Positions 1 to 64,000 of a stretch of 64,000 nucleotides of DNA are shown here, piece after piece. The stretch's first letter is position 1; every line of letters begins with the position of its first letter. Location of the stretch: assembly GCF_002252525.1 (NCBI RefSeq), contig NZ_NNRM01000043.1, positions 23,547 to 87,546 of the forward strand, in the 5' to 3' direction. The notes under the pieces were generated by a model. The model ran no database searches. It saw only the letters and a program-made list of their open reading frames with translations, and was not told the origin of the DNA. Made by a program: the position numbers and the translations under genes. The stretch is from Brucella pseudogrignonensis. GTDB taxonomy: Bacteria; Pseudomonadota; Alphaproteobacteria; Rhizobiales; Rhizobiaceae.

Positions 1-1
1 A

Positions 2-1114
2 AACGCCAAGGTCACCGTCCGCGCCCGACAGCAATTTGGCCCCGTTCATGTCCTCGATCCCTTCGGTGTTACCGGTCAGCCCTCCGCTGCCTTCAATCCA
101 CTCGACAATCTCGATCCCACAGGGCTCGATGTCGCAGAAGATGCAACCACGCTAGCCGACGCCCTCGTATTCGATGAACCGGGCATGAGTGGGGATGCGC
201 ACTGGAATGAGGAAGCGAAAGCACTCATTGCCGGTTTGATCCTTCATATTGTCGCCAGCGAGCCGCGCGACAGGCGAAACCTCGCCACCCTGCGAGACTA
301 TCTCACCCTCCCCCCTGAAGCTTTCGTAGCCCTCCTGAAAGAAATGCAGGCCTCAACAGCGTCAGCTGGTTTGATTGCCCGCGCCGCAAACCGCCATTTT
401 GGTAAATCCGATCGGGAAGGTGCTGGCGTACTTTCCGCCGCGCAGCGTCATACCCATTTTCTCGACAGTCCACGCATGGCTACGATCCTCGCCAGATCTG
501 ATTTTCGCTTTGCTGATCTCAAGCACCGCAATATCTCGGTGTTTCTCGTCCTTCCCCCCGATCGGCTCGCCACCTACTCTCGCTGGCTGCGCTTGCTCGT
601 CGCGCAAAGCCTGACCGACATGGCCCGGGATCAAGCCAAACCGGTTACCCCGGTTCTCTATCTGTTGGATGAGTTCGCAGCCCTTGGCCACCTGGCACCG
701 GTGGAACGCGCAATGGGGCTTATGGCAGGCTACGGTGTCCAGCTCTGGCCCATCCTGCAGGACATTCACCAGCTTCGCGCCACCTACGGAAAGCGCGCTG
801 GCACCTTTCTATCGAATGCTGGCGTCCTGCAAGTCTTCGGTGTCAACGATCACGACAGCGCCCAATTCGTCTCCGATTTGCTCGGACAGGAAACCGTGGT
901 TTTCCAGACCATGAGCCGGGCACTCGATTCACAACAGTCTGGTATTTCTCACGCCCAACACCATACAGCGCGTGCCTTGCTCACCCCCGATGAGGTCCGC
1001 AATCTTCAGCCACATCTCGAACTGCTCTTCCTCGCAGGCCAACGGCCGATCGTCGCCAACAAGATCGCATATTATGCCGATGCTGAATTCAGAGGACTGT
1101 ATGACGGTCACTGA
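2..1114 (+). CDS. Type IV secretion coupling protein VirD4/TraG, C-terminal part
   Basis: The frame is open from the left edge of the window, so the gene starts outside and only the last ~370 residues are seen. They match the VirD4/TraG coupling ATPases, inner-membrane hexamers that hand the relaxase-DNA complex to the conjugation channel. Visible family marks are the VLDPFG stretch at the start of the fragment, the Walker B-like LLDEFAALG and the downstream PILQDIHQL segment of the ATPase core. The N-terminal membrane anchor and Walker A are not in the window. No other transfer gene follows, so this is the end of a transfer cluster lying to the left. The many ORFs in other frames over this gene are shadows. 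Confidence 0.93.
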   Translation, partial: NAKVTVRARQQFGPVHVLDPFGVTGQPSAAFNPLDNLDPTGLDVAEDATTLADALVFDEPGMSGDAHWNEEAKALIAGLILHIVASEPRDRRNLATLRDYLTLPPEAFVALLKEMQASTASAGLIARAANRHFGKSDREGAGVLSAAQRHTHFLDSPRMATILARSDFRFADLKHRNISVFLVLPPDRLATYSRWLRLLVAQSLTDMARDQAKPVTPVLYLLDEFAALGHLAPVERAMGLMAGYGVQLWPILQDIHQLRATYGKRAGTFLSNAGVLQVFGVNDHDSAQFVSDLLGQETVVFQTMSRALDSQQSGISHAQHHTARALLTPDEVRNLQPHLELLFLAGQRPIVANKIAYYADAEFRGLYDGH

Positions 1115-1234
1115 GCGGTTCACGACCCCTTGGACGAGAGGCGCGCAGCGAGAGTTAAAAGCATGATTATTTTGACTAAATCATTATCGGCAAAAAGGTC
1201 GATCCATTTAACGCTGTGATAACAGGAGGAACAT

Positions 1235-2359
1235 ATGTTTCGCTATTTAGCACGCAGACATGATCGCAAGCACATTATAAAATCATTACAACGTCAAAAG
1301 CTCATCGAACACAGGTCTATAAAGTTTAAGTATGATAGCTCATTGACATTCGCAGTTCACAAGAAAGAAGCAAAAAGCGTCGACAGCATAGAGTTAGAGC
1401 TCGATGAAAATTTCAACGCGCAGGCATTTTTCTCTCCTATTTTGCCGCCTGAACCACTAAGCGAAAGCACAGACCAGGTTGTTTTCCAATCTGACATCAC
1501 GACTGAAGAGGAAGAGAATAATATATTTGAATGCGAGATAACTGACAGCGGAACGAAAGAACACGCTATCGTTGTCTTTCATCATTGGTACGCACGCAAT
1601 CGTTATTCCGCATTCGCAAAATTTTTCGCAGCTAGGGGTATCACCGTTGTCGAGGCTACCCTTCCGTATCACTTCAGGCGTGGTTCTGACGACTTCTCCG
1701 AAGAAAAGCTTTTGAATGCCGATATAAACCTTACCATCCGTTCGATGCGCCAGGCGGTTCTGGATGGCCGCAAACTTGTACGTTGGCTCGGTAAGCAGGG
1801 ATACTATAAAATCTCCGTGGTAGGGATGTGTATAGGTGGCTTGGTTGCAGGTCTCATCGCTGCGCACGAAGAAAAAGTGCGTAAGGCAGTCCTGATGGTA
1901 TCGCCAGCTAAACCCGCCGAACTGGTATGGACTGCGGAAACTTTAAGAGGGCTGCGTAGCCGTATCGAGCCAGCAATGTCTTTAGACGAATTGAAAAGCG
2001 CTTGGGGTCTAATCGATCTTGAAAATCATCTTTCAAGGCTAACACGACCTCACCTGAATATAATGTTTGTGTTAGGAAAAGACGATACGATCGTATGTCC
2101 AAATCTTTCGGATCGGGTAGTTGATGTGTTAGAAAAAGGTGCTCGTAGACCTGAAGTTTTACGTCTGAATTGCGGCCATTCGTCCGTCGGAATCTTTCCT
2201 TTTAATTTAATCGCGGCCCATAGGGTACTGCGATTTTTGAAAGATTGGCCAACTTTAGCTGAGTTGTGGGATGTTCGGAACTTCCGCTACGACTTTAGCG
2301 AATTGCCTAGCCGTCGTCAGCGCACCAAGATACGAAGATTCATGAACTTCTCGCAATAA
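1235..2359 (+). CDS. Alpha/beta hydrolase with putative cysteine nucleophile
   Basis: A 374-residue protein with the alpha/beta-hydrolase order of motifs: a strand and oxyanion region (IVVFHHWYARNR, ~112-123), a nucleophile elbow VVGMCIGG in which Cys199 sits where serine is usual, Asp284 in GKDDTIV and His315 in NCGHSSVG. A G-x-C-x-G-G elbow is known from PHA synthases and dienelactone hydrolases, but the PhaC N-terminal domain is absent and the substrate cannot be told. There is no signal peptide, so it is probably cytosolic. A strong ribosome binding site (AGGAGG) lies 7-8 bases before the ATG. The gene is visibly AT-richer than the coupling-protein gene before it, suggesting separate acquisition. 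It stands alone, followed by a 268-bp gap in which I see no convincing gene. Confidence 0.8.
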   Translation: MFRYLARRHDRKHIIKSLQRQKLIEHRSIKFKYDSSLTFAVHKKEAKSVDSIELELDENFNAQAFFSPILPPEPLSESTDQVVFQSDITTEEEENNIFECEITDSGTKEHAIVVFHHWYARNRYSAFAKFFAARGITVVEATLPYHFRRGSDDFSEEKLLNADINLTIRSMRQAVLDGRKLVRWLGKQGYYKISVVGMCIGGLVAGLIAAHEEKVRKAVLMVSPAKPAELVWTAETLRGLRSRIEPAMSLDELKSAWGLIDLENHLSRLTRPHLNIMFVLGKDDTIVCPNLSDRVVDVLEKGARRPEVLRLNCGHSSVGIFPFNLIAAHRVLRFLKDWPTLAELWDVRNFRYDFSELPSRRQRTKIRRFMNFSQ

Positions 2360-2627
2360 TATGGACACGGTGTCCAGCCCAATCTGCTTGAAAAATGTAG
2401 GCTTCGCTCACGCGGGTCAGCGAACCGCAGAATATCACGATTGTCGGGTGGTTTGGATGGAACTTGCACACGACGGTAAACGTCAGTTTGAACACTGAAC
2501 CGTCTACACCTGTTTTCGCATTAGAGGCGGAAAAGACGTCGCTCCCGGCCATGAAGATTGATATGAAAAGAAGAATAAATCACTTTTCTGAAATGCTATT
2601 ATAACGGAGCATCTCTTAGCGATCACC

Positions 2628-3140
2628 GTGATGGCGCTGAAAACGAGGGAGTTGAAAGTGAAAAGTGAGTCACTAGATTACTCAAACGAGCATTCCTTGG
2701 AAAAAACCAATGATCCTGAAATCGATAAGCCAATCTTTAGGCGTCCTGGTTTTAACGGGATAAGTACGTTTGAAGAAATCGATCATCGGCTTGCGAAGTA
2801 CCTCCGCGAAGCGCGTGAACAGGCGCGCCTCAAACAAGCCGACTTTGCCCCTCTAATAGGGCTTTCGACACCGGTTTATGGCCGATATGAACGGGCATTT
2901 TCAAAGCTTCATGTCACTCGCATGATTCATATCTGCGAAGTGCTCGGCGTTATACCCATCGATATGCTTTATGAAGCAGCGCCTCATTTGTGGGGCAATA
3001 GTGAGGAGGAAGCCAAAGAACGCGTGGAACTTGCGAAACTCTTGGCAAATCTTCCGCATAGCTTGCTGCGTGATCTGCTCCCCGTGGTTAGAACACTCTC
3101 CAACCTGCAGAGCCAGGTCGATGCCAAACTCATAACCTGA
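2628..3140 (+). CDS. XRE-family helix-turn-helix regulator
   Basis: A 170-residue protein with a Cro/C1-type HTH at roughly residues 52-110 (LAKYLREAREQARLKQADFAPLIGLSTPVYGRYE is split here only for description: LREAREQARLKQADFAPL, then GLSTPVYGRYE). The N-terminal ~45 residues are polar and the C-terminal ~45 residues form a predicted helical tail (HSLLRDLLPVVRTLSNLQ) that may dimerise. The start is GTG at 2628 or ATG at 2631; neither has a good ribosome binding site. It shares low GC with the hydrolase gene upstream and may regulate it or itself. Its target is unknown, and I see no obvious toxin partner directly downstream. Confidence 0.75.
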   Translation: MMALKTRELKVKSESLDYSNEHSLEKTNDPEIDKPIFRRPGFNGISTFEEIDHRLAKYLREAREQARLKQADFAPLIGLSTPVYGRYERAFSKLHVTRMIHICEVLGVIPIDMLYEAAPHLWGNSEEEAKERVELAKLLANLPHSLLRDLLPVVRTLSNLQSQVDAKLIT

Positions 3141-3330
3141 ATTCAACGCCATCGCAGTCGAGATTGCCCGTTCCATGGAACAACGTAACAGCCGTCACAA
3201 CTTCATGTATTTTATTCGAACCAACTACCGCTGACGGCAGCATAGCCGCTTACCACTTCAGTTTTCAGAATTGCGGGGGACGGCAACTGCCTAAATCGCT
3301 GGGGCGTCTGGCCGGTTTGAATGTCGGATG

Positions 3331-3665
3331 TTATGGTTCTACGATTAAAGTGACGAACAACTTCTCAAAAATATCGGTCAAGCTTGATAACCTCGTCAAG
3401 TTTAAGGCTGGGGCGTCGGTCTCGAGATTGAGGTGGACTGCCCTGTCGTAAACAGCGACGCATTCCTTGTTTGTAATGCGAGACATATAAATGATGCCGT
3501 CGAATTCGGTTTGGTCGTAGATTTCCTGACTTAATCGTCTACCTGCGGCTTGAGCCTTTGCGCGTACGGTATCGGTCGATATTCCAAGCAGGCTGGCGCC
3601 CTCATAGCGCAAGTCGAGCAAAAATAGCGGCTTCGGATTACGGATCACAGCAATTGAATAGCGGC
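3331..3665 (-). pseudogene. RES-domain toxin gene remnant (C-terminal part)
   Basis: On the minus strand the translation RNPKPLFLLDLRYEGASLLG ... DGIIYMSRITNKECVAVYDR matches the C-terminal half of RES-domain proteins, NAD-degrading toxins normally encoded next to an Xre/DUF2384 antitoxin. The N-terminal half of the domain, including the conserved arginine that binds NAD, is missing. The same open frame continues rightward only as sequence antisense to the L,D-transpeptidase gene. No antitoxin gene of the matching family lies nearby. I read it as a fragment left by a rearrangement near 3660-3700, not as a working toxin. Confidence 0.6.
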
Positions 3666-3694
3666 AATCTTTCGACCAGCACCGACGCCATTTT

Positions 3695-4765
3695 ATGCCG
3701 TCTTCCTCAATTGACCGCTCGATCAATGGACTGCTTTTGCAGGTAAAAGATATCCGACCGCCCGCATTAGTGGGGTCAACTGCACCGATCAAAGCCGAAC
3801 TGGACCAGATGACCACTGGCAGCATCAATCGCACACAACCAACTCGTCAGGAAACTTCATCGACTTATGTTCCAACCGCCGACGACATGGCACCCGCGAT
3901 AGAAATGCCAAGAGGCGTTGATTCCAAAGAACAGATTGCAGCCTATCAGATCATGTTGAACAGGGCTGGCGCGTCGCCCGGCGCAATCGATGGGCGTTCC
4001 GGCAGCAATGTCGACAAGGCTGCTGCGGCTTTTGGCGAAATCACGGGTAGATTTATCAATCCAGCCGATCCCGCAGCGGTTCAGACCGAACTGGAGAATA
4101 CCGGCGGACCAGCTTTCAAGGATTACCTCATCACAAATGAAGATGTTGGCAGGCAGTTTGTTGCAGAAATCCCCGCTGACTACGCTTTGAAAGCCCAATT
4201 GCCAGCAATGGCTTATACCTCAGTCACGGAAATGCTTGCCGAGCGGTTTCAAATCGATGAGGGTTTCCTCAAAGAGATCAATCCAGGGGTGAATTTCAAT
4301 CAACCAGGCTCGATCATCAAAGTTCCCAATCTCGGCAAAGCCAAACGCACGCCGATTGCCCATATCATAGCAGATAAAGGTCGCAAACAGGTTCGGGGCT
4401 ATGGTTCAGATGGAAAGCTGAAGGTAGCCTACCCGTCAACGATCGGCTCTTCGGACACTCCTTCTCCTTCGGGCACGGTTCAGGTCAAACGAATAGCGAT
4501 CAATCCCAATTATACATACAATCCCAGGATCAACTTCAAACAGGGAGCCAATGAAGGCGTTCTGACCATTCCGCCTGGGCCAAACGGTCCCGTCGGTACG
4601 GTATGGATTGCGCTTTCCAAACCCACTTACGGTATTCATGGCACGCCTGACCCTTCACGCATCGGCAAAACATCGAGCCATGGCTGCGTGCGTCTTACAA
4701 ACTGGGATGCAGAAGAACTCGCAAGAATCGTCAAAACCGGCGTCCTGGTGGTGTTCACGGAATAA
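3695..4765 (+). CDS. L,D-transpeptidase (YkuD family), 5' end doubtful
   Basis: The 356-residue translation ends in a YkuD catalytic domain with the signature HGTPDP ... SSHGCVRLTNWD, where the cysteine of HGCVR is the acyl-enzyme nucleophile that makes 3-3 crosslinks in peptidoglycan or attaches lipoproteins to it. Upstream are a peptidoglycan-binding-like region (~75-115) and a LysM-like segment (ERFQIDEGFLKEINPG ... IIKVPNLG). Enzymes of this kind are exported, yet no signal peptide is present and the first ~25-30 residues resemble nothing. Because a RES-gene fragment lies in the opposite strand immediately upstream, the original 5' end has probably been replaced, and the protein may stay in the cytoplasm or be unexpressed. 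Confidence 0.8.
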   Translation: MPSSSIDRSINGLLLQVKDIRPPALVGSTAPIKAELDQMTTGSINRTQPTRQETSSTYVPTADDMAPAIEMPRGVDSKEQIAAYQIMLNRAGASPGAIDGRSGSNVDKAAAAFGEITGRFINPADPAAVQTELENTGGPAFKDYLITNEDVGRQFVAEIPADYALKAQLPAMAYTSVTEMLAERFQIDEGFLKEINPGVNFNQPGSIIKVPNLGKAKRTPIAHIIADKGRKQVRGYGSDGKLKVAYPSTIGSSDTPSPSGTVQVKRIAINPNYTYNPRINFKQGANEGVLTIPPGPNGPVGTVWIALSKPTYGIHGTPDPSRIGKTSSHGCVRLTNWDAEELARIVKTGVLVVFTE

Positions 4766-4789
4766 ACGATCATAAATTGGCCCGCCCGT

Positions 4790-4811
4790 CTGATTGCTTT
4801 TTCGCAATCAG
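4790..4811. terminator. Bidirectional hairpin between convergent genes
   Basis: CTGATTGC and GCAATCAG form a perfect 8-bp stem around a TTTTTC loop. It lies between the end of the transpeptidase gene and the convergent antitoxin gene, overlapping the latter's stop codon. There is no long T tract directly after the stem, so it is a likely but not certain terminator. Confidence 0.5.
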
Positions 4812-5125
4812 GCAATCGCTTCTAGCCCTTTTTTCTGAACAACCGTCAATAACCGTAGTGCCGGCCCTCCGGGCTTCTTCACTCCACGCTCCCAATCTGA
4901 CACCAGACCCTTGCTCACATTGAGATAACGAGCAAAGACGGGCTGCGATATATGTTCACGCTCCCGGATGGAGCGGATCTCTTCCGGGGTAAGCGGCTCA
5001 ATCGCGGTCAGGCAGACATCATCAAATTCTCGCATAGTCTGCTTGTCGATCGCGCCGACTTCAAACAGGCCCTCCATAGTTTCGTGGATGGCCGCCATTG
5101 CTTCGCTCTTATATTTCTTCACCAT
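4808..5125 (-). CDS. HigA-like antitoxin (XRE family)
   Basis: A 105-residue protein with an N-terminal helical region and a C-terminal HTH (EEIRSIREREHISQPVFARY ... LNVSKGLVSDWERGVKKP), the arrangement of HigA/NadS antitoxins whose toxin gene comes first. The ATG at 5125 was preferred to the TTG two codons upstream. It overlaps by 17 bases the 3' end of the toxin gene, typical of a coupled toxin-antitoxin operon. The protein would bind the toxin and repress the shared promoter upstream of 5495. Since the toxin is interrupted, it may now act only as a DNA-binding protein. Confidence 0.8.
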   Translation of the reverse strand: MVKKYKSEAMAAIHETMEGLFEVGAIDKQTMREFDDVCLTAIEPLTPEEIRSIREREHISQPVFARYLNVSKGLVSDWERGVKKPGGPALRLLTVVQKKGLEAIA

Positions 5126-5495
5126 CGTCAACCTCCGAAAAACGTCCTCTCTCGATCAGCAGCTCCATTTGCTCTTTTGATAACGCAAGAAGTTCCTTTG
5201 CCATCTTCTTGAATTGAACTTCTTCATCGTCATCAATGTTGGCCTGCTCATTCTTTGCAAAGCCGAACACGAAAAATGCCCGCCGCTCCTACCTATATAG
5301 AATGATCGTGCGAAACCCACCCGACTTTCCCTGTCCTGCCCGGGCGACTCGTTGCTTAATGACACCGCCACCAAGATCGGCGTCTATCTGACCGCGCTCG
5401 GCACGACGCACCGCTTCTATCAAGGCGACGTCCGTAATCCTCTGCTTTCGAGCAAACCGCTCGAACCAGGCGTTCTTCAGAATCTGCACCGTCAT
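5109..5495 (-). pseudogene. HigB/RelE-like toxin gene with an in-frame amber stop
   Basis: The first 68 codons encode MTVQILKNAWFERFARK ... GKSGGFRTIILYR, the N-terminal half of the RelE/HigB-like (DUF1044-type) toxins. A TAG at 5289-5291 interrupts it, and the same frame goes on with ERRAFFVFGFAKNEQANIDD and a helical tail to a TAA at 5109-5111. This continuation is exactly what the family has next, so a single nonsense change broke a 128-codon gene. Toxins of this family cleave mRNA on the ribosome. Only a truncated product without the second half of the fold would be made, unless the stop is suppressed or is a sequencing error. Confidence 0.75.
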
Positions 5496-5576
5496 CTACC
5501 CTGACTATATATATAACACCAAGCGTGACACTTCAAGGATTGTTGTTGTTCAATGACTGTCCCTGTGTGTCGGAAT

Positions 5577-6809
5577 TCATTGCGATCCTGCCGATGCCAG
5601 ACTTCCATTACCTTTCATCCCAGAAAACAAAAGCTGGCTGATGGAGAAGCCCCCTGCCCTCGCCTTTTGGGCAAGAGATCGCAAATAACCGCCTGGTGAA
5701 CTGATGGTCGCCAGCTTCTGCAGGATCCAGGCAATGGCCGTCGATGCCGCTTCTACTCCCATGAAGCTTAGTGCTTCGCGATAGGCAGACTTGCTAATGC
5801 CAAGGAAGCCGGAAACGATCTGTGAAGCATCTTGAAGCTCTCGCCATGTGCTGATGCCGTGCGCTCCATATTCGCGAATATCCGGACATGTTCGCAGCAC
5901 TTGATCGAGCGAAATGGAAGGTGAAACCCGAATGCGGTTCTCGTCTTCGAGGCTCTCAGGAACCGTCGTTTCCGAAGAAGACGCCTTCAAATCAATCTTT
6001 TTGTTATTTTGAGATTTAAAAAGGGATTCTGGCAGGGATTCATTATGCTGCCGCTCAAATTGAGCGACGCTGCCGCTCATTTCTGGAACAATTGCCATGT
6101 TTTTCAAAGCGATAACCAATTCATCGTATATGGCTGTCAGATTGGCTTTGATAATCATCAGCTCATCGAGGGATGCTCGGCGAGGAATAGCGTCTACAAC
6201 GTCACGGAAGCGAACAAATAGCCCTTCAAGACCCTCAATAAAGTCACCGGACCCATCCGCGTTTTCTGAAAAAGCCGAAGCGATCTCTCTGCGCATGACG
6301 GACACTTCATCGCGAAGCCGTTTCAAGGCTTTTTGCTCCGCAAGGATTTTATCTGCGATACCGGCAATCTCAGATGCGCGATCAAGCAAGGGCGCAAAGG
6401 AAAAGCCGAAGGCAAGTTCAACGCCCCCTTCCCTGTCCTTATGCGCATAACGCTTGCGGGTTGGGCTATCTTTGCGCGCAATGATCCCGGCCTCAACCAA
6501 TGAAGCCAGGTGACGGCGTAGCGTTGATTCAGGCATGCCGTGGGCACGCAGCGATAGTTGGCGATTGGATGGAAAAACGACGAGGCCGGTTTTCTCATTC
6601 ATGTCGTCGTCAGGGAGAAATGACAAAAGCGAACTGAGCACAGCAAGGCAGCGATCATTGAGATCGAGTGCTGACTTGGCCACACAGAGCTGTTTGTAAA
6701 TCACCCATCTGTTTACCCCCCTGCCCTGCTTATTCTGCAGTTCAGGATTTTGGGCGAAACTATTCCTTCGCCCGCGAAACACGGACGTGACAGTTCCCAG
6801 AATTTGCAT
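5577..6809 (-). CDS. repC: Replication initiator RepC
   Basis: RepC of the repABC family, 410 residues, close to the usual ~400-440. It initiates replication; in this family the origin lies inside the repC coding region, in an AT-richer central stretch. The N-terminal winged-helix region (VNRWVIYKQLCVAKSALDL ... STLRRHLASLVEAGII) and the C-terminal helical part (YREALSFMGVEAASTAIAWI) are recognisable. The ATG at 6809 has GAGAGGGA just upstream. It is the last gene of the minus-strand repABC operon and is separated from repB by 155 bases that encode the counter-transcribed RNA controlling its synthesis. Confidence 0.96.
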   Translation of the reverse strand: MQILGTVTSVFRGRRNSFAQNPELQNKQGRGVNRWVIYKQLCVAKSALDLNDRCLAVLSSLLSFLPDDDMNEKTGLVVFPSNRQLSLRAHGMPESTLRRHLASLVEAGIIARKDSPTRKRYAHKDREGGVELAFGFSFAPLLDRASEIAGIADKILAEQKALKRLRDEVSVMRREIASAFSENADGSGDFIEGLEGLFVRFRDVVDAIPRRASLDELMIIKANLTAIYDELVIALKNMAIVPEMSGSVAQFERQHNESLPESLFKSQNNKKIDLKASSSETTVPESLEDENRIRVSPSISLDQVLRTCPDIREYGAHGISTWRELQDASQIVSGFLGISKSAYREALSFMGVEAASTAIAWILQKLATISSPGGYLRSLAQKARAGGFSISQLLFSGMKGNGSLASAGSQ

Positions 6810-6868
6810 TCCCTCTCACCTTTCAAACGGCAAAAGAAATCCACCCGCCAAAATGACGCTTATGACTC

Positions 6869-6897
6869 TTGACACCGATTCGGGGAAATGCGATTCT
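6869..6897 (+). promoter_or_regulatory. Promoter of the counter-transcribed RNA
   Basis: TTGACA at 6869-6874 and GATTCT at 6892-6897 are separated by 17 bases on the plus strand, opposite to the rep operon. The predicted start near 6904 gives an RNA of ~53 nt up to the terminator, the size known for repABC ctRNAs. Confidence 0.65.
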
Positions 6898-6903
6898 CAG
6901 TCT

Positions 6904-6956
6904 GCTAAAACATCGAGAAGGGCTTCCACGACGGCAACGTTTGGGGGCCTTTTTCT
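6904..6956 (+). ncRNA. repABC counter-transcribed RNA (ctRNA, incompatibility RNA)
   Basis: The repB-repC intergenic region of repABC plasmids encodes a small antisense RNA that pairs with the repC leader and lowers RepC synthesis, fixing copy number and incompatibility group. Here a plus-strand promoter is followed ~50 bases later by an intrinsic terminator (GGCTTCC, 15 bases, GGGGGCC, then TTTTTC). The transcript is fully antisense to the repBC message. Exact ends are inferred from the promoter and terminator, not measured. Confidence 0.75.
6921..6955 (+). terminator. Intrinsic terminator of the ctRNA
   Basis: Stem GGCTTCC/GGGGGCC (7 pairs, two of them G-U in RNA) with a 15-base loop, followed by TTTTTC. 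In the antisense direction the same sequence is part of the repC leader structure. Confidence 0.65.
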
Positions 6957-6964
6957 TTTGCGGC

Positions 6965-7927
6965 TCAATCTCCATTCTTGGTTTCTGATTGCTTGAATTC
7001 CTCAAAGAGGATTTCAAGTCGCTCGGATAACCAATCGCCGAACGGTCTAGCTTTCTCGCTTTTGAAAGAGAAATCGACCTGTTTCGGCTTTTGACTCATC
7101 GTAATGGCAAATTCGCTAGATCCCCACGACTTTGCCGTTGGTGTGGTTCGTTCCTTTTTGACCGGCTTGCCTTTGGCATTCGCCGCAGTGAAGACCCGAT
7201 TGAAACGCTCGTCGCTATCTATTGAACCAAAATCGTCTGAAGTTACGATTTCGGAAATTGCAGCGGCCTTACGTTCGACTAGAAGGCTTAGTTCAAGCCA
7301 GCGTTCGCGCCCTACCCCAGGAGCTGACCCTATAATGTTGACGAGTTGCGGCGAAATACGGGACGTTACGGAAATCATCTTGGAAACCGCTGCCGCATTA
7401 GCTGCTAGTGCGGAGGAGATTGTTTCACGGTCATATCCGAGTGTCTCAAGATTTTTTGCGAAAAGAGCTTTCTCAATGAAACTGAGATTTGCTCGAGCCG
7501 AATTCTCTTGTCCTTGCGCGATAATATGTGTTTTGTCGTCAAGTGCCTTTACAACTGCTCGAACATTGCGTCCGAGCTCGCGGGCTACCTTTACACGACG
7601 ATGACCAAAGACGATCATAAAACGACCATCTATGCTTGGATGAGGACGAACGAGTATAGGACTGTCCTGTCCCCGTTCCTGGATAGCTTGAAGAAGCTGC
7701 TGATATTCTTCACCATCAGTACCAAGACGATCAGATACAAAAGAACTGTCTATAACATTTGGATCGAGGTCGACGACTTGCTCGCCTTCAAGGAAAGCGT
7801 CAGCTTGACGTGCAAGCTCATTAACAGAACGGATCATGGATTTGGATGCGCCACCGATCCGATAATTGGACGTCACTGGCTCTTCGGTTGACTCCGTAAG
7901 TCCCGCCAGAAGATTTTTCCTAGCCAT
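6965..7927 (-). CDS. repB: Plasmid partitioning protein RepB (ParB family)
   Basis: A 320-residue ParB-type centromere-binding protein. The ParB N-terminal nuclease-like domain holds QDSPILVRPHP ... FMIVFGHRRVKVARELG (~90-125), followed by the HTH region (LSFIEKALFAKNLETLGYDR ... ISSALAANAAAVSKMI). It binds parS-like palindromes and works with RepA in segregation. Translation starts at the ATG at 7927 (MARKNLLAG), 69 bases after repA stops. The repA-repB gap contains one of two TTTGTC/GACAAA palindromes that are candidates for its binding site. Confidence 0.96.
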   Translation of the reverse strand: MARKNLLAGLTESTEEPVTSNYRIGGASKSMIRSVNELARQADAFLEGEQVVDLDPNVIDSSFVSDRLGTDGEEYQQLLQAIQERGQDSPILVRPHPSIDGRFMIVFGHRRVKVARELGRNVRAVVKALDDKTHIIAQGQENSARANLSFIEKALFAKNLETLGYDRETISSALAANAAAVSKMISVTSRISPQLVNIIGSAPGVGRERWLELSLLVERKAAAISEIVTSDDFGSIDSDERFNRVFTAANAKGKPVKKERTTPTAKSWGSSEFAITMSQKPKQVDFSFKSEKARPFGDWLSERLEILFEEFKQSETKNGD

Positions 7928-7979
7928 TTCAATCTCCGTAATCGCTTATCTCACTGAATTTGCAATCATAAATGCTGAA

Positions 7980-7995
7980 TTTGTCAGCAGACAAA
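7980..7995. promoter_or_regulatory. Palindrome between repA and repB, candidate parS copy 1
   Basis: TTTGTC-AGCA-GACAAA, 6-bp perfect arms around a 4-base centre, immediately after the repA stop codon. A second copy with 7-bp arms and centre GGCG lies upstream of repA (9384-9401). The 16-bp palindromic form fits the size of known repABC partition sites. Confidence 0.55.
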
Positions 7996-7996
7996 C

Positions 7997-9205
7997 TCAT
8001 CTGCCCCAAGATTCGTGGATAAGGCCTTCAATTTCGCCATTGACGGCATCTAATGATTCAATTGCACGTTCATAGGTGGAACGTGTCATCGTGCTTTTTT
8101 CGACCTCATAGAGCGTTTGCTTTGTGATCCCTGCATCTGAGACAGCGGTTGATTTGACCATCTGGTTCTTGAGGATAAACTCGCCAAACAATGTCTGCAA
8201 AAAAGCCACCATCTGAGCCTGTGGCTGATCTGTTGGCTCGTATCTTGTTACAAGGTAGCGATACCATTCCAGATTTACCTCTGCGCCGGCAGCGCGGATA
8301 GGCTCGAGAATATTGCCAAGCATCAGGAGGAACTGGCCCATCGACATCACATCCAGCATCTGGGGATGTATCGTGATAAGAACTGCCGTGGCTGACGTGA
8401 GCGCCGTTATAGTCAGGTAGCCAAGCTGTGGAGGGCAATCAATGACGACGATGTCGTATTGATCGTCAACTTCTTCGAGGGCTTTCGAGATGCGGGTAAA
8501 GAATGATTTACCAGCATTCGAATTGCGGTCACTCATTGCGAGGGGGGTATCATATTCGAATTCCTGCAATTCCAAATTTGCAGGAACGATGTCCAGTCCA
8601 GGAAAGTTGGTGTTCTGAATAATTTCAGAGAGCGGCTTTTGCTCCTCATCATATCGGATCGCGTCATAGATTGAAGGGACCTGATCCAACTCCGGTTGAA
8701 ACCCGTGCAGTGACGAAAGCGAGGCTTGAGGATCGAGGTCGATTGCCAAGACGCGATGACCAGTAAGAGCCAGATGTTGGGCCAGATGGGCGGTAGTTGT
8801 AGTTTTCCCAGAGCCGCCTTTGAAGTTAACGACCGCTATGACCTGAAGATGTTCGCCTGGCTTTCTGTGCGGGACGTAATTACGTGTTTCCGATCGACCG
8901 TTTTGATCAAGATACTGGCGAATGTCATGCATCTGCTCAGCGGTGTACGATCGCCGACCCGACGGCGAAGTTTCAGGAGCGGGGCCTTTGCCTTCCAAAT
9001 GAAGTTTCTTAAGGTGACTCTGGCTTACACCTATATATTGTGATGCTTCTGCAAGAGAGAATGAACGAAGTGTCTTTTTTCCAGAATCTGGGAAGTTCTG
9101 AACGCTGAGCAAATGCAACTTCTTCGAAATTTGATCCCCTTGATCGAGGATGTGTTTTTCGAATTTAAGCGTGGCTTTCGGCTTTTTGAGCGAGATCTCG
9201 TTCAT
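7997..9205 (-). CDS. repA: Plasmid partitioning ATPase RepA (ParA family)
   Basis: ParA-type Walker ATPase, 402 residues from the ATG at 9205; a TTG start at 9250 would add 15 residues of unsupported sequence. The N-terminal part has a MerR-like HTH (SLAEASQYIGVSQSHLKKLH) for autoregulation, and the ATPase core has the deviant Walker A KGGSGKTTTTAHLAQ and the Walker B-like IVVIDCPPQLG. It powers plasmid segregation with RepB and represses the repABC promoter. First gene of the operon; the promoter should lie between 9206 and ~9420, where a palindrome is found. Confidence 0.95.
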   Translation of the reverse strand: MNEISLKKPKATLKFEKHILDQGDQISKKLHLLSVQNFPDSGKKTLRSFSLAEASQYIGVSQSHLKKLHLEGKGPAPETSPSGRRSYTAEQMHDIRQYLDQNGRSETRNYVPHRKPGEHLQVIAVVNFKGGSGKTTTTAHLAQHLALTGHRVLAIDLDPQASLSSLHGFQPELDQVPSIYDAIRYDEEQKPLSEIIQNTNFPGLDIVPANLELQEFEYDTPLAMSDRNSNAGKSFFTRISKALEEVDDQYDIVVIDCPPQLGYLTITALTSATAVLITIHPQMLDVMSMGQFLLMLGNILEPIRAAGAEVNLEWYRYLVTRYEPTDQPQAQMVAFLQTLFGEFILKNQMVKSTAVSDAGITKQTLYEVEKSTMTRSTYERAIESLDAVNGEIEGLIHESWGR

Positions 9206-9383
9206 TACCCATTGATTTCCATAAAAACGATTTTTGGACAGAATGGCCAAACTAACCGTTATTATGTCCGATTCTTAGGGATCTGCAACAAATTTAAAGT
9301 TAATAATAAGTTAACGCCTTCGCGGGGTCTATAGCTCACGCTCCGGTCCGTTATCATATTGATTTAAAGTAATATTTTCCTAC

Positions 9384-9401
9384 TTTTGTCGGCGGACAAA
9401 A
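9384..9401. promoter_or_regulatory. Palindrome upstream of repA, candidate parS copy 2
   Basis: TTTTGTC-GGCG-GACAAAA, 7-bp perfect arms. It shares the TTTGTC/GACAAA arms with the palindrome after repA. It lies ~180 bases upstream of the repA start in an otherwise AT-rich, gene-free stretch (9206-9485) that should also hold the rep promoter. Confidence 0.55.
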
Positions 9402-9485
9402 ATTACTGAGATTGGTTTTGTCTGGGAGCGAAACGTCACAAAGTTAAATGCAGACGAATAGTCAAGAACAGCAACAGCTAACGCC

Positions 9486-9809
9486 ATGGATCATGATCCG
9501 TCGTTTTTTAAGGTGCGCTTCGGCAAAGCAAGCAACGTCACGGATCTCGGCGCGATGCCATCGCGCAATGTGCATCGGATCTGGAAAGCCTTGACATCCG
9601 CTCAGCGAAAAAAAGCTCAAGAACTCGGCCACAACGCGCTTGCAAATAGCGTGCTGCTTGATAGCGACACTGCGAGCTTCAATGTAATGCAGACTAAGCA
9701 AGCGATTTTGCTTGAAATAAACTACGTGAGTGGCGCACATTGCATGCAACTTCGGGGGGGATATGACGGTCGATCGAATTCAACTTTTGCGCAATGTCGG
9801 GCAGTTTGA
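9486..9809 (+). CDS. Small hypothetical protein before the AAA ATPase
   Basis: An open frame of 107 codons whose last 47 bases overlap the ATPase gene in another frame. I do not recognise the protein. It has a basic central helix-like stretch (IWKALTSAQRKKAQELGHNAL) and no membrane segment. There is no good ribosome binding site before its ATG. It might be a partner of the ATPase through translational coupling, or a chance or decayed frame. Confidence 0.3.
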   Translation: MDHDPSFFKVRFGKASNVTDLGAMPSRNVHRIWKALTSAQRKKAQELGHNALANSVLLDSDTASFNVMQTKQAILLEINYVSGAHCMQLRGGYDGRSNSTFAQCRAV

Positions 9810-12060
9810 CAATGTCGCCACGGGAACGCAGCTGCCGTTCGGCAAGCTGACGCTCATATACGCGGAGAATGGCCGAGGCAAGACGACGCTGGCAACCATC
9901 CTTCGGTCGCTCAGCTCGGGTGATGCGGATCTAGTCAGCGAGCGACAGCGCCTCGGAGCGCAACATCCGCCACATATCATCGTGGCCCGGCAGGGCATGG
10001 CACCTCACATGTTTCAAAACGGTGCCTGGAGCCAGCCGCTTCCGCATATTGCGGTCTTCGACGATGCCTTTGTGGCGCAAAATGTCTGCTCCGGCATCGA
10101 GATCGAAACGGCCCATCGCCAGAACCTGCATGAACTAATCCTCGGCGGGCAGGGGGTACAGCTCAATGCGACGGTGCTTCAGCATATCGCCGCGATAGAA
10201 CAGCATAACCGGACGCTGAAGGAACGGACCGACGCCATTCCTGCAGCCATGCGCGGGGCGCTGACGGCCGATGCGTTCTGTGCACTCCAGGCCGATGCGC
10301 GGGTGGACGGCAAGATTGAAGAGGCGGAACGTCAATTGGCTGCTGCGCGGGCTGCCGACGCGGTCCAGCGCCAGGACGCGTTCCAGCTCGTGAGCCTGCC
10401 GGCATTCGACGCGGTTGCGATCAACAGCCTGCTCGCGCGGAATCTGCCCGCTCTGGAAGCCGCTGCCGCCGCCCAGGTTCAGGCGCATTTCGGCGTGCTC
10501 GGCCAGGGCGGCGAAGCTTGGGTCAACCAGGGGATGAGCCGCATCGGACCGGCTTCGGCCGGTGAAGATCACGAGGTCTGTCCGTTTTGTGCCCAAGATC
10601 TAAGAGGTTCGCCGCTCATTGCACATTACCAGGCGTATTTCAGCGCCGAATATCAGACGCTAAAGACGGACATCGCTACCGCGATATCGGGCGTCAACAC
10701 CGCCCATGCCGGCGACATCCCGGCCGCATTCGAGCGCGGTATCCGCACCGCCGCGCAGACCAGCGAGTTCTGGACGCGCTTTACACAGGACGTCCCTGCG
10801 ATCGGGGTTGATACAGCGGCAATTGCCCGCGTCTGGAACGCGGCGCGCACCGCTGTTGTGGCTGCGCTGCGGAGCAAGCAGGCTTCCCCCCTTGAGCCGT
10901 CGGCGCTTTCGGCTGAGGCGCAGGCTGCGATCGATGCCTATGAAGCCGCGCGTCGCGATATCGAGGCGCTCTCCGGAGGCCTGCAGGCCGCCAACGCAAA
11001 TATCGCCATCGTCAAGGAGCGTGCGGCGGGCGCCAACCTTGCAGCCCTCACGGCCGACTTGCAGCGGCTTGTTCTAGTGCGAACACGCCATACACAACCT
11101 GCGACGGATCTCTGCACGGCCTATCTGGCCGAAAAGCAGGCTAAAACCGCAACAGAGACGCTGCGCGACAATGCCCGTGATGCGCTCGACCAGTATCGCC
11201 AGAGAGTCTTTCCGGCCTACCAGACGGCCATCAACGTCTACCTCCAACGATTCAATGCGGGGTTCCGCATCGGCGCTGTTGCTTCGGTCAACAGCCGTAG
11301 TGGTTCGTCGGCCAATTATAACGTTGTGATAAACAACGCCTCGGTCGCACTGACGGGAACCGGCCCGTCTTTCCACAACACCCTGAGTGCCGGCGATCGT
11401 AACACGCTGGCGCTCGCGTTCTTCTTTGCTTCGCTCGATCGCGACCCGTCGCTCGCCGACAAGATCGTCGTGATCGACGACCCCATGACGAGCCTCGATG
11501 AGCACCGCTCCTTGACCACCGTCCACGAAATGCGGGCGCTCCACGATCGCGTCAGCCAGATGATCGTGCTTTCGCACTCCAAGCCGTTCCTTCTTGGTGT
11601 CTGGAATGGCGCCGACCGGGCTGCAAGCCGTACTGCCATCCGGATCGCCCGGCAGGGTGCCGGATCAACCCTGTCCGCCTGGGACGTGACGCAGGACGCG
11701 GTCACCGAACATGACCGTAGGCATGCCCTCGTCAGCGACTATATTGCAAACGGCAGCCCGCAGACCGAACGCGAGGCGGCGCAAGCACTACGCCCGATCC
11801 TGGAGGCTTTCATGCGTGTCGCCTTCCCAGCGCACTATCCCCCGGAGACTTTGCTCGGTCCCTTCCTGGGACTTTGCCGGCAGCGCGTTGGAACTGCAGA
11901 TGAGATTTTATCACAGGCCGACATCACAGAACTGGAAGCGCTTAAAGACTACGGTAATCGTTTCCACCACGATAGCAACGCGGCTTGGCAAACAGCCGTC
12001 ATCAACGATCAGGAGCTTACTGGCTTTTGCAGACGCACCCTGGCGTTTGCACGCCGGTAA
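9763..12060 (+). CDS. AAA_13-family ATPase, PrrC/RloC-like defence candidate
   Basis: A 765-residue ABC/SMC-like ATPase. The start at 9763 has GGGGGGG directly before it. Walker A is AENGRGKTTL (~35-43); a long alanine-rich helical middle is broken by CPFC (Cys273, Cys276), like the zinc-hook motif of RloC; then come the signature LSAGDRNTLAL (~542) and Walker B VVIDDPMTSLDE (~568). The C-terminal domain contains RPILE (Arg677, Glu681) and NRFHHDSN (His735/736), which could form the Arg-x3-Glu ... His triad of PrrC/RloC anticodon nucleases. AAA_13 proteins include such tRNA-cutting abortive-infection enzymes. Nuclease activity is an inference; RloC proper carries a longer C-terminal domain. 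Its high GC and nearby integrases mark it as acquired. Confidence 0.75.
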   Translation: MTVDRIQLLRNVGQFDNVATGTQLPFGKLTLIYAENGRGKTTLATILRSLSSGDADLVSERQRLGAQHPPHIIVARQGMAPHMFQNGAWSQPLPHIAVFDDAFVAQNVCSGIEIETAHRQNLHELILGGQGVQLNATVLQHIAAIEQHNRTLKERTDAIPAAMRGALTADAFCALQADARVDGKIEEAERQLAAARAADAVQRQDAFQLVSLPAFDAVAINSLLARNLPALEAAAAAQVQAHFGVLGQGGEAWVNQGMSRIGPASAGEDHEVCPFCAQDLRGSPLIAHYQAYFSAEYQTLKTDIATAISGVNTAHAGDIPAAFERGIRTAAQTSEFWTRFTQDVPAIGVDTAAIARVWNAARTAVVAALRSKQASPLEPSALSAEAQAAIDAYEAARRDIEALSGGLQAANANIAIVKERAAGANLAALTADLQRLVLVRTRHTQPATDLCTAYLAEKQAKTATETLRDNARDALDQYRQRVFPAYQTAINVYLQRFNAGFRIGAVASVNSRSGSSANYNVVINNASVALTGTGPSFHNTLSAGDRNTLALAFFFASLDRDPSLADKIVVIDDPMTSLDEHRSLTTVHEMRALHDRVSQMIVLSHSKPFLLGVWNGADRAASRTAIRIARQGAGSTLSAWDVTQDAVTEHDRRHALVSDYIANGSPQTEREAAQALRPILEAFMRVAFPAHYPPETLLGPFLGLCRQRVGTADEILSQADITELEALKDYGNRFHHDSNAAWQTAVINDQELTGFCRRTLAFARR

Positions 12061-12074
12061 CACGGACCCCCCAA

Positions 12075-12230
12075 GGGGAGGGGACCACAGGTTGCGGCAA
12101 AAGCCCATGCCTCGAGATAGGCCAGGTCCGAAGTCAGGGCACGCAGGGTGTTTTTCCCCTGCCTTCATTGACCAGATGGCGAAGCGTCTCGACATCTTGG
12201 TCGGTCAGAACGTCTGCGAGCCTATGGCAG
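12075..12230 (-). pseudogene. Remnant of a second tyrosine-recombinase gene
   Basis: About 150 bp directly downstream of the ATPase gene resemble, base by base, the stretch 15590-15745 inside the intact integrase gene: both share blocks such as TCGAGATAGGCCAG and TTCATTGACCAGATGGC, with scattered differences. The copy corresponds to residues ~55-105 of the integrase and is not open over a useful length. It therefore comes from a related integrase that once ended or began here. The remaining bases to 12416 contain nothing I can name. Confidence 0.7.
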
Positions 12231-12416
12231 CAAAACGTCGCACAGGATATCGGTCCCTTGGCTATCTGCTTGAATAGATCAGGGTCGTTACCTTTCGACC
12301 TGGAATGTGGAGCGGCCCTGCGCTTCCACGCATTACGATTTTCACGGATTGTGTGCGGATTCAGAGACTATGCAAGAAGTTGCGTGGTTTACATGGCGCT
12401 TGAAATCGCACCACGA

Positions 12417-12446
12417 TGGTATTACCTTATCAAAATCTGGTATTAC
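12417..12446 (+). promoter_or_regulatory. Direct repeats upstream of the VapBC pair, likely operator
   Basis: TGGTATTAC occurs at 12417-12425 and again at 12438-12446, 21 bp apart, two helical turns, ending 12 bases before the antitoxin start codon. AbrB-type antitoxins autorepress by binding such sites. The AT-rich spacing also fits a promoter. Confidence 0.5.
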
Positions 12447-12458
12447 ATAGGTGCGGCA

Positions 12459-12692
12459 ATGACAACGACAGTGACATCGAAGGGCCAGGTCACGATCCCA
12501 AAAGCAGTTCGTGAATTGCTTGGGATCAGGCCTGGGACCAGAGTGGATTTTCATCGAACTTCTGATGGAAACGTATTTCTTGTTAAGGCTGATGCGCCAA
12601 AAACATTAAATCGCTTCCAGAAGCTGCGTGGTCACGCTGGCAAGGGGCTCGATACAGATGCAATTATGGCGCTGACACGCGGTGAAAAGTGA
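12459..12692 (+). CDS. AbrB/SpoVT-type antitoxin of a VapBC pair
   Basis: A 77-residue swapped-hairpin AbrB protein: MTTTVTSKGQVTIPKAVREL at the N-terminus is the typical DNA-binding motif, followed by LGIRPGTRVDFHRTSDGNVF. The C-terminal tail would wrap the toxin. The ATG at 12459 was chosen because the family begins exactly there, although the frame is open further upstream. Its stop codon overlaps the GTG start of the toxin gene, so the two are translationally coupled. It would repress its own operon through the TGGTATTAC repeats. Confidence 0.88.
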   Translation: MTTTVTSKGQVTIPKAVRELLGIRPGTRVDFHRTSDGNVFLVKADAPKTLNRFQKLRGHAGKGLDTDAIMALTRGEK

Positions 12693-13096
12693 CGCTCGTT
12701 GACACAAATGTTCTTCTGGATCTTGTGACAGATGATCCACAGTGGGCGGAATGGTCGATTGGACAACTCGAAACCGCAAGTTTGACGGGGCCATTGCTTA
12801 TTAATGATGTGATCTACGCAGAACTTTCAGTTCGTTACGAGCGAATAGAGGAACTGGACCAATTTATTGAAACGGCCGGTCTTCAAATTACATCTTTTCC
12901 CAGAGAGGCACTTTTTCTGGCAGGCAAAGTCTTTACCCGATATCGAAGGGCAGGCGGCTCGCGAACTGGTGTGCTGCCCGATTTTTTCATTGGTGCACAT
13001 GCTGCAGTACAAAAAATTCCACTTTTGACACGAGATGTCGGACGTTACCGGACATACTTTCCAACCGTCGTGCTGGTTACTCCCAACCTGCCGTGA
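12689..13096 (+). CDS. PIN-domain toxin VapC
   Basis: A 135-residue PIN-domain ribonuclease. The acidic metal-binding residues expected in the family are present: Asp in MTLVDTNVLLD, Glu in DVIYAELSV, Asp in GVLPDFFIGAHA and Asp in LLTRDVGRY. VapC toxins cleave tRNA or rRNA and are held inactive by the antitoxin. It starts with GTG inside the antitoxin's last codons (GTGA overlap). The pair looks intact and would act as a stabilisation or stress module of the plasmid or island. Confidence 0.9.
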   Translation: MTLVDTNVLLDLVTDDPQWAEWSIGQLETASLTGPLLINDVIYAELSVRYERIEELDQFIETAGLQITSFPREALFLAGKVFTRYRRAGGSRTGVLPDFFIGAHAAVQKIPLLTRDVGRYRTYFPTVVLVTPNLP

Positions 13097-13213
13097 ATGG
13101 TGCAAGGATCGATGACTTTTATTCTACGACCGCAAGGGAAGGTCAAAGGTGGCTCTGGATCATGGGCAACGAGATCCTCTGACAGGTTGGCGCTAAGGCC
13201 AAACGAAATAAAT

Positions 13214-14623
13214 ATGCATGAAATCATCTGCCCGCATTGCAACAAGGCATTCAAGATTGATGAAGCAGGTTATGCAGATATCCTGAAACAGGTTCGCGAT
13301 AGTGATTTCGACAAGCAACTGCATGAGCGTCTGGAGTTGGCTGAACAGAACAAGCGGAACGCGGTCGAGCTTGCACAGGCCAAGGTTAGCAGTGAACTGC
13401 AGAAAGCTGCTGCAGCCAGGGATACTGAAATTCAGAAACTGAAGGCGAGGCTCGAATCTAGCGAAGTCGCACAAACTCGCGGTAGCCGAGGCCTTAAGTG
13501 TCGTGGAAAAAGAACGTGATACCCTTCTGCACGACCTGGAAACTGCCAGACGAGAGCAGGAGGCTGCGTCAAAACTCGCCGAGGCGAAGCTTAATGCCGA
13601 ACTACATAAAGCAGCTTCTATTAAGGACGCTGAGATTGAGCGTCTTAAGGCCAGGCTAGATGCGGGTGAGCTTTCACAGAAGATCGCCGTGACCGAAGGT
13701 GTCCTCGTAGTTGAGAAAGAGCGAGACGAGTTGAGAACGGTCTTGATCGTGTCGCACTTGAAAAGCAACTTGCTGAAACTGCCCTCAAGGACAAGTACGA
13801 AACGCAGCTTAAGGATCGCGACGAGGCTATTGAGCGTCTGAGTGATATGAAGGCGAAGCTATCGACAAAAATGATCGGTGAGACGCTGGAACAGCATTGC
13901 GCAACTGAGTTCGACCGCATTCGCGCCACTGCATTTCCCCGCGCTTATTTTGAGAAGAATAACGACGCGCGCAACGGCAGTAAGGGCGATTTATCTTTCG
14001 TGACGTGGACGATGCAGGTTCTGAAATTGTTTGATCATGTTCGAGATGAAGAACGAGAACGAGGACACGGTCACAAAGAAGAGGAATGAAGACTTTTTCA
14101 AAGAGCTAGACAAGGATCGTAGCGCTAAGGGCTGTGAGTATGCGGTGCTGGTTTCACTGCTGGAGCCTGAGAGCAAACTTTATAATACAGGGATTGTAGA
14201 CGTATCCCATCGTTTTCCGAAAATGTATGTTGTCAGACCACAATTCTTTATCCCAATAATTACGCTGCTGCGTGATGCGGCGATAAATTCGCTTAAATAC
14301 AAGACAGAGCTGGCGCTGGTGAGAGCGCAAACGTAGACATCACCAACTTTGAAGCCCAACTTGAAGATTTTAAAACAGCATTTGGGAGAAACTGGCGTCT
14401 GGCTTCGGACGGTTTTGAGGAAGCAGTCAGACGCATCGATGAAGCGATCAAGGATCTGGAAAAAACGAAAGAAGCGCTTCACAAATCAGCCAACAATTTG
14501 CGGCTTGCAAATAATAAAGCCGAGGACCTGTCGGTCAATTCTTCACGTCGCTTGACACGCGGGAATCCGACAATGGCTGCAAAATTCTCTGAATTGAAGC
14601 AGAATATGTCTGATCCTGAATGA
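13214..14623 (+). pseudogene. DUF2130-family gene with several frameshifts
   Basis: Reading through frame changes gives one DUF2130 protein: a zinc-ribbon-like start MHEIICPHCNKAFKIDEAGY, a long repeated coiled coil (two similar KLAEAKLNAELHKAAS-type stretches), then the conserved region KMIGETLEQHCATEFDRIR, FEKNNDARNGSKGDLSF, FEMKNENEDTVTKKRNEDFF, SHRFPKMYVVRPQFFIPIIT and a C-terminal coiled coil. Shifts lie near 13475, 13740, 13990-14030 and 14330, mostly at short A or T runs. The family's function is unknown. Either the gene is decaying or the region has homopolymer sequencing errors; no other gene in the window shows so many. Confidence 0.8.
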
Positions 14624-14677
14624 TATGGGCAAACTTAATTGATGTATGGGTTCCAATGCCCTTGGTCGGCACATGCC

Positions 14678-15910
14678 TCACAGCAGCCGTGACGCTCGTC
14701 CACTGCGCCGTTTGGCATTGTTGTAATAGTCTGATGCCTGTTGCACGGAGCGATGACGGGATTGCTCCATGGCTTCGGGGAGGGGAATGCCACGATTGGC
14801 GGCTTCGGTGAGATAGCCGGAGCGCAGACCATGGGCAGAAAATTCCGCAGGGTCGAGACCCGCCATTTGCGCGCGCCGCTTGACGATGGCGTTGACGGCA
14901 CTGGGTTCCAGTGCCCGCGTGGAAACATTGCCCCATCGATCGACTTTTCGAAACACGTTGCCTTTGTCGATCCTGGCTGCCTTCAGCCATCGGGTGAGGG
15001 CATCGACGGGACGTCCGGTCAGATAAACAATTTCATCCTGTTCGACGCCACTGGTTTTGGTACGGCCAAGATGGATGCCAAGCGAGGGGAGGGGAGAGCC
15101 TTCTTCATCGGTGACAGGTGCCTGTTTGACGAGTTGCTCTGTGCGCAGGCCTGCTATTTCGCTGCGTCGGCGGCCACCGGAGGCAAAGGCCACCATCAGG
15201 ATGGCCCGATCACGCAAGGCGGTGAGATCCTCGCCGGAACAGGTTGCCAGCAGCTTGCCCAGAATATCGCCGGTAATCGCATTGGCACTCTTGCGGCTGC
15301 GCGGCCGGTTCAGGGCGCGCACCGCAAGCCGGATTGCCGATTTGACGGAAGGCGATGAAAACGCACCCTCCAGGCCGCGCCAGCGGGTCAGCGTCGACCA
15401 GTTGGCAAGACGGCGGCGCACGGTTGCCGGTGCATGCGGTCCCGACACGCGCAGAAAGCCTTGTCGGCGCAATTCCTCTTCCACGTCGGCTGGCATGCCG
15501 TGATCGGGTTCAATCTCGCGTTGCTGCGGCCGCCAGAGATGATGGGCAACGAATTTCAGGAGCAGGGCTTCCGGCGCCGGAAAGGGGAGGGGGCTGCCGG
15601 TTGCGGCCATTGACCATGCTTCGAGATAGGCCAGATCCGAGGTCAGCGCACGCAGCGTGTTTTCGCCCATGCCTTCATTGACCAGATGGCGCAGCGTCTC
15701 GACATCCTCATTCGTCAAAATCTCCGCGAGCATGTCGCGCCGGTTCATCGGCAAAACGGCGGCAATCGTATCGAGTGTTTCGGCACGCCGTTCGACGGCG
15801 GTGACGGACGTTGATGGCAAGGTCAAGACTCCCTGATGGGCCGGAAAGCGGGCTTTCTGTGGCGCGGCCTTGCCCCAATATTTATTGATCTGCGGCTTCA
15901 AATCAATCAC
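14678..15910 (-). CDS. Tyrosine recombinase / integrase
   Basis: A 410-residue site-specific recombinase. The N-terminal core-binding domain (~60-130) is followed by the catalytic domain with Arg248 in ASGGRRRSEI, Lys285 in GRTKTSG, the HGLR box (His360, Arg363), His386 in SRHRSVQQ and the nucleophile Tyr395 or Tyr396 in ASDYYNN. It starts with GTG at 15910 directly beside a perfect 9-bp inverted repeat and lacks a ribosome binding site, so it may be translated from a nearly leaderless message. It probably mobilises the block 9.5-15.9 kb; a partial second copy lies at 12.1 kb. Confidence 0.93.
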   Translation of the reverse strand: MIDLKPQINKYWGKAAPQKARFPAHQGVLTLPSTSVTAVERRAETLDTIAAVLPMNRRDMLAEILTNEDVETLRHLVNEGMGENTLRALTSDLAYLEAWSMAATGSPLPFPAPEALLLKFVAHHLWRPQQREIEPDHGMPADVEEELRRQGFLRVSGPHAPATVRRRLANWSTLTRWRGLEGAFSSPSVKSAIRLAVRALNRPRSRKSANAITGDILGKLLATCSGEDLTALRDRAILMVAFASGGRRRSEIAGLRTEQLVKQAPVTDEEGSPLPSLGIHLGRTKTSGVEQDEIVYLTGRPVDALTRWLKAARIDKGNVFRKVDRWGNVSTRALEPSAVNAIVKRRAQMAGLDPAEFSAHGLRSGYLTEAANRGIPLPEAMEQSRHRSVQQASDYYNNAKRRSGRASRLL

Positions 15911-15911
15911 A

Positions 15912-15934
15912 TCCGATAAGCTATACTTATCGGA
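15912..15934. promoter_or_regulatory. Inverted repeat at the integrase start: operator or recombination core
   Basis: TCCGATAAG-CTATA-CTTATCGGA, perfect 9-bp arms with a 5-base spacer, one base from the GTG start. On the minus strand a TATAAT lies at 15941-15936, so transcription would start inside the repeat. It could be an autorepression operator or the core crossover site that the recombinase itself cuts. Confidence 0.55.
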
Positions 15935-15941
15935 TATTATA

Positions 15942-16313
15942 AGCCCGTATAGTTAACGTCACGGTAACGAAAGCCAAAGCTATATTTGATTTCGTATGCG
16001 ATATTTGTGTAATCTATTGAGCAGGTTATCCCGCGGAGTGCGGGTGATAATCAGCGTGAAATTGGGTAAGCGGGGCAGATTTAGTGTCGTTTTCCCTTTA
16101 AAATTGCAACTGCAGTCCTCAGTGGAAAAAGGCACTCCATGACCGGCTTAGATTCTTGATGTTGTAGCATAGTTCTTGTGGATCAGCGTTAGGCTCGGCG
16201 AGAACGCCTGAGAGTATCCGGGGAAATTAATAAAGGCAAAACAAGGGTTTACCGACAAAATGTATCTTCGCTTCTTGTGAAATTATTAGCGAAATTATAG
16301 CCCCAGATAGAAT
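15942..16313. other. Gene-free stretch left of the glycan cluster
   Basis: About 370 bases with no supported gene. The part next to the integrase is AT-rich and presumably holds its upstream promoter elements. I see no tRNA gene, attachment-site duplication or clear terminator. Confidence 0.4.
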
Positions 16314-16647
16314 TTAACCGTTTGGCCAGTATTGTAAATTTGATTGTGCAATCTTAAACGGAAAACCACAGTGGTAGTTCTGATTTGCTCGCCAAAAGAA
16401 TAACGCGCGAAATGGCGCTATCAGTTCTGCTAAGGCGGCTTGCGGTGTACATGGCCCTATGTAGTTGCCACCATGCTTGCGGCACCACCGATGTATCGTC
16501 TCGTAAGAGACGACAACGCCACGCTCCAACATCAAATCTTCCACTTCACCTAAGCTGGCATGTAAGCGATAGTAGAGCCCAATCGCATGGGCGATAAATC
16601 TCAGTGGCAAAACGATGGTTCCTATGCGTCGGGGATATCTGGTTCAT
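16314..16647 (-). pseudogene. IS6-family transposase fragment
   Basis: The N-terminal region of an IS6-family DDE transposase: HAIGLYYRLHASLGEVEDLM followed by LERGVVVSYETIHRWCRKHGGNY. An extra T near 16585-16590 separates this frame from the start MNQISPTHRNHRFATEI. After ~60 residues the match stops (near 16430) and the frame ends in unrelated sequence, so the catalytic DDE domain is lost. A dead remnant. Confidence 0.75.
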
Positions 16648-16890
16648 CTGCAACAACTACAGCAAAGCAGTCGACGAAAATCTACGTGACAACGCCGGTC
16701 CCAATCCAGGGGTGCACTCCATGATTGTCTGTAATTTACCGATACTCGCGCTTTACAAACATATTTAATGTTCGTAAGAGTAGCGATGGGGCAATCAAAT
16801 GGCATTTGGGGAAGGCATGCATATTTCTCTGTGGCCCTGTGGAGATTGCACAACTCTCCTTATGTGAGGTAATTATCGGGGCCGACGACG

Positions 16891-17913
16891 GTGAAACAAT
16901 TTACAGATGTGAGATTCGATGCCAACGCGCTTGAAACAGGCGCTTTGATAAGTTTGATTATTGTAGCTGCGCCTAATTTGCGTGGTACGGAAACGTCTAT
17001 TCTAGATTCTGTTAAGTTCATTTCAAATCGGTACGCCTTTTATGAAATATTACTAATAACTAATGATACTGATATTTATGCAGATGAGGTTCTGGAGGCG
17101 TTAGGGCGTGAAGTGCCCCAATTGAGGCTTTTGCAGATCGAAGGCGGTGGTGACTTCGATGATCTTGCTATCCATGGCTATCAGGAAGCTATCGGGGATA
17201 CGGTGATCCTGTCCTCCTCTGACGAGTTGCCATATGTCGATCTTGAAATGTTGCTTGCACCCATTCGGGCTGGCGCACAGTTCGTGCGTTTGCAGCGCAG
17301 AAGTGGTTCGATTTTTGCGAGAATCGTGGCTTCCGTCATGCGCTTTCTTACCGGTTTCGAAGTCGACATACGCTACTATCGTACACTTGCGCTGGGGCGT
17401 CAGATCGTAAGTGATCTTCTAAAAATTCCTTCCCAGTTGCATCTTATCCGCTTCACGGCCGTTCGTCATATCCGCAGGCAGAAGACCGTTACCGTCGAAC
17501 TGCCTCCGGTTCGCAGATCGGGCAAGCACCTGATCGCGCGATTGGAACTGGTCCTGCATCTTATTGCGGTCTCATCTGTTCGCCTTCTGCGTCTCGCCAC
17601 TGCTCTGTGCGCGTTGCTTTCTTTGGGCGCGCTCGTTGCCATGATGTACCCGTTCCTGCTCTGGATCATCGGTTGGAATGTCATGGAGGGCTGGAGCTCG
17701 ACAATTACCATGATCAGCGCCTGGGCTTGCATACAACTCGCGGCCGCCGCAGTGATGTGCCTTGGCATTTCGCGTGCGCTCGAACTCCAGCAAGCCCGCA
17801 CCGCTCCTCGCGTTGTAGGGGATCGTTCCATTGGCGATCTGTTCAGGAGTTCCAATCTTCTCAACGTCGAAGACGTAAAACTTTCGGCCGACGCTGATGG
17901 TCAACCCGTCTAA
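16891..17913 (+). CDS. Glycosyltransferase-like membrane protein
   Basis: 340 residues. The N-terminal ~200 resemble a GT2 (GT-A) fold of the polyprenyl-phosphate sugar transferase type (ISLIIVAAPNLRGTETSILD, DTVILSSSDELPYVDLEMLL), but the metal-binding DxD is replaced by SSSDE, so activity is uncertain. Two hydrophobic segments near the C-terminus (~235-265 and ~275-300) anchor it in the inner membrane, as in GtrB-like enzymes. The start is GTG at 16891. It overlaps the next gene by 17 bases, opening an operon of at least five overlapping genes. About 240 bases upstream hold no gene and should contain the operon promoter. Confidence 0.75.
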   Translation: MKQFTDVRFDANALETGALISLIIVAAPNLRGTETSILDSVKFISNRYAFYEILLITNDTDIYADEVLEALGREVPQLRLLQIEGGGDFDDLAIHGYQEAIGDTVILSSSDELPYVDLEMLLAPIRAGAQFVRLQRRSGSIFARIVASVMRFLTGFEVDIRYYRTLALGRQIVSDLLKIPSQLHLIRFTAVRHIRRQKTVTVELPPVRRSGKHLIARLELVLHLIAVSSVRLLRLATALCALLSLGALVAMMYPFLLWIIGWNVMEGWSSTITMISAWACIQLAAAAVMCLGISRALELQQARTAPRVVGDRSIGDLFRSSNLLNVEDVKLSADADGQPV

Positions 17914-18748
17914 ACTTGCCGAAGGAGTTCCGGCCTTGATTCAAGCGACCATTGCATCAGCTTCTTCTGCTGCGCGCGAAGGTGTTCCAGCCTATGATTT
18001 CGTCGAGTTTTCGCAGAGGACGGCCCGCTATTGCATCGTGATCCCCGTGATCAATGAAGGTGAGCGCATAGGCAAGCAGCTTGCCGACATGTATCGCCTT
18101 GGTCAGGCTCAAGCCGCAGACATAATCATCGCGGATGGGGGATCCAGAGATGGTTCCCTCGAACACGATATGTTGCTCGCCAACGGTGTGTCGGGGCTTT
18201 TGACCAAGCGGGGACCTGGCAAGCTGTCGGCGCAGCTTCGCATGGCTTATGCTTACGCGCTCGAGCGCGGTTATGAGGGTATTATTACCATTGATGGCAA
18301 TGGCAAGGATTCCGTCGAGTCCATTCCACTGTTCATTGATGCGCTGGATCGCGGTATCGACTACGCCCAAGCTTCACGTTTCATCCCCGGTGGCAAGGCT
18401 ATCAACACTCCGCGTTCGCGGGAACTGGCGATCAAGCTGCTGCATGCCCCACTCCTCAGTCTTGCGGCTCGTCGTCGTTACACCGACACGACTCAGGGCT
18501 ATCGTGCTTATAGTCGGCGTTATCTGGTGCATCCGCGGGTTCAGCCGCTGCGTGATATCTTCATGACCTATGAGCTGCTGGCATATCTCACGGTTCGCGC
18601 CTCGCAACTGGGCTTGAATACGGAAGAAATTCCGACCACACGCGCCTATCCAGATCATGGCCCTATCCCGACCAAGATCAATATGGCCGGCAATGTCGAT
18701 CTGATGAAGATTATTTTCTACACTTTGGCTGGCCGCTATAATCCATGA
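17897..18748 (+). CDS. GT2 glycosyltransferase, polyprenyl-phosphate type
   Basis: A 283-residue soluble GT2 enzyme of the dolichyl/polyprenyl-phosphate mannosyltransferase kind: YCIVIPVINEGERIGKQL at ~45, DIIIADGGSRDGS (nucleotide-sugar binding), GIITIDGNGKDS (acceptor/metal region in place of DDD) and a conserved SRFIPGG. It lacks the C-terminal membrane segments, which the preceding overlapping gene has. It would load a sugar onto a lipid carrier for the glycan made by this cluster. Its stop overlaps the start of the next gene (ATGA). Confidence 0.85.
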   Translation: MVNPSKLAEGVPALIQATIASASSAAREGVPAYDFVEFSQRTARYCIVIPVINEGERIGKQLADMYRLGQAQAADIIIADGGSRDGSLEHDMLLANGVSGLLTKRGPGKLSAQLRMAYAYALERGYEGIITIDGNGKDSVESIPLFIDALDRGIDYAQASRFIPGGKAINTPRSRELAIKLLHAPLLSLAARRRYTDTTQGYRAYSRRYLVHPRVQPLRDIFMTYELLAYLTVRASQLGLNTEEIPTTRAYPDHGPIPTKINMAGNVDLMKIIFYTLAGRYNP

Positions 18749-19854
18749 ATATAGTTTGCGCCGATGCCATAGACAGCAGCTATGACGTGATTATTGTTGG
18801 AGCAGGTTTCTACGGCTGCGTTCTGGCGGTTCATCTGTCTGGACTCGGATATCGCGTGCTGCTTAGCGAACGGGCAGGGGAGGCAATGTCACGCGCATCT
18901 GCTGTGAATCAGGCACGGGTGCATACCGGTTTTCATTATCCACGCAGCTTCGTGACTGCTTTGCGGTCGTTCCATAACAGACCTCGCTTTATCGAGGACT
19001 ATAGCGACGCACTGGTATCCGATTTCAAGATGCTCTACGCCATAGCAAGGCATGGCACCAAGGTTAATGCGCAACGTTTCTACGGCATGTATAAAGCCAT
19101 GCGTGCGCCAATCCAGGAAGCAACGCCTTCGCAGCGAGCGATGTTCGATGCCGACCTGATCGAAGATGTATTCGTATGCGCTGAGGATGCGTTTGACTAT
19201 ACGATCCTGCGAGACAGTGTTTTCCAGCAGCTCGAGAAGACGGACGTTACAATAGCGTTCAACTGCCTTGCGAATGCGGTCCGCACGCAAGGCGATCACC
19301 TGACTGTTGAGTTCGCCACCGGGAAAAAAGCGCAGGCGGCACGCGTGTTCAATGTTGGCTACGCACAGTTGAATGCACTTCTGAAGTCCAGCGGCCTGAA
19401 GCCGTTGCCGCTCAAGCATGAACTTGTCGAGATTGCCTTGGTCGAGCCCCCCCCGGCATTGAGGCCGTTTGGTGTGACCGTTATGGACGGGGCATATTTT
19501 TCTTCCATGCCATATCCGGCCCGCAAGGCCTATTCGCTTACTCACGTACGCTATACGCCGCACTATAACTGGACCGACGAGACCGCACCGTCCAGTGCTT
19601 ACGACATGGTTGGGCAGTTGAAGACCGGGACGCGTTGGAAACATATGGTGAACGATGCGCGGCGCTATATGCCGGTCATTGGTGATGTCGAGTGGATTGA
19701 ATCGCTTTACGACGTAAAGACCGTCCCAATCAAAAACGAACATGATGATGGTCGTCCGATACTCTTGCAGCATCACGACGACATGCCGGGTCTTTGGTCG
19801 GTTCTCGGCAGCAAGATCGATAACATTTATGACTTGCTCGAGTTGGTGGAATGA
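18745..19854 (+). CDS. FAD-dependent oxidoreductase (DAO family)
   Basis: A 369-residue flavoprotein with an N-terminal dinucleotide-binding motif DVIIVGAGFYGCVLAVHLS (~14-32) and the DAO-family stretch SRASAVNQARVHTGFHYPRS. Such enzymes in glycan clusters oxidise a sugar or amino-sugar, but the substrate cannot be read from sequence. No signal peptide. It overlaps both neighbours by 4 bases (ATGA), so its product is made in step with the glycosyltransferase before and the GtrA-like protein after. Confidence 0.85.
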   Translation: MNIVCADAIDSSYDVIIVGAGFYGCVLAVHLSGLGYRVLLSERAGEAMSRASAVNQARVHTGFHYPRSFVTALRSFHNRPRFIEDYSDALVSDFKMLYAIARHGTKVNAQRFYGMYKAMRAPIQEATPSQRAMFDADLIEDVFVCAEDAFDYTILRDSVFQQLEKTDVTIAFNCLANAVRTQGDHLTVEFATGKKAQAARVFNVGYAQLNALLKSSGLKPLPLKHELVEIALVEPPPALRPFGVTVMDGAYFSSMPYPARKAYSLTHVRYTPHYNWTDETAPSSAYDMVGQLKTGTRWKHMVNDARRYMPVIGDVEWIESLYDVKTVPIKNEHDDGRPILLQHHDDMPGLWSVLGSKIDNIYDLLELVE

Positions 19855-20264
19855 CAACGTTCAATCGCAAGCGCTTCCTGGAGTTCCAGCGTTTCTTCGC
19901 CGCAAGCTTGTGCGGCGTGATTCTCGATGTAGCGCTGTCCTATGTGCTTGTTCACTCTTTGGGGCTGGCCATTCTGGTCGCCAGCACTGTTTCGTTGTTT
20001 ATTGCTGCAGGTCTCATGTATTTCGTTCATGAGCATTGGACCTTCGGCGGCGATGGCCGCTTTTCGAGCAGGCGGCTCATCCAGACGCTGATATCGACGC
20101 TGGCAGCTTTAGTCACGCGCACACTGGTCTTGACCAGTTTTTCCTTTTTGGTCGGTGACAAGCTGATTTTGCTCCAGCTTGCAACCGCAGTCACAGCATC
20201 CTTTCTCGTAAATTATCTGCTCGTTCGGCGGATCATGCATCGCTCTGGCAAGGCGATCGCCTGA
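19851..20264 (+). CDS. GtrA-like membrane protein
   Basis: A 137-residue protein with four hydrophobic segments and the GtrA-family pattern FQRFFAASLCGVILDVALSY near the N-terminus and SFLVNYLLVRRIMH near the C-terminus. GtrA proteins are thought to flip or hand over polyprenyl-phosphate-linked sugars; here the partner would be the GT2 enzyme encoded at 17897. It starts inside the stop region of the oxidoreductase gene. Confidence 0.88.
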   Translation: MTTFNRKRFLEFQRFFAASLCGVILDVALSYVLVHSLGLAILVASTVSLFIAAGLMYFVHEHWTFGGDGRFSSRRLIQTLISTLAALVTRTLVLTSFSFLVGDKLILLQLATAVTASFLVNYLLVRRIMHRSGKAIA

Positions 20265-20279
20265 AAAAATGGAAAAAAA

Positions 20280-21059
20280 ATGACTTCAGCACTAATCGGA
20301 TATACTGGGTTTGTCGGCTCGAATTTACTTCGTGCTCACAGTTTCGATGACCTCTACAATTCTTCTAATATAGGAGACATTGTCGGGAAGCATTATAGCC
20401 TGCTCGTTTGTGCCGGTGTTCCCGCTGTTAAATGGAAAGCCAACAAGGAACCGCAACAGGATCGTGAGCAAATTGCCGCGCTGATTGGTCCACTGTCAAA
20501 TGTGACTGCTGATCGCTTTATTCTGATTTCGACGATTGATGTCTATTCCAGTCCGTCCGAACCGCATGACGAAAGCAAAGACCCTTTCGATTCAGAAGCG
20601 CAACCTTACGGAAAGCACAGGCTGGAAGTTGAGCAGTGGGCCACGGAACATTTTTCCGATACCCTGATCGTCCGCCTTCCCGCCCTCTTCGGACCCGGTT
20701 TGAAGAAGAATGTAATCTTCGATCTGCTCCATGACAACCAGACCGACAAAATCGATCCGGCGAGCAGCTTCCAGTGGTACAGCCTGCACCGTCTTTGGAA
20801 CGATATAGAGATTGCCGACAACGCCGGTCTCAAGTTGATCAACCTTTTTCCCGAGCCAGTCACCACGCGTGCGATTCTCGATAATTTATTTCCGAACGCT
20901 ATCGTCGGTACGTCTTCTGCTGCCCCTGTATCCTACAGGCTTGGCACTCGACACGCGGGCGTTTTCGGTCAAGCGGGCCGCTATATCGCCCCAGCCAGCA
21001 GCGTGATGGACGATATTACGAGCTTCGTCGAGCGGGAGAGGCGAAATGGGGACAACTGA
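20280..21059 (+). CDS. NAD-dependent epimerase/dehydratase-like protein
   Basis: A 259-residue short-chain dehydrogenase-type protein: SALIGYTGFVGSNLLRAH at the N-terminus is a TGxxGxxG nucleotide-binding loop and PYGKHRLEVEQW supplies the catalytic YxxxK. It is shorter than most extended SDRs (~310), and the C-terminal substrate lid is reduced. Expected to convert a nucleotide sugar, or to reduce a keto-sugar, for the glycan. It overlaps the next gene by 14 bases. Confidence 0.8.
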   Translation: MTSALIGYTGFVGSNLLRAHSFDDLYNSSNIGDIVGKHYSLLVCAGVPAVKWKANKEPQQDREQIAALIGPLSNVTADRFILISTIDVYSSPSEPHDESKDPFDSEAQPYGKHRLEVEQWATEHFSDTLIVRLPALFGPGLKKNVIFDLLHDNQTDKIDPASSFQWYSLHRLWNDIEIADNAGLKLINLFPEPVTTRAILDNLFPNAIVGTSSAAPVSYRLGTRHAGVFGQAGRYIAPASSVMDDITSFVERERRNGDN

Positions 21060-21900
21060 CGCGCGGCTTCGCTATTCCATATCCAATATTGCCTGGCCGG
21101 AAACCGCCGACGAAGAAGCGATTGCTCTTGTCGCCGAGCTCGGCTTCGATGGTGTCGAGATTGCTCCATTCAAAGTTTTTGGCGCTCTCTCCGATGTCGG
21201 CGAAGAAACGGTGCGTTTCTATCGCAGTCAGCTTCAAGAACGTGGTCTGGCGATACCTGCTATGCAGGCTATCTTGTTTCCTGCATCGGAAGCGCGGCTT
21301 TTCGGCACGCGAGGTGAGGAAGAAGCTCTCTATGAGCGCCTCAGTCGTGTGGCAGATATTGCAGGATGGCTAGGTGCCGGAGCCTGCGTTTTTGGTGCGC
21401 CTGCTCTGCGCAACCCCGGCGACATGACACCTGCCGATGCCATGATCGAGGCCCAACGTTTCTTTCGTACCGTCGCGCCCCTTTTTGCCGGGCAAGATTC
21501 CGCGTTGTGCTTCGAAGCCAATCCAGAAATCTATAATTGCCGTTTCATTACACACACCGTTGATGCGCTGGCGCTTGTTGGGGCAGTCGGCATGCGGGGC
21601 TTCGACCTGCAGTTTGATTCAGGCACTTACTTTGCCAATGATGAATCTCACGTGGTGGATGGGGTCGTGTTGTCGGCGGCGCGGCATTTTCATGTCAGCG
21701 AACCACATCTGGTGCCGGTTGGCAGTTCGGGCGTGGATCATGCGCAACTCGGCGCAAAATTGCTCGACAGCACTTATAGTGGCTGGGTAAGTGTTGAAAT
21801 GCGCCAAACCGATAACTGGAAACAGGCAATCAGGGAATCTGTCCGGATTCTGGAAAGGCACTATGGCAAGAGCATGGTGGCTGGTGTTTCCCATGGCTAA
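21046..21900 (+). CDS. Sugar phosphate isomerase/epimerase (TIM barrel, xylose-isomerase-like)
   Basis: A 284-residue TIM-barrel protein of the AP-endonuclease-2/xylose-isomerase superfamily. Typical pieces are YSISNIAWPE at strand 1, ELGFDGVEIAP, the metal-ligand glutamate in ALCFEANPE and the late HFHVSEPHLVPVG and SVEMRQ segments. It probably interconverts a keto- and aldo-sugar (or inositol derivative) used by the cluster. It overlaps its neighbours on both sides (14 and 8 bases). Confidence 0.82.
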   Translation: MGTTDARLRYSISNIAWPETADEEAIALVAELGFDGVEIAPFKVFGALSDVGEETVRFYRSQLQERGLAIPAMQAILFPASEARLFGTRGEEEALYERLSRVADIAGWLGAGACVFGAPALRNPGDMTPADAMIEAQRFFRTVAPLFAGQDSALCFEANPEIYNCRFITHTVDALALVGAVGMRGFDLQFDSGTYFANDESHVVDGVVLSAARHFHVSEPHLVPVGSSGVDHAQLGAKLLDSTYSGWVSVEMRQTDNWKQAIRESVRILERHYGKSMVAGVSHG

Positions 21901-23023
21901 ACGCCTTGCCCTGATCGGTAATCAGGCTTTTTCAGTCGTCAACTTTCGGGGAAGTCTGTTGAAAGACTTGTCGGAGCGCGGCGTCGCGTGCTTTGCGTTG
22001 GCGCCGGGCTACACGGATGCAACGCGGTCAGCTGTGAGAGAGTTGGGCGCTACGCCGATCGATCTCACCCTTTCCAGAACTGGCATGGACCCTTTCCGGG
22101 ATATCTCCGCCTATCGTGAAATATTGACCCACATTGCCAAAGTTCAACCCGACATTACTTTGGGTTATACCCCAAAACCGGCCATTCTTGGCACCTTAGC
22201 CGCAAAGAAGGCAGGAGTTCCGAAACGTTTCGCCATGATCGAGGGGCTGGGGTGGGCCTTTGGAACAGGCGGCACGCTTATGGAAGAAGTGAAGCGCAAG
22301 GTAGCGCGCGGCGTGTCCGTAGCGCTTTACAAAAAAGCGCTCGCTGTTGCCGACAACGTGTTTTTCCTCAACGAAACCGACGTGAAGGATTTTGAAGGTC
22401 TTGACCTGCTTCGGCCTGGACAGGCCATATTGCTCGGCGGAATCGGTGTCGATCTCAATTATTGGACCCGGCAGAGGCCAAAGCCTGCAACACCAACATT
22501 CATCATGATGGCGCGGATAATCCGCGACAAGGGGGTGTACGATTTTGTAGCTGCTGCGCAGCAGCTCCGGCGCGAAAATATCAATGCTCGTTTTATTCTA
22601 TTGGGTGACCTGGATCGCCATCCAGGTGCGGTACTGCGGTCTGAGCTTCAAGCTTGGGTCGAGGATGGCGTTCTCGAGTGGCCTGGCCATGTGGAGCCTA
22701 GATCGTGGCTTGAAGAGAGCAGTATATTCGTACTCCCTTCATTCTATCGAGAAGGAGTGCCGCGCAGCATCCAGGAAGCAATGGCGATGGAAATGCCAAT
22801 CATCACCTCCACCGTTCCCGGGTGCCGGGATACGGTCGAGGAGGGGGTAAACGGGTTTCTGGTGCCACCGAGGAACCCGCAGGCACTCGCTGCGGCTATG
22901 CGCCAGCTGGCTGAACGTCCAGATATGGTCGCCGAAATGGGGCGAAACAGTCGAAGAATGGCTCAACAAAGATTTGATGACAAATGCTCCAATCGTAGAG
23001 TTATAGATGTTCTGGATTTATAG
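21893..23023 (+). CDS. Glycosyltransferase family 4
   Basis: A 376-residue GT-B enzyme of family GT4. The N-terminal domain begins LALIGNQAFSVVNFRGSLLK. The C-terminal domain carries GDLDRHPGAV and the nucleotide-sugar motif FVLPSFYREGVPRSIQEAMA with the E-x7-E pair, then GCRDTVEEGVNGFLVPPR. The start at 21893 overlaps the isomerase gene by 8 bases; a longer frame upstream is only antiphase sequence of that gene. Likely adds a sugar to the lipid-linked glycan in the cytoplasm. It closes the overlapping operon; 115 AT-rich bases follow. Confidence 0.9.
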   Translation: MAKRLALIGNQAFSVVNFRGSLLKDLSERGVACFALAPGYTDATRSAVRELGATPIDLTLSRTGMDPFRDISAYREILTHIAKVQPDITLGYTPKPAILGTLAAKKAGVPKRFAMIEGLGWAFGTGGTLMEEVKRKVARGVSVALYKKALAVADNVFFLNETDVKDFEGLDLLRPGQAILLGGIGVDLNYWTRQRPKPATPTFIMMARIIRDKGVYDFVAAAQQLRRENINARFILLGDLDRHPGAVLRSELQAWVEDGVLEWPGHVEPRSWLEESSIFVLPSFYREGVPRSIQEAMAMEMPIITSTVPGCRDTVEEGVNGFLVPPRNPQALAAAMRQLAERPDMVAEMGRNSRRMAQQRFDDKCSNRRVIDVLDL

Positions 23024-23138
23024 GTGTATTAAATTAGGTTTTTCTAATGCTCATTAAGTTGTTCTTGCGGTGATTGCTGGAATATAAAAAATGAGTTTGT
23101 TAAATATGCTAGATTTTTCTGAAAGGTTGGGTTGAGGA

Positions 23139-24338
23139 ATGAGGATTCCAAGTTTAAGGCGGGACAGATTTGATGATATACTAAAAATAGTATCGCTGTT
23201 CTTTTGCATTGCGCTTGGTTTGGCCGCAGTGATCGCAATCGTGCTGATTCAAGCGCGCTCAATTATGTATTTCAACCAGTCACCGTTCGATGGTGTTTTT
23301 CAAACCTTGTTTCCCTTGCGGAAGATGGATGTCGGTGAATTTGCTGGCCGTGATTTTTATTATTTTCATGGAAACGGAATTCCGTATCTCATCTACCCTT
23401 TTTATAAAATTGCTTCTATCTTTCTGGATGGTGATTTGAGTGCATCGATAGCGTCGACATATTTTGTCAATGTTATATTTATTTTTGTTCCAATGTATTA
23501 TCTTTGTCGCCTTTTTATGGGGTGGCGTGGTTCATTGATTACGTTAATGTTATTCTCAATTACGGTGGAATATCTCCCGGTGTTCGGATATTTTCTTTCC
23601 CCAACCTTCATCGGTGCACCCATGGGGGTGCGAATGGCGCCTCATATATTCATGGCCATCGCTGTGGCAAGGGTCGCATTGAGTATGTCGACGGGAGCGA
23701 TATCCTTCCCCGCGACGTTGAGGCGGATGGTAATCGTTGGTGCTGTGGGGGCCGTGATGCCTCTTTTGGGGGCCGAACAAGGTTTTTACGCTGTTGCTGC
23801 GGCGGCCGGGGCGGTTTTCTTTTTGGGGGCGCGCCGGTGGAATATTCTGCAACGCATAAGCTTTACCGCGACCGTTGTGGCTTCCTTCGGCATATCCTTT
23901 GTCTTGGCGCTGCTTATCCTGTTTGGGTCACTCGAAACGCTTACAGCCATCAAAGATATCTCGGATAATCAGGTCTGGATTTATGGCGTGTTTCCCAACA
24001 GCTTCTTCGCTGACTGGAACGAGTTTTTTACTTTGAAATTGTCGGGCGCTGTTCCAAGCCAGCTGACCACGATTGTTGGCGCCGTTGCGCTGATGATTTG
24101 CTTCGGTCTTTTTCTCAGGAAGGTTCTGCCACTCCCGGCCCTTCTGGTTGTTCTTGTCCTGTTTGCGAGCGGGTTGCTGTCATGGGTGGCCAATTTTGGC
24201 TATGTCGGCCAGCATCAGGCGCCTCTTTTTCTTCGTGAATGCATTCTGGCCCTCGCATTGTCGGCGAGTGCAATCATGGGAAAGGGAGCGCAGCCATCCC
24301 GGACCAAGGAAGTCATCTCCCCGGAGGTTTCTCTATGA
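23139..24338 (+). CDS. Polytopic membrane protein, glycan cluster
   Basis: 399 residues with about nine to ten hydrophobic segments; a first helix at ~15-40 is followed by a periplasmic loop (FNQSPFDGVFQTLFPLRKMD, then YFHGNGIPYLIYP). The layout resembles GT-C-type enzymes or glycan polymerases, but I do not recognise the family and no catalytic motif can be assigned. It overlaps the next gene by 4 bases (ATGA), so both products probably work together in or at the membrane. Confidence 0.7.
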   Translation: MRIPSLRRDRFDDILKIVSLFFCIALGLAAVIAIVLIQARSIMYFNQSPFDGVFQTLFPLRKMDVGEFAGRDFYYFHGNGIPYLIYPFYKIASIFLDGDLSASIASTYFVNVIFIFVPMYYLCRLFMGWRGSLITLMLFSITVEYLPVFGYFLSPTFIGAPMGVRMAPHIFMAIAVARVALSMSTGAISFPATLRRMVIVGAVGAVMPLLGAEQGFYAVAAAAGAVFFLGARRWNILQRISFTATVVASFGISFVLALLILFGSLETLTAIKDISDNQVWIYGVFPNSFFADWNEFFTLKLSGAVPSQLTTIVGAVALMICFGLFLRKVLPLPALLVVLVLFASGLLSWVANFGYVGQHQAPLFLRECILALALSASAIMGKGAQPSRTKEVISPEVSL

Positions 24339-26530
24339 TCAAGAAACTTCAGTCGTTGCCGGGGCAATCCGTATCCATCGCCTGTAGCGCGCTACTCATA
24401 GTGGCTTCTGTTGTGACCGCTCTGATGTGGTGGCAGCAATTGCGCATCTCATATGCTGATATTGCGGCGCACTCCTACAGTCTTAACAAGGCGTCCGGCG
24501 TTCATGTATCCAAATTTACAGATATTCGAGAAGCCGTTGGCACCAAAAGCAACAGTAACGCCTACGGTTTCTATTTAGGGGAAGTGTCGCGTACTTTTGG
24601 CGCGGCAGATGGAGGTTTTCTCTGGGCCATCCAACAGCCGGGAGCGGACTGGCTGGCACAGTCGGGAACCAACCGCCAGCGTGTGCCCATCAATCCTGTT
24701 ACAAACAACGACTACATTTTTGGCATTCAGCGCTCAACGAAGATCAACATCATGCCGCTCGAAGACTTTCCGTCAACATTGATCGGTCAGTGGGTCGTTC
24801 TGACTGATGCGAGCGGGCACAATATTGAAGCTGTGGTCTCGTCGGGTACTCAATCGGAAATTACCATCATTGGTGATCTTCCAGCCGACTTTTTCCCGAC
24901 CCGGATAACGAGCCTCAAAGGGGCTAAGCGCACCGGTGAAGAGATCACCCTCATCTCAACCACGAGCCTCGCCAGCAATGTGCGTGGAGGCGTCGTATCT
25001 GGCACAGATGGACATGGTGTCTATCTATACGCTCCAGGCTGGAGTGGGAAGCCGCGCTTCAGACCCACCATTGGAGACACCGTCAGCTTCGTTTCGGGAG
25101 ACAAGCGGAAAATCGAGCACGTCATAATGCTGGGTGGAGGCTATTTTGCGCTTCTGGGTGGCGACAGATTGCAACCTCACTTCTTTAATCGTGCGGATAT
25201 TGTAACCGTCACGGCGAATAAACCGGCGCCTCCTCACGGGCTGACGATCAGAGTTAATCCCGTTTCCAATGAGACGTTCCTGAATGGGCGTGAGCGCAAG
25301 CTTCGCGTGGCTGTCGATGCTACCTCTCATATCAAACAGGGAGCGCTGATAAGTCTCGATTCGGGCGGCGGCCCGTTCTTCGTTGGAGCAGCCGATGGAG
25401 ATCACGTTGAAATAGATATTCAGACATCGCTGGCAATGCAGGCGTGCCTTGCGGGAATACAATCTCATGATGGCGTTTTCTTCGATGGCTTGTCGGGCGT
25501 CGCAGCGGAGTGGTTTCTGAAAAAACGGTTCGGCGTATCGGAGATTCGATCATGTCTCAATGAGAATAGCCCGATCGTGAATAGCCTTGGCGGCAGTATC
25601 GCACGCTGGAAAGATCTGACAGAGACGCAGGAGCAGTCGATCGCTGCGGCTTTCAGCAGTTACAAGCAGATTTCGATGGAACAGGTCTGGTACAGAAGCA
25701 TGAACCTCGACCTCGTCACTGCCACCAACGACCAGCCGGCTCCGACCCCACAACGATCCAGTAACATTCACGAGAAATCCGTCTGGGAAGTCTACCCCGG
25801 CAGCATGGTCAATGTTCTTTATCACAAGAAAAATCCCGCGCCGCTGGAACTCTTGATCCATGCGCTGTCTCGCAAGGATCGCGAAAACTATTATAAGACA
25901 TTCGGCTCTGTCGCTCCGGACTATTTCAACTTTGCGAAGCCTCGCCAATTCACGCCATGGTTGGTGAACTGGCATTGGCCTTTATTCAAGCAAGTGCTCG
26001 AACACTATAAGTTGCAATATTCCAATCCTGATTTCAGTTTCTGGAAAAGGGATAGTGCGACGGACTATCGTGAAACGGACTCGCAGCAGATATCGACGTC
26101 CTTGCCCGTCAAGCTTCCCTCCTTGGAAGCCGCAGATAGCTGTGCCTATACGTTGCGGGAGGTGGTCATCAGCTACGACGTGACGAATTCGGTTTCCTAT
26201 ATCCCTGTAATTGGCCGTTCAACGCGCTATCTCATTTCAATAAACGGAGTGGATACGTCCTTGTTGCCGCCGACGCCGGTCAGTCTGCCGACGGATGTCA
26301 GCACTTTTTCCTTCCCTGTTTTCGCGCGGGCTGGCGACAAGGTCGAGCTCGACATAAAAAAGCTTGGACCACTGGCTGACTATGCAGATATCAAAATCCA
26401 GTCAGTCGCCGTGTCGAACATAAGCGTAGGAGACCGAGAGCTCGAGGAGATGTTTCTCGAAAACGAAGGTATCAAAATGATAGCCGGTGATAAGGCGGGC
26501 TGCTCCGTGACAAATATAGCTAGGCAATAA
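24335..26530 (+). CDS. Large membrane-anchored extracytoplasmic protein
   Basis: 731 residues from the ATG at 24335, which has CCGGAGG before it. One membrane segment at ~15-35 (IACSALLIVASVVTALMWW) is followed by ~690 residues predicted to be outside, with a beta-rich N-terminal half and an acidic, aromatic C-terminal part. The middle (GVFFDGLSGVAAEWFL, SGDKRKIEHVIMLGGGY) recalls glycoside hydrolase-like folds, but no family is certain. Its position beside membrane glycosyltransferases suggests it acts on the exported glycan. Confidence 0.65.
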   Translation: MIKKLQSLPGQSVSIACSALLIVASVVTALMWWQQLRISYADIAAHSYSLNKASGVHVSKFTDIREAVGTKSNSNAYGFYLGEVSRTFGAADGGFLWAIQQPGADWLAQSGTNRQRVPINPVTNNDYIFGIQRSTKINIMPLEDFPSTLIGQWVVLTDASGHNIEAVVSSGTQSEITIIGDLPADFFPTRITSLKGAKRTGEEITLISTTSLASNVRGGVVSGTDGHGVYLYAPGWSGKPRFRPTIGDTVSFVSGDKRKIEHVIMLGGGYFALLGGDRLQPHFFNRADIVTVTANKPAPPHGLTIRVNPVSNETFLNGRERKLRVAVDATSHIKQGALISLDSGGGPFFVGAADGDHVEIDIQTSLAMQACLAGIQSHDGVFFDGLSGVAAEWFLKKRFGVSEIRSCLNENSPIVNSLGGSIARWKDLTETQEQSIAAAFSSYKQISMEQVWYRSMNLDLVTATNDQPAPTPQRSSNIHEKSVWEVYPGSMVNVLYHKKNPAPLELLIHALSRKDRENYYKTFGSVAPDYFNFAKPRQFTPWLVNWHWPLFKQVLEHYKLQYSNPDFSFWKRDSATDYRETDSQQISTSLPVKLPSLEAADSCAYTLREVVISYDVTNSVSYIPVIGRSTRYLISINGVDTSLLPPTPVSLPTDVSTFSFPVFARAGDKVELDIKKLGPLADYADIKIQSVAVSNISVGDRELEEMFLENEGIKMIAGDKAGCSVTNIARQ

Positions 26531-26539
26531 GTACTTGAT

Positions 26540-27811
26540 GTGTTGTACGCCCGGCTCAAGGTCTCGCCTTTCATGCGTGCCATAATCAACCAGCTGGGCC
26601 TGATTGCTCAGATCATGGGCGGGAGCTTGCTTGCTCTTGGTCTGAACCTCGTTTTAGCGCGTTCCTTGCCTCTCGCGGAATATGGCGCGTATATGCTTGC
26701 TATGTCGATTGCATCCATAACCTGTTGGGGTGCGTTATGCGGCTATGATGTGCTTGCATCGCGTCATGCACAGGAGTGGAAAGATGACCCTCGGATGAGG
26801 AGCGCATTTGTCCTTGCCGGTCATTCGATGATCGCCATGGCATCGCTGGCCATGGCCGCGATTACGTGGTCGGTATGGTTTATTTTCTACCAGCAAGTGC
26901 TGGCTCCTGAAGCTGTGATGTTGGTCTGTCTCATCACCCCTATTTTGGCCAGCACCCGCTTTTTTGCTGCAATACTAACCGGTCTGGGGCATCCCCAACT
27001 GGGACATGCTCCGGAACGTTTTCTACGCGACGGCCTGCCGCTCATCGTTTTACTGATTGTCGTGCTCTTCGGAATGAGCCTTGGCTCGTCCGTTTTCCCG
27101 CTGGTACTTGTTTGCCTCGGGGCTGGTGCGGCGATGACTGCTACGGCCCTGCTGGCCCAGAAAATGGGATATGCACCGTCAGCTGACTGGAGCACCGCCA
27201 AAGTCTTACGGATCCGGCTGCAATCGGCCGCTTTCTGGCTCATGCTGCTTGCGACAGGGCAGTTGCTTCTCTCGCGACTGGGCCTCTTGATACTTGGTTA
27301 CATTTCCGGTGTTGATGCTGCGGGCTTGTATGGCGCCGTGCTGACAGTTTCAGAAATTGGCGGTTTTCCCGCCGTGGCGACCGCGCTGCTTTATGCTCCT
27401 GCAATTGCCAAAGCCTATCGTCAGGGTGAAAGCCCTCTGATGATACTGCAGAACGCACGGCGTGCGACACTTGCCTTGACATTGCCGTTGGTCGTGGTGT
27501 CGGTTTTCATTGGCGGCGATGCGCTTCGTATCTTCTTCGGCGAGGGCTATGATGCAGGTCATTTCGCACTCACTGCGCTCCTGCTCGTTCATGTAGTCCG
27601 CTCTGTCGCCTTATTTCCTCAGTTGGTCCTGTCTTTGACGAATGGGGAAAAGGCGGCATTGTACTGTCTCGGGGTTGGGCTGATTATCGAAGTCGCGTTC
27701 GTTTCAGCGTTGATTCCCCCTCTTGGGTTAACTGGCGCAGCCCTGGGTACATTGCTGTCATCAATGGTGCTTCAATGTTTGTTGCGCCGGACCATGTTTC
27801 GACACCTGTAG
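26540..27811 (+). CDS. Wzx-like polysaccharide flippase (MVF superfamily)
   Basis: A ~423-residue protein with about twelve hydrophobic segments, LARSLPLAEYGAYMLAMS near the N-terminus being the typical flippase pattern. It would flip the undecaprenyl-linked glycan unit to the periplasm. The start is GTG at 26540 or ATG at 26573; the latter removes 11 residues. Last plus-strand gene of the cluster; a hairpin follows directly after its stop codon. Confidence 0.85.
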   Translation: MLYARLKVSPFMRAIINQLGLIAQIMGGSLLALGLNLVLARSLPLAEYGAYMLAMSIASITCWGALCGYDVLASRHAQEWKDDPRMRSAFVLAGHSMIAMASLAMAAITWSVWFIFYQQVLAPEAVMLVCLITPILASTRFFAAILTGLGHPQLGHAPERFLRDGLPLIVLLIVVLFGMSLGSSVFPLVLVCLGAGAAMTATALLAQKMGYAPSADWSTAKVLRIRLQSAAFWLMLLATGQLLLSRLGLLILGYISGVDAAGLYGAVLTVSEIGGFPAVATALLYAPAIAKAYRQGESPLMILQNARRATLALTLPLVVVSVFIGGDALRIFFGEGYDAGHFALTALLLVHVVRSVALFPQLVLSLTNGEKAALYCLGVGLIIEVAFVSALIPPLGLTGAALGTLLSSMVLQCLLRRTMFRHL

Positions 27812-27865
27812 GGCTCCGTCAAACTTTCTGGTTGATCGTTGAGAAAGTTGGAGACTGGCAGAGCC
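27812..27865. terminator. Hairpin between convergent glycan genes
   Basis: Nested inverted repeats: GGCTC (27812) with GAGCC (27861), and inside them AACTTTCT (27822) with AGAAAGTT (27842). It lies in the 104-base gap between two convergent genes. No T tract follows, so termination is likely but unproven. Confidence 0.4.
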
Positions 27866-27915
27866 GATGCAGTTCAAAATGCTTCATTTGATTCTCAAGT
27901 GCGTCACGACCTAAT

Positions 27916-29358
27916 TTAAGAGGCGTGCTCTGGATTACGCAAGCGTTGGCAACTGCCACTTTCTGGATCGAAAATGGCTCTAACGCCGTATTCAGTCGTG
28001 AACTGATCCTTTTCGGTGTTTGTCAGATCATTCCAATTATCCGGCTCAAGCAATGTGCTTGCTCTACCACGCGTCGCAATCTCCGGGCCCCGCTGGCCCT
28101 TCACTAATAATCGAGCACCTGCCGCGCATTCGACGGCCGCACTGATTATTGAAGGCGGGAGGAGTGGGGTACTGCGGCTCCATCCATAACCACAACCGGC
28201 AATTCCGACGACACCGGCACATATGACAACAACATTCAGGCGCGCAGAATGCAACGAATGATTAAAAAGGGCGCTGCCCATATATGCCGCAATGATCGAG
28301 CAGGCGAACGTGATGGGGAGTACGAAATATCGACCCTGAGGAAACGAAAACAGGACCGGACCTAAAGCCATAGATGCGAGCGCGAGGATCGGAAGAATTA
28401 GCAAAAGGGTTGACCGCTGCGAGCGTTTTACAACGATGCCTGGAAAAAGGGAGGTGAAAACGAGTAACATGGGAAGAGGGGAGATCGCAAACGCCAATAC
28501 CAAAGCCTTACCGGAATCAAACGATGATCGGGCTAGCCGCTCCATCCAGATTGCTGGCGCTTCAAACAGGGTTGGCGGGGTAGCTGGCCAGTATGTTGTG
28601 GGGCGTATCGGTGGCGCTATCGCCGCAATGCCTTGGGTTTCAGTTGCCAGAGCCGTGCCGCAACACTGGATGGAATAGATCAGATAGGGCGAATAGCCGA
28701 CGAAGAACAGAGCCGCGACGATAAGCAGCGCCAGCCATCGTTTTATTCCACCCGTCCAGACCAGGAACGTGCCCAGGATCAGTACTGCGGAAAACGATAA
28801 TGTGTCAAAACGCGTCAAAGCGAGGACGCCCAGCACCAAGCCCAATTTTGCTGCGAAGATCAAACGATGTTGTTGTGCGCCGAGGAAGAAAAAACGCAGT
28901 GCCAGCGCCATGAGACAGGCGGTAATCGGTATCGTGCGTCCGGCGATGACTTCCTCAAGGAAAAACCAATTAAGGCAGAGTCCGGCAGTAGCCACCCCCG
29001 TGATTACAACCGCGTTCTTCTTGCTTTCCGCGATGGGCTCTATGGCCAAGTAGATGAACCATGGTAAAGCCAAAATAGCTAGGGCATTGATGATCAAACC
29101 AGAGCGAAAGCCTGTGCCAAGGACTTGGTCAAGGCCGCCAATCAAAGCCGGATAGAAGAACGGATGACTGATCGGAAGATCGGTAGCCACACGATACTGG
29201 CGAATGCCGGTAACCGTCTCACTATGCCAAAGCCACCGGCTGATATCGTATAAGACCCAGCTGTCCGGTGACATCAATGGCCGGTGCCAGGCCGCAGCCA
29301 ATACCAGGCAGACAAATCCGACAAACAGTAAATATGGCAGATGGGAGCGACCGCTCAT
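27916..29358 (-). CDS. GT-C-like membrane glycosyltransferase
   Basis: 480 residues with about ten to eleven hydrophobic segments. The first periplasmic loop MSPDSWVLYDISRWLW holds an acidic residue after the first helix (AWHRPLMSPDSW), as in ArnT/PMT-type GT-C enzymes that use lipid-linked sugars. A soluble C-terminal tail of ~90 residues includes RASTLLEPDNWNDL. Donor and acceptor are unknown. Its ATG overlaps the stop of the upstream GT2 gene (4 bases), so both form a minus-strand operon facing the main cluster. Confidence 0.75.
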   Translation of the reverse strand: MSGRSHLPYLLFVGFVCLVLAAAWHRPLMSPDSWVLYDISRWLWHSETVTGIRQYRVATDLPISHPFFYPALIGGLDQVLGTGFRSGLIINALAILALPWFIYLAIEPIAESKKNAVVITGVATAGLCLNWFFLEEVIAGRTIPITACLMALALRFFFLGAQQHRLIFAAKLGLVLGVLALTRFDTLSFSAVLILGTFLVWTGGIKRWLALLIVAALFFVGYSPYLIYSIQCCGTALATETQGIAAIAPPIRPTTYWPATPPTLFEAPAIWMERLARSSFDSGKALVLAFAISPLPMLLVFTSLFPGIVVKRSQRSTLLLILPILALASMALGPVLFSFPQGRYFVLPITFACSIIAAYMGSALFNHSLHSARLNVVVICAGVVGIAGCGYGWSRSTPLLPPSIISAAVECAAGARLLVKGQRGPEIATRGRASTLLEPDNWNDLTNTEKDQFTTEYGVRAIFDPESGSCQRLRNPEHAS

Positions 29359-30152
29359 TGGACTGATGATGCCCTGATGCGGCTAACCAGGAGCCGCCGC
29401 CAATATCGAATGTAGGACCAGGCTTTCAACCCGAAACATGTGGTCCGTGAAATCTGCCGGGTTTCATATAATCGATCATAGACAGTTATTTCCCCCTTCT
29501 GCATAGCGTGCAAATTCGCCGACAAACCAGCATATCCGTAGAATGGCTTGAACACGAATGCCAAGGGAGGATCGAGCGCCACGCTGCGATACCCTGCCAT
29601 GATGACCTCGCACCAGAGCAAATAATCCTCGGTACGTTGCAACTGTTCTGAAAAGCGAAGTGGCAGATCCCGGCGGATAATAACTGAGGAGGTGTTGAAT
29701 GGATTTTTAAGTAACACGTCACGGTGCCGGAGATTTCTTGTCGTCACTGCACGAGGTAACATGTCTTTGAGCTCAAACCCAGAGTGAATCAGTGGTGTTC
29801 GATGGCCGGAAATATCGGCACCGGAATCCATGATTGCGATTTGCCATTTGAGCTTATCTTTGTGCCAGGCGTCGTCTGCATCGAGAAAGGCCACATAATT
29901 GGCTCGCGCCAATGACCATCCTTTATTGCGCGCCGCAGCAGGCCCGGCATTGTGTGGCTGCGAACAAACACGTAATTTACCTTGAAGGGTAAGGACGTGT
30001 TGAGCTGCGATCTTGACCGTCTCATCGGTGCTCATATCGTCCACTAGAATAACCTCGAAATCATCTCGAGATTGACGCTTCAGCGAGTCGAGAGCTCTGC
30101 TGATTGTGTCTGCTGCATTATATGCTGGAATTACAACACTGACCTTAGGCAT
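29355..30152 (-). CDS. GT2 family glycosyltransferase
   Basis: A 265-residue GT-A enzyme beginning MPKVSVVIPAYNAADTISRA, with VILVDDMSTDET for UDP-sugar binding, AAARNKGWSLARANYVAFLD leading to the metal-binding DADDAW, and the late RTEDYLLWCEV acidic motif of the catalytic base. The start at 30152 was preferred because the family begins there; 61 extra in-frame codons upstream look unrelated. No strong ribosome binding site is visible. It is translationally coupled to the GT-C-like gene after it. Confidence 0.88.
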   Translation of the reverse strand: MPKVSVVIPAYNAADTISRALDSLKRQSRDDFEVILVDDMSTDETVKIAAQHVLTLQGKLRVCSQPHNAGPAAARNKGWSLARANYVAFLDADDAWHKDKLKWQIAIMDSGADISGHRTPLIHSGFELKDMLPRAVTTRNLRHRDVLLKNPFNTSSVIIRRDLPLRFSEQLQRTEDYLLWCEVIMAGYRSVALDPPLAFVFKPFYGYAGLSANLHAMQKGEITVYDRLYETRQISRTTCFGLKAWSYIRYWRRLLVSRIRASSVQ

Positions 30153-30338
30153 CAGAACGATAACTGAATTGAATGTTTGGAGGAACAGAGGGCACACTCG
30201 TCTAGTCTCATTGACAGCAATACGCTGTTCGGTAGCAGATTGGTTAAGACAATTGAAGAATTGTCTGTTTTCAATAGACTTGGAAGATTCTTCTCCATTC
30301 TGCTTCTTAAGGTCAAGTGTTTTCGATATTTCCAATTC

Positions 30339-30376
30339 GGGGTCGGAACAAGAGCAGTTATAAATCGTACGCTCTC
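30339..30376 (+). repeat. Tn3-like terminal inverted repeat, copy 1
   Basis: 38 bases starting GGGGTCGGAACAAGA and containing GTACGCT near the inner end, the length and layout of Tn3-family ends (outer GGGG, inner TACGCTAAG). A similar copy in the same orientation lies at 33560-33597. No transposase belongs to it here. Confidence 0.6.
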
Positions 30377-30646
30377 ATGAGCGATTTAGGTTTTCCAGAC
30401 GCATTTAAGTTACCCCGCTTTCGCGAGGGCGGTCAATTATTGCAGCCTGTGCACGGTGTTGGGAATGCGGGTCCGAACCGATGGTTATCATACTCTCATC
30501 CGCGGATTCTCACCGCCTGACCATATACGTTACGGGCTTGCCTCTCTCTAAGGACGGATATTTATCCCAACGTAAGTCGAGGGTTCCGTGATCTTTGGCC
30601 GACATCTCCAGCATACTGCACAAGCAGAAGGGTCTGGTAGATTGCG
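30377..30646. other. Gene-free debris between a Tn3-like end and IS21
   Basis: About 270 bases without a supported gene, probably 3' non-coding sequence of the IS110-type element whose coding remnant lies on the other side of IS21. Confidence 0.35.
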
Positions 30647-30763
30647 GGTTAGGTGCGTATTTCAGAATCCGCGGACAGCGATTTCAGTAAATCGCGGACA
30701 CTTGTTTCGCTAATTCGCGGACAGTTCAGCCGCGGCGTTTTTCAGGCCTGTTGTTGATCAGAC

Positions 30764-31534
30764 TTACGTTCTTTCGTTGTCCGCGCTGAGCGTTATGTCA
30801 ATGCCGGATTTGGCTTTGCGCATGCTATCCCCTTCCAAATTGATGCGGTGAGCATTGTGCACGACGCGGTCGAGTATCGCATCGGCAACGGTTTCGTCCC
30901 CGATTAGGTAGTGCCAGGTATTTACCGGAACCTGTGCGGTAATGAGTGTCGACCTGCGTTGGTATCTCTCTTCGATGATTTCAAAGAGATGGAAGCGCTG
31001 CTGATCGTTGAACGTGTGCGTGGCGAAGTCGTCAAGGATCAGCAACTGGACCTTCATAAGACGGTTCATGAGCCTTGGATAGCGACCGTCCAGCTTGGCC
31101 ATGGCGAGATCTTCGAAGAGGCGGGGCGCGCGAACATAGAGAACCGAATGGTCATGTCGGGCAGCCTGACGGCCCATCGCACAGGCCAGCCATGACTTTC
31201 CCGTGCCAGTTTTCCCTGTCACGATCAAATTCTCATGGTTTGTCAGCCATTGTCCCTGTGCGAGTGCCATTGTCGCCCGGCGATCAATGTTACGTGCCGC
31301 ATGAAAGTCGATATCTTCGACACAGGCCTGCGGGAAGCGCAGCTTTGCGGCGACCAGGCGCGCCGTCAGCCGTTTATCGGCGCGCACTGCAATCTCCCGG
31401 TCGAGCATGAGGCCCAGCCATTCTTCTTTGTCCATCGCACGGGCTTCGGGTTGGTCTGCCAATTCTCGCCAGGCAGAAGCCATGCCCGACAGACCGAGTG
31501 TGTACATGTGATCAAGCGTTGGATTGGAGAGCAT
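30764..31534 (-). CDS. istB: IS21 helper ATPase IstB
   Basis: A 256-residue AAA+ ATPase. Walker A is [17 protein letters not shown], Walker [11 protein letters not shown]. IstB loads on target DNA and activates the IstA transposase. The ATG at 31534 has AAGAAGGAAT before it; 80 extra in-frame codons upstream are not part of the family. It lies 157 bases downstream of istA on the same strand. Confidence 0.93.
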
Positions 31535-31691
31535 TCTTATTCCTTCTTTTTTAGGGGCACGATGCTGACAGACTTCGTTTCGTGCTGTCAGCTCGATCGA
31601 TGAAGCCTGGGGTCCCTGGGGCGCGCAGCTTTCCACATTGCGTAGCGCTTCAGGGGCTTCAGGCCGGACACCAGCATTATTGCCAGCGATT

Positions 31692-33245
31692 TCAATGGTA
31701 ATAGCCGCGGCCACGAATGTTGGAATGAATGGGTAGTGGCTTTCCGACTTCCTCGACCGGGTGAACCCGATCAAGGCCTGCCTGCAAAATGGATCGGACT
31801 GAGGTATAGGTCAGCGCGTTGATGACAAGCGCTCGTTCGCAGGCAGCGTCGAGGCGATCATGCTCATAGCGTCGGGCAAGGGAGAGAATGCCAAGCGCTG
31901 CACGATATCCCTGTTCCGGATGTGGTTTGTCGCGGATGACCCGTTCGACAAAAATTCCTGTATTGGTGCTGATGCCGTTGGCCTGCCGGATCAGGCTTGC
32001 CGCGCTCATTCCGGCATGCCGCTGATGGGATTTGGGCATATGTTCCTTCACGGTGACGTGTCCGTTACGCTCGGAACGGCGGCGATGGGACGCAATCCGC
32101 TTGTGGTTGAAGAATATTTCGACCACCCGATGCGTCAGGCGTACGGTGACCATTTTGCCGATCAGCTGATGCGGCACGGAATAGAAGGTCTTTGCCACCT
32201 CGACATGGTAATCGGAATGGACCTTGGCTGATTTCCACTCCGCATACTCGAAGTCTGCCGTCGGCAACGGGCGGAGAGCGGCGCGCTCTATCTCCTCAAA
32301 CAACGCGTGCCGGGACTTGCCGGTATGGCGCATGGGGCGGTTGTTGATGTCTTCCAATAGCTCGGCAATAGCAGCGTTCAGGTTGTCCAGCGAGAAGAAA
32401 GTCTGATTGCGAAGCCGCGCCAGAATCCAGCGTTCTGCAATTAAAACAGATCCTTCGATTTTGGCCTTATCACGGGGCTTTCTTACGCGCGTCGGCAAGA
32501 TTGTCGTGCCGTAATGCTCACTGAAGGCTTCAAATGTCGCGGTGATCGTTGGCTCGAACCACAGGGCAACCGCAAAACCTGACTTGAGATTGTCGCAGAC
32601 AATGGCCTTTGTCACGCCGCCAAAATAGTTCAGCGCCCGTTTCTGTCCCTCAATCCAGTCTGGTAGCTTCTGGCTCTCACTGGCATAGGAGAAGATCAAA
32701 TTGGAGGCCGGAAGAACCGCTACAAAAATCTGCGCCTGACGGATCTCGCCGGTCTGTGGGCTGACAAGCGGCACCGTGTGGCCCGCATAGTCCGTCTGCA
32801 TTGTCGCTCCGGCCTCATGCCGGTTGCGATAGCGCGGCGACACTGTTTGCTCATAAGCTGCAAAATTCGTGCAGAACCACGTATATCCATAACCGTCCGG
32901 ATGAGCGGCGCGATACTCCTGCCACAACAGCGTCAGCGTCACGCCCTTGCGCTTCAACTCACGCGAAACATACGAAAAATCTGGCTCTTGGGTGTCCTGG
33001 GGCGGACGGCCAGCCTGTTTGAACAACAGCTTCTCCAACTGCCTGTCGTCATCAAAGGCGACCGGTATTGGCCACATGCCAATCCCCGCCTGACGCGCCC
33101 GGTGCAGGTAAGTCGAAACCGCCGTCTTTCCTATTCGAAGCCGCTCCGAAACCTCGCGGACAGACAGGCCCTGTTCAAAGGTCAGTCGTAAAATCGATCG
33201 GATATCTTTCATCGTAATGCGCTTTGCTTGCTTCCGTCTTGGCAT
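31692..33245 (-). CDS. istA: IS21 transposase IstA
   Basis: A 517-residue DDE transposase of IS21. N-terminal [22 protein letters not shown], catalytic core starting at [14 protein letters not shown] (first Asp), second Asp in [10 protein letters not shown], and Glu in [12 protein letters not shown]. The ATG at 33245 has GGAGGTTTG before it. Intact, so the element could be active together with IstB. Confidence 0.93.
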
Positions 33246-33412
33246 CAAACCTCCTGGTCGAAGCAGGAAGAAAATCATGCCCAAACGGCACCTGCAAAAA
33301 CGCGCGCAAACTGTCCGCACATTACTGAAATCGCTGTCCGCGAATTACCGTAATGGCTGTCCGCATATTACTGAAAAAGGTGTCCGTGAATTAGTGAAAC
33401 CCGCAGGTTAGG

Positions 33413-33559
33413 CTCGGATCGGTACGTGTCGGGCAATATCCCAGATGAAACCAGCCAGTTCACGCGCGATAGCAGTTAGAATACGAGGTTGTGGTTTTCC
33501 GGTTTTCGAAAGATCACGATACCGCTTGCATAATCGGGTCTGCGCTTTCCAGCCAATAT
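33413..33559 (-). pseudogene. IS110-family transposase, C-terminal remnant
   Basis: The minus strand reads WKAQTRLCKRYRDLSKTGKP followed by QPRILTAIARELAGFIWDIA and RHVP, matching the C-terminal end of IS110/IS1111-type transposases. It is cut on its upstream side by a Tn3-like inverted repeat at 33560; its stop codon TAA lies within the IS21 target duplication. Only ~48 residues remain. Confidence 0.7.
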
Positions 33560-33597
33560 GGGGTCGGAACAAGATTTGCTGAAAATTGTACGCTAAG
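33560..33597 (+). repeat. Tn3-like terminal inverted repeat, copy 2
   Basis: 38 bases from GGGGTCGGAACAAGA to the inner TACGCTAAG, the standard outline of a Tn3-family end. The interior side points right, toward a broken resolvase gene at 33631-34066. It shares ~26 of 38 bases with the copy at 30339. Confidence 0.7.
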
Positions 33598-33630
33598 CTC
33601 GAACGGACCGTGAATCTTCGTCCCTTACCC

Positions 33631-34066
33631 TCATAATGGTCTGGCGGCTGGTTCCGACTTGGCGCGCATCAGGCCAGATTGCGTCCGTTCAATCAGCAAA
33701 TCCCGCTCGGACTGCGCAAAGGCATTGAGCACCTGCATAGTCAGAATGCCAGAGGAACTGGTGAGGTCCGCGCCACCAAGAGCGAGACAATAGACTTTCC
33801 CCCATTTCCGAGAGTGCCTTGACGGTGGTGCTGACATCGATGGCATCACGGCCGAGCTTGGTGACAATGAGAACGTCGCCGGCTTCAAGGCAGCCCATGA
33901 GTTTGGAAAATCCACGGCGCCGCGCAATGGGCGTGCTGCCAGATACCGTCTCGTTGACGATCCGGCGCGGCTCGACCTGGAAGCCGACGGCTTTGATATC
34001 CTGGATCTGATTTTGGGTGGTCTGGCCGGTTGTTGAGACACGGACAAAGGCTAGGGTGCGGGGCAT
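33631..34066 (-). pseudogene. Serine resolvase (Tn3 TnpR type), frameshifted and truncated
   Basis: Begins [20 protein letters not shown] with the catalytic serine in VRVST, and continues through [21 protein letters not shown] shift at a GGGGG/AAA run near 33795 moves it into another frame with [20 protein letters not shown], then [20 protein letters not shown]. The C-terminal HTH that binds res sites is missing after RAKSE. It is the interior remnant of the Tn3-like element whose end lies at 33560. Confidence 0.8.
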
Positions 34067-34141
34067 TTAGGCTCAATTTCGTCCGAATAGGCTATCCGTC
34101 CTCGATGCCCTGCTGCAAAGCCGAAGGAGCAAAGCAGCAGC

Positions 34142-34722
34142 GGACTCTGTTGCAAATTTTAATTATGGCCAAAATAACCGTTGGTCGGGACGTCGGTTAC
34201 CTGGCAGCTTCACGGTTTTCGAGACTCTGAGCGAGCAGCGCTACAGCCTCCGTCAGCGCGCTCGGTCCGATGCCAAAAGCCCGTTCAACGATGCGTGCTT
34301 CTCCACGGATGTCGCCTGTTAGATTGAAAATCGCAGCCTGTCCCTTGCGCAATGCGCGCATGACCTCAAAACCTTTGATCGTCGCATAGGCCGTTTTCAG
34401 TGTCTTGAACTCTCTCACCGGTTTGATCAGTTGCTTCAGCTTGCCGTGATCGGCCTCAACGACGTTGTTCAGATATTTGACCTGTCGGTGCACGAGTTCT
34501 ACGGGACATTTGCTTTCGGCCTTCAATTGCGCAATCGCAATGCCATAAGTCGGGGCCTTGTCGGTGTTGATGACAGTCGGCTTTTCCCAGTCCTTCAGAC
34601 CACTCAAGACCTTGCCGAGAAAGCGCTTGGCTGCTTTGGCATTGCGCGTCGGCGACAGATAGAAATCGATCGTGTTGCCGAACTTATCGTGAGCGCAACG
34701 AATAGCCCACGTCTTTCGTGAT
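34142..34722 (-). pseudogene. IS6-family transposase, 3' half with one terminal repeat
   Basis: An open frame without a start (34197-34722) gives WAIRCAHDKFGNTIDFYLSP, TRNAKAAKRFLGKVLSGLKD and VKYLNNVVEADHGKLKQLIK, the C-terminal half of an IS6100-like transposase including the final Glu region. The left end GGACTCTGTTGCAAATTTTA (34142) resembles the IS6 terminal repeat GGCTCTGTTGCAAA. The 5' half was lost at the junction with the IS66-type element near 34722-34745. Confidence 0.75.
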
Positions 34723-34748
34723 TGACGGAATGGGTTTCCGGCTGGCAG

Positions 34749-35312
34749 TCAAAACTTTTGCTTTGCCCGCTTCGGCATAAAATAGGTTCGGATATTGACG
34801 AGTGCTTCAGCGACGTCAGCGGCATCCTGGCGGGTGGCTTTGCGTTTTGTCTCGCCGAGCTTGCGGATGGGCGCAATGATATCGCCAGTCCCGGCATGAC
34901 CGCGAAGAACCGGCTGCCAAAGCCTCGGCGCGTATCCTGTTGCCAGCAAAAAGCAGAGGTCCCAATCGAACGGATCAAAGGTTTGGTCATCGATCCTGGT
35001 GAACCTGGGCCTGTGGTCTTTCGGGGTTTCGGAAAGGTTCGCGGAGATACGGTTATATTCCGCAACGATCGTCTGCACGGCCCGATGTTCGGTTGTTTCC
35101 ATCGGCAGGTTCACGGCGTCCGGGCCGGTCAGTTCCGGGATCCATTTGCGTGGGTCGATGAACTTTGGGCCAATGATCAGAGCCGTAAGATAACCATCGA
35201 GACCGCTCATTGACCAGATTGGCGATGCCGGACGGCGTCCTCTGATAAAGGCTTCGAACGCCGCGTCATCAAGCTTCGGTCGAGCCGTCGTCCCCTGCCT
35301 GTTGTGCGTCAT
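34749..35312 (-). CDS. UPF0149/YecA-like protein of the IS66 element
   Basis: A 187-residue protein with SMSGLDGYLTALIIGPKFID and FDPFDWDLCFLLATGYAPRL, the UPF0149 (YgfB/YecA) pattern. Such genes ride in some IS66-type elements after tnpC, with which it shares a 4-base overlap. The short basic C-terminus (MPKRAKQKF) lacks the SEC-C zinc motif found in some YecA proteins. Role in transposition unknown. Confidence 0.8.
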   Translation of the reverse strand: MTHNRQGTTARPKLDDAAFEAFIRGRRPASPIWSMSGLDGYLTALIIGPKFIDPRKWIPELTGPDAVNLPMETTEHRAVQTIVAEYNRISANLSETPKDHRPRFTRIDDQTFDPFDWDLCFLLATGYAPRLWQPVLRGHAGTGDIIAPIRKLGETKRKATRQDAADVAEALVNIRTYFMPKRAKQKF

Positions 35313-36916
35313 GCCGCCCGTCGCTCCTGCTGCGCCATCGCCTCACGCTCAGCCTTCCAGGTCCACGGCAGGAGGCTTTCCATTTCGCTGGCTTTCACTT
35401 TGCCGGAGATGATGCGCTCCAGCACATCGGCAAGCCAGACCTCGGGGTCCACGCTGTTAAGTTTTGCCGTGTTGACGAGCGATGCAAGGACAGCGAAAGC
35501 CTTTCCACCCTGCTCGTTGCCCACGAACAACGAATTCTTCCTCGTCAGGGCCACGGATTTCATTGAACGCTCGACCACATTGGAGTCGACCTCGACCCGG
35601 CCATCATCAAGGCAGGCTGTCAATCCGCTCCAATGGTTGAGTGTGTAGCTGGCGGCCTTGCCAAGCGCCGATTTCGCCGACACCTCGTCGCGCAGTTCAG
35701 TGAGGTGGGCTTTCAGCTCTCTCATGACTGGAGCTGCCTCGCGACGTCTCACGACGAGCCGGGTATCGGCGCTTTCGCCGCGCAGTTTTGCTTCGATCCG
35801 ATAGATTTCCGCAATCCTGGCAAGGATCGACAAAGCCTCCGAAGAACCCGTCAGTTTGACGACATCGACGAACTTGCGCCGAGCATGGGCAAGGCAGAAG
35901 GCCAGCCGCATGGGTGCGACATTGCTCTTGCCCCGACGTTTGACTATGGTTTTATAGGCTTGGTATCCATCGACTTGAAGCACGCCGGTAAACGACGACA
36001 ATTGCCCCTCGATCTCGCGGGCGCTGCGGCTTTCGGCAAAGATATAGGCCACGGCCGGCGGTGCCGGACCATTCCAGGGACGGTCGTCAACCGCCTGCGC
36101 CCATAACTGGCAGACCTTGGTTCGTTTGCGGCCCGGCTCGAGCCGGGGCAACGGCGTCTCGTCACAGAACACTCTCGGCTGCGAGCGGATAAAGGCGGTA
36201 AGCGCGTCATAGAGAAGCTCCAGCCACCAGGCGACCCGCATCACCCAGGCGCCAAGCGTGCCGCGATCGATGATGACACCGCAGGAGGCCAGCATTTGCG
36301 CCTGACGATTGAGCGGGAGATGCCAGGCAAACTTCGAAACAGCGACATGCGCGGCAAACGCCGTGGTCACCATGCCACCGTCCATCACCCGCGCCGGTGC
36401 AGGTGCTTGCACGATGGCACTCTCACAGGCCCGGCATGCATAGCGCGGCCGGATCGTCCGTTTGACCCGGACAACAGCAGGTACGATGTCGAGCGCCTCG
36501 CTGACGTCCGTGCCGATGCAATGCAGTTCGAACGAACAGCAGGGGCAAATCTTGCTCTCCGGCTCAATGATCTCTTCATAGCGCGGAAGATGCTTGGGCA
36601 AGCGGCCGATATTGCGGGCGGACGATCGCCGTGCCTGTATTTTGTCTTCACCGGCTGGTGCGGCATCGTCATTGGCTGCAACGGGAATATCGCTTAGATC
36701 GCCCAGGTCGAGCGTTGCCTGGGCCGGATCGATGATCGTCATCTTCTCCGATTTCGTCCCGAAGAGCTGGCGCTCAAGGAAGGCAATACGCGCTTTGAGG
36801 CCGGCATTCTCTTCGTCGAGCGAGAGAATGATCCGGGTCAATTGCGCAGCATCCTGAGGCAAGGGATCGGGTCGAAGCAGCATGACTGACCCTACCATAT
36901 GAGCCTGAATCTTCAA
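35309..36916 (-). CDS. tnpC: IS66 transposase TnpC
   Basis: A ~535-residue IS66 transposase. N-terminal leucine-zipper-like coiled coil (RIILSLDEENAGLKARIAFL), a zinc-binding region with CPCC and CRAC, and the DDE core: Asp in VFCDETPLP, Asp in VLQVDGYQAYK, Glu in VEVDSNVVERSM. The start may be ATG at 36916 or at 36898. Together with TnpB it appears intact, but the element has lost one end. Confidence 0.93.
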   Translation of the reverse strand: MKIQAHMVGSVMLLRPDPLPQDAAQLTRIILSLDEENAGLKARIAFLERQLFGTKSEKMTIIDPAQATLDLGDLSDIPVAANDDAAPAGEDKIQARRSSARNIGRLPKHLPRYEEIIEPESKICPCCSFELHCIGTDVSEALDIVPAVVRVKRTIRPRYACRACESAIVQAPAPARVMDGGMVTTAFAAHVAVSKFAWHLPLNRQAQMLASCGVIIDRGTLGAWVMRVAWWLELLYDALTAFIRSQPRVFCDETPLPRLEPGRKRTKVCQLWAQAVDDRPWNGPAPPAVAYIFAESRSAREIEGQLSSFTGVLQVDGYQAYKTIVKRRGKSNVAPMRLAFCLAHARRKFVDVVKLTGSSEALSILARIAEIYRIEAKLRGESADTRLVVRRREAAPVMRELKAHLTELRDEVSAKSALGKAASYTLNHWSGLTACLDDGRVEVDSNVVERSMKSVALTRKNSLFVGNEQGGKAFAVLASLVNTAKLNSVDPEVWLADVLERIISGKVKASEMESLLPWTWKAEREAMAQQERRAA

Positions 36917-36931
36917 GCAAAACCAATAGGA

Positions 36932-37288
36932 TCAGCCTACTTTTGAGGGTCGTCTCACCGCGTTTCGCTTGACCCGTGTCCAGTCAATGCCCGCCAGTAA
37001 AAGCGAGAACTCCTGGGCACTCATCTGCAACGCACCATCGCGGATCGGGGGCCAAACAAACTTTCCGCTTTCCAACCACTTTGTCGCCAGGATCATGCCT
37101 GACCCATCCCAGTAAATGCAGCGAAGTCGATCCAGACGCTTGGCGCGGAACACGAACACGTCGCCACAATAGGGATCGGCCGCAAGCGCTGACGCCACCA
37201 AAGCCACAAGACCATTCATACCGCGCCGGAAGTCGACCGGTTGCGTCGCCACCATGATCTTCACGCCACTCGGCGAAACTCCGATCAC
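36932..37288 (-). CDS. tnpB: IS66 accessory protein TnpB
   Basis: 118 residues, the IS66 Orf2 family: VATQPVDFRRGMNGLVALV, DVFVFRAKRLDRLRCIYWDG and KWLESGKFVWPP are diagnostic. Required with TnpA and TnpC for transposition. Overlaps the tnpA fragment by 4 bases. Confidence 0.93.
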   Translation of the reverse strand: MIGVSPSGVKIMVATQPVDFRRGMNGLVALVASALAADPYCGDVFVFRAKRLDRLRCIYWDGSGMILATKWLESGKFVWPPIRDGALQMSAQEFSLLLAGIDWTRVKRNAVRRPSKVG

Positions 37289-37495
37289 CGGCGACCTCGC
37301 AAGGCCGCCACCATCGCTTGCGCCAGTTCAGGTGCTACCGGGCCCATAACCATCATGCGCGCGCCAGCAATCTCGATCTCAATTCGACCGGCGGCAAAGT
37401 GGGCGACATCTGACGGCGCGCCTGGAGCCGGCGTTCGATCGCCAACTACCGTCACCGGCACGAACATCGCCTGCTGCGCACTGGACCTCGCAGAT
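37285..37495 (-). pseudogene. IS66 TnpA, C-terminal fragment
   Basis: The open frame runs from the IS6 junction: FVPVTVVGDRTPAPGAPSDV ... IEIEIAGARMMVMGPVAPEL. This is the C-terminal half of the HTH protein TnpA; the N-terminal HTH was removed when the IS6 copy at 37496 was joined. Confidence 0.75.
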
Positions 37496-38310
37496 GGTTC
37501 TGTCGCAAAATTTTGTGCTGGTTAAGTGCGCCTTATCACTGGGCACAATTATGCTGCGAGCTCTGCAAAGACCTGAAAAGGCGAATGGTTGTTGTTTGCG
37601 AATTGGCCTTTGCGGATCATATGTGCCACTTCAATGCCCGCGATTGTCGCTGATGCGCTGTGAAACGCCTTGAAGCCCATCATTGGCTTGGTGATCTTCT
37701 TGATGAACCGATGGTCTTGCTCAAGAATATTGTTGAGATATTTCACCTGAAGAATTTCAAACATCATGCCGACACCAGTGATTTTCAGGATCGTGTTTGC
37801 AGCCTGTGCACCGGCCAGGTTAGCCCCGCTTTTATCAATGACAACCTTGTGCGGAACACCATTGCTTGCGATGGCTTTTTTAAAGAAACGCCTTGCCGCA
37901 CTAAGATTTCGGCGCTCAGAGAGCATAAATTCCAAGGTTTGGCCGTCACGATCAACAGCCCTATACAGATAGGTCCATTTCCCTTTGACCTTTATATAAG
38001 TCTCGTCAATACGCCATGAGCCAAGAGTTAAACGCTTACGTTTCTGTGCCTGCTCTGCAATCTGTGGAGAATATCGTACAACCCATCGGTTCAGTGTTGC
38101 ATGGTCAACATCGACACCACGTTCAGCCATGATTTCCTGAAGATCGCGATAGGAAACTGGATAACGGACATAAAAGAACACAGCATAAAGAATGACACTT
38201 GTGGGGAAATGAGCTCCCTTGAAATCCACTGTCACCCGCTAAGACCTCATGCAGTTTCCCGTACTGATAATGACATAGATCACCAAAAGTGAAAAATTTG
38301 CGACACAGCC
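37496..38310 (-). mobile_element. IS6-family insertion sequence (IS26-like), complete
   Basis: 815 bp with one transposase. The left end GGTTCTGTCGCAAAATTTT and the right end, read inward, GGCTGTGTCGCAAATTTTT are inverted repeats with few mismatches. The 8-base flanks differ (TCGCAGAT and TCCAAAGT), so there is no target duplication; adjacent DNA on both sides is truncated (IS66 tnpA and kefB). That is the footprint of IS6-mediated deletion or recombination. Confidence 0.88.
37549..38235 (-). CDS. IS6-family transposase
   Basis: A 228-residue DDE transposase: AVFFYVRYPVSYRDLQEIMA, then SWRIDETYIKVKGKWTYLYR (first Asp), VVIDKSGAN (second Asp) and YLNNILEQDHRFIKK (Glu). Full length for the family, start GTG at 38235 (or the GTG two codons later). 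Apparently intact and potentially active. Confidence 0.93.
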   Translation of the reverse strand: MTVDFKGAHFPTSVILYAVFFYVRYPVSYRDLQEIMAERGVDVDHATLNRWVVRYSPQIAEQAQKRKRLTLGSWRIDETYIKVKGKWTYLYRAVDRDGQTLEFMLSERRNLSAARRFFKKAIASNGVPHKVVIDKSGANLAGAQAANTILKITGVGMMFEILQVKYLNNILEQDHRFIKKITKPMMGFKAFHSASATIAGIEVAHMIRKGQFANNNHSPFQVFAELAA

Positions 38311-39169
38311 TCCAAAGTGGCAATTGAGTCCCGATACCGATAAAGAAAATCCCGACAAACAAGTCGCGAAAGGGCCGGATCTCGTTCTCGACAGCATGGC
38401 GCGCGTCGCCCTCGCCGATGATCATACCGGTCGCGAATGCGGCGAGCGCCGGAGAAAGGCCAGCAGATGTCGCGACGATCGTGGACCCAAGCGCAATGGT
38501 AAGTGCGAGGAGTTGGGCAAGCTCCGGATCGCCACGCAACGCGACCCAACGGGCAAGTACCTGCAACGGACCTCGGGCAATGAACAGAGCAGCAACCACT
38601 GCCGTTGCACTGGCGATGACCGTTATCACGCCATACCCTTCGGCGGCACCACTCATTGCATCGTGCAGAAGCAGGAACGCGACGGCTGCCAAGTCCTGAA
38701 ACAGAAGCACTGCGATGGCCAAGCGCCCATGAGCCGATCCAAGAGCGTTCGCGCCTGCGAGCACCTTGAGGCACATGGCTGTGGATGACATCGCAACGGC
38801 CCCGCCGATGAGGATTGCGGAAACTGGTGCGAGATCGAAGACCAAACTCGCTACCAACGAAACCGTTATCGTCGTGACTGAAACCTGTACAGCCCCAAGA
38901 CCGAAGACATGCTTCCTGAGTGTTACGAGCTTCTCGAAGGAGAATTCCAGACCAAGTGCGAACAGCAGGAGTACGACTCCGATTTCGCCAATACTGCTCA
39001 GGGCAGCGCTCTCCGCAATCAGGCCGAGGCCAGCGGGTCCAATGACTATACCGGCAAGAATGTAGCCGACGATGCTAGGCACGCCAATCCGTGAACATAT
39101 CGTCACGAGTACGAACGCGGCGCAAACCAACAAGGCCGCACTTTCGATAAATCCAGTCACGCCATGCAT
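38311..39169 (-). pseudogene. KefB/KefC-like cation:proton antiporter, C-terminus lost
   Basis: The first 286 residues of a CPA2 antiporter: helices starting AALLVCAAFVLVTICSRIG, the family motif GEIGVVLLLFALGLEFSFEK, LFQDLAAVAFLLLHDAMSG with the Asp of the transport site, and PFRDLFVGIFFIGIGTQLPL. An IS6 element replaces the rest: helices at the end and any TrkA-N domain. A kefB gene is a standard member of the heat-resistance island. It follows trxC by 48 bases in one operon. Function is doubtful. Confidence 0.85.
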
Positions 39170-39217
39170 GTTCTTCTCCTGATATCATGTCGCAGGAAAT
39201 GCCAATACTTGTATACT

Positions 39218-39640
39218 CTAAACGTGCGACCGCGCCCACTGCGCTATCTGCGCGGCAGGCATTACACCGCTCGTCCTCGCGATTTCCTTGCCGCCCCTGA
39301 ACAAGATCATGGTGGGAATGCCGCGGATCCCGTAACGGTCGGTGATCTGCTGTTCGGCTTCGGTATCGAGCTTGCCGAGACGGAACTGGGGTTCGAGCGA
39401 ACGCGCCGCAGCCTCGAACTGAGGTGCCATCATCTTGCATGGCCCGCACCATTCCGCCCAGAAATCGACGAGCAGGGGCAGATCGGCATCGGCGTGTCGG
39501 TCGAAACTGGCGGCGGTCAGTGTGACTGGCCGGCCCTCGAACAGGGCGGCGCCGCAGCGGCCGCAGCTGGGGTTATCCGTCAGTCGTTCCTGCGGAACGC
39601 GATTGACGGAACTGCATTTCGGGCAAGCAACGGTGGGCAT
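39218..39640 (-). CDS. trxC: Thioredoxin 2 type protein of the stress island
   Basis: A 140-residue thioredoxin with an N-terminal zinc ribbon (VACPKCSSVNR ... PSCGRCGAALF) typical of TrxC and the active site DFWAEWCGPCKMM, followed by the cis-Pro loop GIRGIPTMILF. It reduces disulfides in the cytoplasm and its zinc part senses oxidation. A trx gene is a constant member of the LHR/TLST heat-resistance locus. It sits 51 bases after sdhP and 48 before kefB. Confidence 0.93.
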   Translation of the reverse strand: MPTVACPKCSSVNRVPQERLTDNPSCGRCGAALFEGRPVTLTAASFDRHADADLPLLVDFWAEWCGPCKMMAPQFEAAARSLEPQFRLGKLDTEAEQQITDRYGIRGIPTMILFRGGKEIARTSGVMPAAQIAQWARSHV

Positions 39641-39691
39641 TCTGTTCTCCCTTTGAGTGTCGTTTCGGAGGGGCAGGCAGGGCGGCGCCGT

Positions 39692-40532
39692 TCAGCGCGA
39701 GGTCGTGACCCGCCGGGCCTCTCGGTGGCGGGGTTCGGGCAGGTATTCGACGCCGCCGCCCAGACGGCGGACGGGCTGCGGATAGAGGGTCATCAGCTCG
39801 AGTATTTCCTCGGGCATGTCGGTCCGTACCGGCAGCCCCATCTCGCGCGCCTCTTCCGCAGAGATATGGTAGTCGTGCGTCCAGGTGCCGGTGGCCAGCT
39901 GCGCCGCCAATGTCGCCGCCTTTTCCTCGTCCATCTTGTCGGTCAGGAGCCGTCGCGCTACGGTCTCGACTTGGGCGATCGCCTTTCGACCGACATCGGC
40001 CAAGACCAACCTCTGGTCGTCGATTTCCGTGATCGGCTTTTGCTCGACGACCCTGATGAGTGAAGCCGCGGGCATTTGGCCGAGTTGCGGATCGATCGGG
40101 CCCAGCACGGAGTGGTCGCACATCACGATCTCGTCTGCGGCCAGAGCGATCAGTGTTCCCCCCGACATGGCGTAGTGCGGCACGAAAACTGTGACCTTGC
40201 CCTTGTGTCCCTGGATGGCGCGAGCAATCTGCGTGGCAGCGAGGACCAGTCCGCCGGGGGTGTGCAGCACGATGTCGAGCGGCATTTCGGCGTCCGTCAG
40301 CTGGATCGCGCAGGACTTCCTCGGAGTCGTTAACGTCGATGTAGCGAACCAGGGGAAAACCTAGGAGGTTCATCGTCTCCTGCCGATGGATCATCAGGAT
40401 CACCCGGCTTCCGCGCATCCTCTCGATTTGAGCGATCTTCCGAGTGCGCATCGCCTCCAGATACTTCCTCTGCAGTGCCGGCTGCAGTGCGGAGACGATG
40501 AAGAACAGCCAGAGCAGTTGCATCAAATCCAT
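39692..40532 (-). pseudogene. SDH-type Clp-fold serine proteinase with one frameshift
   Basis: N-terminal helix MDLMQLLWLFFIVSALQPAL, then ILMIHRQETMNLLGFPLVRY and IDVNDSEEVLR in one frame; IQLTDAEMPLDIVLHTPGG, YAMSGGTLIALAADEIVM (catalytic Ser of the Clp/crotonase fold) and GPIDPQLGQ in the next. The switch is near 40310 and matches one or two bases lost or gained. Membrane-bound SDH/SppA-like proteinases accompany heat-resistance loci. The start region is intact; an IS5 copy sits ~105 bases upstream and may separate the gene from its promoter. A sequencing error is possible. Confidence 0.8.
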
Positions 40533-40637
40533 GGATTTCCTTTTCCTTTCCTTCGCCCATCCGGCAGGAAGCCGTATATTCCCTCGTCGCGGTAGTAGTT
40601 GCGATAGGTGACTGCAGGCCTGCGTAGAATCGGACTA

Positions 40638-41498
40638 GGCCGCGTGGACGAACCGGCACAGGGGGGATTCCCCCGAGGCGGATGACGTGATTCGAGGCTG
40701 ACCTCTGGAGAGGAGGTCGGCCTTGGTTCGGGATCGTTTGACGGATGCGGAGTGGGCGATCTTCGCCCCGTTCCTGACGGAGCAGTCGGCCCGCGGCGGC
40801 CGCCCACCGAAGGACCACCGGCGCACGCTGGACGGCATCTTCTGGATCACCCGAACCGGCGCGCCGTGGCGTGACCTGCCCGAGGAACTCGGGAAGTGGA
40901 ACTCGGTCCACCGCCAGTTCCGGCGCTGGACCACCTCCGGCATCTGGGACGTGCTGTTGCAGGCGCTCGCCGACAGCGGCGGCGAGGCCGACATGCTCCA
41001 GATGATCGACAGCACCATCATCCGGGCGCACCACTGCGCTGCCGGAGGAAGGGGGGGACCCAAAGTCAGGCTCTCGGCCGCTCGCGCGGCGGCTTCTCGA
41101 CCAAGCTCCTCCTGCGTGCCAATGCCGATGGCCTGCCCATCAGCGTCGTGCTGACGCCCGGCGAGGCCCACGACCTAATCGCCTATGACGACCTCATGGC
41201 CGAGCGCGACAGCGATCCCGGCGTGCTGCTCGGTGACAGGGGCTACGACAGTGACCGCCTGCGGCAGGATGCGCGCGACCGGGGGGCCCAGCCGGAGATC
41301 CCGACCAAGCGGAGCCGCAAGGTGCAGCACAGCGTCAACCGACGCCTCTACGCCCTGCGTTCCCGCATCGAGTGCTTCATCAACCGTCTCAAGAACTGCC
41401 GCCGCGTGGCCACCCGCTACGACCACACCGCTTCCAGCTTTCTCAGCTTCGCCCTGCTCGGCTGCATCCGCTTATGGATCAGGTTCGTCCACGCGGCC
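40638..41498 (+). mobile_element. IS5-family insertion sequence (IS427-like)
   Basis: 861 bp with inverted repeats GGCCGCGTGGACGAACC at the left and its complement at the right, flanked by TA on each side (target duplication TA). It separates the yfdX part from the sdhP-trx-kefB part of the stress island. Confidence 0.88.
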
Positions 41499-41501
41499 TA
41501 A
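40723..41501 (+). CDS. IS5-family transposase in two overlapping frames
   Basis: Frame one encodes LTDAEWAIFAPFLTEQSARG to MLQMIDSTIIRAHHCAAGG (first catalytic Asp); the -1 frame continues after the G7 run near 41048-41055 with SRGGFSTKLLLRANADGLPI, GVLLGDRGYDSD (second Asp) and RLYALRSRIECFINRLKN (Glu). IS427-group elements are known to make transposase by frameshifting, and the G run is a plausible slip site, so this is probably not a broken gene. The final stop codon is completed by the target TA. Confidence 0.82.
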
Positions 41502-41533
41502 TGGGGTGAAAAAGCATACACTCCTGAGCAAAG

Positions 41534-41556
41534 AGAGGGGCGCGACGCGCCCCTCT
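41534..41556 (-). terminator. Hairpin after yfdX2
   Basis: AGAGGGGCGC-GAC-GCGCCCCTCT, a perfect 10-bp GC-rich stem 20 bases downstream of the yfdX2 stop codon on the minus strand. The following bases are T-rich only in part (TCTTTGC). Confidence 0.65.
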
Positions 41557-41575
41557 TACGCCCTATCCAGCGGTT

Positions 41576-42463
41576 TCAGAACAACTTGGACAGCTTTGCC
41601 TTGATTTCATCGAGCCAGCCTTTTCCGCCGCCTCCCCCAGCCGTCTTTTGCTTGACTTTCCTGAGTTCAGCATACAGGGGCTCAAAGTCCTTCTTCTTTC
41701 CATAGCCCAGCAGTTCTGCCATTTCCAACTGCTGCCGCGCTTCGTTCAAGAATGTCTCCAGGCGCTCATTGGACGCTTCGCTCCGCTGACCATCTTCTAC
41801 CAAGGTCTCGGCGCGCTTCAGGAGCAGCCTGGCGCGCAGGGCGGGCAGCGGATGCACGCTGCGCGTCTCGACCAGCGTGCTGAGCGCTGCCTGCAGCGCG
41901 GCTTTGGCTTCTTCAATCTTGCCCTGATCGATCAGCGGCACGACTGACTTCACGGCTGCGGGATAGGACGCCAGAGGGATGTTGGTGACCGCGATCACGA
42001 TTTCACTGGCCAGCAAAGCCAGCACGTGACGTGCCTGTTGCACCTCGCCATGTTTGAGGGCATCCAGCGCCTCGTCGGTCATCGCCTCAATGGTTTCCGT
42101 GTTGGCGAACAAGTCGTGCACGATGGTGCGCACATCAACGGGGGCCAGGGCAAGCGTGGGTTCGCGCGCAACAATCAGCTCCAGCTTTCCAGTCACTTCG
42201 GCCAGCATTGCCAATGCGCGTGCAGCGTCCTTGCCGTCAAGTGCGGCCAGCGCTGATTTGGTCAGCGCCAAGGCCGAGACGGCCTCATCGAGGACTTGTT
42301 TACGTTTGTCTGCCGCCTGCGAGCCCGTTTCCTTCTGAACCTCAGGCTGTACCTCCGTGACGACTTCAGGCTTGGCCTCTGGACTGACAGGAAGGCTGCT
42401 TACCGCGGCCTGTTCGTTTATTTCTTTGTTCGTCGCATTGGGATTCGATGTTTGCTCATTCAT
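41576..42463 (-). CDS. YfdX-family protein (YfdX2 of the heat-resistance locus)
   Basis: A 295-residue YfdX protein. After a polar, disordered N-terminus (~50 residues, no signal peptide) comes the helical YfdX repeat: VSALALTKSALAALDGKDAA, LAPVDVRTIVHDLFANTETI, ASEIVIAVTNIPLASYPAAV and ALSTLVETRSVHPLPALRAR. A glycine linker (GGGGGKGW) precedes a short C-terminal helix. YfdX proteins are linked to acid, heat and antibiotic tolerance and LHR loci carry two copies; the mechanism is unsettled. ~100 bases separate it from the paralogous yfdX1. Confidence 0.9.
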   Translation of the reverse strand: MNEQTSNPNATNKEINEQAAVSSLPVSPEAKPEVVTEVQPEVQKETGSQAADKRKQVLDEAVSALALTKSALAALDGKDAARALAMLAEVTGKLELIVAREPTLALAPVDVRTIVHDLFANTETIEAMTDEALDALKHGEVQQARHVLALLASEIVIAVTNIPLASYPAAVKSVVPLIDQGKIEEAKAALQAALSTLVETRSVHPLPALRARLLLKRAETLVEDGQRSEASNERLETFLNEARQQLEMAELLGYGKKKDFEPLYAELRKVKQKTAGGGGGKGWLDEIKAKLSKLF

Positions 42464-42565
42464 GGTGATATGCCTCGTATGAGTTAGTGAAAATAGGCGA
42501 ATCTATTGGGGCTGACTGCGAACATCGCGAGACTGACCGACCGAACAGTCGGCCCCTTCATCACC

Positions 42566-43480
42566 TCAAAACAGCTTTTGGAGGCGCGTCTTCAACTCGT
42601 CGAACCATCCCTTGCCGCTTTTGCTACCAGCCGACTTTTGCTCAATGGACTTCACCTGATCGAAGATGGGTTTGAAATCCGCCTTCTTGCCATAACCCAG
42701 GATCTGCGCCATCTCGATCTCCGTGCGCACGGACGACAGCAAGGTGCTGAGCTCCTCGTTCTGCTTGGCATCGCGCTTGTCGGTCTCGGCCAGCTTTTCA
42801 GCTTTTGCCATCGCGGCTTCAGCCCGTAGCACGGGCAGAGGAAAGGCGACCGAGGTCACCACCAGCGTGTTCAGTGCTCGGGCGAGTTCCGCCTTGGCGT
42901 CGTCGATCTTGCCGCTGTCGATGAGCCGTGCGGCCGACTTGATCGCTGCCGGGTACGTTGCCATCGGCAGGTTGTCGGTTTCGATCACGATTTCGCTGGC
43001 CAGATTGGCGACGATGGGCCGGGCCTTTTGCACCTCGCCATCACCCAACAACTCCCGAGACAACTCGACCGCTTTCTTCACCGTTTCCACGTTGGCGTGG
43101 ATATCGTGGGTGATGACGCGTACATCGACCGGCGCCAAAGCAAGTTTGGCGTCGCGTGCCAATACCAGTTCCAGCTTTCCGCTGGCCAGTTCCAGCGCAG
43201 CGAGCGCCTCCTTGGTCTTCTTTGCATCAAGGAGTGTCAAAGCCTCCTGGGTCTTGGTGAGCGCCGTGATGGCGTCCTGAGTGAGCTCAGCACGCTTTTT
43301 TTCGGCTTCCCGGGCGGCCTTGTCATCTACCTGTGGCTGCGCCGCCTTGGATGCGGCAGAGGGTGCTGCAGCACCTGGGCTAGAACCTGCCGCCGATTGG
43401 GCCTGAGCCGGTCCGCTAAGTCCGACGACGACCGCCAGGGCAAGTGCGGAGAAGGTTGATTGGGGCTGTTTGATATTCAT
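42566..43480 (-). CDS. YfdX-family protein (YfdX1), exported
   Basis: A 304-residue paralogue of the neighbouring gene, sharing LAPVDVR, ASEIVIETDNLPMATYPAAI and the C-terminal GKGWFDELKTRLQKLF. Unlike YfdX2 it begins with a cleavable signal peptide (STFSALALAVVVGLSGPAQA, cut after AQA), so it acts in the periplasm, the usual place for YfdX. It is 22 bases downstream of an hsp20 remnant that was once the preceding gene of the operon. Confidence 0.9.
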   Translation of the reverse strand: MNIKQPQSTFSALALAVVVGLSGPAQAQSAAGSSPGAAAPSAASKAAQPQVDDKAAREAEKKRAELTQDAITALTKTQEALTLLDAKKTKEALAALELASGKLELVLARDAKLALAPVDVRVITHDIHANVETVKKAVELSRELLGDGEVQKARPIVANLASEIVIETDNLPMATYPAAIKSAARLIDSGKIDDAKAELARALNTLVVTSVAFPLPVLRAEAAMAKAEKLAETDKRDAKQNEELSTLLSSVRTEIEMAQILGYGKKADFKPIFDQVKSIEQKSAGSKSGKGWFDELKTRLQKLF

Positions 43481-43502
43481 GATCTTGGGCTCCTAATTAA
43501 AG

Positions 43503-43650
43503 TTAGTTGACTGAGATTTCAATCTGTTTCGGTTTGGCTTGCTCGGCCTTGACAAGCCGCACTTCCAGCGCGCCGTCTTTCATCGAAGCCGTCACCTTGG
43601 TCGAATCAACGTTGTCAGGCAAGACAAAGTTGCGCACAAAGTGACCTGCC
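43503..43650 (-). pseudogene. Hsp20 gene remnant (C-terminal ~48 residues)
   Basis: The minus strand reads HFVRNFVLPDNVDSTKVTAS, then MKDGALEVRLVKAEQAKPKQ and IEISVN before a stop, the last strands of an alpha-crystallin domain (GxL replaced by GAL). The first two thirds were removed at the border with the IS3 copy near 43655. LHR loci have an hsp20 gene directly before yfdX, as here. Confidence 0.8.
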
Positions 43651-43659
43651 ACTGAACTT

Positions 43660-44384
43660 TCATCCAGCGGCGATTAGAGTCTCGACCGTTTCTGTTACGC
43701 CGTTGGGCGCGGGTTGAGCAACGGGCGGAGACGCGAAGCCCTTATCGAGCGAAGCGTCGGAGCCGGTTGCGGTAAGGGTTCCGGCGAAGGCCGCCGGGGT
43801 CTGGTATCCGAGCGAGGAGTGCGGTCTCGCGGTGTTGAAGTCCTGCCTCCATTCGGCGATGGCGCTGCGGGCGTGGTCGAGGCCGAAGAACAGGCTCTCG
43901 TTCAAGAGCTCATCGCGCATCCGGCCGTTGAAGCTCTCGACGTAGCCATTCTGCATGGGCTTTCCGGGCGCGATGTAGTGCCACTCGACGCGATGATCCT
44001 TCGACCAGGCGAGGATCGCGTTCGAGGTGAACTCCGTGCCGTGGTCAGAGACGATCATGCCCGGCTTGCCGCGTCGGGAGATCAGGTCCGTCAGCTCACG
44101 AGCAACGCGGCGACCGGAGATCGACGTGTCCGGGATCGCTGCCAGGCATTCGCGCGTCACGTCATCGACGATGTTGAGCACACGGAAGCGCCGCCCGCAG
44201 GCGAACTGATCGTGCACGAAGTCCAGCGACCAGCGCGCGTTCGCCCTTGCCTCGACCAGGATCGGCGCCCGCGTGCCCACCGCGCGTCGCCGCGCCCGGC
44301 GCTTGCGCACCGTCAGGCCCTCCTCGCGGTAGAGCCGGTAGATCGAGCGCATGTAGCTGGCCGTCATCCCGTCGTCTTTCTTGC
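43660..44384 (-). pseudogene. IS3-family transposase OrfB, 5' truncated
   Basis: From [20 protein letters not shown] onward this is OrfB of an IS407-type IS3 element with [20 protein letters not shown] (first Asp), [17 protein letters not shown] (second Asp) and [16 protein letters not shown] (Glu). OrfA and the first part of OrfB are missing; the cut lies near 44384, inside the 3' end of the NDUFS4-like gene. The downstream end reaches the hsp20 remnant, so the element probably caused a deletion between the two halves of the island. Confidence 0.85.
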
Positions 44385-44927
44385 AATTGTCACACCCGTC
44401 CACGCCGGAGGATCAGAGGCGGGGAAGGATTCGAGCGAGGCTTCGAGGACCGGATCGAAACTCTCCCTGTCGCTGGTAGACGGGTCGGCCGTGCTCTCAT
44501 GCTGGACGCCTCTTGAGAGGCGGCGATCGGGGCGGAACGGGACCCGGAAGGCTCCCGGGGCATCGACGCCCCTGTGCAGCCGGTGGCGCGTCTCACCCGC
44601 CCAAGGGTTCGCCATCCGGGCTCCCCCAGCGTCCTCGCGCACGACATAATGCCAGTCCTGCCTCTCTGCGAAGTCCACGGCGCTTTCGCGGTCGGGAAAC
44701 TTCAGCCGGATCGGACGATAGGGATCGTCGCTGGAGGTATATCCCATCAGCGGCTCGATGTGGGGCGGGCGCGACGGCTCGAATTCCAGTATCCAGTAGT
44801 TGGGCCGCGGCGCCGATGTCATCGCGGAACGTGCCGGCCGGTAAATGATCGCGGTCGGAACGTCCCATGATCTCATGTTGGTCCCGGGTATCTTCGGCGG
44901 GAATGGTGGGCGATTGTGACCGCGCAT
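44364..44927 (-). CDS. NDUFS4-like (ETC complex I 18-kDa family) protein
   Basis: 187 residues. Residues ~24-105 match the NADH dehydrogenase accessory-subunit family (NDUFS4): [40 protein letters not shown] and [20 protein letters not shown]. The C-terminal part ends [16 protein letters not shown], a tail seen on other small alphaproteobacterial proteins. The last ~5 codons come from the adjoining IS3 fragment, so the natural stop is lost. It is the last gene of the marR-ftsH-clpK operon. A complex-I-type subunit in a stress island is unusual; its partner here is unknown. Confidence 0.8.
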
Positions 44928-44928
44928 G

Positions 44929-45549
44929 TCAGCTCTCCTGGGTGTCGGTTGATGCGAGAATGTGACGTTCGAGATCGCCGAGTTTTTCCATTCGCCTCGA
45001 ATTCAGGCGAACGGCGCGTTCGGTGTTCTGCGAAGGAAAGGCAGCAGCGTGCAGGACGTCCGACCGCATCGCTATCGTGAGATCGGCGACGGCATTCATC
45101 ACGCCCTCTCGGTCCCCGTCCGAGAGCGTGCCGTCAGCAAAACCGGACTGCAAGCTCTCCAGTACCTGCTCGAAGCTGGACACGACCCCTGCACTCGCGA
45201 CCACAGCCAGCTTGTGGCTGAGAACACGCAGTTCATCGATCAGCTTCGCATCGTGCCTTGCGGTTTCCACGATCTCTGCGACCTTCTCGATGCAGGCCAT
45301 GTAAATGTCGCATTGCTGCTGGAGGATGATGACCCTTCCTTCCTTGCGAAGCTCGAGATCGGTCTGGCGATTGAGAAGCGCCGCGGTCAGAATGATCGTC
45401 ACGACAGCGCCGAGGAAGATGAGCGTCATCTCCTGCGCGAAAGGCAGTATGTCTTCGGCAAGATACATCGAACGAAAAACGAAAACGATTCCGATGCCCA
45501 AGGCAGCGGCCGCAGCAGCAAATGCCAAGTCAGGCAGGCGGTTCGACAT
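44929..45549 (-). CDS. Membrane protein of the stress operon, unknown function
   Basis: About 206 residues from the ATG at 45549 (a GTG two codons upstream is possible). Two membrane helices at ~8-28 and ~42-62 (TLIFLGAVVTIILTAALL) are followed by a cytoplasmic coiled-coil region (LELRKEGRVIILQQQCDIYM, LRVLSHKLAVVASAGVVSSF). I do not recognise a family. Start and stop overlap neighbours, so it is translated as part of the operon between the small 71-residue protein and the NDUFS4-like gene. Confidence 0.7.
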   Translation of the reverse strand: MSNRLPDLAFAAAAAALGIGIVFVFRSMYLAEDILPFAQEMTLIFLGAVVTIILTAALLNRQTDLELRKEGRVIILQQQCDIYMACIEKVAEIVETARHDAKLIDELRVLSHKLAVVASAGVVSSFEQVLESLQSGFADGTLSDGDREGVMNAVADLTIAMRSDVLHAAAFPSQNTERAVRLNSRRMEKLGDLERHILASTDTQES

Positions 45550-45764
45550 CAGCACCTCGCATTTTCGGTGTCAGGTGGCATGCACGGCTTTGCATCGGCG
45601 TCCGGCGCCTCTGCGTCCCGGTGCCGCAGGAAGATTGGCGTCGGACCGCTGCCGAACGGATTGAAGCCGGTGCTCAGGCAACGGTCGAAGATCGTTTCGT
45701 CCCATCGGGTGAAATCGTGCTCCTCGCCGGCAAGTCGCTCGTCATCCACCACAGGGCACCTCAC
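45549..45764 (-). CDS. Small protein coupled to hdeD
   Basis: 71 residues from a GTG that overlaps the hdeD stop (GTGA), and its own stop TGA overlaps the ATG of the next gene (TGATG). This double overlap argues for real translation. The sequence has a central WDETIFDRCLSTGFNPFGSG and two late cysteines but no membrane helix and no family that I know. Confidence 0.55.
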   Translation of the reverse strand: MRCPVVDDERLAGEEHDFTRWDETIFDRCLSTGFNPFGSGPTPIFLRHRDAEAPDADAKPCMPPDTENARC

Positions 45765-46408
45765 GCCTTTGCCGATGGGGGAGCGTCATCGAAGGCCGCA
45801 CCGTCCGAACGATCCGCCTTGCGAAGCCGTAGCCCGAGGAGGATCATCATCACCCCGAAGACCGCGGCGTAGAAGCCGATCAGCCAGCCGAGCGCGAGGA
45901 AGCTTTCGACCGGGCGCGTCAGCAGCATCCAGGTCACGACGACACCGAGAACGACCGAGAGAAGGCCGCTCAGGATCAGCCAGATTTCGCCGTTGATTTC
46001 CTTTCGCAGGCGGATCGCTGCCGCGATCTCGAGGGCACCCGAGAACACGGACCAGAATGCGATGCTGGCCCAGAGGAATGTCGCAAGCACAAGCGTCGCC
46101 ACGAACGGCGAGAAGACCACGACGACCCCCGTGGCGATCCCCAGAATGCCGCTGAACATCAGCCAGCCCCAGCGATCGCCCCCGCGGATGTTGCGGACGG
46201 CGGCGACGAGGCCGAACACGCCATCGGCGAAGGCGAAAGCGCCGAAGACCAGCGTCAGAGCAAGCAGCGACTCCGCAGGCATGAGGAAGGCGAGAACCGC
46301 GATCACCAGCGCCAGGACACCGCGCAGCACGAACAGCCACCAGTTCCCGGACAGGCTGCCCAGCATGTCCTGCATCGTGTCGGATTGCTTTGCAGAGGTT
46401 GTCGTCAT
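45761..46408 (-). CDS. hdeD: HdeD-like membrane protein
   Basis: A 215-residue inner-membrane protein with six helices arranged as three hairpins; WWLFVLRGVLALVIAVLAFL and GWLMFSGILGIATGVVVV are the family's DUF308 repeats. HdeD is linked to acid and heat tolerance and is a standard LHR gene. It overlaps the HPF-sigma gene by 4 bases (ATGA) and the small downstream gene by 4 bases. Confidence 0.92.
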   Translation of the reverse strand: MTTTSAKQSDTMQDMLGSLSGNWWLFVLRGVLALVIAVLAFLMPAESLLALTLVFGAFAFADGVFGLVAAVRNIRGGDRWGWLMFSGILGIATGVVVVFSPFVATLVLATFLWASIAFWSVFSGALEIAAAIRLRKEINGEIWLILSGLLSVVLGVVVTWMLLTRPVESFLALGWLIGFYAAVFGVMMILLGLRLRKADRSDGAAFDDAPPSAKA

Positions 46409-47577
46409 TGGTCCATCTCCTGTTCAGGTTTCAACTCAGTAGTGCCGATTGTCTCCGCGCCGGCCAGGGCGGCCGCCACGCGGCGGCGGTCCTCGACCGG
46501 TTGAGGCAGACACTGCGTCCGGGCAATTTCCCTTTCCACGGGCGCGCGCCCCGATGCCTCGCCGATCAACCCGGCTTCGACCAGCGTGCCGCGCAGTGTC
46601 TCCGCCGCGTTCTCTGCAATCTTCAACACTTCCGCCTCAGTGAGACCCAGGAGGTGCGCCGTCTCCGCGATCGTGGCGTCTTCCAGGTACATCCGATACA
46701 GGACGCGGCGCTCGACCGGAGCAAGATCTGCGATAGCCCGGTGCAGTGCCATGGCGATATCATGACGATCCACTTCGGTCTCGGGGTCTGTGCCGCCGTC
46801 GTCGGCGATGAGGTCCTCCAGCATCAGCACTTCGTCGGGCTGGTAGAACTCGAACATCGCCTGATCCGCCTCGGTCGGATCCTCCGCCGGGGCCTCGGGT
46901 TCCGCCTCGATGGAGGCGGCATCCTCGGGCACCGCGCGGCGCGCAGCCTGCGCCTCGGCCTCGACGGTCTCGAAGGCCAGCTGCGTCAGCCAGTCCCGGA
47001 CGGAGAATTCGGTCGGCCGCCGCTCGAAGCGGTTGAGCCCGTTGAGGATCGTCGCATCGACGATATCGCCAACGCTCAGGTAGCCAGCCGGCACAGACCC
47101 GCTACACTCGAGATAGGTCAACTCGCGCCTGACTGTATCGTAGACCGTATCGAGATGATCCTCGATCAGGTCGAAGAAGAGTTGGCGCCGGTCCGCTTCC
47201 GCCGCATCCCGCGCGGGCGGCAGCGGGGCGCCGATCCGGCGCCGGCGGGCGGGACGCTTGTATTCAGGCTCGTGCTTGAGGCGCGCCACATGCCGATCGA
47301 CCTGGTGGCGCAGGTCGGCAAAGGCCTTGCGCAGGACAGGCTCGATCTCGAATCCATCTTCCCGCGCCGCGATCACGCCCGACGGCAGTTGCAGGCGCAG
47401 GCTGACTTTGATGCGCGTCTTGCCCCTCGTCTGCGAGGCAACGACTTCGAGCCGGACCAGATCCTCGCGAAAGCGCGCAAGGTGCGGTTCAAGTTGCCGC
47501 AATTCTTCCTCGATGACCTCAGGCGCGCGCTGTTGGCCGTGCCGGTCGAGATTGCGGAATGATCTAATGACGTTCAT
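46405..47577 (-). CDS. Fusion of HPF/RaiA-like domain with sigma-70-like regions
   Basis: 390 residues. Residues ~1-105 look like a ribosome hibernation factor (VIRSFRNLDRHG, RIKVSLRLQLPSGVIAARED, VLRKAFADLRHQVDRHVARL). Residues ~133-205 resemble sigma-70 region 2 (LFFDLIEDHLDTVYDTVRRE, LSVGDIVDATILNGLNRFER, SVRDWLTQLAFETVE). After an acidic linker, ~288-340 form a region-4-type HTH (LAPVERRVLYRMYLEDATIA, ETAHLLGLTEAEVLKIAENA). The ATG at 47577 has AGGAAGG before it. It could couple ribosome protection with transcription, or the sigma parts could act as an anti- or pseudo-sigma. It lies between clpK and hdeD in one operon. Confidence 0.75.
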   Translation of the reverse strand: MNVIRSFRNLDRHGQQRAPEVIEEELRQLEPHLARFREDLVRLEVVASQTRGKTRIKVSLRLQLPSGVIAAREDGFEIEPVLRKAFADLRHQVDRHVARLKHEPEYKRPARRRRIGAPLPPARDAAEADRRQLFFDLIEDHLDTVYDTVRRELTYLECSGSVPAGYLSVGDIVDATILNGLNRFERRPTEFSVRDWLTQLAFETVEAEAQAARRAVPEDAASIEAEPEAPAEDPTEADQAMFEFYQPDEVLMLEDLIADDGGTDPETEVDRHDIAMALHRAIADLAPVERRVLYRMYLEDATIAETAHLLGLTEAEVLKIAENAAETLRGTLVEAGLIGEASGRAPVEREIARTQCLPQPVEDRRRVAAALAGAETIGTTELKPEQEMDQ

Positions 47578-47654
47578 GCCGTGGACCTTCCTATAACTCT
47601 CCGAAGAGATGGTCCGGCGCGACCGATATCGCGCCGGGCCAGTCTTTTGCGCTG

Positions 47655-50549
<2,895 letters not shown>

Positions 50550-50611
50550 TTTTCCTCTCCGTTTCTTTATCCAGTCAGGGTTGTCCGCGATCATCTGCGT
50601 CAGTGACGGTG

Positions 50612-52444
50612 TCAGGCAGCGACCGCTTCCGTTCTTTTCACCTTGGACCCAATTGCCACCAGATCGGGCTCGTCCAGTGTCTCGCGTTGCAGGAGATCCT
50701 GCGCGGATTGCTCGAGCAGCGCCCGGTTGGCTTCGAGAAGCGAGAGGGTGCGCTTGAACACGCCATCCCCGATGTCGCGCACCTTCGAGTCCATCCGCTC
50801 GGCAGTGGCCTCGCTATAGCGGCGGTTCAGCCACGACGACTGGTCGCCGGTGCCGAGAAAGCCTGGCCGATCGCTGTCGTAGCTGACATGCCCGAGGCCT
50901 TCGTCCATCCCGTACCGCGCGACCATGGCGCGGGCGATATCGGTAGCCTTGACCAGATCGTCGGCCGCCCCGGTCGAGACATGATTGTAGATGATCTTCT
51001 CGGCCGCGCGCCCGCCAAGCAGGACTGCGATCTTGTTCTCCAGCTCCTCCCGCGTCATCAGGAAGCGGTCCTCGGTCGGGCGCTGGATAGTGTAGCCGAG
51101 CGCGCCAATTCCGCGCGGGATGATCGAGACCTTGTGCACCGGGTCCACCCCCGGCAGAGCCATCGCCACAAGCGCGTGCCCCATCTCGTGGTGCGCCACG
51201 ATCTCGCGTTCGCGCGGATTGAGCACGCGGTTCTTCTTTTCCAACCCGGCGATGATGCGCTCCACGGCATTGTTGAAGTCGTCCATCGTCACCGCATCGG
51301 CCTTGCGGCGCGTGGCGAGCAATGCTGCCTCGTTGACGAGATTGGCAAGATCGGCGCCCGAGAAGCCGGGCGTGAGCGCTGCGACCTTCTCGGCATCAAC
51401 GTCTGGGGCGAGCGTCACTTTCTTCATGTGCACGTTCAATATCTGCACACGCCCCCTCTTGTCGGGCCGGTCCACCAGCACCTGACGGTCGAAGCGTCCC
51501 GCACGCAGCAGCGCGGGGTCGAGGATCTCGGGCCGGTTGGTGGCGGCCAGGAGCACGATGCCCACCGAAGGGTCGAAGCCGTCGAGCTCGGTCAGAAGCT
51601 GGTTCAGCGTCTGCTCACGCTCATCATGGCCACCGGCGATCTGGCCGGAGGAGCGCGCCCTCCCAAGAGCGTCGAGTTCGTCGATGAAGATGATTGCCGG
51701 GGCCGATTTCCTGGCCTGCTCGAAGAGGTCGCGCACCCGTGCGGCACCTACGCCCACGAACATCTCGACGAACTCGGAGCCCGAGATCGAAAAGAAGGTC
51801 ACGCCGGCCTCGCCTGCCACCGCGCGCGCCAGCAGCGTCTTGCCGGTGCCCGGCGGCCCAACGAGCAATATGCCTTTGGGGATATGTGCGCCCAGCTTTC
51901 CGTATTCGGCCGGGTTCTTGAGGAACTCCACGACCTCCTCGAGCTCGGCCTTGGCCTCGTCCACACCGGCCACGTCGGCGAAGCTGACACCGGTTTCTTT
52001 TTCCATGTAAACCTTGGCCTTGCTGCGGCCGACCTGCATGAACCCGCCGAAGCCCTGCTTGTCGGCGAACTTGCGGAACAGCAGCATCCAGATTCCGAAG
52101 AAGATAAGCGCTGGCGCCACCCAGGAAATCAGCGTGCCGAGAAAAGTGTTTTGCGGAACGCCAGTGATCTCGATACCTGACCGGTCTATCCGTTCCAGGA
52201 TTGCGGGATTCACTACGGTCGTCACGAACTGCTTCTTGCCGTCGACGGGTTCGGCGAAGGTGCCTGTGATAGTGTCTGACCCGACCGCGACAGAAGAAAT
52301 TTTCCCGTCAGCGAGATACTTCTCGAACTGGCTGTAGCTGATCGGCGCGACGGATTGCCAGCCGGCGATCAGGTTCTGGATGAAAAGCACGGCTATGAAA
52401 GCCACCACCCAGTACCAGATGTTATATTCGGTCTTCCTTTCCAT
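50612..52444 (-). CDS. ftsH: FtsH-type membrane AAA+ metalloprotease
   Basis: 610 residues. Two N-terminal membrane helices ([20 protein letters not shown] and [19 protein letters not shown]), AAA+ domain with [16 protein letters not shown] (~193), [14 protein letters not shown] and the second region of homology [20 protein letters not shown], and the zinc site HEMGH (~416). It degrades damaged membrane and cytoplasmic proteins. LHR loci carry an extra ftsH beside clpK. The start is ATG at 52444; an in-frame GTG six codons earlier overlaps the marR stop. Confidence 0.94.
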
Positions 52445-52458
52445 GCCGCTTGTCCCTT

Positions 52459-52890
52459 TCACTGGCGCCCGAGCCGCGCCCTGATCCGCTCGAGCAGCGC
52501 CAGCAGGGCGCGCCTTTCGTCCGCCGACAGATCCTGGAAGATTTCATGTTCGAGCGCCGATTGCCGCGGCGCGAGTTCCTCCAGCATCGCCCGGGCCTTC
52601 GACGTTGCCGTGACGATCTGCGCCCGCCTGTCGTCGGGCGAGGGCGACCGCTCGACCCAGCCGCCCCGGACCATGCGATCGACGAGCTGGCCGGCTGTGG
52701 CCTGGCCGACCTCCAGCAGGTCGGCCAGATCGCCGATGGTCAGCCCAGGCGCATCCTCGACATGCGCCGCCGCCATCCAGGACAGGCGGGTCAGGCCGCT
52801 GCCGCGGATGTCTTGGTCGATCCGCTGCTGGATGAGCTGCGCGACCCGGTGGATCGTCGTCCCGATCAGCGCGATGTCCGAAGAGATCAT
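52459..52890 (-). CDS. MarR-family repressor of the stress operon
   Basis: 143 residues, winged-helix MarR type: LTRLSWMAAAHVEDAPGLTI leads into the recognition region GDLADLLEVGQATAGQLVDR and the wing RGGWVERSPSPDDRRAQIVT. The ATG at 52890 has AAGGATAA before it; 28 extra codons upstream lie in the promoter region. It heads the minus-strand operon with ftsH and clpK and faces the hsp20 genes across a 201-bp divergent promoter region, so it probably controls both directions. Confidence 0.88.
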   Translation of the reverse strand: MISSDIALIGTTIHRVAQLIQQRIDQDIRGSGLTRLSWMAAAHVEDAPGLTIGDLADLLEVGQATAGQLVDRMVRGGWVERSPSPDDRRAQIVTATSKARAMLEELAPRQSALEHEIFQDLSADERRALLALLERIRARLGRQ

Positions 52891-52960
52891 GGTTATCCTT
52901 CCGCCGATTGCATGGTACACAGGAGAAACCGCCCCCCATCCAAAACGCAATGCACCCATC

Positions 52961-52978
52961 ATACATGCTTGCATAATA
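52961..52978. promoter_or_regulatory. Candidate MarR operator
   Basis: ATGC-TT-GCAT lies within an AT-rich surround in the divergent region. It overlaps the CTTG -35 element of the RpoH-type promoter, so a bound repressor would block it. Confidence 0.4.
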
Positions 52979-52996
52979 AATGGAACGGCCTATCTT
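52968..52996 (+). promoter_or_regulatory. RpoH-type heat-shock promoter for hsp20 genes
   Basis: CTTG at 52968-52971, 17 bases, then CCTATCTT at 52989-52996. The alphaproteobacterial heat-shock consensus is CTTG-N17/18-CYTATNT. Transcription would start near 53003, ~90 bases before the first hsp20 start codon. Confidence 0.7.
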
Positions 52997-53006
52997 GATA
53001 GGCGTT
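52982..53006 (+). promoter_or_regulatory. EcfG-type general-stress promoter, near-symmetric
   Basis: GGAAC at 52982-52986, 16 bases, CGTT at 53003-53006: a full match to the alphaproteobacterial EcfG consensus. The same bases on the minus strand read AGAAC-N16-CGTT, one mismatch, so it may also fire toward marR-ftsH-clpK. The inverted repeat GCCTATC-TT-GATAGGC occupies its spacer and overlaps the RpoH -10 box. Confidence 0.65.
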
Positions 53007-53032
53007 CTCCGAACCCACATCCGGCCGGCACC

Positions 53033-53085
53033 GTTGCCCGGTCCCTCCATGCCGACGGTTCGGGGTATCGATCAGCAACAGGAGG
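53033..53085 (+). promoter_or_regulatory. Possible thermosensing leader of hsp20
   Basis: CCCTCC (53043-53048) can pair with the Shine-Dalgarno GGAGG (53081-53085), while GTTGC (53033) can pair with GCAAC (53075); the two pairings cross and would be alternatives. Small-Hsp leaders in rhizobia often hide the ribosome site this way. Pairing is inferred only by eye. Confidence 0.3.
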
Positions 53086-53091
53086 CCAGCA

Positions 53092-53517
53092 ATGCTCTAC
53101 CCGACATATCTGCGCCGCAGCGATCCCTTTGCGCTGATGCGCTCCATGATGCGCGATCTCGACCGCGGTTTCTGGCCGCCGTCCCGCGCGGCGTTCCCGG
53201 CGGTAAATGTCTGGCAAGGCCCTGAGGCCGTTGCAGTCACCGCTGAACTTCCCGGCATCGAACCGGACGACATTGAAATTTCGGTCAAGGACAACGTCCT
53301 GACGCTGTCGGGCGAACGCAAGGCGCCCGAGGTTCCCGACGGTGCGCGCTGGCACCGCAACGAACGCAGTTTCGGCAGGTTTTCCCGCACTATCCGCCTG
53401 CCGTTCGCGGCCTCGGATGACAAGGTCGAGGCGAGAATGACGAACGGCGTATTGCGGATCGTCATCTCCCGGCCCGAGGAAGAAAAGCCGAAGAAAATCG
53501 AGATCAAGGCAGCCTGA
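53092..53517 (+). CDS. Small heat-shock protein Hsp20 (first of three)
   Basis: 141 residues with an alpha-crystallin domain (AVNVWQGPEAVAVTAELPGI ... DNVLTLSGERK ... FSRTIRLPFAASDDKVEARM, TNGVLRIVIS). The short N-terminal arm (LRRSDPFALMRSMMRDLDRG) drives oligomers. It binds unfolding proteins and passes them to ClpK-type disaggregases. Good ribosome site GGAGG. First gene after the divergent promoter, 14 bases before the next hsp20. Confidence 0.93.
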   Translation: MLYPTYLRRSDPFALMRSMMRDLDRGFWPPSRAAFPAVNVWQGPEAVAVTAELPGIEPDDIEISVKDNVLTLSGERKAPEVPDGARWHRNERSFGRFSRTIRLPFAASDDKVEARMTNGVLRIVISRPEEEKPKKIEIKAA

Positions 53518-53531
53518 GAGGAGCTGGAACG

Positions 53532-53930
53532 ATGAGCACCGACATCTCGCAAGCCGCCGAAAAGACGCCGACCGACTCGCCTGAGACCACCGGCGGCGGA
53601 CGCATCTACCGCCCGTCGACCGATATCGTCGAGACCGATCAGGGTTTCTCCATGATGCTTGAAATGCCTGGGGTCGCCGCCGATGCGATCGAAATCACGC
53701 TCGAAAATCGTGTGTTGACGATCCGCGGCAAGGTTGACCCGGTGCGGCCGAAAAACCTCGAACTTGCCTATGCCGAATATGGCGAGGGCGATTTCGAGCG
53801 TGCCTTCACGCTTTCCGAGGACTTCGACCCCGACAGGATCGAAGCCGAGATGCGAGGAGGCGTCCTAACTTTAACGCTCCCCCGGGCCCCTGAAGCGCAG
53901 CCGAAAAGGATCGCCGTCAAGGGCGCCTGA
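53532..53930 (+). CDS. Small heat-shock protein Hsp20 (second)
   Basis: 132 residues. A Thr/Ser-rich N-terminal arm is followed by the crystallin domain: IVETDQGFSMMLEMPGVAAD, ENRVLTIRGKV, FERAFTLSEDFDPDRIEAEM and RGGVLTLTLPRAPEAQPKRI with the C-terminal anchor. GAGAGGAGC precedes the ATG. Acidic and divergent from the first copy, so the three Hsp20 proteins may form mixed oligomers. Confidence 0.93.
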   Translation: MSTDISQAAEKTPTDSPETTGGGRIYRPSTDIVETDQGFSMMLEMPGVAADAIEITLENRVLTIRGKVDPVRPKNLELAYAEYGEGDFERAFTLSEDFDPDRIEAEMRGGVLTLTLPRAPEAQPKRIAVKGA

Positions 53931-53949
53931 AAACCTAAGGAGACCAATC

Positions 53950-54441
53950 ATGCAGATCAAAGACCTCATCCCCTGGGCGCGCAAGGACGGCGCGCCAGAC
54001 GCCAAGAGCAGCGAAGACAACCCGATCGCGACACTCCAGCGCGAAATGAACCATGTGTTCGAGAACTTTTGGAACCGGGTCGGTCAGTTCGAATGGCCCT
54101 GGGGCAGCGGCGAAGCCAAATCCGACATGGTCGAGACCGACGACGCGATCGAAGTGTCGATCGAGCTGCCGGGCATGGAGATGAAAGACATCGAGGTAAC
54201 GGTCAACGATGACATGTTGACTGTGAAGGGGGAGAAGAAGATCGAGCGCCAGGAGAAGAAGACGGGATACTATCTCTCCGAGCGCAGCTACGGCGCGATC
54301 TACCGGACAATTCCGCTCCCTCCCGGTGTGGATGGCGAAAAGGCGCAAGCATCCTTCAAGAACGGGGTTCTGACGATCAAGCTGCCCCAGACACCCGAGG
54401 CGCAGGCGAAGATCAAGCGCATCGATGTCAAGAACGGCTGA
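53950..54441 (+). CDS. Small heat-shock protein Hsp20 (third)
   Basis: 163 residues, class with a longer N-terminus (IKDLIPWARKDGAPDAKSSE, TLQREMNHVFENFWNRVGQF). The crystallin domain has DMVETDDAIEVSIELPGMEM, NDDMLTVKGEKKIE and SYGAIYRTIPLPPGVDGEKA, FKNGVLTIKLPQ. CTAAGGAG precedes the ATG. It closes the hsp20 trio and is followed by a terminator-like hairpin. Confidence 0.93.
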   Translation: MQIKDLIPWARKDGAPDAKSSEDNPIATLQREMNHVFENFWNRVGQFEWPWGSGEAKSDMVETDDAIEVSIELPGMEMKDIEVTVNDDMLTVKGEKKIERQEKKTGYYLSERSYGAIYRTIPLPPGVDGEKAQASFKNGVLTIKLPQTPEAQAKIKRIDVKNG

Positions 54442-54510
54442 TTTGCCACATGGGGTGTCGCCGGTTTGCGGCGTCCGCTCAGCTCCGTTTGATATCACGC
54501 CGTCTGGTGA

Positions 54511-54537
54511 GCCCCGGGGAGCCTGTTTCTCCGGGGC
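54511..54537 (+). terminator. GC-rich hairpin after the hsp20 genes
   Basis: GCCCCGGGGAG and CTCCGGGGC pair around GCCTGTTT-like loop bases, with two unpaired G. The sequence after it is not T-rich, so it may attenuate rather than stop transcription into psiE. Confidence 0.4.
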
Positions 54538-54552
54538 GGCTTTCGAGGGGGA

Positions 54553-55047
54553 ATGATGAAAGACCTGAAACGATCCGGGCTAACCCGTGAACAATGGTCG
54601 GCGATGACGCTCTACGAGAAGTTCGAACAGGTCGTCATTTTCGTCCTCAGCGCCATCATTGCGGTTATCGTCGTGGCATCGGTTTGGGCGCTGATGCGCG
54701 AGGTCGTGAACCGGTTGGTCTTGGGAGCGTTCGACACGCTCGATTACGCCACCTTCCAGGTGGTGTTCGGAATGATCTTCACTGTTGTAATTGCGCTCGA
54801 GTTCAAGCGCTCCCTTCTTGTGGCGACAGAACGCAGCTTCGGGATCCTCCAAGTCCGCACGATCGTGCTGATCGCGCTCCTCGCGATCGCGCGCAAATTC
54901 ATCATCCTCGACCTTGGCGAGACGGAGCCAGCCAAGATTGCCGCCCTCGCGGGCGCGGCTCTTGCGCTCGGAGCAGTCCACTGGCTGGTGCGCGATCAGG
55001 ACCGGCGCGAAGAACCCGGTGCTAAAAATGCCGAAGGCGATCAATGA
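54553..55047 (+). CDS. psiE: PsiE-family membrane protein
   Basis: 164 residues with four membrane helices; FEQVVIFVLSAIIAVIVVAS at the start, then VFGMIFTVVIALEFKRSLL and VRTIVLIALLAIARKFIILD are typical of the phosphate-starvation-inducible E family. A psiE gene is a constant member of LHR loci; its molecular role is unknown. Start ATG at 54553 or the next codon, GAGGGGGA before it. The degP gene often found next to psiE in such loci is absent. Confidence 0.88.
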   Translation: MMKDLKRSGLTREQWSAMTLYEKFEQVVIFVLSAIIAVIVVASVWALMREVVNRLVLGAFDTLDYATFQVVFGMIFTVVIALEFKRSLLVATERSFGILQVRTIVLIALLAIARKFIILDLGETEPAKIAALAGAALALGAVHWLVRDQDRREEPGAKNAEGDQ

Positions 55048-55432
55048 GCCGAAGCGTTTTCGTTCGACTTGTTTCATCAACCTCTGCCGCACTCATCAGC
55101 ATAATTGTTTAGCAGAAATCTTTTATCATGCCGAGCGTTGCGCTGGGTCGGTTTGCCGCGCCGCGCGCCGTCGCTTCCCGCGGAGACTTGGCGGCGTTCG
55201 AACAAAGCACCATCACAGTTTTCAACGCCACTCGAGACAGTGCGTCTCCATCGCGACAACCGAGCGTATAGTCGATCCCTAAACCCGGAGTGCCTATGAC
55301 GGTCCGCGTGGGAACGGCTCGCGGTTCATTTGGGACGAACTCTAATCAATTTTTCGGCCCACTCATATGCTCTCTAATTGAAACCAACACGCTCTCTGGA
55401 GTGAACCCCTCGGGCTGGATGACCTTTTTCAA
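55048..55432. other. Gene-free stretch between psiE and the DUF2382 genes
   Basis: About 385 bases. Short open frames on both strands show no family resemblance and no good ribosome sites. The right part runs into an EcfG-type promoter. Confidence 0.4.
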
Positions 55433-55457
55433 GGAACAAGGTTGGACTCCGCTCGTT
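55433..55457 (+). promoter_or_regulatory. EcfG-type general-stress promoter before the DUF2382 genes
   Basis: GGAAC at 55433-55437, 16 bases, CGTT at 55454-55457, again a full consensus match with the same spacing as the hsp20 promoter. Predicted start ~55464, about 25 bases before the ATG. Confidence 0.65.
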
Positions 55458-55488
55458 CATTGCTGGTCACAAACGATCTGGAACCCGC

Positions 55489-55860
55489 ATGGCCGAGCCT
55501 GACAAGAAACTAGCGCTGATCGAAGAACAGCTTGTCATCTACAAGCGCGCCGTGAGCGACGGCCGCGTTCGCGTGAGCACCAAAACCGAGTTTGTCACAG
55601 AAGCAGCGGAAGCACGCCTCGACAGCGAGAATGTCGAGGTGACGCGTGTGGCAATCGGACGTGAAGTGTCAGAAGCGCCGGCCGTTCGCACGGACGGTGA
55701 CGTGACCATCGTGCCTGTGATGGAGGAGGTTCTCGTTGTCGAGAAGCGTCTGATGCTGGTCGAAGAGATCCACATCCGCCGCGTCGCCACCACCGAGGAC
55801 GTTTCCATTCCGGTCGAACTGCGCAAGCAACGTGCCACCATCGAGCGCGACGACCCCTGA
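55489..55860 (+). CDS. YsnF/AvaK-type DUF2382 protein
   Basis: 123 residues. The DUF2382 pattern of repeated charged strands is visible: LIEEQLVIYKRAVSDGRVRV, then VPVMEEVLVVEKRLMLVEEI and IHIRRVATTEDVSIPVELRK. Such stress proteins are cytoplasmic and of unknown mechanism; they are frequent in radiation- and desiccation-tolerant bacteria and often under general-stress sigma factors, as the promoter here suggests. 32 bases separate it from its longer paralogue. Confidence 0.82.
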   Translation: MAEPDKKLALIEEQLVIYKRAVSDGRVRVSTKTEFVTEAAEARLDSENVEVTRVAIGREVSEAPAVRTDGDVTIVPVMEEVLVVEKRLMLVEEIHIRRVATTEDVSIPVELRKQRATIERDDP

Positions 55861-55892
55861 GCTAATTATCAATCCGAGAAAAGGAGAAACTC

Positions 55893-56747
55893 ATGACCTA
55901 TAGCAAAACCACATCGTCATACGGCGCCTCTTCGTCTAACACCGTGACGGCCTTCTTCGAAAACCGCAGCGATGCGGATGCCGCCGTCGAACGCCTTGCG
56001 GAAGCCGGGATTGCCCGCGACGGCATTCGCGTCGTCGCCGGCAAGGAGTCTACAACCTCGACTGAAGTTGCCTCCGAGCACAAGGGCTTCTGGGAGAAGC
56101 TGGAAGACTTCTTCTTTCCCGACGAGGACCGCGCCGTCTATTCCGAAGGTCTTCGCCGCGGTGGCTATCTTGTGACGGTCAGCAACGTCACCGCCGCCTC
56201 TTATGACAAGGTTATCGATATCCTCGATGACGAGGGCAGCATCGATCTCGATCAGCGCGCTGAGAGCTGGCGCTCGGAAGGCTGGAACCAGCAGGAGACC
56301 GTGAGTTCGTATGGCGCCTCCGCCAATCGTGCCAGCGCAACCGGAACGGCAGCTCTGGACGCCGGCCGTGAAGAGGTTATCCCGGTGGTCGAGGAAAAGC
56401 TTCGCGTCGGCAAGCGTGACCTCAACCATGGCCGCGTGCGTGTCCGTTCTTACGTGGTCGAAAATCCTGTCAGTGAACAAGTATCGCTGCGCGACGAGAA
56501 CGTCAGAATCGAGCGCCGCACGGTCGACCGTCCGGTAACCGAAACGGAGAACGCCTTCGTCGACCGTACGATCGAGGCCGAGGAGCATCATGAGGAGGCG
56601 ATCGTCTCGAAGGATGCGCGCGTTGTCGAAGAGATTGCTCTGCGCAAAACGGCCGAACAGCGCGAGGAGACCATCAGCGACAGCGTCCGCCGCACGGAGG
56701 TGGAAGTCGAAGATGAACGATCCGACCGTATTGTCCGCAAGGACTAA
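55893..56747 (+). CDS. General stress protein with YflT-like and DUF2382 domains
   Basis: 284 residues. The N-terminal ~100 (VTAFFENRSDADAAVERLAE, GIRVVAG, YSEGLRRGGYLVTVS) form a heat-induced stress protein YflT/GSP17M-type domain. The C-terminal ~120 form a DUF2382 domain (VIPVVEEKLRVGKRDLNHGR, RVRSYVVENPVSEQVSLRDE, VEEIALRKTAEQREETISDS). AAAAGGAGAA precedes the ATG. Co-transcribed with the shorter DUF2382 gene; last gene of the stress island. Confidence 0.85.
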   Translation: MTYSKTTSSYGASSSNTVTAFFENRSDADAAVERLAEAGIARDGIRVVAGKESTTSTEVASEHKGFWEKLEDFFFPDEDRAVYSEGLRRGGYLVTVSNVTAASYDKVIDILDDEGSIDLDQRAESWRSEGWNQQETVSSYGASANRASATGTAALDAGREEVIPVVEEKLRVGKRDLNHGRVRVRSYVVENPVSEQVSLRDENVRIERRTVDRPVTETENAFVDRTIEAEEHHEEAIVSKDARVVEEIALRKTAEQREETISDSVRRTEVEVEDERSDRIVRKD

Positions 56748-56972
56748 TGGAAGGCTCTTCGTTTGATGAAGCTGGGGCTCTGTGTGTAGAGCGTCAATCA
56801 ACGTGGGAACAGCGTCAATCTAGATGAGTTTGTCGCGATGAGCGTCACGCAGGGAGGGCTTGCCCGACCGAAGGGACGTTCATCGCGACGGCGCAAACCC
56901 AGTTGGGTTCACGCCGTCTGGTGATCGCGATGTGTTGGGTGCATTTTTCTTTTTCTCACAAAGGAAGAATGC

Positions 56973-58481
56973 ATGCCCGGCAGACACATCACAGATCAAC
57001 AATTGAGGCTTTACATGCAAAATCGCGAGAAGCACAGTGTTCCTGTTGCGGCCGCCAAGTCAGGGTTCAGCGCATCAACGGGTTATCGGATTGAAACAGA
57101 TCCTCGCCTACCGAGCGAGAAGAAGGTCAAACACGAGCGCCGTCGACCTGATCCATTGGCCGGGATATTCATAGAAGAAGTTGTTCCCATGCTGCAAAGC
57201 GCACCAGGACTGCGGCCTGTTGGCATTCTTCGGGAACTTCGCAAGCGCCACCCTGAACTCGGAGCTGGCATCCGCCGCACACTTGAACGCCGGATCAGCG
57301 CATGGCGTGCGATCCATGGAGTAGATAAGGACGTCATATTCCGGCAGGTTCATGAGCCGGGACATATGGGGCTTTCAGACTTCACCCATGCGCCGGGTCT
57401 TAAGGTTACAATCGCTGGGGTGACTTTCGATTATCTGCTCTATCACTTCCGTCTTGCATATAGTGGCTTTGAGCATGCCCAGATTGTTGAAGGCGGTGAA
57501 AGTTTTGCCGCGCTGACAGCTGGTTTGCAAAATGCTCTTTGGTCGCTGGGTGGCGCACCGCGTGATCACCGTACCGACAGTCTTTCGGCTGCATTCCGTA
57601 ATATCAATGCTGATAGCGCTCGCGATATGACGGAGCGCTACGAAGCCCTTTGTGCCCATTACGGTATGAAAGCCAGTCGCAACAATCGCGGCGTCGCTCA
57701 TGAGAATGGAGCCGTTGAAGGTTCTCATGGCGATCTGAAGCGGGAACTGGAAGATGCACTTTTGCTGCGCGGAACACGCGACTTTCCCGACGCCACCAGT
57801 TTCGCTGCTTTCCTTGATGACGTTGTCGGTCAGCGAAATGCCCGCAGGATCAAAGAGATTGCCGTTGAGCGCGAAAGCCTGCTACCGCTGCCGCGCGACC
57901 GCCAGCCTGAGGGCGTAGATGAAATTGTTCGTGTCACCAGCAGCGGAGGGTTTACCCTTCGCAGGGTGTTTTACACTGTTCCCTCACGGCTGATCGGGCA
58001 TCGCTTGCGCGCGCGGCTCTTCAAACAGCATATCGACCTGTTTCTGGGCGGTACTCATGTGATGACGCTGCCGCGTGTGCGCGGACAGCTTGGGCCTCTT
58101 CAGCATGTGGTAAACTACCGCCACGTCATTCATTCGCTTCGCCGAAAGCCAGGAGCTTTGCCGCGACTGATCTATCGCGATCAGCTCTTCCCAAGGGAGG
58201 CTTATCGCAAACTCTATCACGCCGCCATGGAAGCATTATCAGAACGTGATGCCTGCCGTCTAACGGTAGAATTGCTCAGCCTCGCTCATGAGCGCAATGT
58301 CGAGGCCGGGTTGGCAGAAGCTATTCAGAGCAAGCTTGATGCAGGGAATTTGCCGACAATTGATGAAATGCGGGTCCGGTTCGGACCCAACCCGGATAGC
58401 GTTCCACAGGTTAATGTCGATCTGGGAAAGCTGGTAGATTACGACCAGCTGATCAGCACGCATAGGCAGGTGATGGCATGA
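56973..58481 (+). CDS. istA: IS21-family transposase IstA
   Basis: 502 residues. N-terminal HTH region (QLRLYMQNREKHSVPVAAAK), DDE core with GHMGLSDFTHAPGLKVTIAG (first Asp), PRDHRTDSLSAAFRN (second Asp) and NRGVAHENGAVEGSHGDLKR (Glu). It is clearly different from the IstA at 31692 and belongs to another IS21 subgroup. GTG- and ATG-containing upstream sequence has AAAGGAAGA before the ATG. Its stop overlaps istB by 4 bases. Confidence 0.93.
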   Translation: MPGRHITDQQLRLYMQNREKHSVPVAAAKSGFSASTGYRIETDPRLPSEKKVKHERRRPDPLAGIFIEEVVPMLQSAPGLRPVGILRELRKRHPELGAGIRRTLERRISAWRAIHGVDKDVIFRQVHEPGHMGLSDFTHAPGLKVTIAGVTFDYLLYHFRLAYSGFEHAQIVEGGESFAALTAGLQNALWSLGGAPRDHRTDSLSAAFRNINADSARDMTERYEALCAHYGMKASRNNRGVAHENGAVEGSHGDLKRELEDALLLRGTRDFPDATSFAAFLDDVVGQRNARRIKEIAVERESLLPLPRDRQPEGVDEIVRVTSSGGFTLRRVFYTVPSRLIGHRLRARLFKQHIDLFLGGTHVMTLPRVRGQLGPLQHVVNYRHVIHSLRRKPGALPRLIYRDQLFPREAYRKLYHAAMEALSERDACRLTVELLSLAHERNVEAGLAEAIQSKLDAGNLPTIDEMRVRFGPNPDSVPQVNVDLGKLVDYDQLISTHRQVMA

Positions 58482-59305
58482 GGTCCAACGATCAAATCGA
58501 TACTGCGCGCCTGTCTTTAATGCTCACTGATCTGCGGCTCCCAGGTATAGCAAAGGCTTGGCATAGCTTCACTGAGCGCGCTGACACCGAAGGTTGGCCT
58601 GCAGCCAGGTTGCTTTCGGCTCTTACCGAGTTCGAGATTGCCGAGCGCGAAACGCGGCGGATGCAGCGCCATCTCACCGAAGCACGTCTTCCTCCAGGCA
58701 AAACCCTCGATACGTTCGACTTCACGGCCGTTCCGATGGTCTCAAAAGCCCGTGTCATGGCATTGGTCGCAGGCGATGTCTGGCTGAAGAATGGGGCTAA
58801 TCTGATGTTGTTTGGCGGACCGGGCGGCGGCAAGTCGCATCTGGCTGCTGCCATCGGCGTTGGACTGATCGAGAATGGATGGCGGGTGCTGTTTACCCGC
58901 ACCACAGACCTTGTTCAGAAGCTGCAGGCTGCGCGACGCAATCTTGATCTTGAAGGTGCAATAGCAAAGCTCGACAAATATCATCTGCTCGTACTCAATG
59001 ACATGGCCTATGTGAGCAAGGATCAGGCTGAAACCAGTGTGCTCTTTGAACTCATCAGTGCACGATACGAGCGACGATCAATACTGATCACTGCAAATCA
59101 GCCTTTTGGGGAATGGGATAAGGTCTTCCCCGATAAAGCGATGACGCTGGCTGCTATCGACAGACTGGTTCATCACGCAACAATCTTCGAGATGAATGTG
59201 GAAAGCTACAGGCGCAAAACCGCTATCACACGTCTAACACACGGGGAGAATGAAGCACACGACGTAGCCGCTGCATCACCTCCGGCACACGTGCCAGCTC
59301 AGTGA
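58478..59305 (+). CDS. istB: IS21-family helper ATPase IstB
   Basis: 275 residues: Walker A GGPGGGKSHLAAAIG, Walker B HLLVLNDMAYVSKDQ (with Asn before Asp), sensor region ITANQPFGEWDKVFPD. Coupled to istA through an ATGA overlap. The pair seems intact. Confidence 0.93.
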   Translation: MRSNDQIDTARLSLMLTDLRLPGIAKAWHSFTERADTEGWPAARLLSALTEFEIAERETRRMQRHLTEARLPPGKTLDTFDFTAVPMVSKARVMALVAGDVWLKNGANLMLFGGPGGGKSHLAAAIGVGLIENGWRVLFTRTTDLVQKLQAARRNLDLEGAIAKLDKYHLLVLNDMAYVSKDQAETSVLFELISARYERRSILITANQPFGEWDKVFPDKAMTLAAIDRLVHHATIFEMNVESYRRKTAITRLTHGENEAHDVAAASPPAHVPAQ

Positions 59306-59500
59306 CGCGCCGCGACAAACAAACGCGAATGTAGATTGTCGCGTAATCAAGGTCGGCCTTATTAAAATGGGCCGACTTTTTGCGGCCTTCAGCGACAAAT
59401 CTAAGCCATCAAGATTGTCGCGCAGCGTCAATCTCGAAATCATACTTGTGTCGCGCAGCGTCAAGTAACCAAAAATAGTCCTTGCAACACACACACACTC

Positions 59501-59758
59501 AGTACATCTTCAGCAAATCGCGAGCACCAAAAGCTTCATCCGGTTTGTCGCGCTTCCCATCTAAATTGTCGCGCCACATCTGTGGTCATTTCTACATTAA
59601 TACACGCTAAGGGCATTTTGCAGGTGACGGGAAACACATGATTTCCGCTCACCGTGATCGCGGGGCAAACTGGCCACGCAATAGGGCCATTTTTTGCGCG
59701 ACAAACCCTGTCGGAATGTTAGGCTGTGCGGCAACACCTGATTTGAGGTTTGTCGCAC
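59501..59758 (+). other. Tn3-type res region upstream of tnpR
   Basis: No gene. TTTGTCGCGC- and TTTGTCGCAC-like motifs repeat near 59543, 59565, 59697 (inverted) and 59752, and an ACACGCTAAG at 59602-59611 resembles the inner end of a Tn3 terminal repeat. Resolvase binding sites are expected here; I cannot delimit subsites I-III. Confidence 0.45.
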
Positions 59759-60364
59759 ATGTTGATCGGTTACATGCGGGTATCGAGTAGTGACGAGCGC
59801 CAGTCGGTTGCCTTGCAGCGCGATGCCCTGCTCGCGGCCGGGGTCGATGAGCGCCATCTCCATCAGGATCGCGCTTCCGGAGCGCGTGATGACCGGCCGG
59901 GTCTGAAGGCATGCCTCGGCGAATTGCGCGAAGGCGATGTCCTGGTCGTCTGGAAGATAGATCGGTTAGGCCGGTCACTCTCCCACTTGATCCGCATCGT
60001 CGAGGATTTGAAGGAACGTGGTGTCGCCTTCCGATCTCTCACGGAGGCGATCGACACCACGAATTCGCACGGCGCGTTTCTGTTCAACCTGTTCGGCTCG
60101 CTTGCAGAATACGAGAGAGTGCTGATCACCGAGCGGGTCAATGCCGGCCTGGCGGCGGCTCGCCGACGTGGCCGTAAGGGCGGGAGACCTCCAACGATCG
60201 ATGCGGAAAAGGTCGAGCAGGTTCTAGCTGCTTTGGAAGCTGGCGCCAGCAAGGCGTCCGTGTGCCGGACGTTCAAGGTGGCGCGCTCGACCTTGATCGA
60301 CACGTTGAAGCGGACTGGATGGACAGGCCCCGGCAAGACCGGCACGCCCGAAACCGTAGTTTGA
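59759..60364 (+). CDS. tnpR: Serine resolvase of a Tn3-family transposon
   Basis: 201 residues. Catalytic Ser in LIGYMRVSSSDERQ, the resolvase core VWKIDRLGRSLSHLIRIVED and EYERVLITERVNAGLAAARR, then the C-terminal HTH (AGASKASVCRTFKVARSTLI) that is lost in the other resolvase of this window. ATG at 59759; an earlier TTG adds three residues. It resolves cointegrates made by the transposase encoded 16 bases downstream. Confidence 0.93.
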   Translation: MLIGYMRVSSSDERQSVALQRDALLAAGVDERHLHQDRASGARDDRPGLKACLGELREGDVLVVWKIDRLGRSLSHLIRIVEDLKERGVAFRSLTEAIDTTNSHGAFLFNLFGSLAEYERVLITERVNAGLAAARRRGRKGGRPPTIDAEKVEQVLAALEAGASKASVCRTFKVARSTLIDTLKRTGWTGPGKTGTPETVV

Positions 60365-60380
60365 CGAGTGACCGTGGCTG

Positions 60381-63017
60381 ATGGCGTTTCTCGATGAGCA
60401 ATCGCGTGCCGTTTTATTCGAACCACCCGAAGCTTATGAAGATGCGCAAGCGCGCTATGCACTGACTTCCGAGGATATTGTCTTCGTCAAGGAACATCGC
60501 CGGTCGCATAATCGGCTTGGCTTTGCGATCCAACTCGCACTGGTGCGTGATCTGGGCCGTCTGCTGCGAATAGGCGAAGTTCCACCTCAGGCGGTTGTCT
60601 CTGTTGTCGCCGACCAGCTGGGCATCGACCCTGCAGTGTTCGAGTTCTACGCCCAGCGCGACGAAACGCGCCGGGAACACGCGCGCGAGATCGTCTCTGC
60701 ACTGGAGCTTCAGCCTGTCCGGACGAGTGACTATCGCGAGTTGATAACGGCGGCGGCACGCGAGGCGGCGGCCACTGAACAAGGTGCGCCGATCGCCAAG
60801 GCCGTGATCGAAGCCTTGAAGGAACGAAAGTTGCTCGTTCCTATGCCGGAGCTGCTGATCCGTCTGGCACTGGCCGGCCGGGCGGCGGCGCGTCGACAAG
60901 CCTATCGCGAATTGATCCGGGATCTGGAGCAGCCTTCGATCGAGGCGCTTGATCAGCTCCTCGCTGAGCGGGCCGGCGATCGGAGCCACCTTGGCTGGAT
61001 TGCGGAAGCACCTGAAGGGGCGAAGCTGAAGAACCTCAAAGGCTTGATCGCCCGCCTCGAGGTATTGCGCTCAGCCGCCATTCCCGACGACCGTCGCAAG
61101 ACGATCCATGCCAATCGCTACGGCATCATCGCCAGGGATGCACGCATTCTGCATGCCCGGGAGATACGACGCCTGACATCCGAACGTCGCTACGCCACGC
61201 TGGCCGCCTTCGTCATCGAGAGACAGGCGTCGATCACCGACCTGACGATCGACATGTTCTGCAAAATGATTGGGAGCAACCGCCGCAAGGCCGAGATCAG
61301 CCGCACGGAACGCCGGCTAAAAGAGGCCGAGGTTCTTGATGGGGTGGCGCTTGAGCATCTCAAGCTCGGCGAGGCGCTTCTGGCCGCTCGTGCGAGCAAA
61401 ACCGATCTTGCATCGGCGATCGCAGCCTCCCTCGGCTGGGACGGATTGGTCGCCAGCATGGCGGCAGCCAGATCTGTCGTCCACCCTGATCGCAGTAACG
61501 AATTCGACGAGCTCATCAAGCGGCACAAATCGTTGCGCAAGCTGGGCAGACTGATGTTCCGCACGTTCTCGTTCCGGTCGTTTCGTGCTGATGATCCGAT
61601 CCTTGTAGCAGTGGACCATCTGCGCGCGCTCTATGGCGGCCGGAAATTGCCGGCGCAGGTGCCGCTCGCCTTTCTGACCCGCAAATGGCGACGCTGCGTG
61701 CGCCCGAACAGTGCCGATATCGACCTGCGCGCCTGGGAAGTGGCGGTCCTCGTTCACCTGCGAGAGCGTCTGAGGGCCGGTGACATCTGGGTCGAAGGCA
61801 GCCGGGCATGGCGCAGTTTCGAGGATTATCTTCTGCCTCGGCCGATCTTCGAGCTGATGCGCGCCGAGGGGCGGCTCGGGCTCGCACTCCCCGACAGCTT
61901 TGCCGAATGGCGAGCAGAACGGACCGCCACGCTCGATGCGAAGCTGAAAGAGCTGGCAAAGGCGGCGGCTGCCAATGCTATTCCGGATGCAGCGATTTCC
62001 GACAAGGGCCTGTCGATCTCGCCGATCCGCGAGGAGGAGCGCGACAGCATCGTCGCGCTCAGCCGCCGACTATATGTTCTGGTGCCACGGATCAGGATCA
62101 CCAGCCTGCTTGCCGAGGTGCAAAGCTGGACCAAATTCCTCGACAGCTTCACGCATTATCGTACCGGTGAGACGGCAAACGACGAGGCAGCGCTGATGGC
62201 AGCGATCCTTGCCGACGCCACCAATGCCGGAGCCGAACGTATGGCGGAAAGCTCACGCGGCGTCACGATCCACCAGATGATGCTGATGGTGGACAGGCAT
62301 ATGCGATCGGAAACCTACGCCACGGCGACCGCCGTGCTGGTCGATGCGCAGCAGGCCCATCCCTTTGCCGCGATCTGGGGTGACGGCCATATCTCCTCCT
62401 CGGACGGACAGTTCTTTCCGGCTGGCGGGCGTGGCGAAGCCAGCCTCGACTACAATGCAAAATACGGCAAGCGACCGGGGGCGTCGATCTATGGCTTCCT
62501 GTCCAACCGTTTTGCTTCCTTCTTCTCCCGCATGATCCAGGCATCCGAGGGCGAAGCCCCCTACGTTCTCGACGGCCTCCTTCACAACGAAAGCTCCGTC
62601 GAAATCTATGAGCACGCAACCGATACCGCTGGCGCCACCGAAACGACGTTCTCCATGTTCCACGCCTTTGGCTACAGGCTCATTCCCCGTATCCGCAATC
62701 TCGGCAATCGCAGGCTCTTTGTCATTGATCGCGATCCGGCTTACGAACCGCTCGACGCGCTGATCGCTGGAACCGTCAACATGGATGTCGTCGAGCACCA
62801 CTGGGATGAGGTCTTGCGGCTGAAGGCTTCGATCGCTGCAGGTTTGGTGCCGCCTTCCGTCATCCTCAAGAAGCTGGCAGCGTCGCCGCGACAAAACCGG
62901 CTGAACCAGGCCCTGCGCGAAATGGGCCGGATAGAACGCTCGATCTTCATCTGCGACTGGCTGCTCGATACGAAACTGCGCCGCAGATCGCATGCGATCC
63001 TCAACAAGGGCCTCTGA
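60381..63017 (+). pseudogene. tnpA: Tn3-family transposase, C-terminus cut off
   Basis: 878 residues remain of ~970-1000. N-terminal SEDIVFVKEHRRSHNRLGFA (DUF4158), and the DDE region with FAAIWGDGHISSSDGQFFPA, PYVLDGLLHNESSVEIYEHA and LVEHHWDEVLRLKAS-like residues are intact. Homology stops at LLDTKLRRRSHAILNKG: the family goes on with EARNALARAVFF, but here a stop follows at once and 12 bases later an inverted-repeat cassette begins (63030). The transposase is probably inactive. Confidence 0.88.
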
Positions 63018-63029
63018 ACATTAAAGGGC

Positions 63030-63059
63030 CACCGATATACGGTTGGCTGCCCGTTTGCG
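63030..63059 (+). repeat. Left 30-bp inverted repeat of a small cassette
   Basis: Begins CACCGATATACGGTTGGC and ends CCGTTTGCG. It matches 28 of 30 bases of the complement of 63971-64000. It follows the truncated Tn3 transposase. Confidence 0.85.
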
Positions 63060-63094
63060 CCGAAGAGCCTTCACCAAAAAGCCCCGTGACGCAG

Positions 63095-63829
63095 CTATGG
63101 GACAGTTTGGCGATTTGACCAGCCTTCGCCCCGCCGCCAGTCGATGACAGGCTGTTGCAGAAGCGCGACCCTCTCGAATGGGCTGCCGAGCAATGCGCTC
63201 TCAAGATTGGGCATGATGCGGAGCTGATTGGCATCCATTAGTCCTAGGAGAGTTGAGAGCCGGTTTCCCCCCGCGATGATCAACCAATATTCCGAAGTCG
63301 AGGCGACAGCCGATTTAGCCTTTTGTGCCAAGATCGATATCAGCTCGCTTTCAAGCGGCCCCACCCATGCCACATCGTAGTTCCAGAACCACATAATGCG
63401 GTGAGCTTTGGTCGAGGAAACGGAGATAGAGTCAATGTACCTAGCTAAGATCGGATAGATATCTGCATCAGGCGCGGCTTGCTCGATCTCGGGATGGAGA
63501 TCGGAAAACCGAATGACCTCGTTTATGAAGCCGTCCAGATCGCGCGTCGGAGGAACCCGCATTTCCTGAAAATAGAGCTTCACCCACCGATTGAGCGGAT
63601 AATCCTTTCGCTCAAAGGCAAGGTGCCTCAGTCGGTTCCACGCTTCCTCAACCTGCCTGCGCCCGCTGACATGATACTCTGTGACCTCAACGCCGATATC
63701 TCGGCTGCCGATTTTCAAGATGAAGTCCGGCCGTTCCGTCGGTTCGATATGATCGTCTGCAATCTCGATGTCGCAGGCCGCGAGATATGATTTTAGCTGT
63801 TCGCGTTCGGCTTGTTTCTGAACCATCAT
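63095..63829 (-). CDS. PD-(D/E)XK-like nuclease candidate carried between inverted repeats
   Basis: 244 residues from the ATG at 63829 (63826 is also possible). The N-terminal third has ERPDFILKIGSRDIGVEVTE, whose PD ... ExT spacing fits a PD-(D/E)XK nuclease core with Thr replacing Lys. A preceding helix (EREQLKSYLAACDIEI) and the following RRQVEEAWNRLRHLAFERKD fit the fold. The C-terminal half (ISILAQKAKSAVASTSEYWL, IIAGGNRLSTLL) I do not recognise. No signal peptide or partner gene. It is the only gene between the 30-bp inverted repeats. Confidence 0.55.
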   Translation of the reverse strand: MMVQKQAEREQLKSYLAACDIEIADDHIEPTERPDFILKIGSRDIGVEVTEYHVSGRRQVEEAWNRLRHLAFERKDYPLNRWVKLYFQEMRVPPTRDLDGFINEVIRFSDLHPEIEQAAPDADIYPILARYIDSISVSSTKAHRIMWFWNYDVAWVGPLESELISILAQKAKSAVASTSEYWLIIAGGNRLSTLLGLMDANQLRIMPNLESALLGSPFERVALLQQPVIDWRRGEGWSNRQTVP

Positions 63830-63970
63830 GCACCTGAGGAGGATTGGCAGACTGAGGATATCCCTTGAGAAAGAGGGTCCGTCACATAATCGAGTGTTTA
63901 CGCGACAGCCCGAATTCAAGGTCTGTTTCAAGCAAATTATGTCACAAAAGCCGTAAAATAAACATCGATC

Positions 63971-64000
63971 CGCAAACGGTCGGCCAACCGTATATCGGTG
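63971..64000 (-). repeat. Right 30-bp inverted repeat of the cassette
   Basis: Complement of the repeat at 63030-63059 with two mismatches in the middle. It reaches the last base of the window, so the true end of the element and any target duplication are not visible. Confidence 0.85.

Follow-up and report, generated by a model that had tools for sequence, protein, structure and literature searches.

An RpoH-type promoter overlapped by candidate MarR boxes in the spacer of a tLST-like stress island of Brucella pseudogrignonensis

It is not settled what turns on a mobile heat-resistance island after its arrival in a new host. The question is raised here by a 64,000-nucleotide stretch of Brucella pseudogrignonensis DNA (the window), in which a 201-bp marR-hsp20 spacer divides two opposed stress operons. 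Reading outward from the spacer, the minus strand carries genes for a MarR regulator, FtsH, a ClpK/ClpG-like protein, a sigma-70-like protein and an HdeD-like protein, and the plus strand carries three hsp20 genes and then psiE (Table 1). The initial annotation had read this spacer as one inverted repeat encoding both an RpoH (heat shock) and an EcfG (general stress) promoter, possibly firing both ways. The letters on which it relied at 52961-53010 are all present as it gave them: CTTG-N17-CCTATCT, GGAAC-N16-CGTT and, on the minus strand, AGAAC-N16-CGTT. The conserved parts of the spacer point to control by a host RpoH and by a MarR repressor that the island carries itself.

Genes for Hsp20, ClpK/ClpG-like, FtsH, HdeD-like and PsiE proteins link the locus to the tLST heat-resistance islands, of which it is an alphaproteobacterial relative. 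Alphaproteobacterial tLST with an expanded set of small Hsp genes have already been reported (PMC8290217; here and below, papers are cited from partial text). ClpK and ClpG are still the best families for the disaggregase, which scores 1295 bits against the ClpG model (cut-off 1900); since its ClpK match falls below the NCBI cut-off, we call the island tLST-like. Gene order is near-identical on Shinella and Roseomonas plasmids, the Shinella relative being also annotated with TrxC and a cation:proton antiporter, and a gene of equal length at the HdeD-like position of another relative (L051) is annotated HdeD. Whereas a MerR-like Orf1/Dna stands first in the E. coli tLST, as far as the accessible text describes it, the arrangement here is divergent, with marR-ftsH-clpK facing three hsp20 genes and with MarR as the regulator. 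Neither a MerR-like Orf1/Dna nor a yfdX gene is annotated in the parts of L051 and L052 examined. MarR does not occur in the available portion of the tLST review (PMC8290217), and no prior paper on a marR//hsp20 promoter was among the open-access literature matches listed. The solved structures that the regulator matches best are chains bearing the name multiple antibiotic resistance protein MarR. Elsewhere in the window, an hsp20 gene fragment on the minus strand (43512-43655, 49 profile positions matched) adjoins an integrase/transposase-like open reading frame and is apparently a remnant.

Table 1. Features of the spacer and of the two operons that it divides (window coordinates)
Feature	Position	Strand	Remarks
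RpoH-type promoter of the hsp20 genes: -35 CTTG (52968-52971), 17 nt, -10 CCTATCT (52989-52995)	52968..52995	+	
Predicted transcription start of the RpoH-type promoter	53004	+	inferred with A52992 = -12 and T52995 = -9, R. sphaeroides numbering (PMC3441632, partial text)
Candidate MarR operator: box 1 TGCACCCA (52951-52958), box 2 TGCTTGCA (52966-52973), 15 bp apart	52951..52973	.	
EcfG-like motif: GGAAC (52982-52986), 16 nt, CGTT (53003-53006)	52982..53006	+	allele-specific; 13/66 loci, 10/57 unique spacers
EcfG-like motif AGAAC-N16-CGTT	52984..53008	-	allele-specific; same 13/66 loci as the plus motif
Inverted repeat spanning the -10 and the predicted start, TT centre	52985..53006	.	rank 1 of 892 placements
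Conserved 7-bp leader stem: CCGAACC (53009-53015) with GGTTCGG (53057-53063)	53009..53063	+	pairs hardly vary
MarR-family regulator, 143 aa, start most likely 52890	52459..52890	-	Pfam MarR_2 1.3e-15
FtsH protease	50612..52462	-	Pfam Peptidase_M41, AAA, FtsH_ext
ClpK/ClpG-like AAA+ disaggregase	47655..50594	-	NF033606 ClpK 1596.7 bits, under cut-off 1900
Sigma-70-like protein with N-terminal S30AE (ribosome hibernation) domain	46405..47658	-	TIGR02937 49.2 bits (cut-off 42.9)
HdeD-like membrane protein	45761..46408	-	Pfam DUF308 9.4e-27
hsp20 gene 1	53092..53517	+	Pfam HSP20 9e-23
hsp20 gene 2	53532..53930	+	Pfam HSP20 6.9e-20
hsp20 gene 3	53950..54441	+	Pfam HSP20 1.2e-22
PsiE-family membrane protein	54553..55047	+	Pfam PsiE 5.2e-29

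The spacer was compared across 66 marR//hsp20 loci including the window, which hold 57 unique spacers. Through MarR, 45 loci were found in genome contigs; 12 came from plasmid records, two from a class sample, and the remaining six from viral contigs and from order and phylum samples. Thirteen of 15 plasmid matches were taken in (H9 and H15 were left out), one of the thirteen, L060, being without marR. A further locus, L122, was left out of the counts, its MarR being 36% identical and no hsp20 match being found there. At E 1e-25, distant MarR relatives occurred in 3/385 genomes of the class sample, 6/397 of the order sample and 2/398 of the phylum sample, the genome under study being counted in each. 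Some counts rest on smaller sets (58 loci with 50 unique spacers, or 60 loci with 52). Dyad and allele counts use 50 of the 57 unique spacers, the main group, leaving out L042, L044, L046, L052, L043, L121 and L123; tree-based counts of change use 46 main-group spacers out of the 50 unique ones of the 58-locus set, with L042, L044, L046 and L052 left out. In the latter, changes at a comb of columns were counted on a tree of the flanking genes, and the same comb was slid along the spacer as background. The loci are related sequences and so are not independent of one another.

Such a comparison is needed for the promoter motifs. With at most one mismatch, the RpoH pattern was found 3 times in the window against 3.66 expected, and the companion scan for the EcfG pattern gave 19 against 15.05 expected; in the whole genome (5.53 Mb), exact matches numbered 12 for RpoH (20 for the reversed control) and 67 for EcfG (88 for its reversed control). 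Both bare patterns thus occur at chance frequency, and conservation rather than the match itself has to decide. For the promoter facing hsp20 it does so in favor of RpoH, as the initial annotation had it. CTTG-N16-18-CYTATNT is present in 59 of the 66 loci and in 50 of the 57 unique spacers, the exceptions being L025, L042, L044, L046, L052, L121 and L123, and TTG-N17-19-C.AT.T, built on the capitals of the R. etli consensus, in 56/66 loci. The RpoH comb underwent 3 changes over 11 columns, compared with a mean of 17.3 for slid placements; placements as conserved were 12 of 174 overall and 2 of 89 upstream of 53006. The other half of the cross-island comparison that had been proposed, that of the EcfG consensus, did not rise above the local background in this way (see below).

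The boxes also resemble the RpoH promoters described in other alphaproteobacteria. As far as the cited text extends, the R. etli consensus is cTTGaa-N16-CgATaT for RpoH and cTTGAc-N16-cnATAA for sigma-70; CTTGCA-N16-CTATCT meets all capitals of the former and misses the final AA of the latter (PMC4167512). At -14, -13 and -9 the site has C, T and T, the bases preferred by RpoHII and RpoHI in R. sphaeroides (PMC3441632). The island promoter is thus like those of R. etli and R. sphaeroides, as excerpted, in its CTTG -35, its C-AT-T -10 and its spacing of 16 between hexamers, and differs in being embedded between two dyads, one over the -35 and one over the -10. The host groES promoter, CTTGAC-N17-CTATCT, has the -10 hexamer CTATCT in common with the island promoter and departs from CTTG-N16-18-CYTATNT in having T for C ahead of CTATCT and a spacer one base longer. 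It adjoins a CIRCE-like repeat. For comparison, three chromosomal hsp20 loci were searched on both strands for CTTG-N16-18-C-N-TA[TG]-N-T, which allows a looser -10, and none contained it; one of the three (L111) has the loose TTG-N17-20-C.AT.T, and only that, upstream on its own strand. The host encodes the factors needed, as had been supposed: one RpoH match lies over the TIGR02392 cut-off, one lies below it and passes the cut-off of a different sigma-32 model, and a third, weaker, lies in a long frame; a general-stress locus with NepR, PhyR and a neighboring sigma factor is present as well. A trio of hsp20 genes on Paracoccus plasmid p4 (L060) was considered as further support and set aside, its CTTG and CTTATCT lying 20 nt apart. 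This record (4716-8713) is a different Paracoccus plasmid stress cluster, with htpX opposite three hsp20 genes and with DnaJ-like and MerR-like genes.

A housekeeping reading of the same boxes has to be weighed, namely that hsp20 is transcribed mainly from a sigma-70 promoter under MarR gating, the RpoH resemblance being secondary. Four of the exceptions, L042, L044, L046 and L052, have by eye a sigma-70-like TAGGAT, TAGGCT or TAGAAT at the place of the RpoH -10 and keep the MarR-type boxes, so that the promoter could be housekeeping in part. Overlap of RpoH and SigA promoters is frequent among the R. etli predictions (26 cases in the available text of PMC4167512), and transcription of clpG on a P. 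aeruginosa island is reported, in the accessible part of PMC7685784, to be sigma 32 independent, in contrast with the RpoH-type promoter found here. Against this reading, a simple sigma-70 scan gave no site in 52500-53400, and the conserved -10 is CTATCT, as in the host groES promoter. We hold a mainly housekeeping promoter to be unlikely. On the minus strand, TATGAT (52958-52963 in the window) occurs somewhere in 35/50 unique spacers, and no good -35 for it was found by eye.

A third candidate reader of the promoter is the island's own S30AE-sigma fusion, which would make the island partly self-wired. Its gene lies in the marR operon and is present in 45 of 46 other loci longer than 9 kb; the one lacking it, L032, is uninformative, because it stops about 2.2 kb beyond marR. 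A sigma-24-like gene is, moreover, called a hallmark of one tLST (PMC8290217, partial text). Nothing links the protein to the spacer site, however, and the ECF-like GGAAC and CGTT bases are the variable ones. The region 4 match is weak (Sigma70_r4, 26.6 bits), and the Ribosomal_S30AE match, at 22 bits, is under its cut-off of 23.7. That this protein reads the spacer promoter seems hardly probable.

The element on the -35 box is of another kind. The initial annotation had noted a MarR-type ATGC-TT-GCAT site on the -35, and this site (ATGCTTGCAT, 52965-52974) proved to contain one of two boxes that together form a 23-bp palindrome, TGCNNGCA-N7-TGCNNGCA, box 2 of which covers the -35 of the hsp20 promoter. 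The pair is found with at most 2 mismatches of 12 in 65/66 loci and with at most 1 in 62. In 1000 shuffles each, the observed match was reached 0 times for L001, L007 and L044, once for L042 and L046, and 15 times for L052; a gap of 7 between the boxes was the best of gaps 3-13 in 5/5 spacers tested. Centred on the pair is the second-best dyad of 892 placements (7.64 of 10 pairs). The single miss is L121, whose MarR is 71% identical and whose 3 mismatches were reached by 54/500 shuffles. When slid as a comb within the main group, the boxes are only moderately conserved (39/179 placements), a result of variation in box 1, where the window too carries one mismatch.

The position of the boxes, their type of palindrome and their persistence make the pair the best candidate for an operator of the adjacent MarR. 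Known MarR or SlyA sites are similar in type only. Judging from the partial text of PMC5797941, which gives the SlyA site as TTAGCAAGCTAA, the common traits are a short palindrome with a GCAAGC core, a place next to the regulator's own gene and a promoter-occluding position, whereas the island boxes lack the outer TTA/TAA bases and come as two, 15 bp apart. The boxes are kept in L042, L044, L046, L052 and L123 though the RpoH -10 is gone. That the most diverged copies retain the boxes while the RpoH -10 has been replaced suggests a circuit with a constant repressor and an exchangeable sigma input.

The EcfG-like motifs behave differently. GGAAC-N15-17-NGTT and its minus-strand counterpart are restricted to the same loci and absent from 53 of the 66. 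The plus comb underwent 19 changes over 9 columns, with 132/177 placements as conserved or more, and the minus comb 22 changes over 9 columns, with 150/177; this is the opposite of what would be expected of a promoter used family-wide. Position 53005, inside CGTT, is G in 39 of 50 unique main-group spacers and T in 11. All 11 of the latter also carry G52987 and A53000, and they thus represent one allele. Records bearing it come from Methylobacterium/Methylorubrum, Brucella/Ochrobactrum, Shinella, Agrobacterium and Ciceribacter, with one MAG labelled Rhodocyclaceae; the laboratory strain M. extorquens AM1 (L053) has the allele in a spacer that it shares with L037. In L054 and L055 the allele stands, by eye, in another background, which suggests recombination between islands at these loci.

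Within this allele, EcfG may possibly be used directly, so that RpoH and EcfG would both read the same ~40 bp toward hsp20 and heat and general stress would both act without an intermediate. The plus motif fits the general-stress consensus of EcfG (RpoE2/RpoE4), ggAAC-N16-cgTT, exactly, and the identical form stands ahead of the host phyR. Among the 11 unique spacers of the allele, the 20 columns that lie within 52977-53012 and belong to neither the EcfG nor the RpoH boxes show 0 changes, as opposed to 26/165 columns elsewhere, and copies are found in records from several genera. Overlapping RpoH and RpoE promoters are also predicted in R. etli (7 cases in the available text of PMC4167512). 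The sole variable column of the block, however, is 52984, where L018 has GGTAC for GGAAC, breaking the EcfG -35; the exact motif is at chance frequency in the genome, and unlike the general-stress promoters that it resembles, it is missing from most of the homologous loci and has changed more than most placements have. Direct use seems rather unlikely to us. Of the proposal that two stress sigma factors share ~40 bases, the RpoH half is supported, and the EcfG half is not as a general input.

The host does possess an EcfG system through which general stress could act at one remove. Its locus includes nepR (NepR over cut-off), phyR (392 bits, cut-off 240) and an adjacent ECF sigma gene, which we name EcfG from its position. 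The second host rpoH (rpoH2) has an exact EcfG motif ~190 nt upstream of its likely start, and RpoE4 controls rpoH2 in R. etli, according to the accessible text of PMC4167512. With a route from EcfG to RpoH2 to hsp20, no EcfG site would be needed in the spacer.

The suggestion that the repeat also fires toward marR, making marR-ftsH-clpK an EcfG operon as well, fares worse. AGAAC-N16-CGTT does stand on the minus strand of the EcfG-bearing allele. It is off consensus at the first -35 base, whereas the plus motif is exact; its columns change even more often in the comparison above, and it is not independent evidence, because it is largely implied by the dyad once the plus motif exists. An RpoH motif on the minus strand occurs in 1/50 unique spacers. 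Two-way firing from EcfG is in our judgment very improbable, and the wiring of marR-ftsH-clpK to stress sigma factors was not borne out.

The inverted repeat itself is real. Over the 50 unique main-group spacers, the dyad centred at 52995/52996 has a mean of 8.2/10 complementary pairs, the highest of 892 placements, which include overlapping placements of the same centres. The arms in the window are GCCTATC (52988-52994) and GATAGGC (52997-53003), two bases apart; the commonest allele has CCGCCTATC/GATGGGCGG, with one mismatch. Arm sequences thus differ between alleles, and what is retained is the dyad, not the EcfG bases. The repeat that had been described as encoding promoters is the best-kept dyad of the spacer, conserved as such and not as two EcfG promoters; it would most simply be another, putative operator. 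The repeat was also considered as an intrinsic terminator on the minus strand (1 found against 0.4 expected) and rejected, since no minus-strand transcript would be expected from hsp20.

The allele data could be put together in another way, as two alleles of one mobile promoter. In this scheme G52987, A53000 and T53005 keep the dyad and create an EcfG motif on both strands, with the RpoH and MarR boxes unchanged; the allele would have spread by plasmid transfer, perhaps with recombination, among Hyphomicrobiales, and a single 40-bp repeat would thus have come to give the island access to a second host sigma factor. We regard this full sequence of events as quite improbable.

The reading that we favor, and consider probable on the strength of the sequence comparisons, combines a host RpoH that drives hsp20, an island MarR that occludes the -35, and an indirect general-stress input. 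A tLST-like protein-quality-control island would be controlled from the spacer. RNA polymerase carrying host RpoH, probably RpoH1 and RpoH2, would start the hsp20-hsp20-hsp20-psiE transcript near the predicted start. MarR, presumably responsive to a ligand, would bind the TGCNNGCA palindrome and block access to the hsp20 -35, and it may also repress its own divergent operon, which runs from marR through ftsH and clpK to the sigma-like gene. The other conserved dyad, which spans the -10 and the start, may serve as a further operator. General stress would most likely reach hsp20 indirectly, from EcfG to RpoH2.

Downstream of the promoter, the hsp20 leader carries a stem that changed twice over 14 columns, with 3/147 placements as conserved. 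An RNA thermometer was considered for this leader and rejected: pairing of the Shine-Dalgarno (SD) sequence varies among copies and is not above that of shuffles (median SD unpaired 0.24 versus 0.21 in shuffles, 33 leaders). The leader of the window does not fold more strongly than shuffles, and between 52400 and 55600 no Rfam thermometer matched, the only hit being a CRISPR-repeat match of sub-threshold score within hsp20. Relatives with G at 53005 have a GGTCTCC that could pair with the SD. In L043, a deletion has removed ~55 bp of leader sequence together with part of a dyad arm, yet both the RpoH boxes and the box pair are still present. There are apparently two leader haplotypes, distinguished at 53016, at 53044-53046 (CCT or GGA) and at 53055, which again suggests recombination between islands. 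Beyond psiE, a further exact GGAAC-N16-CGTT lies at 55433-55457 on the plus strand, 31 nt ahead of the start of a DUF2382 gene (55489-55860). It is without counterpart in the island relatives examined, whose similarity stops at 55396 or earlier, and it looks like a better candidate for an EcfG promoter than the motif in the spacer.
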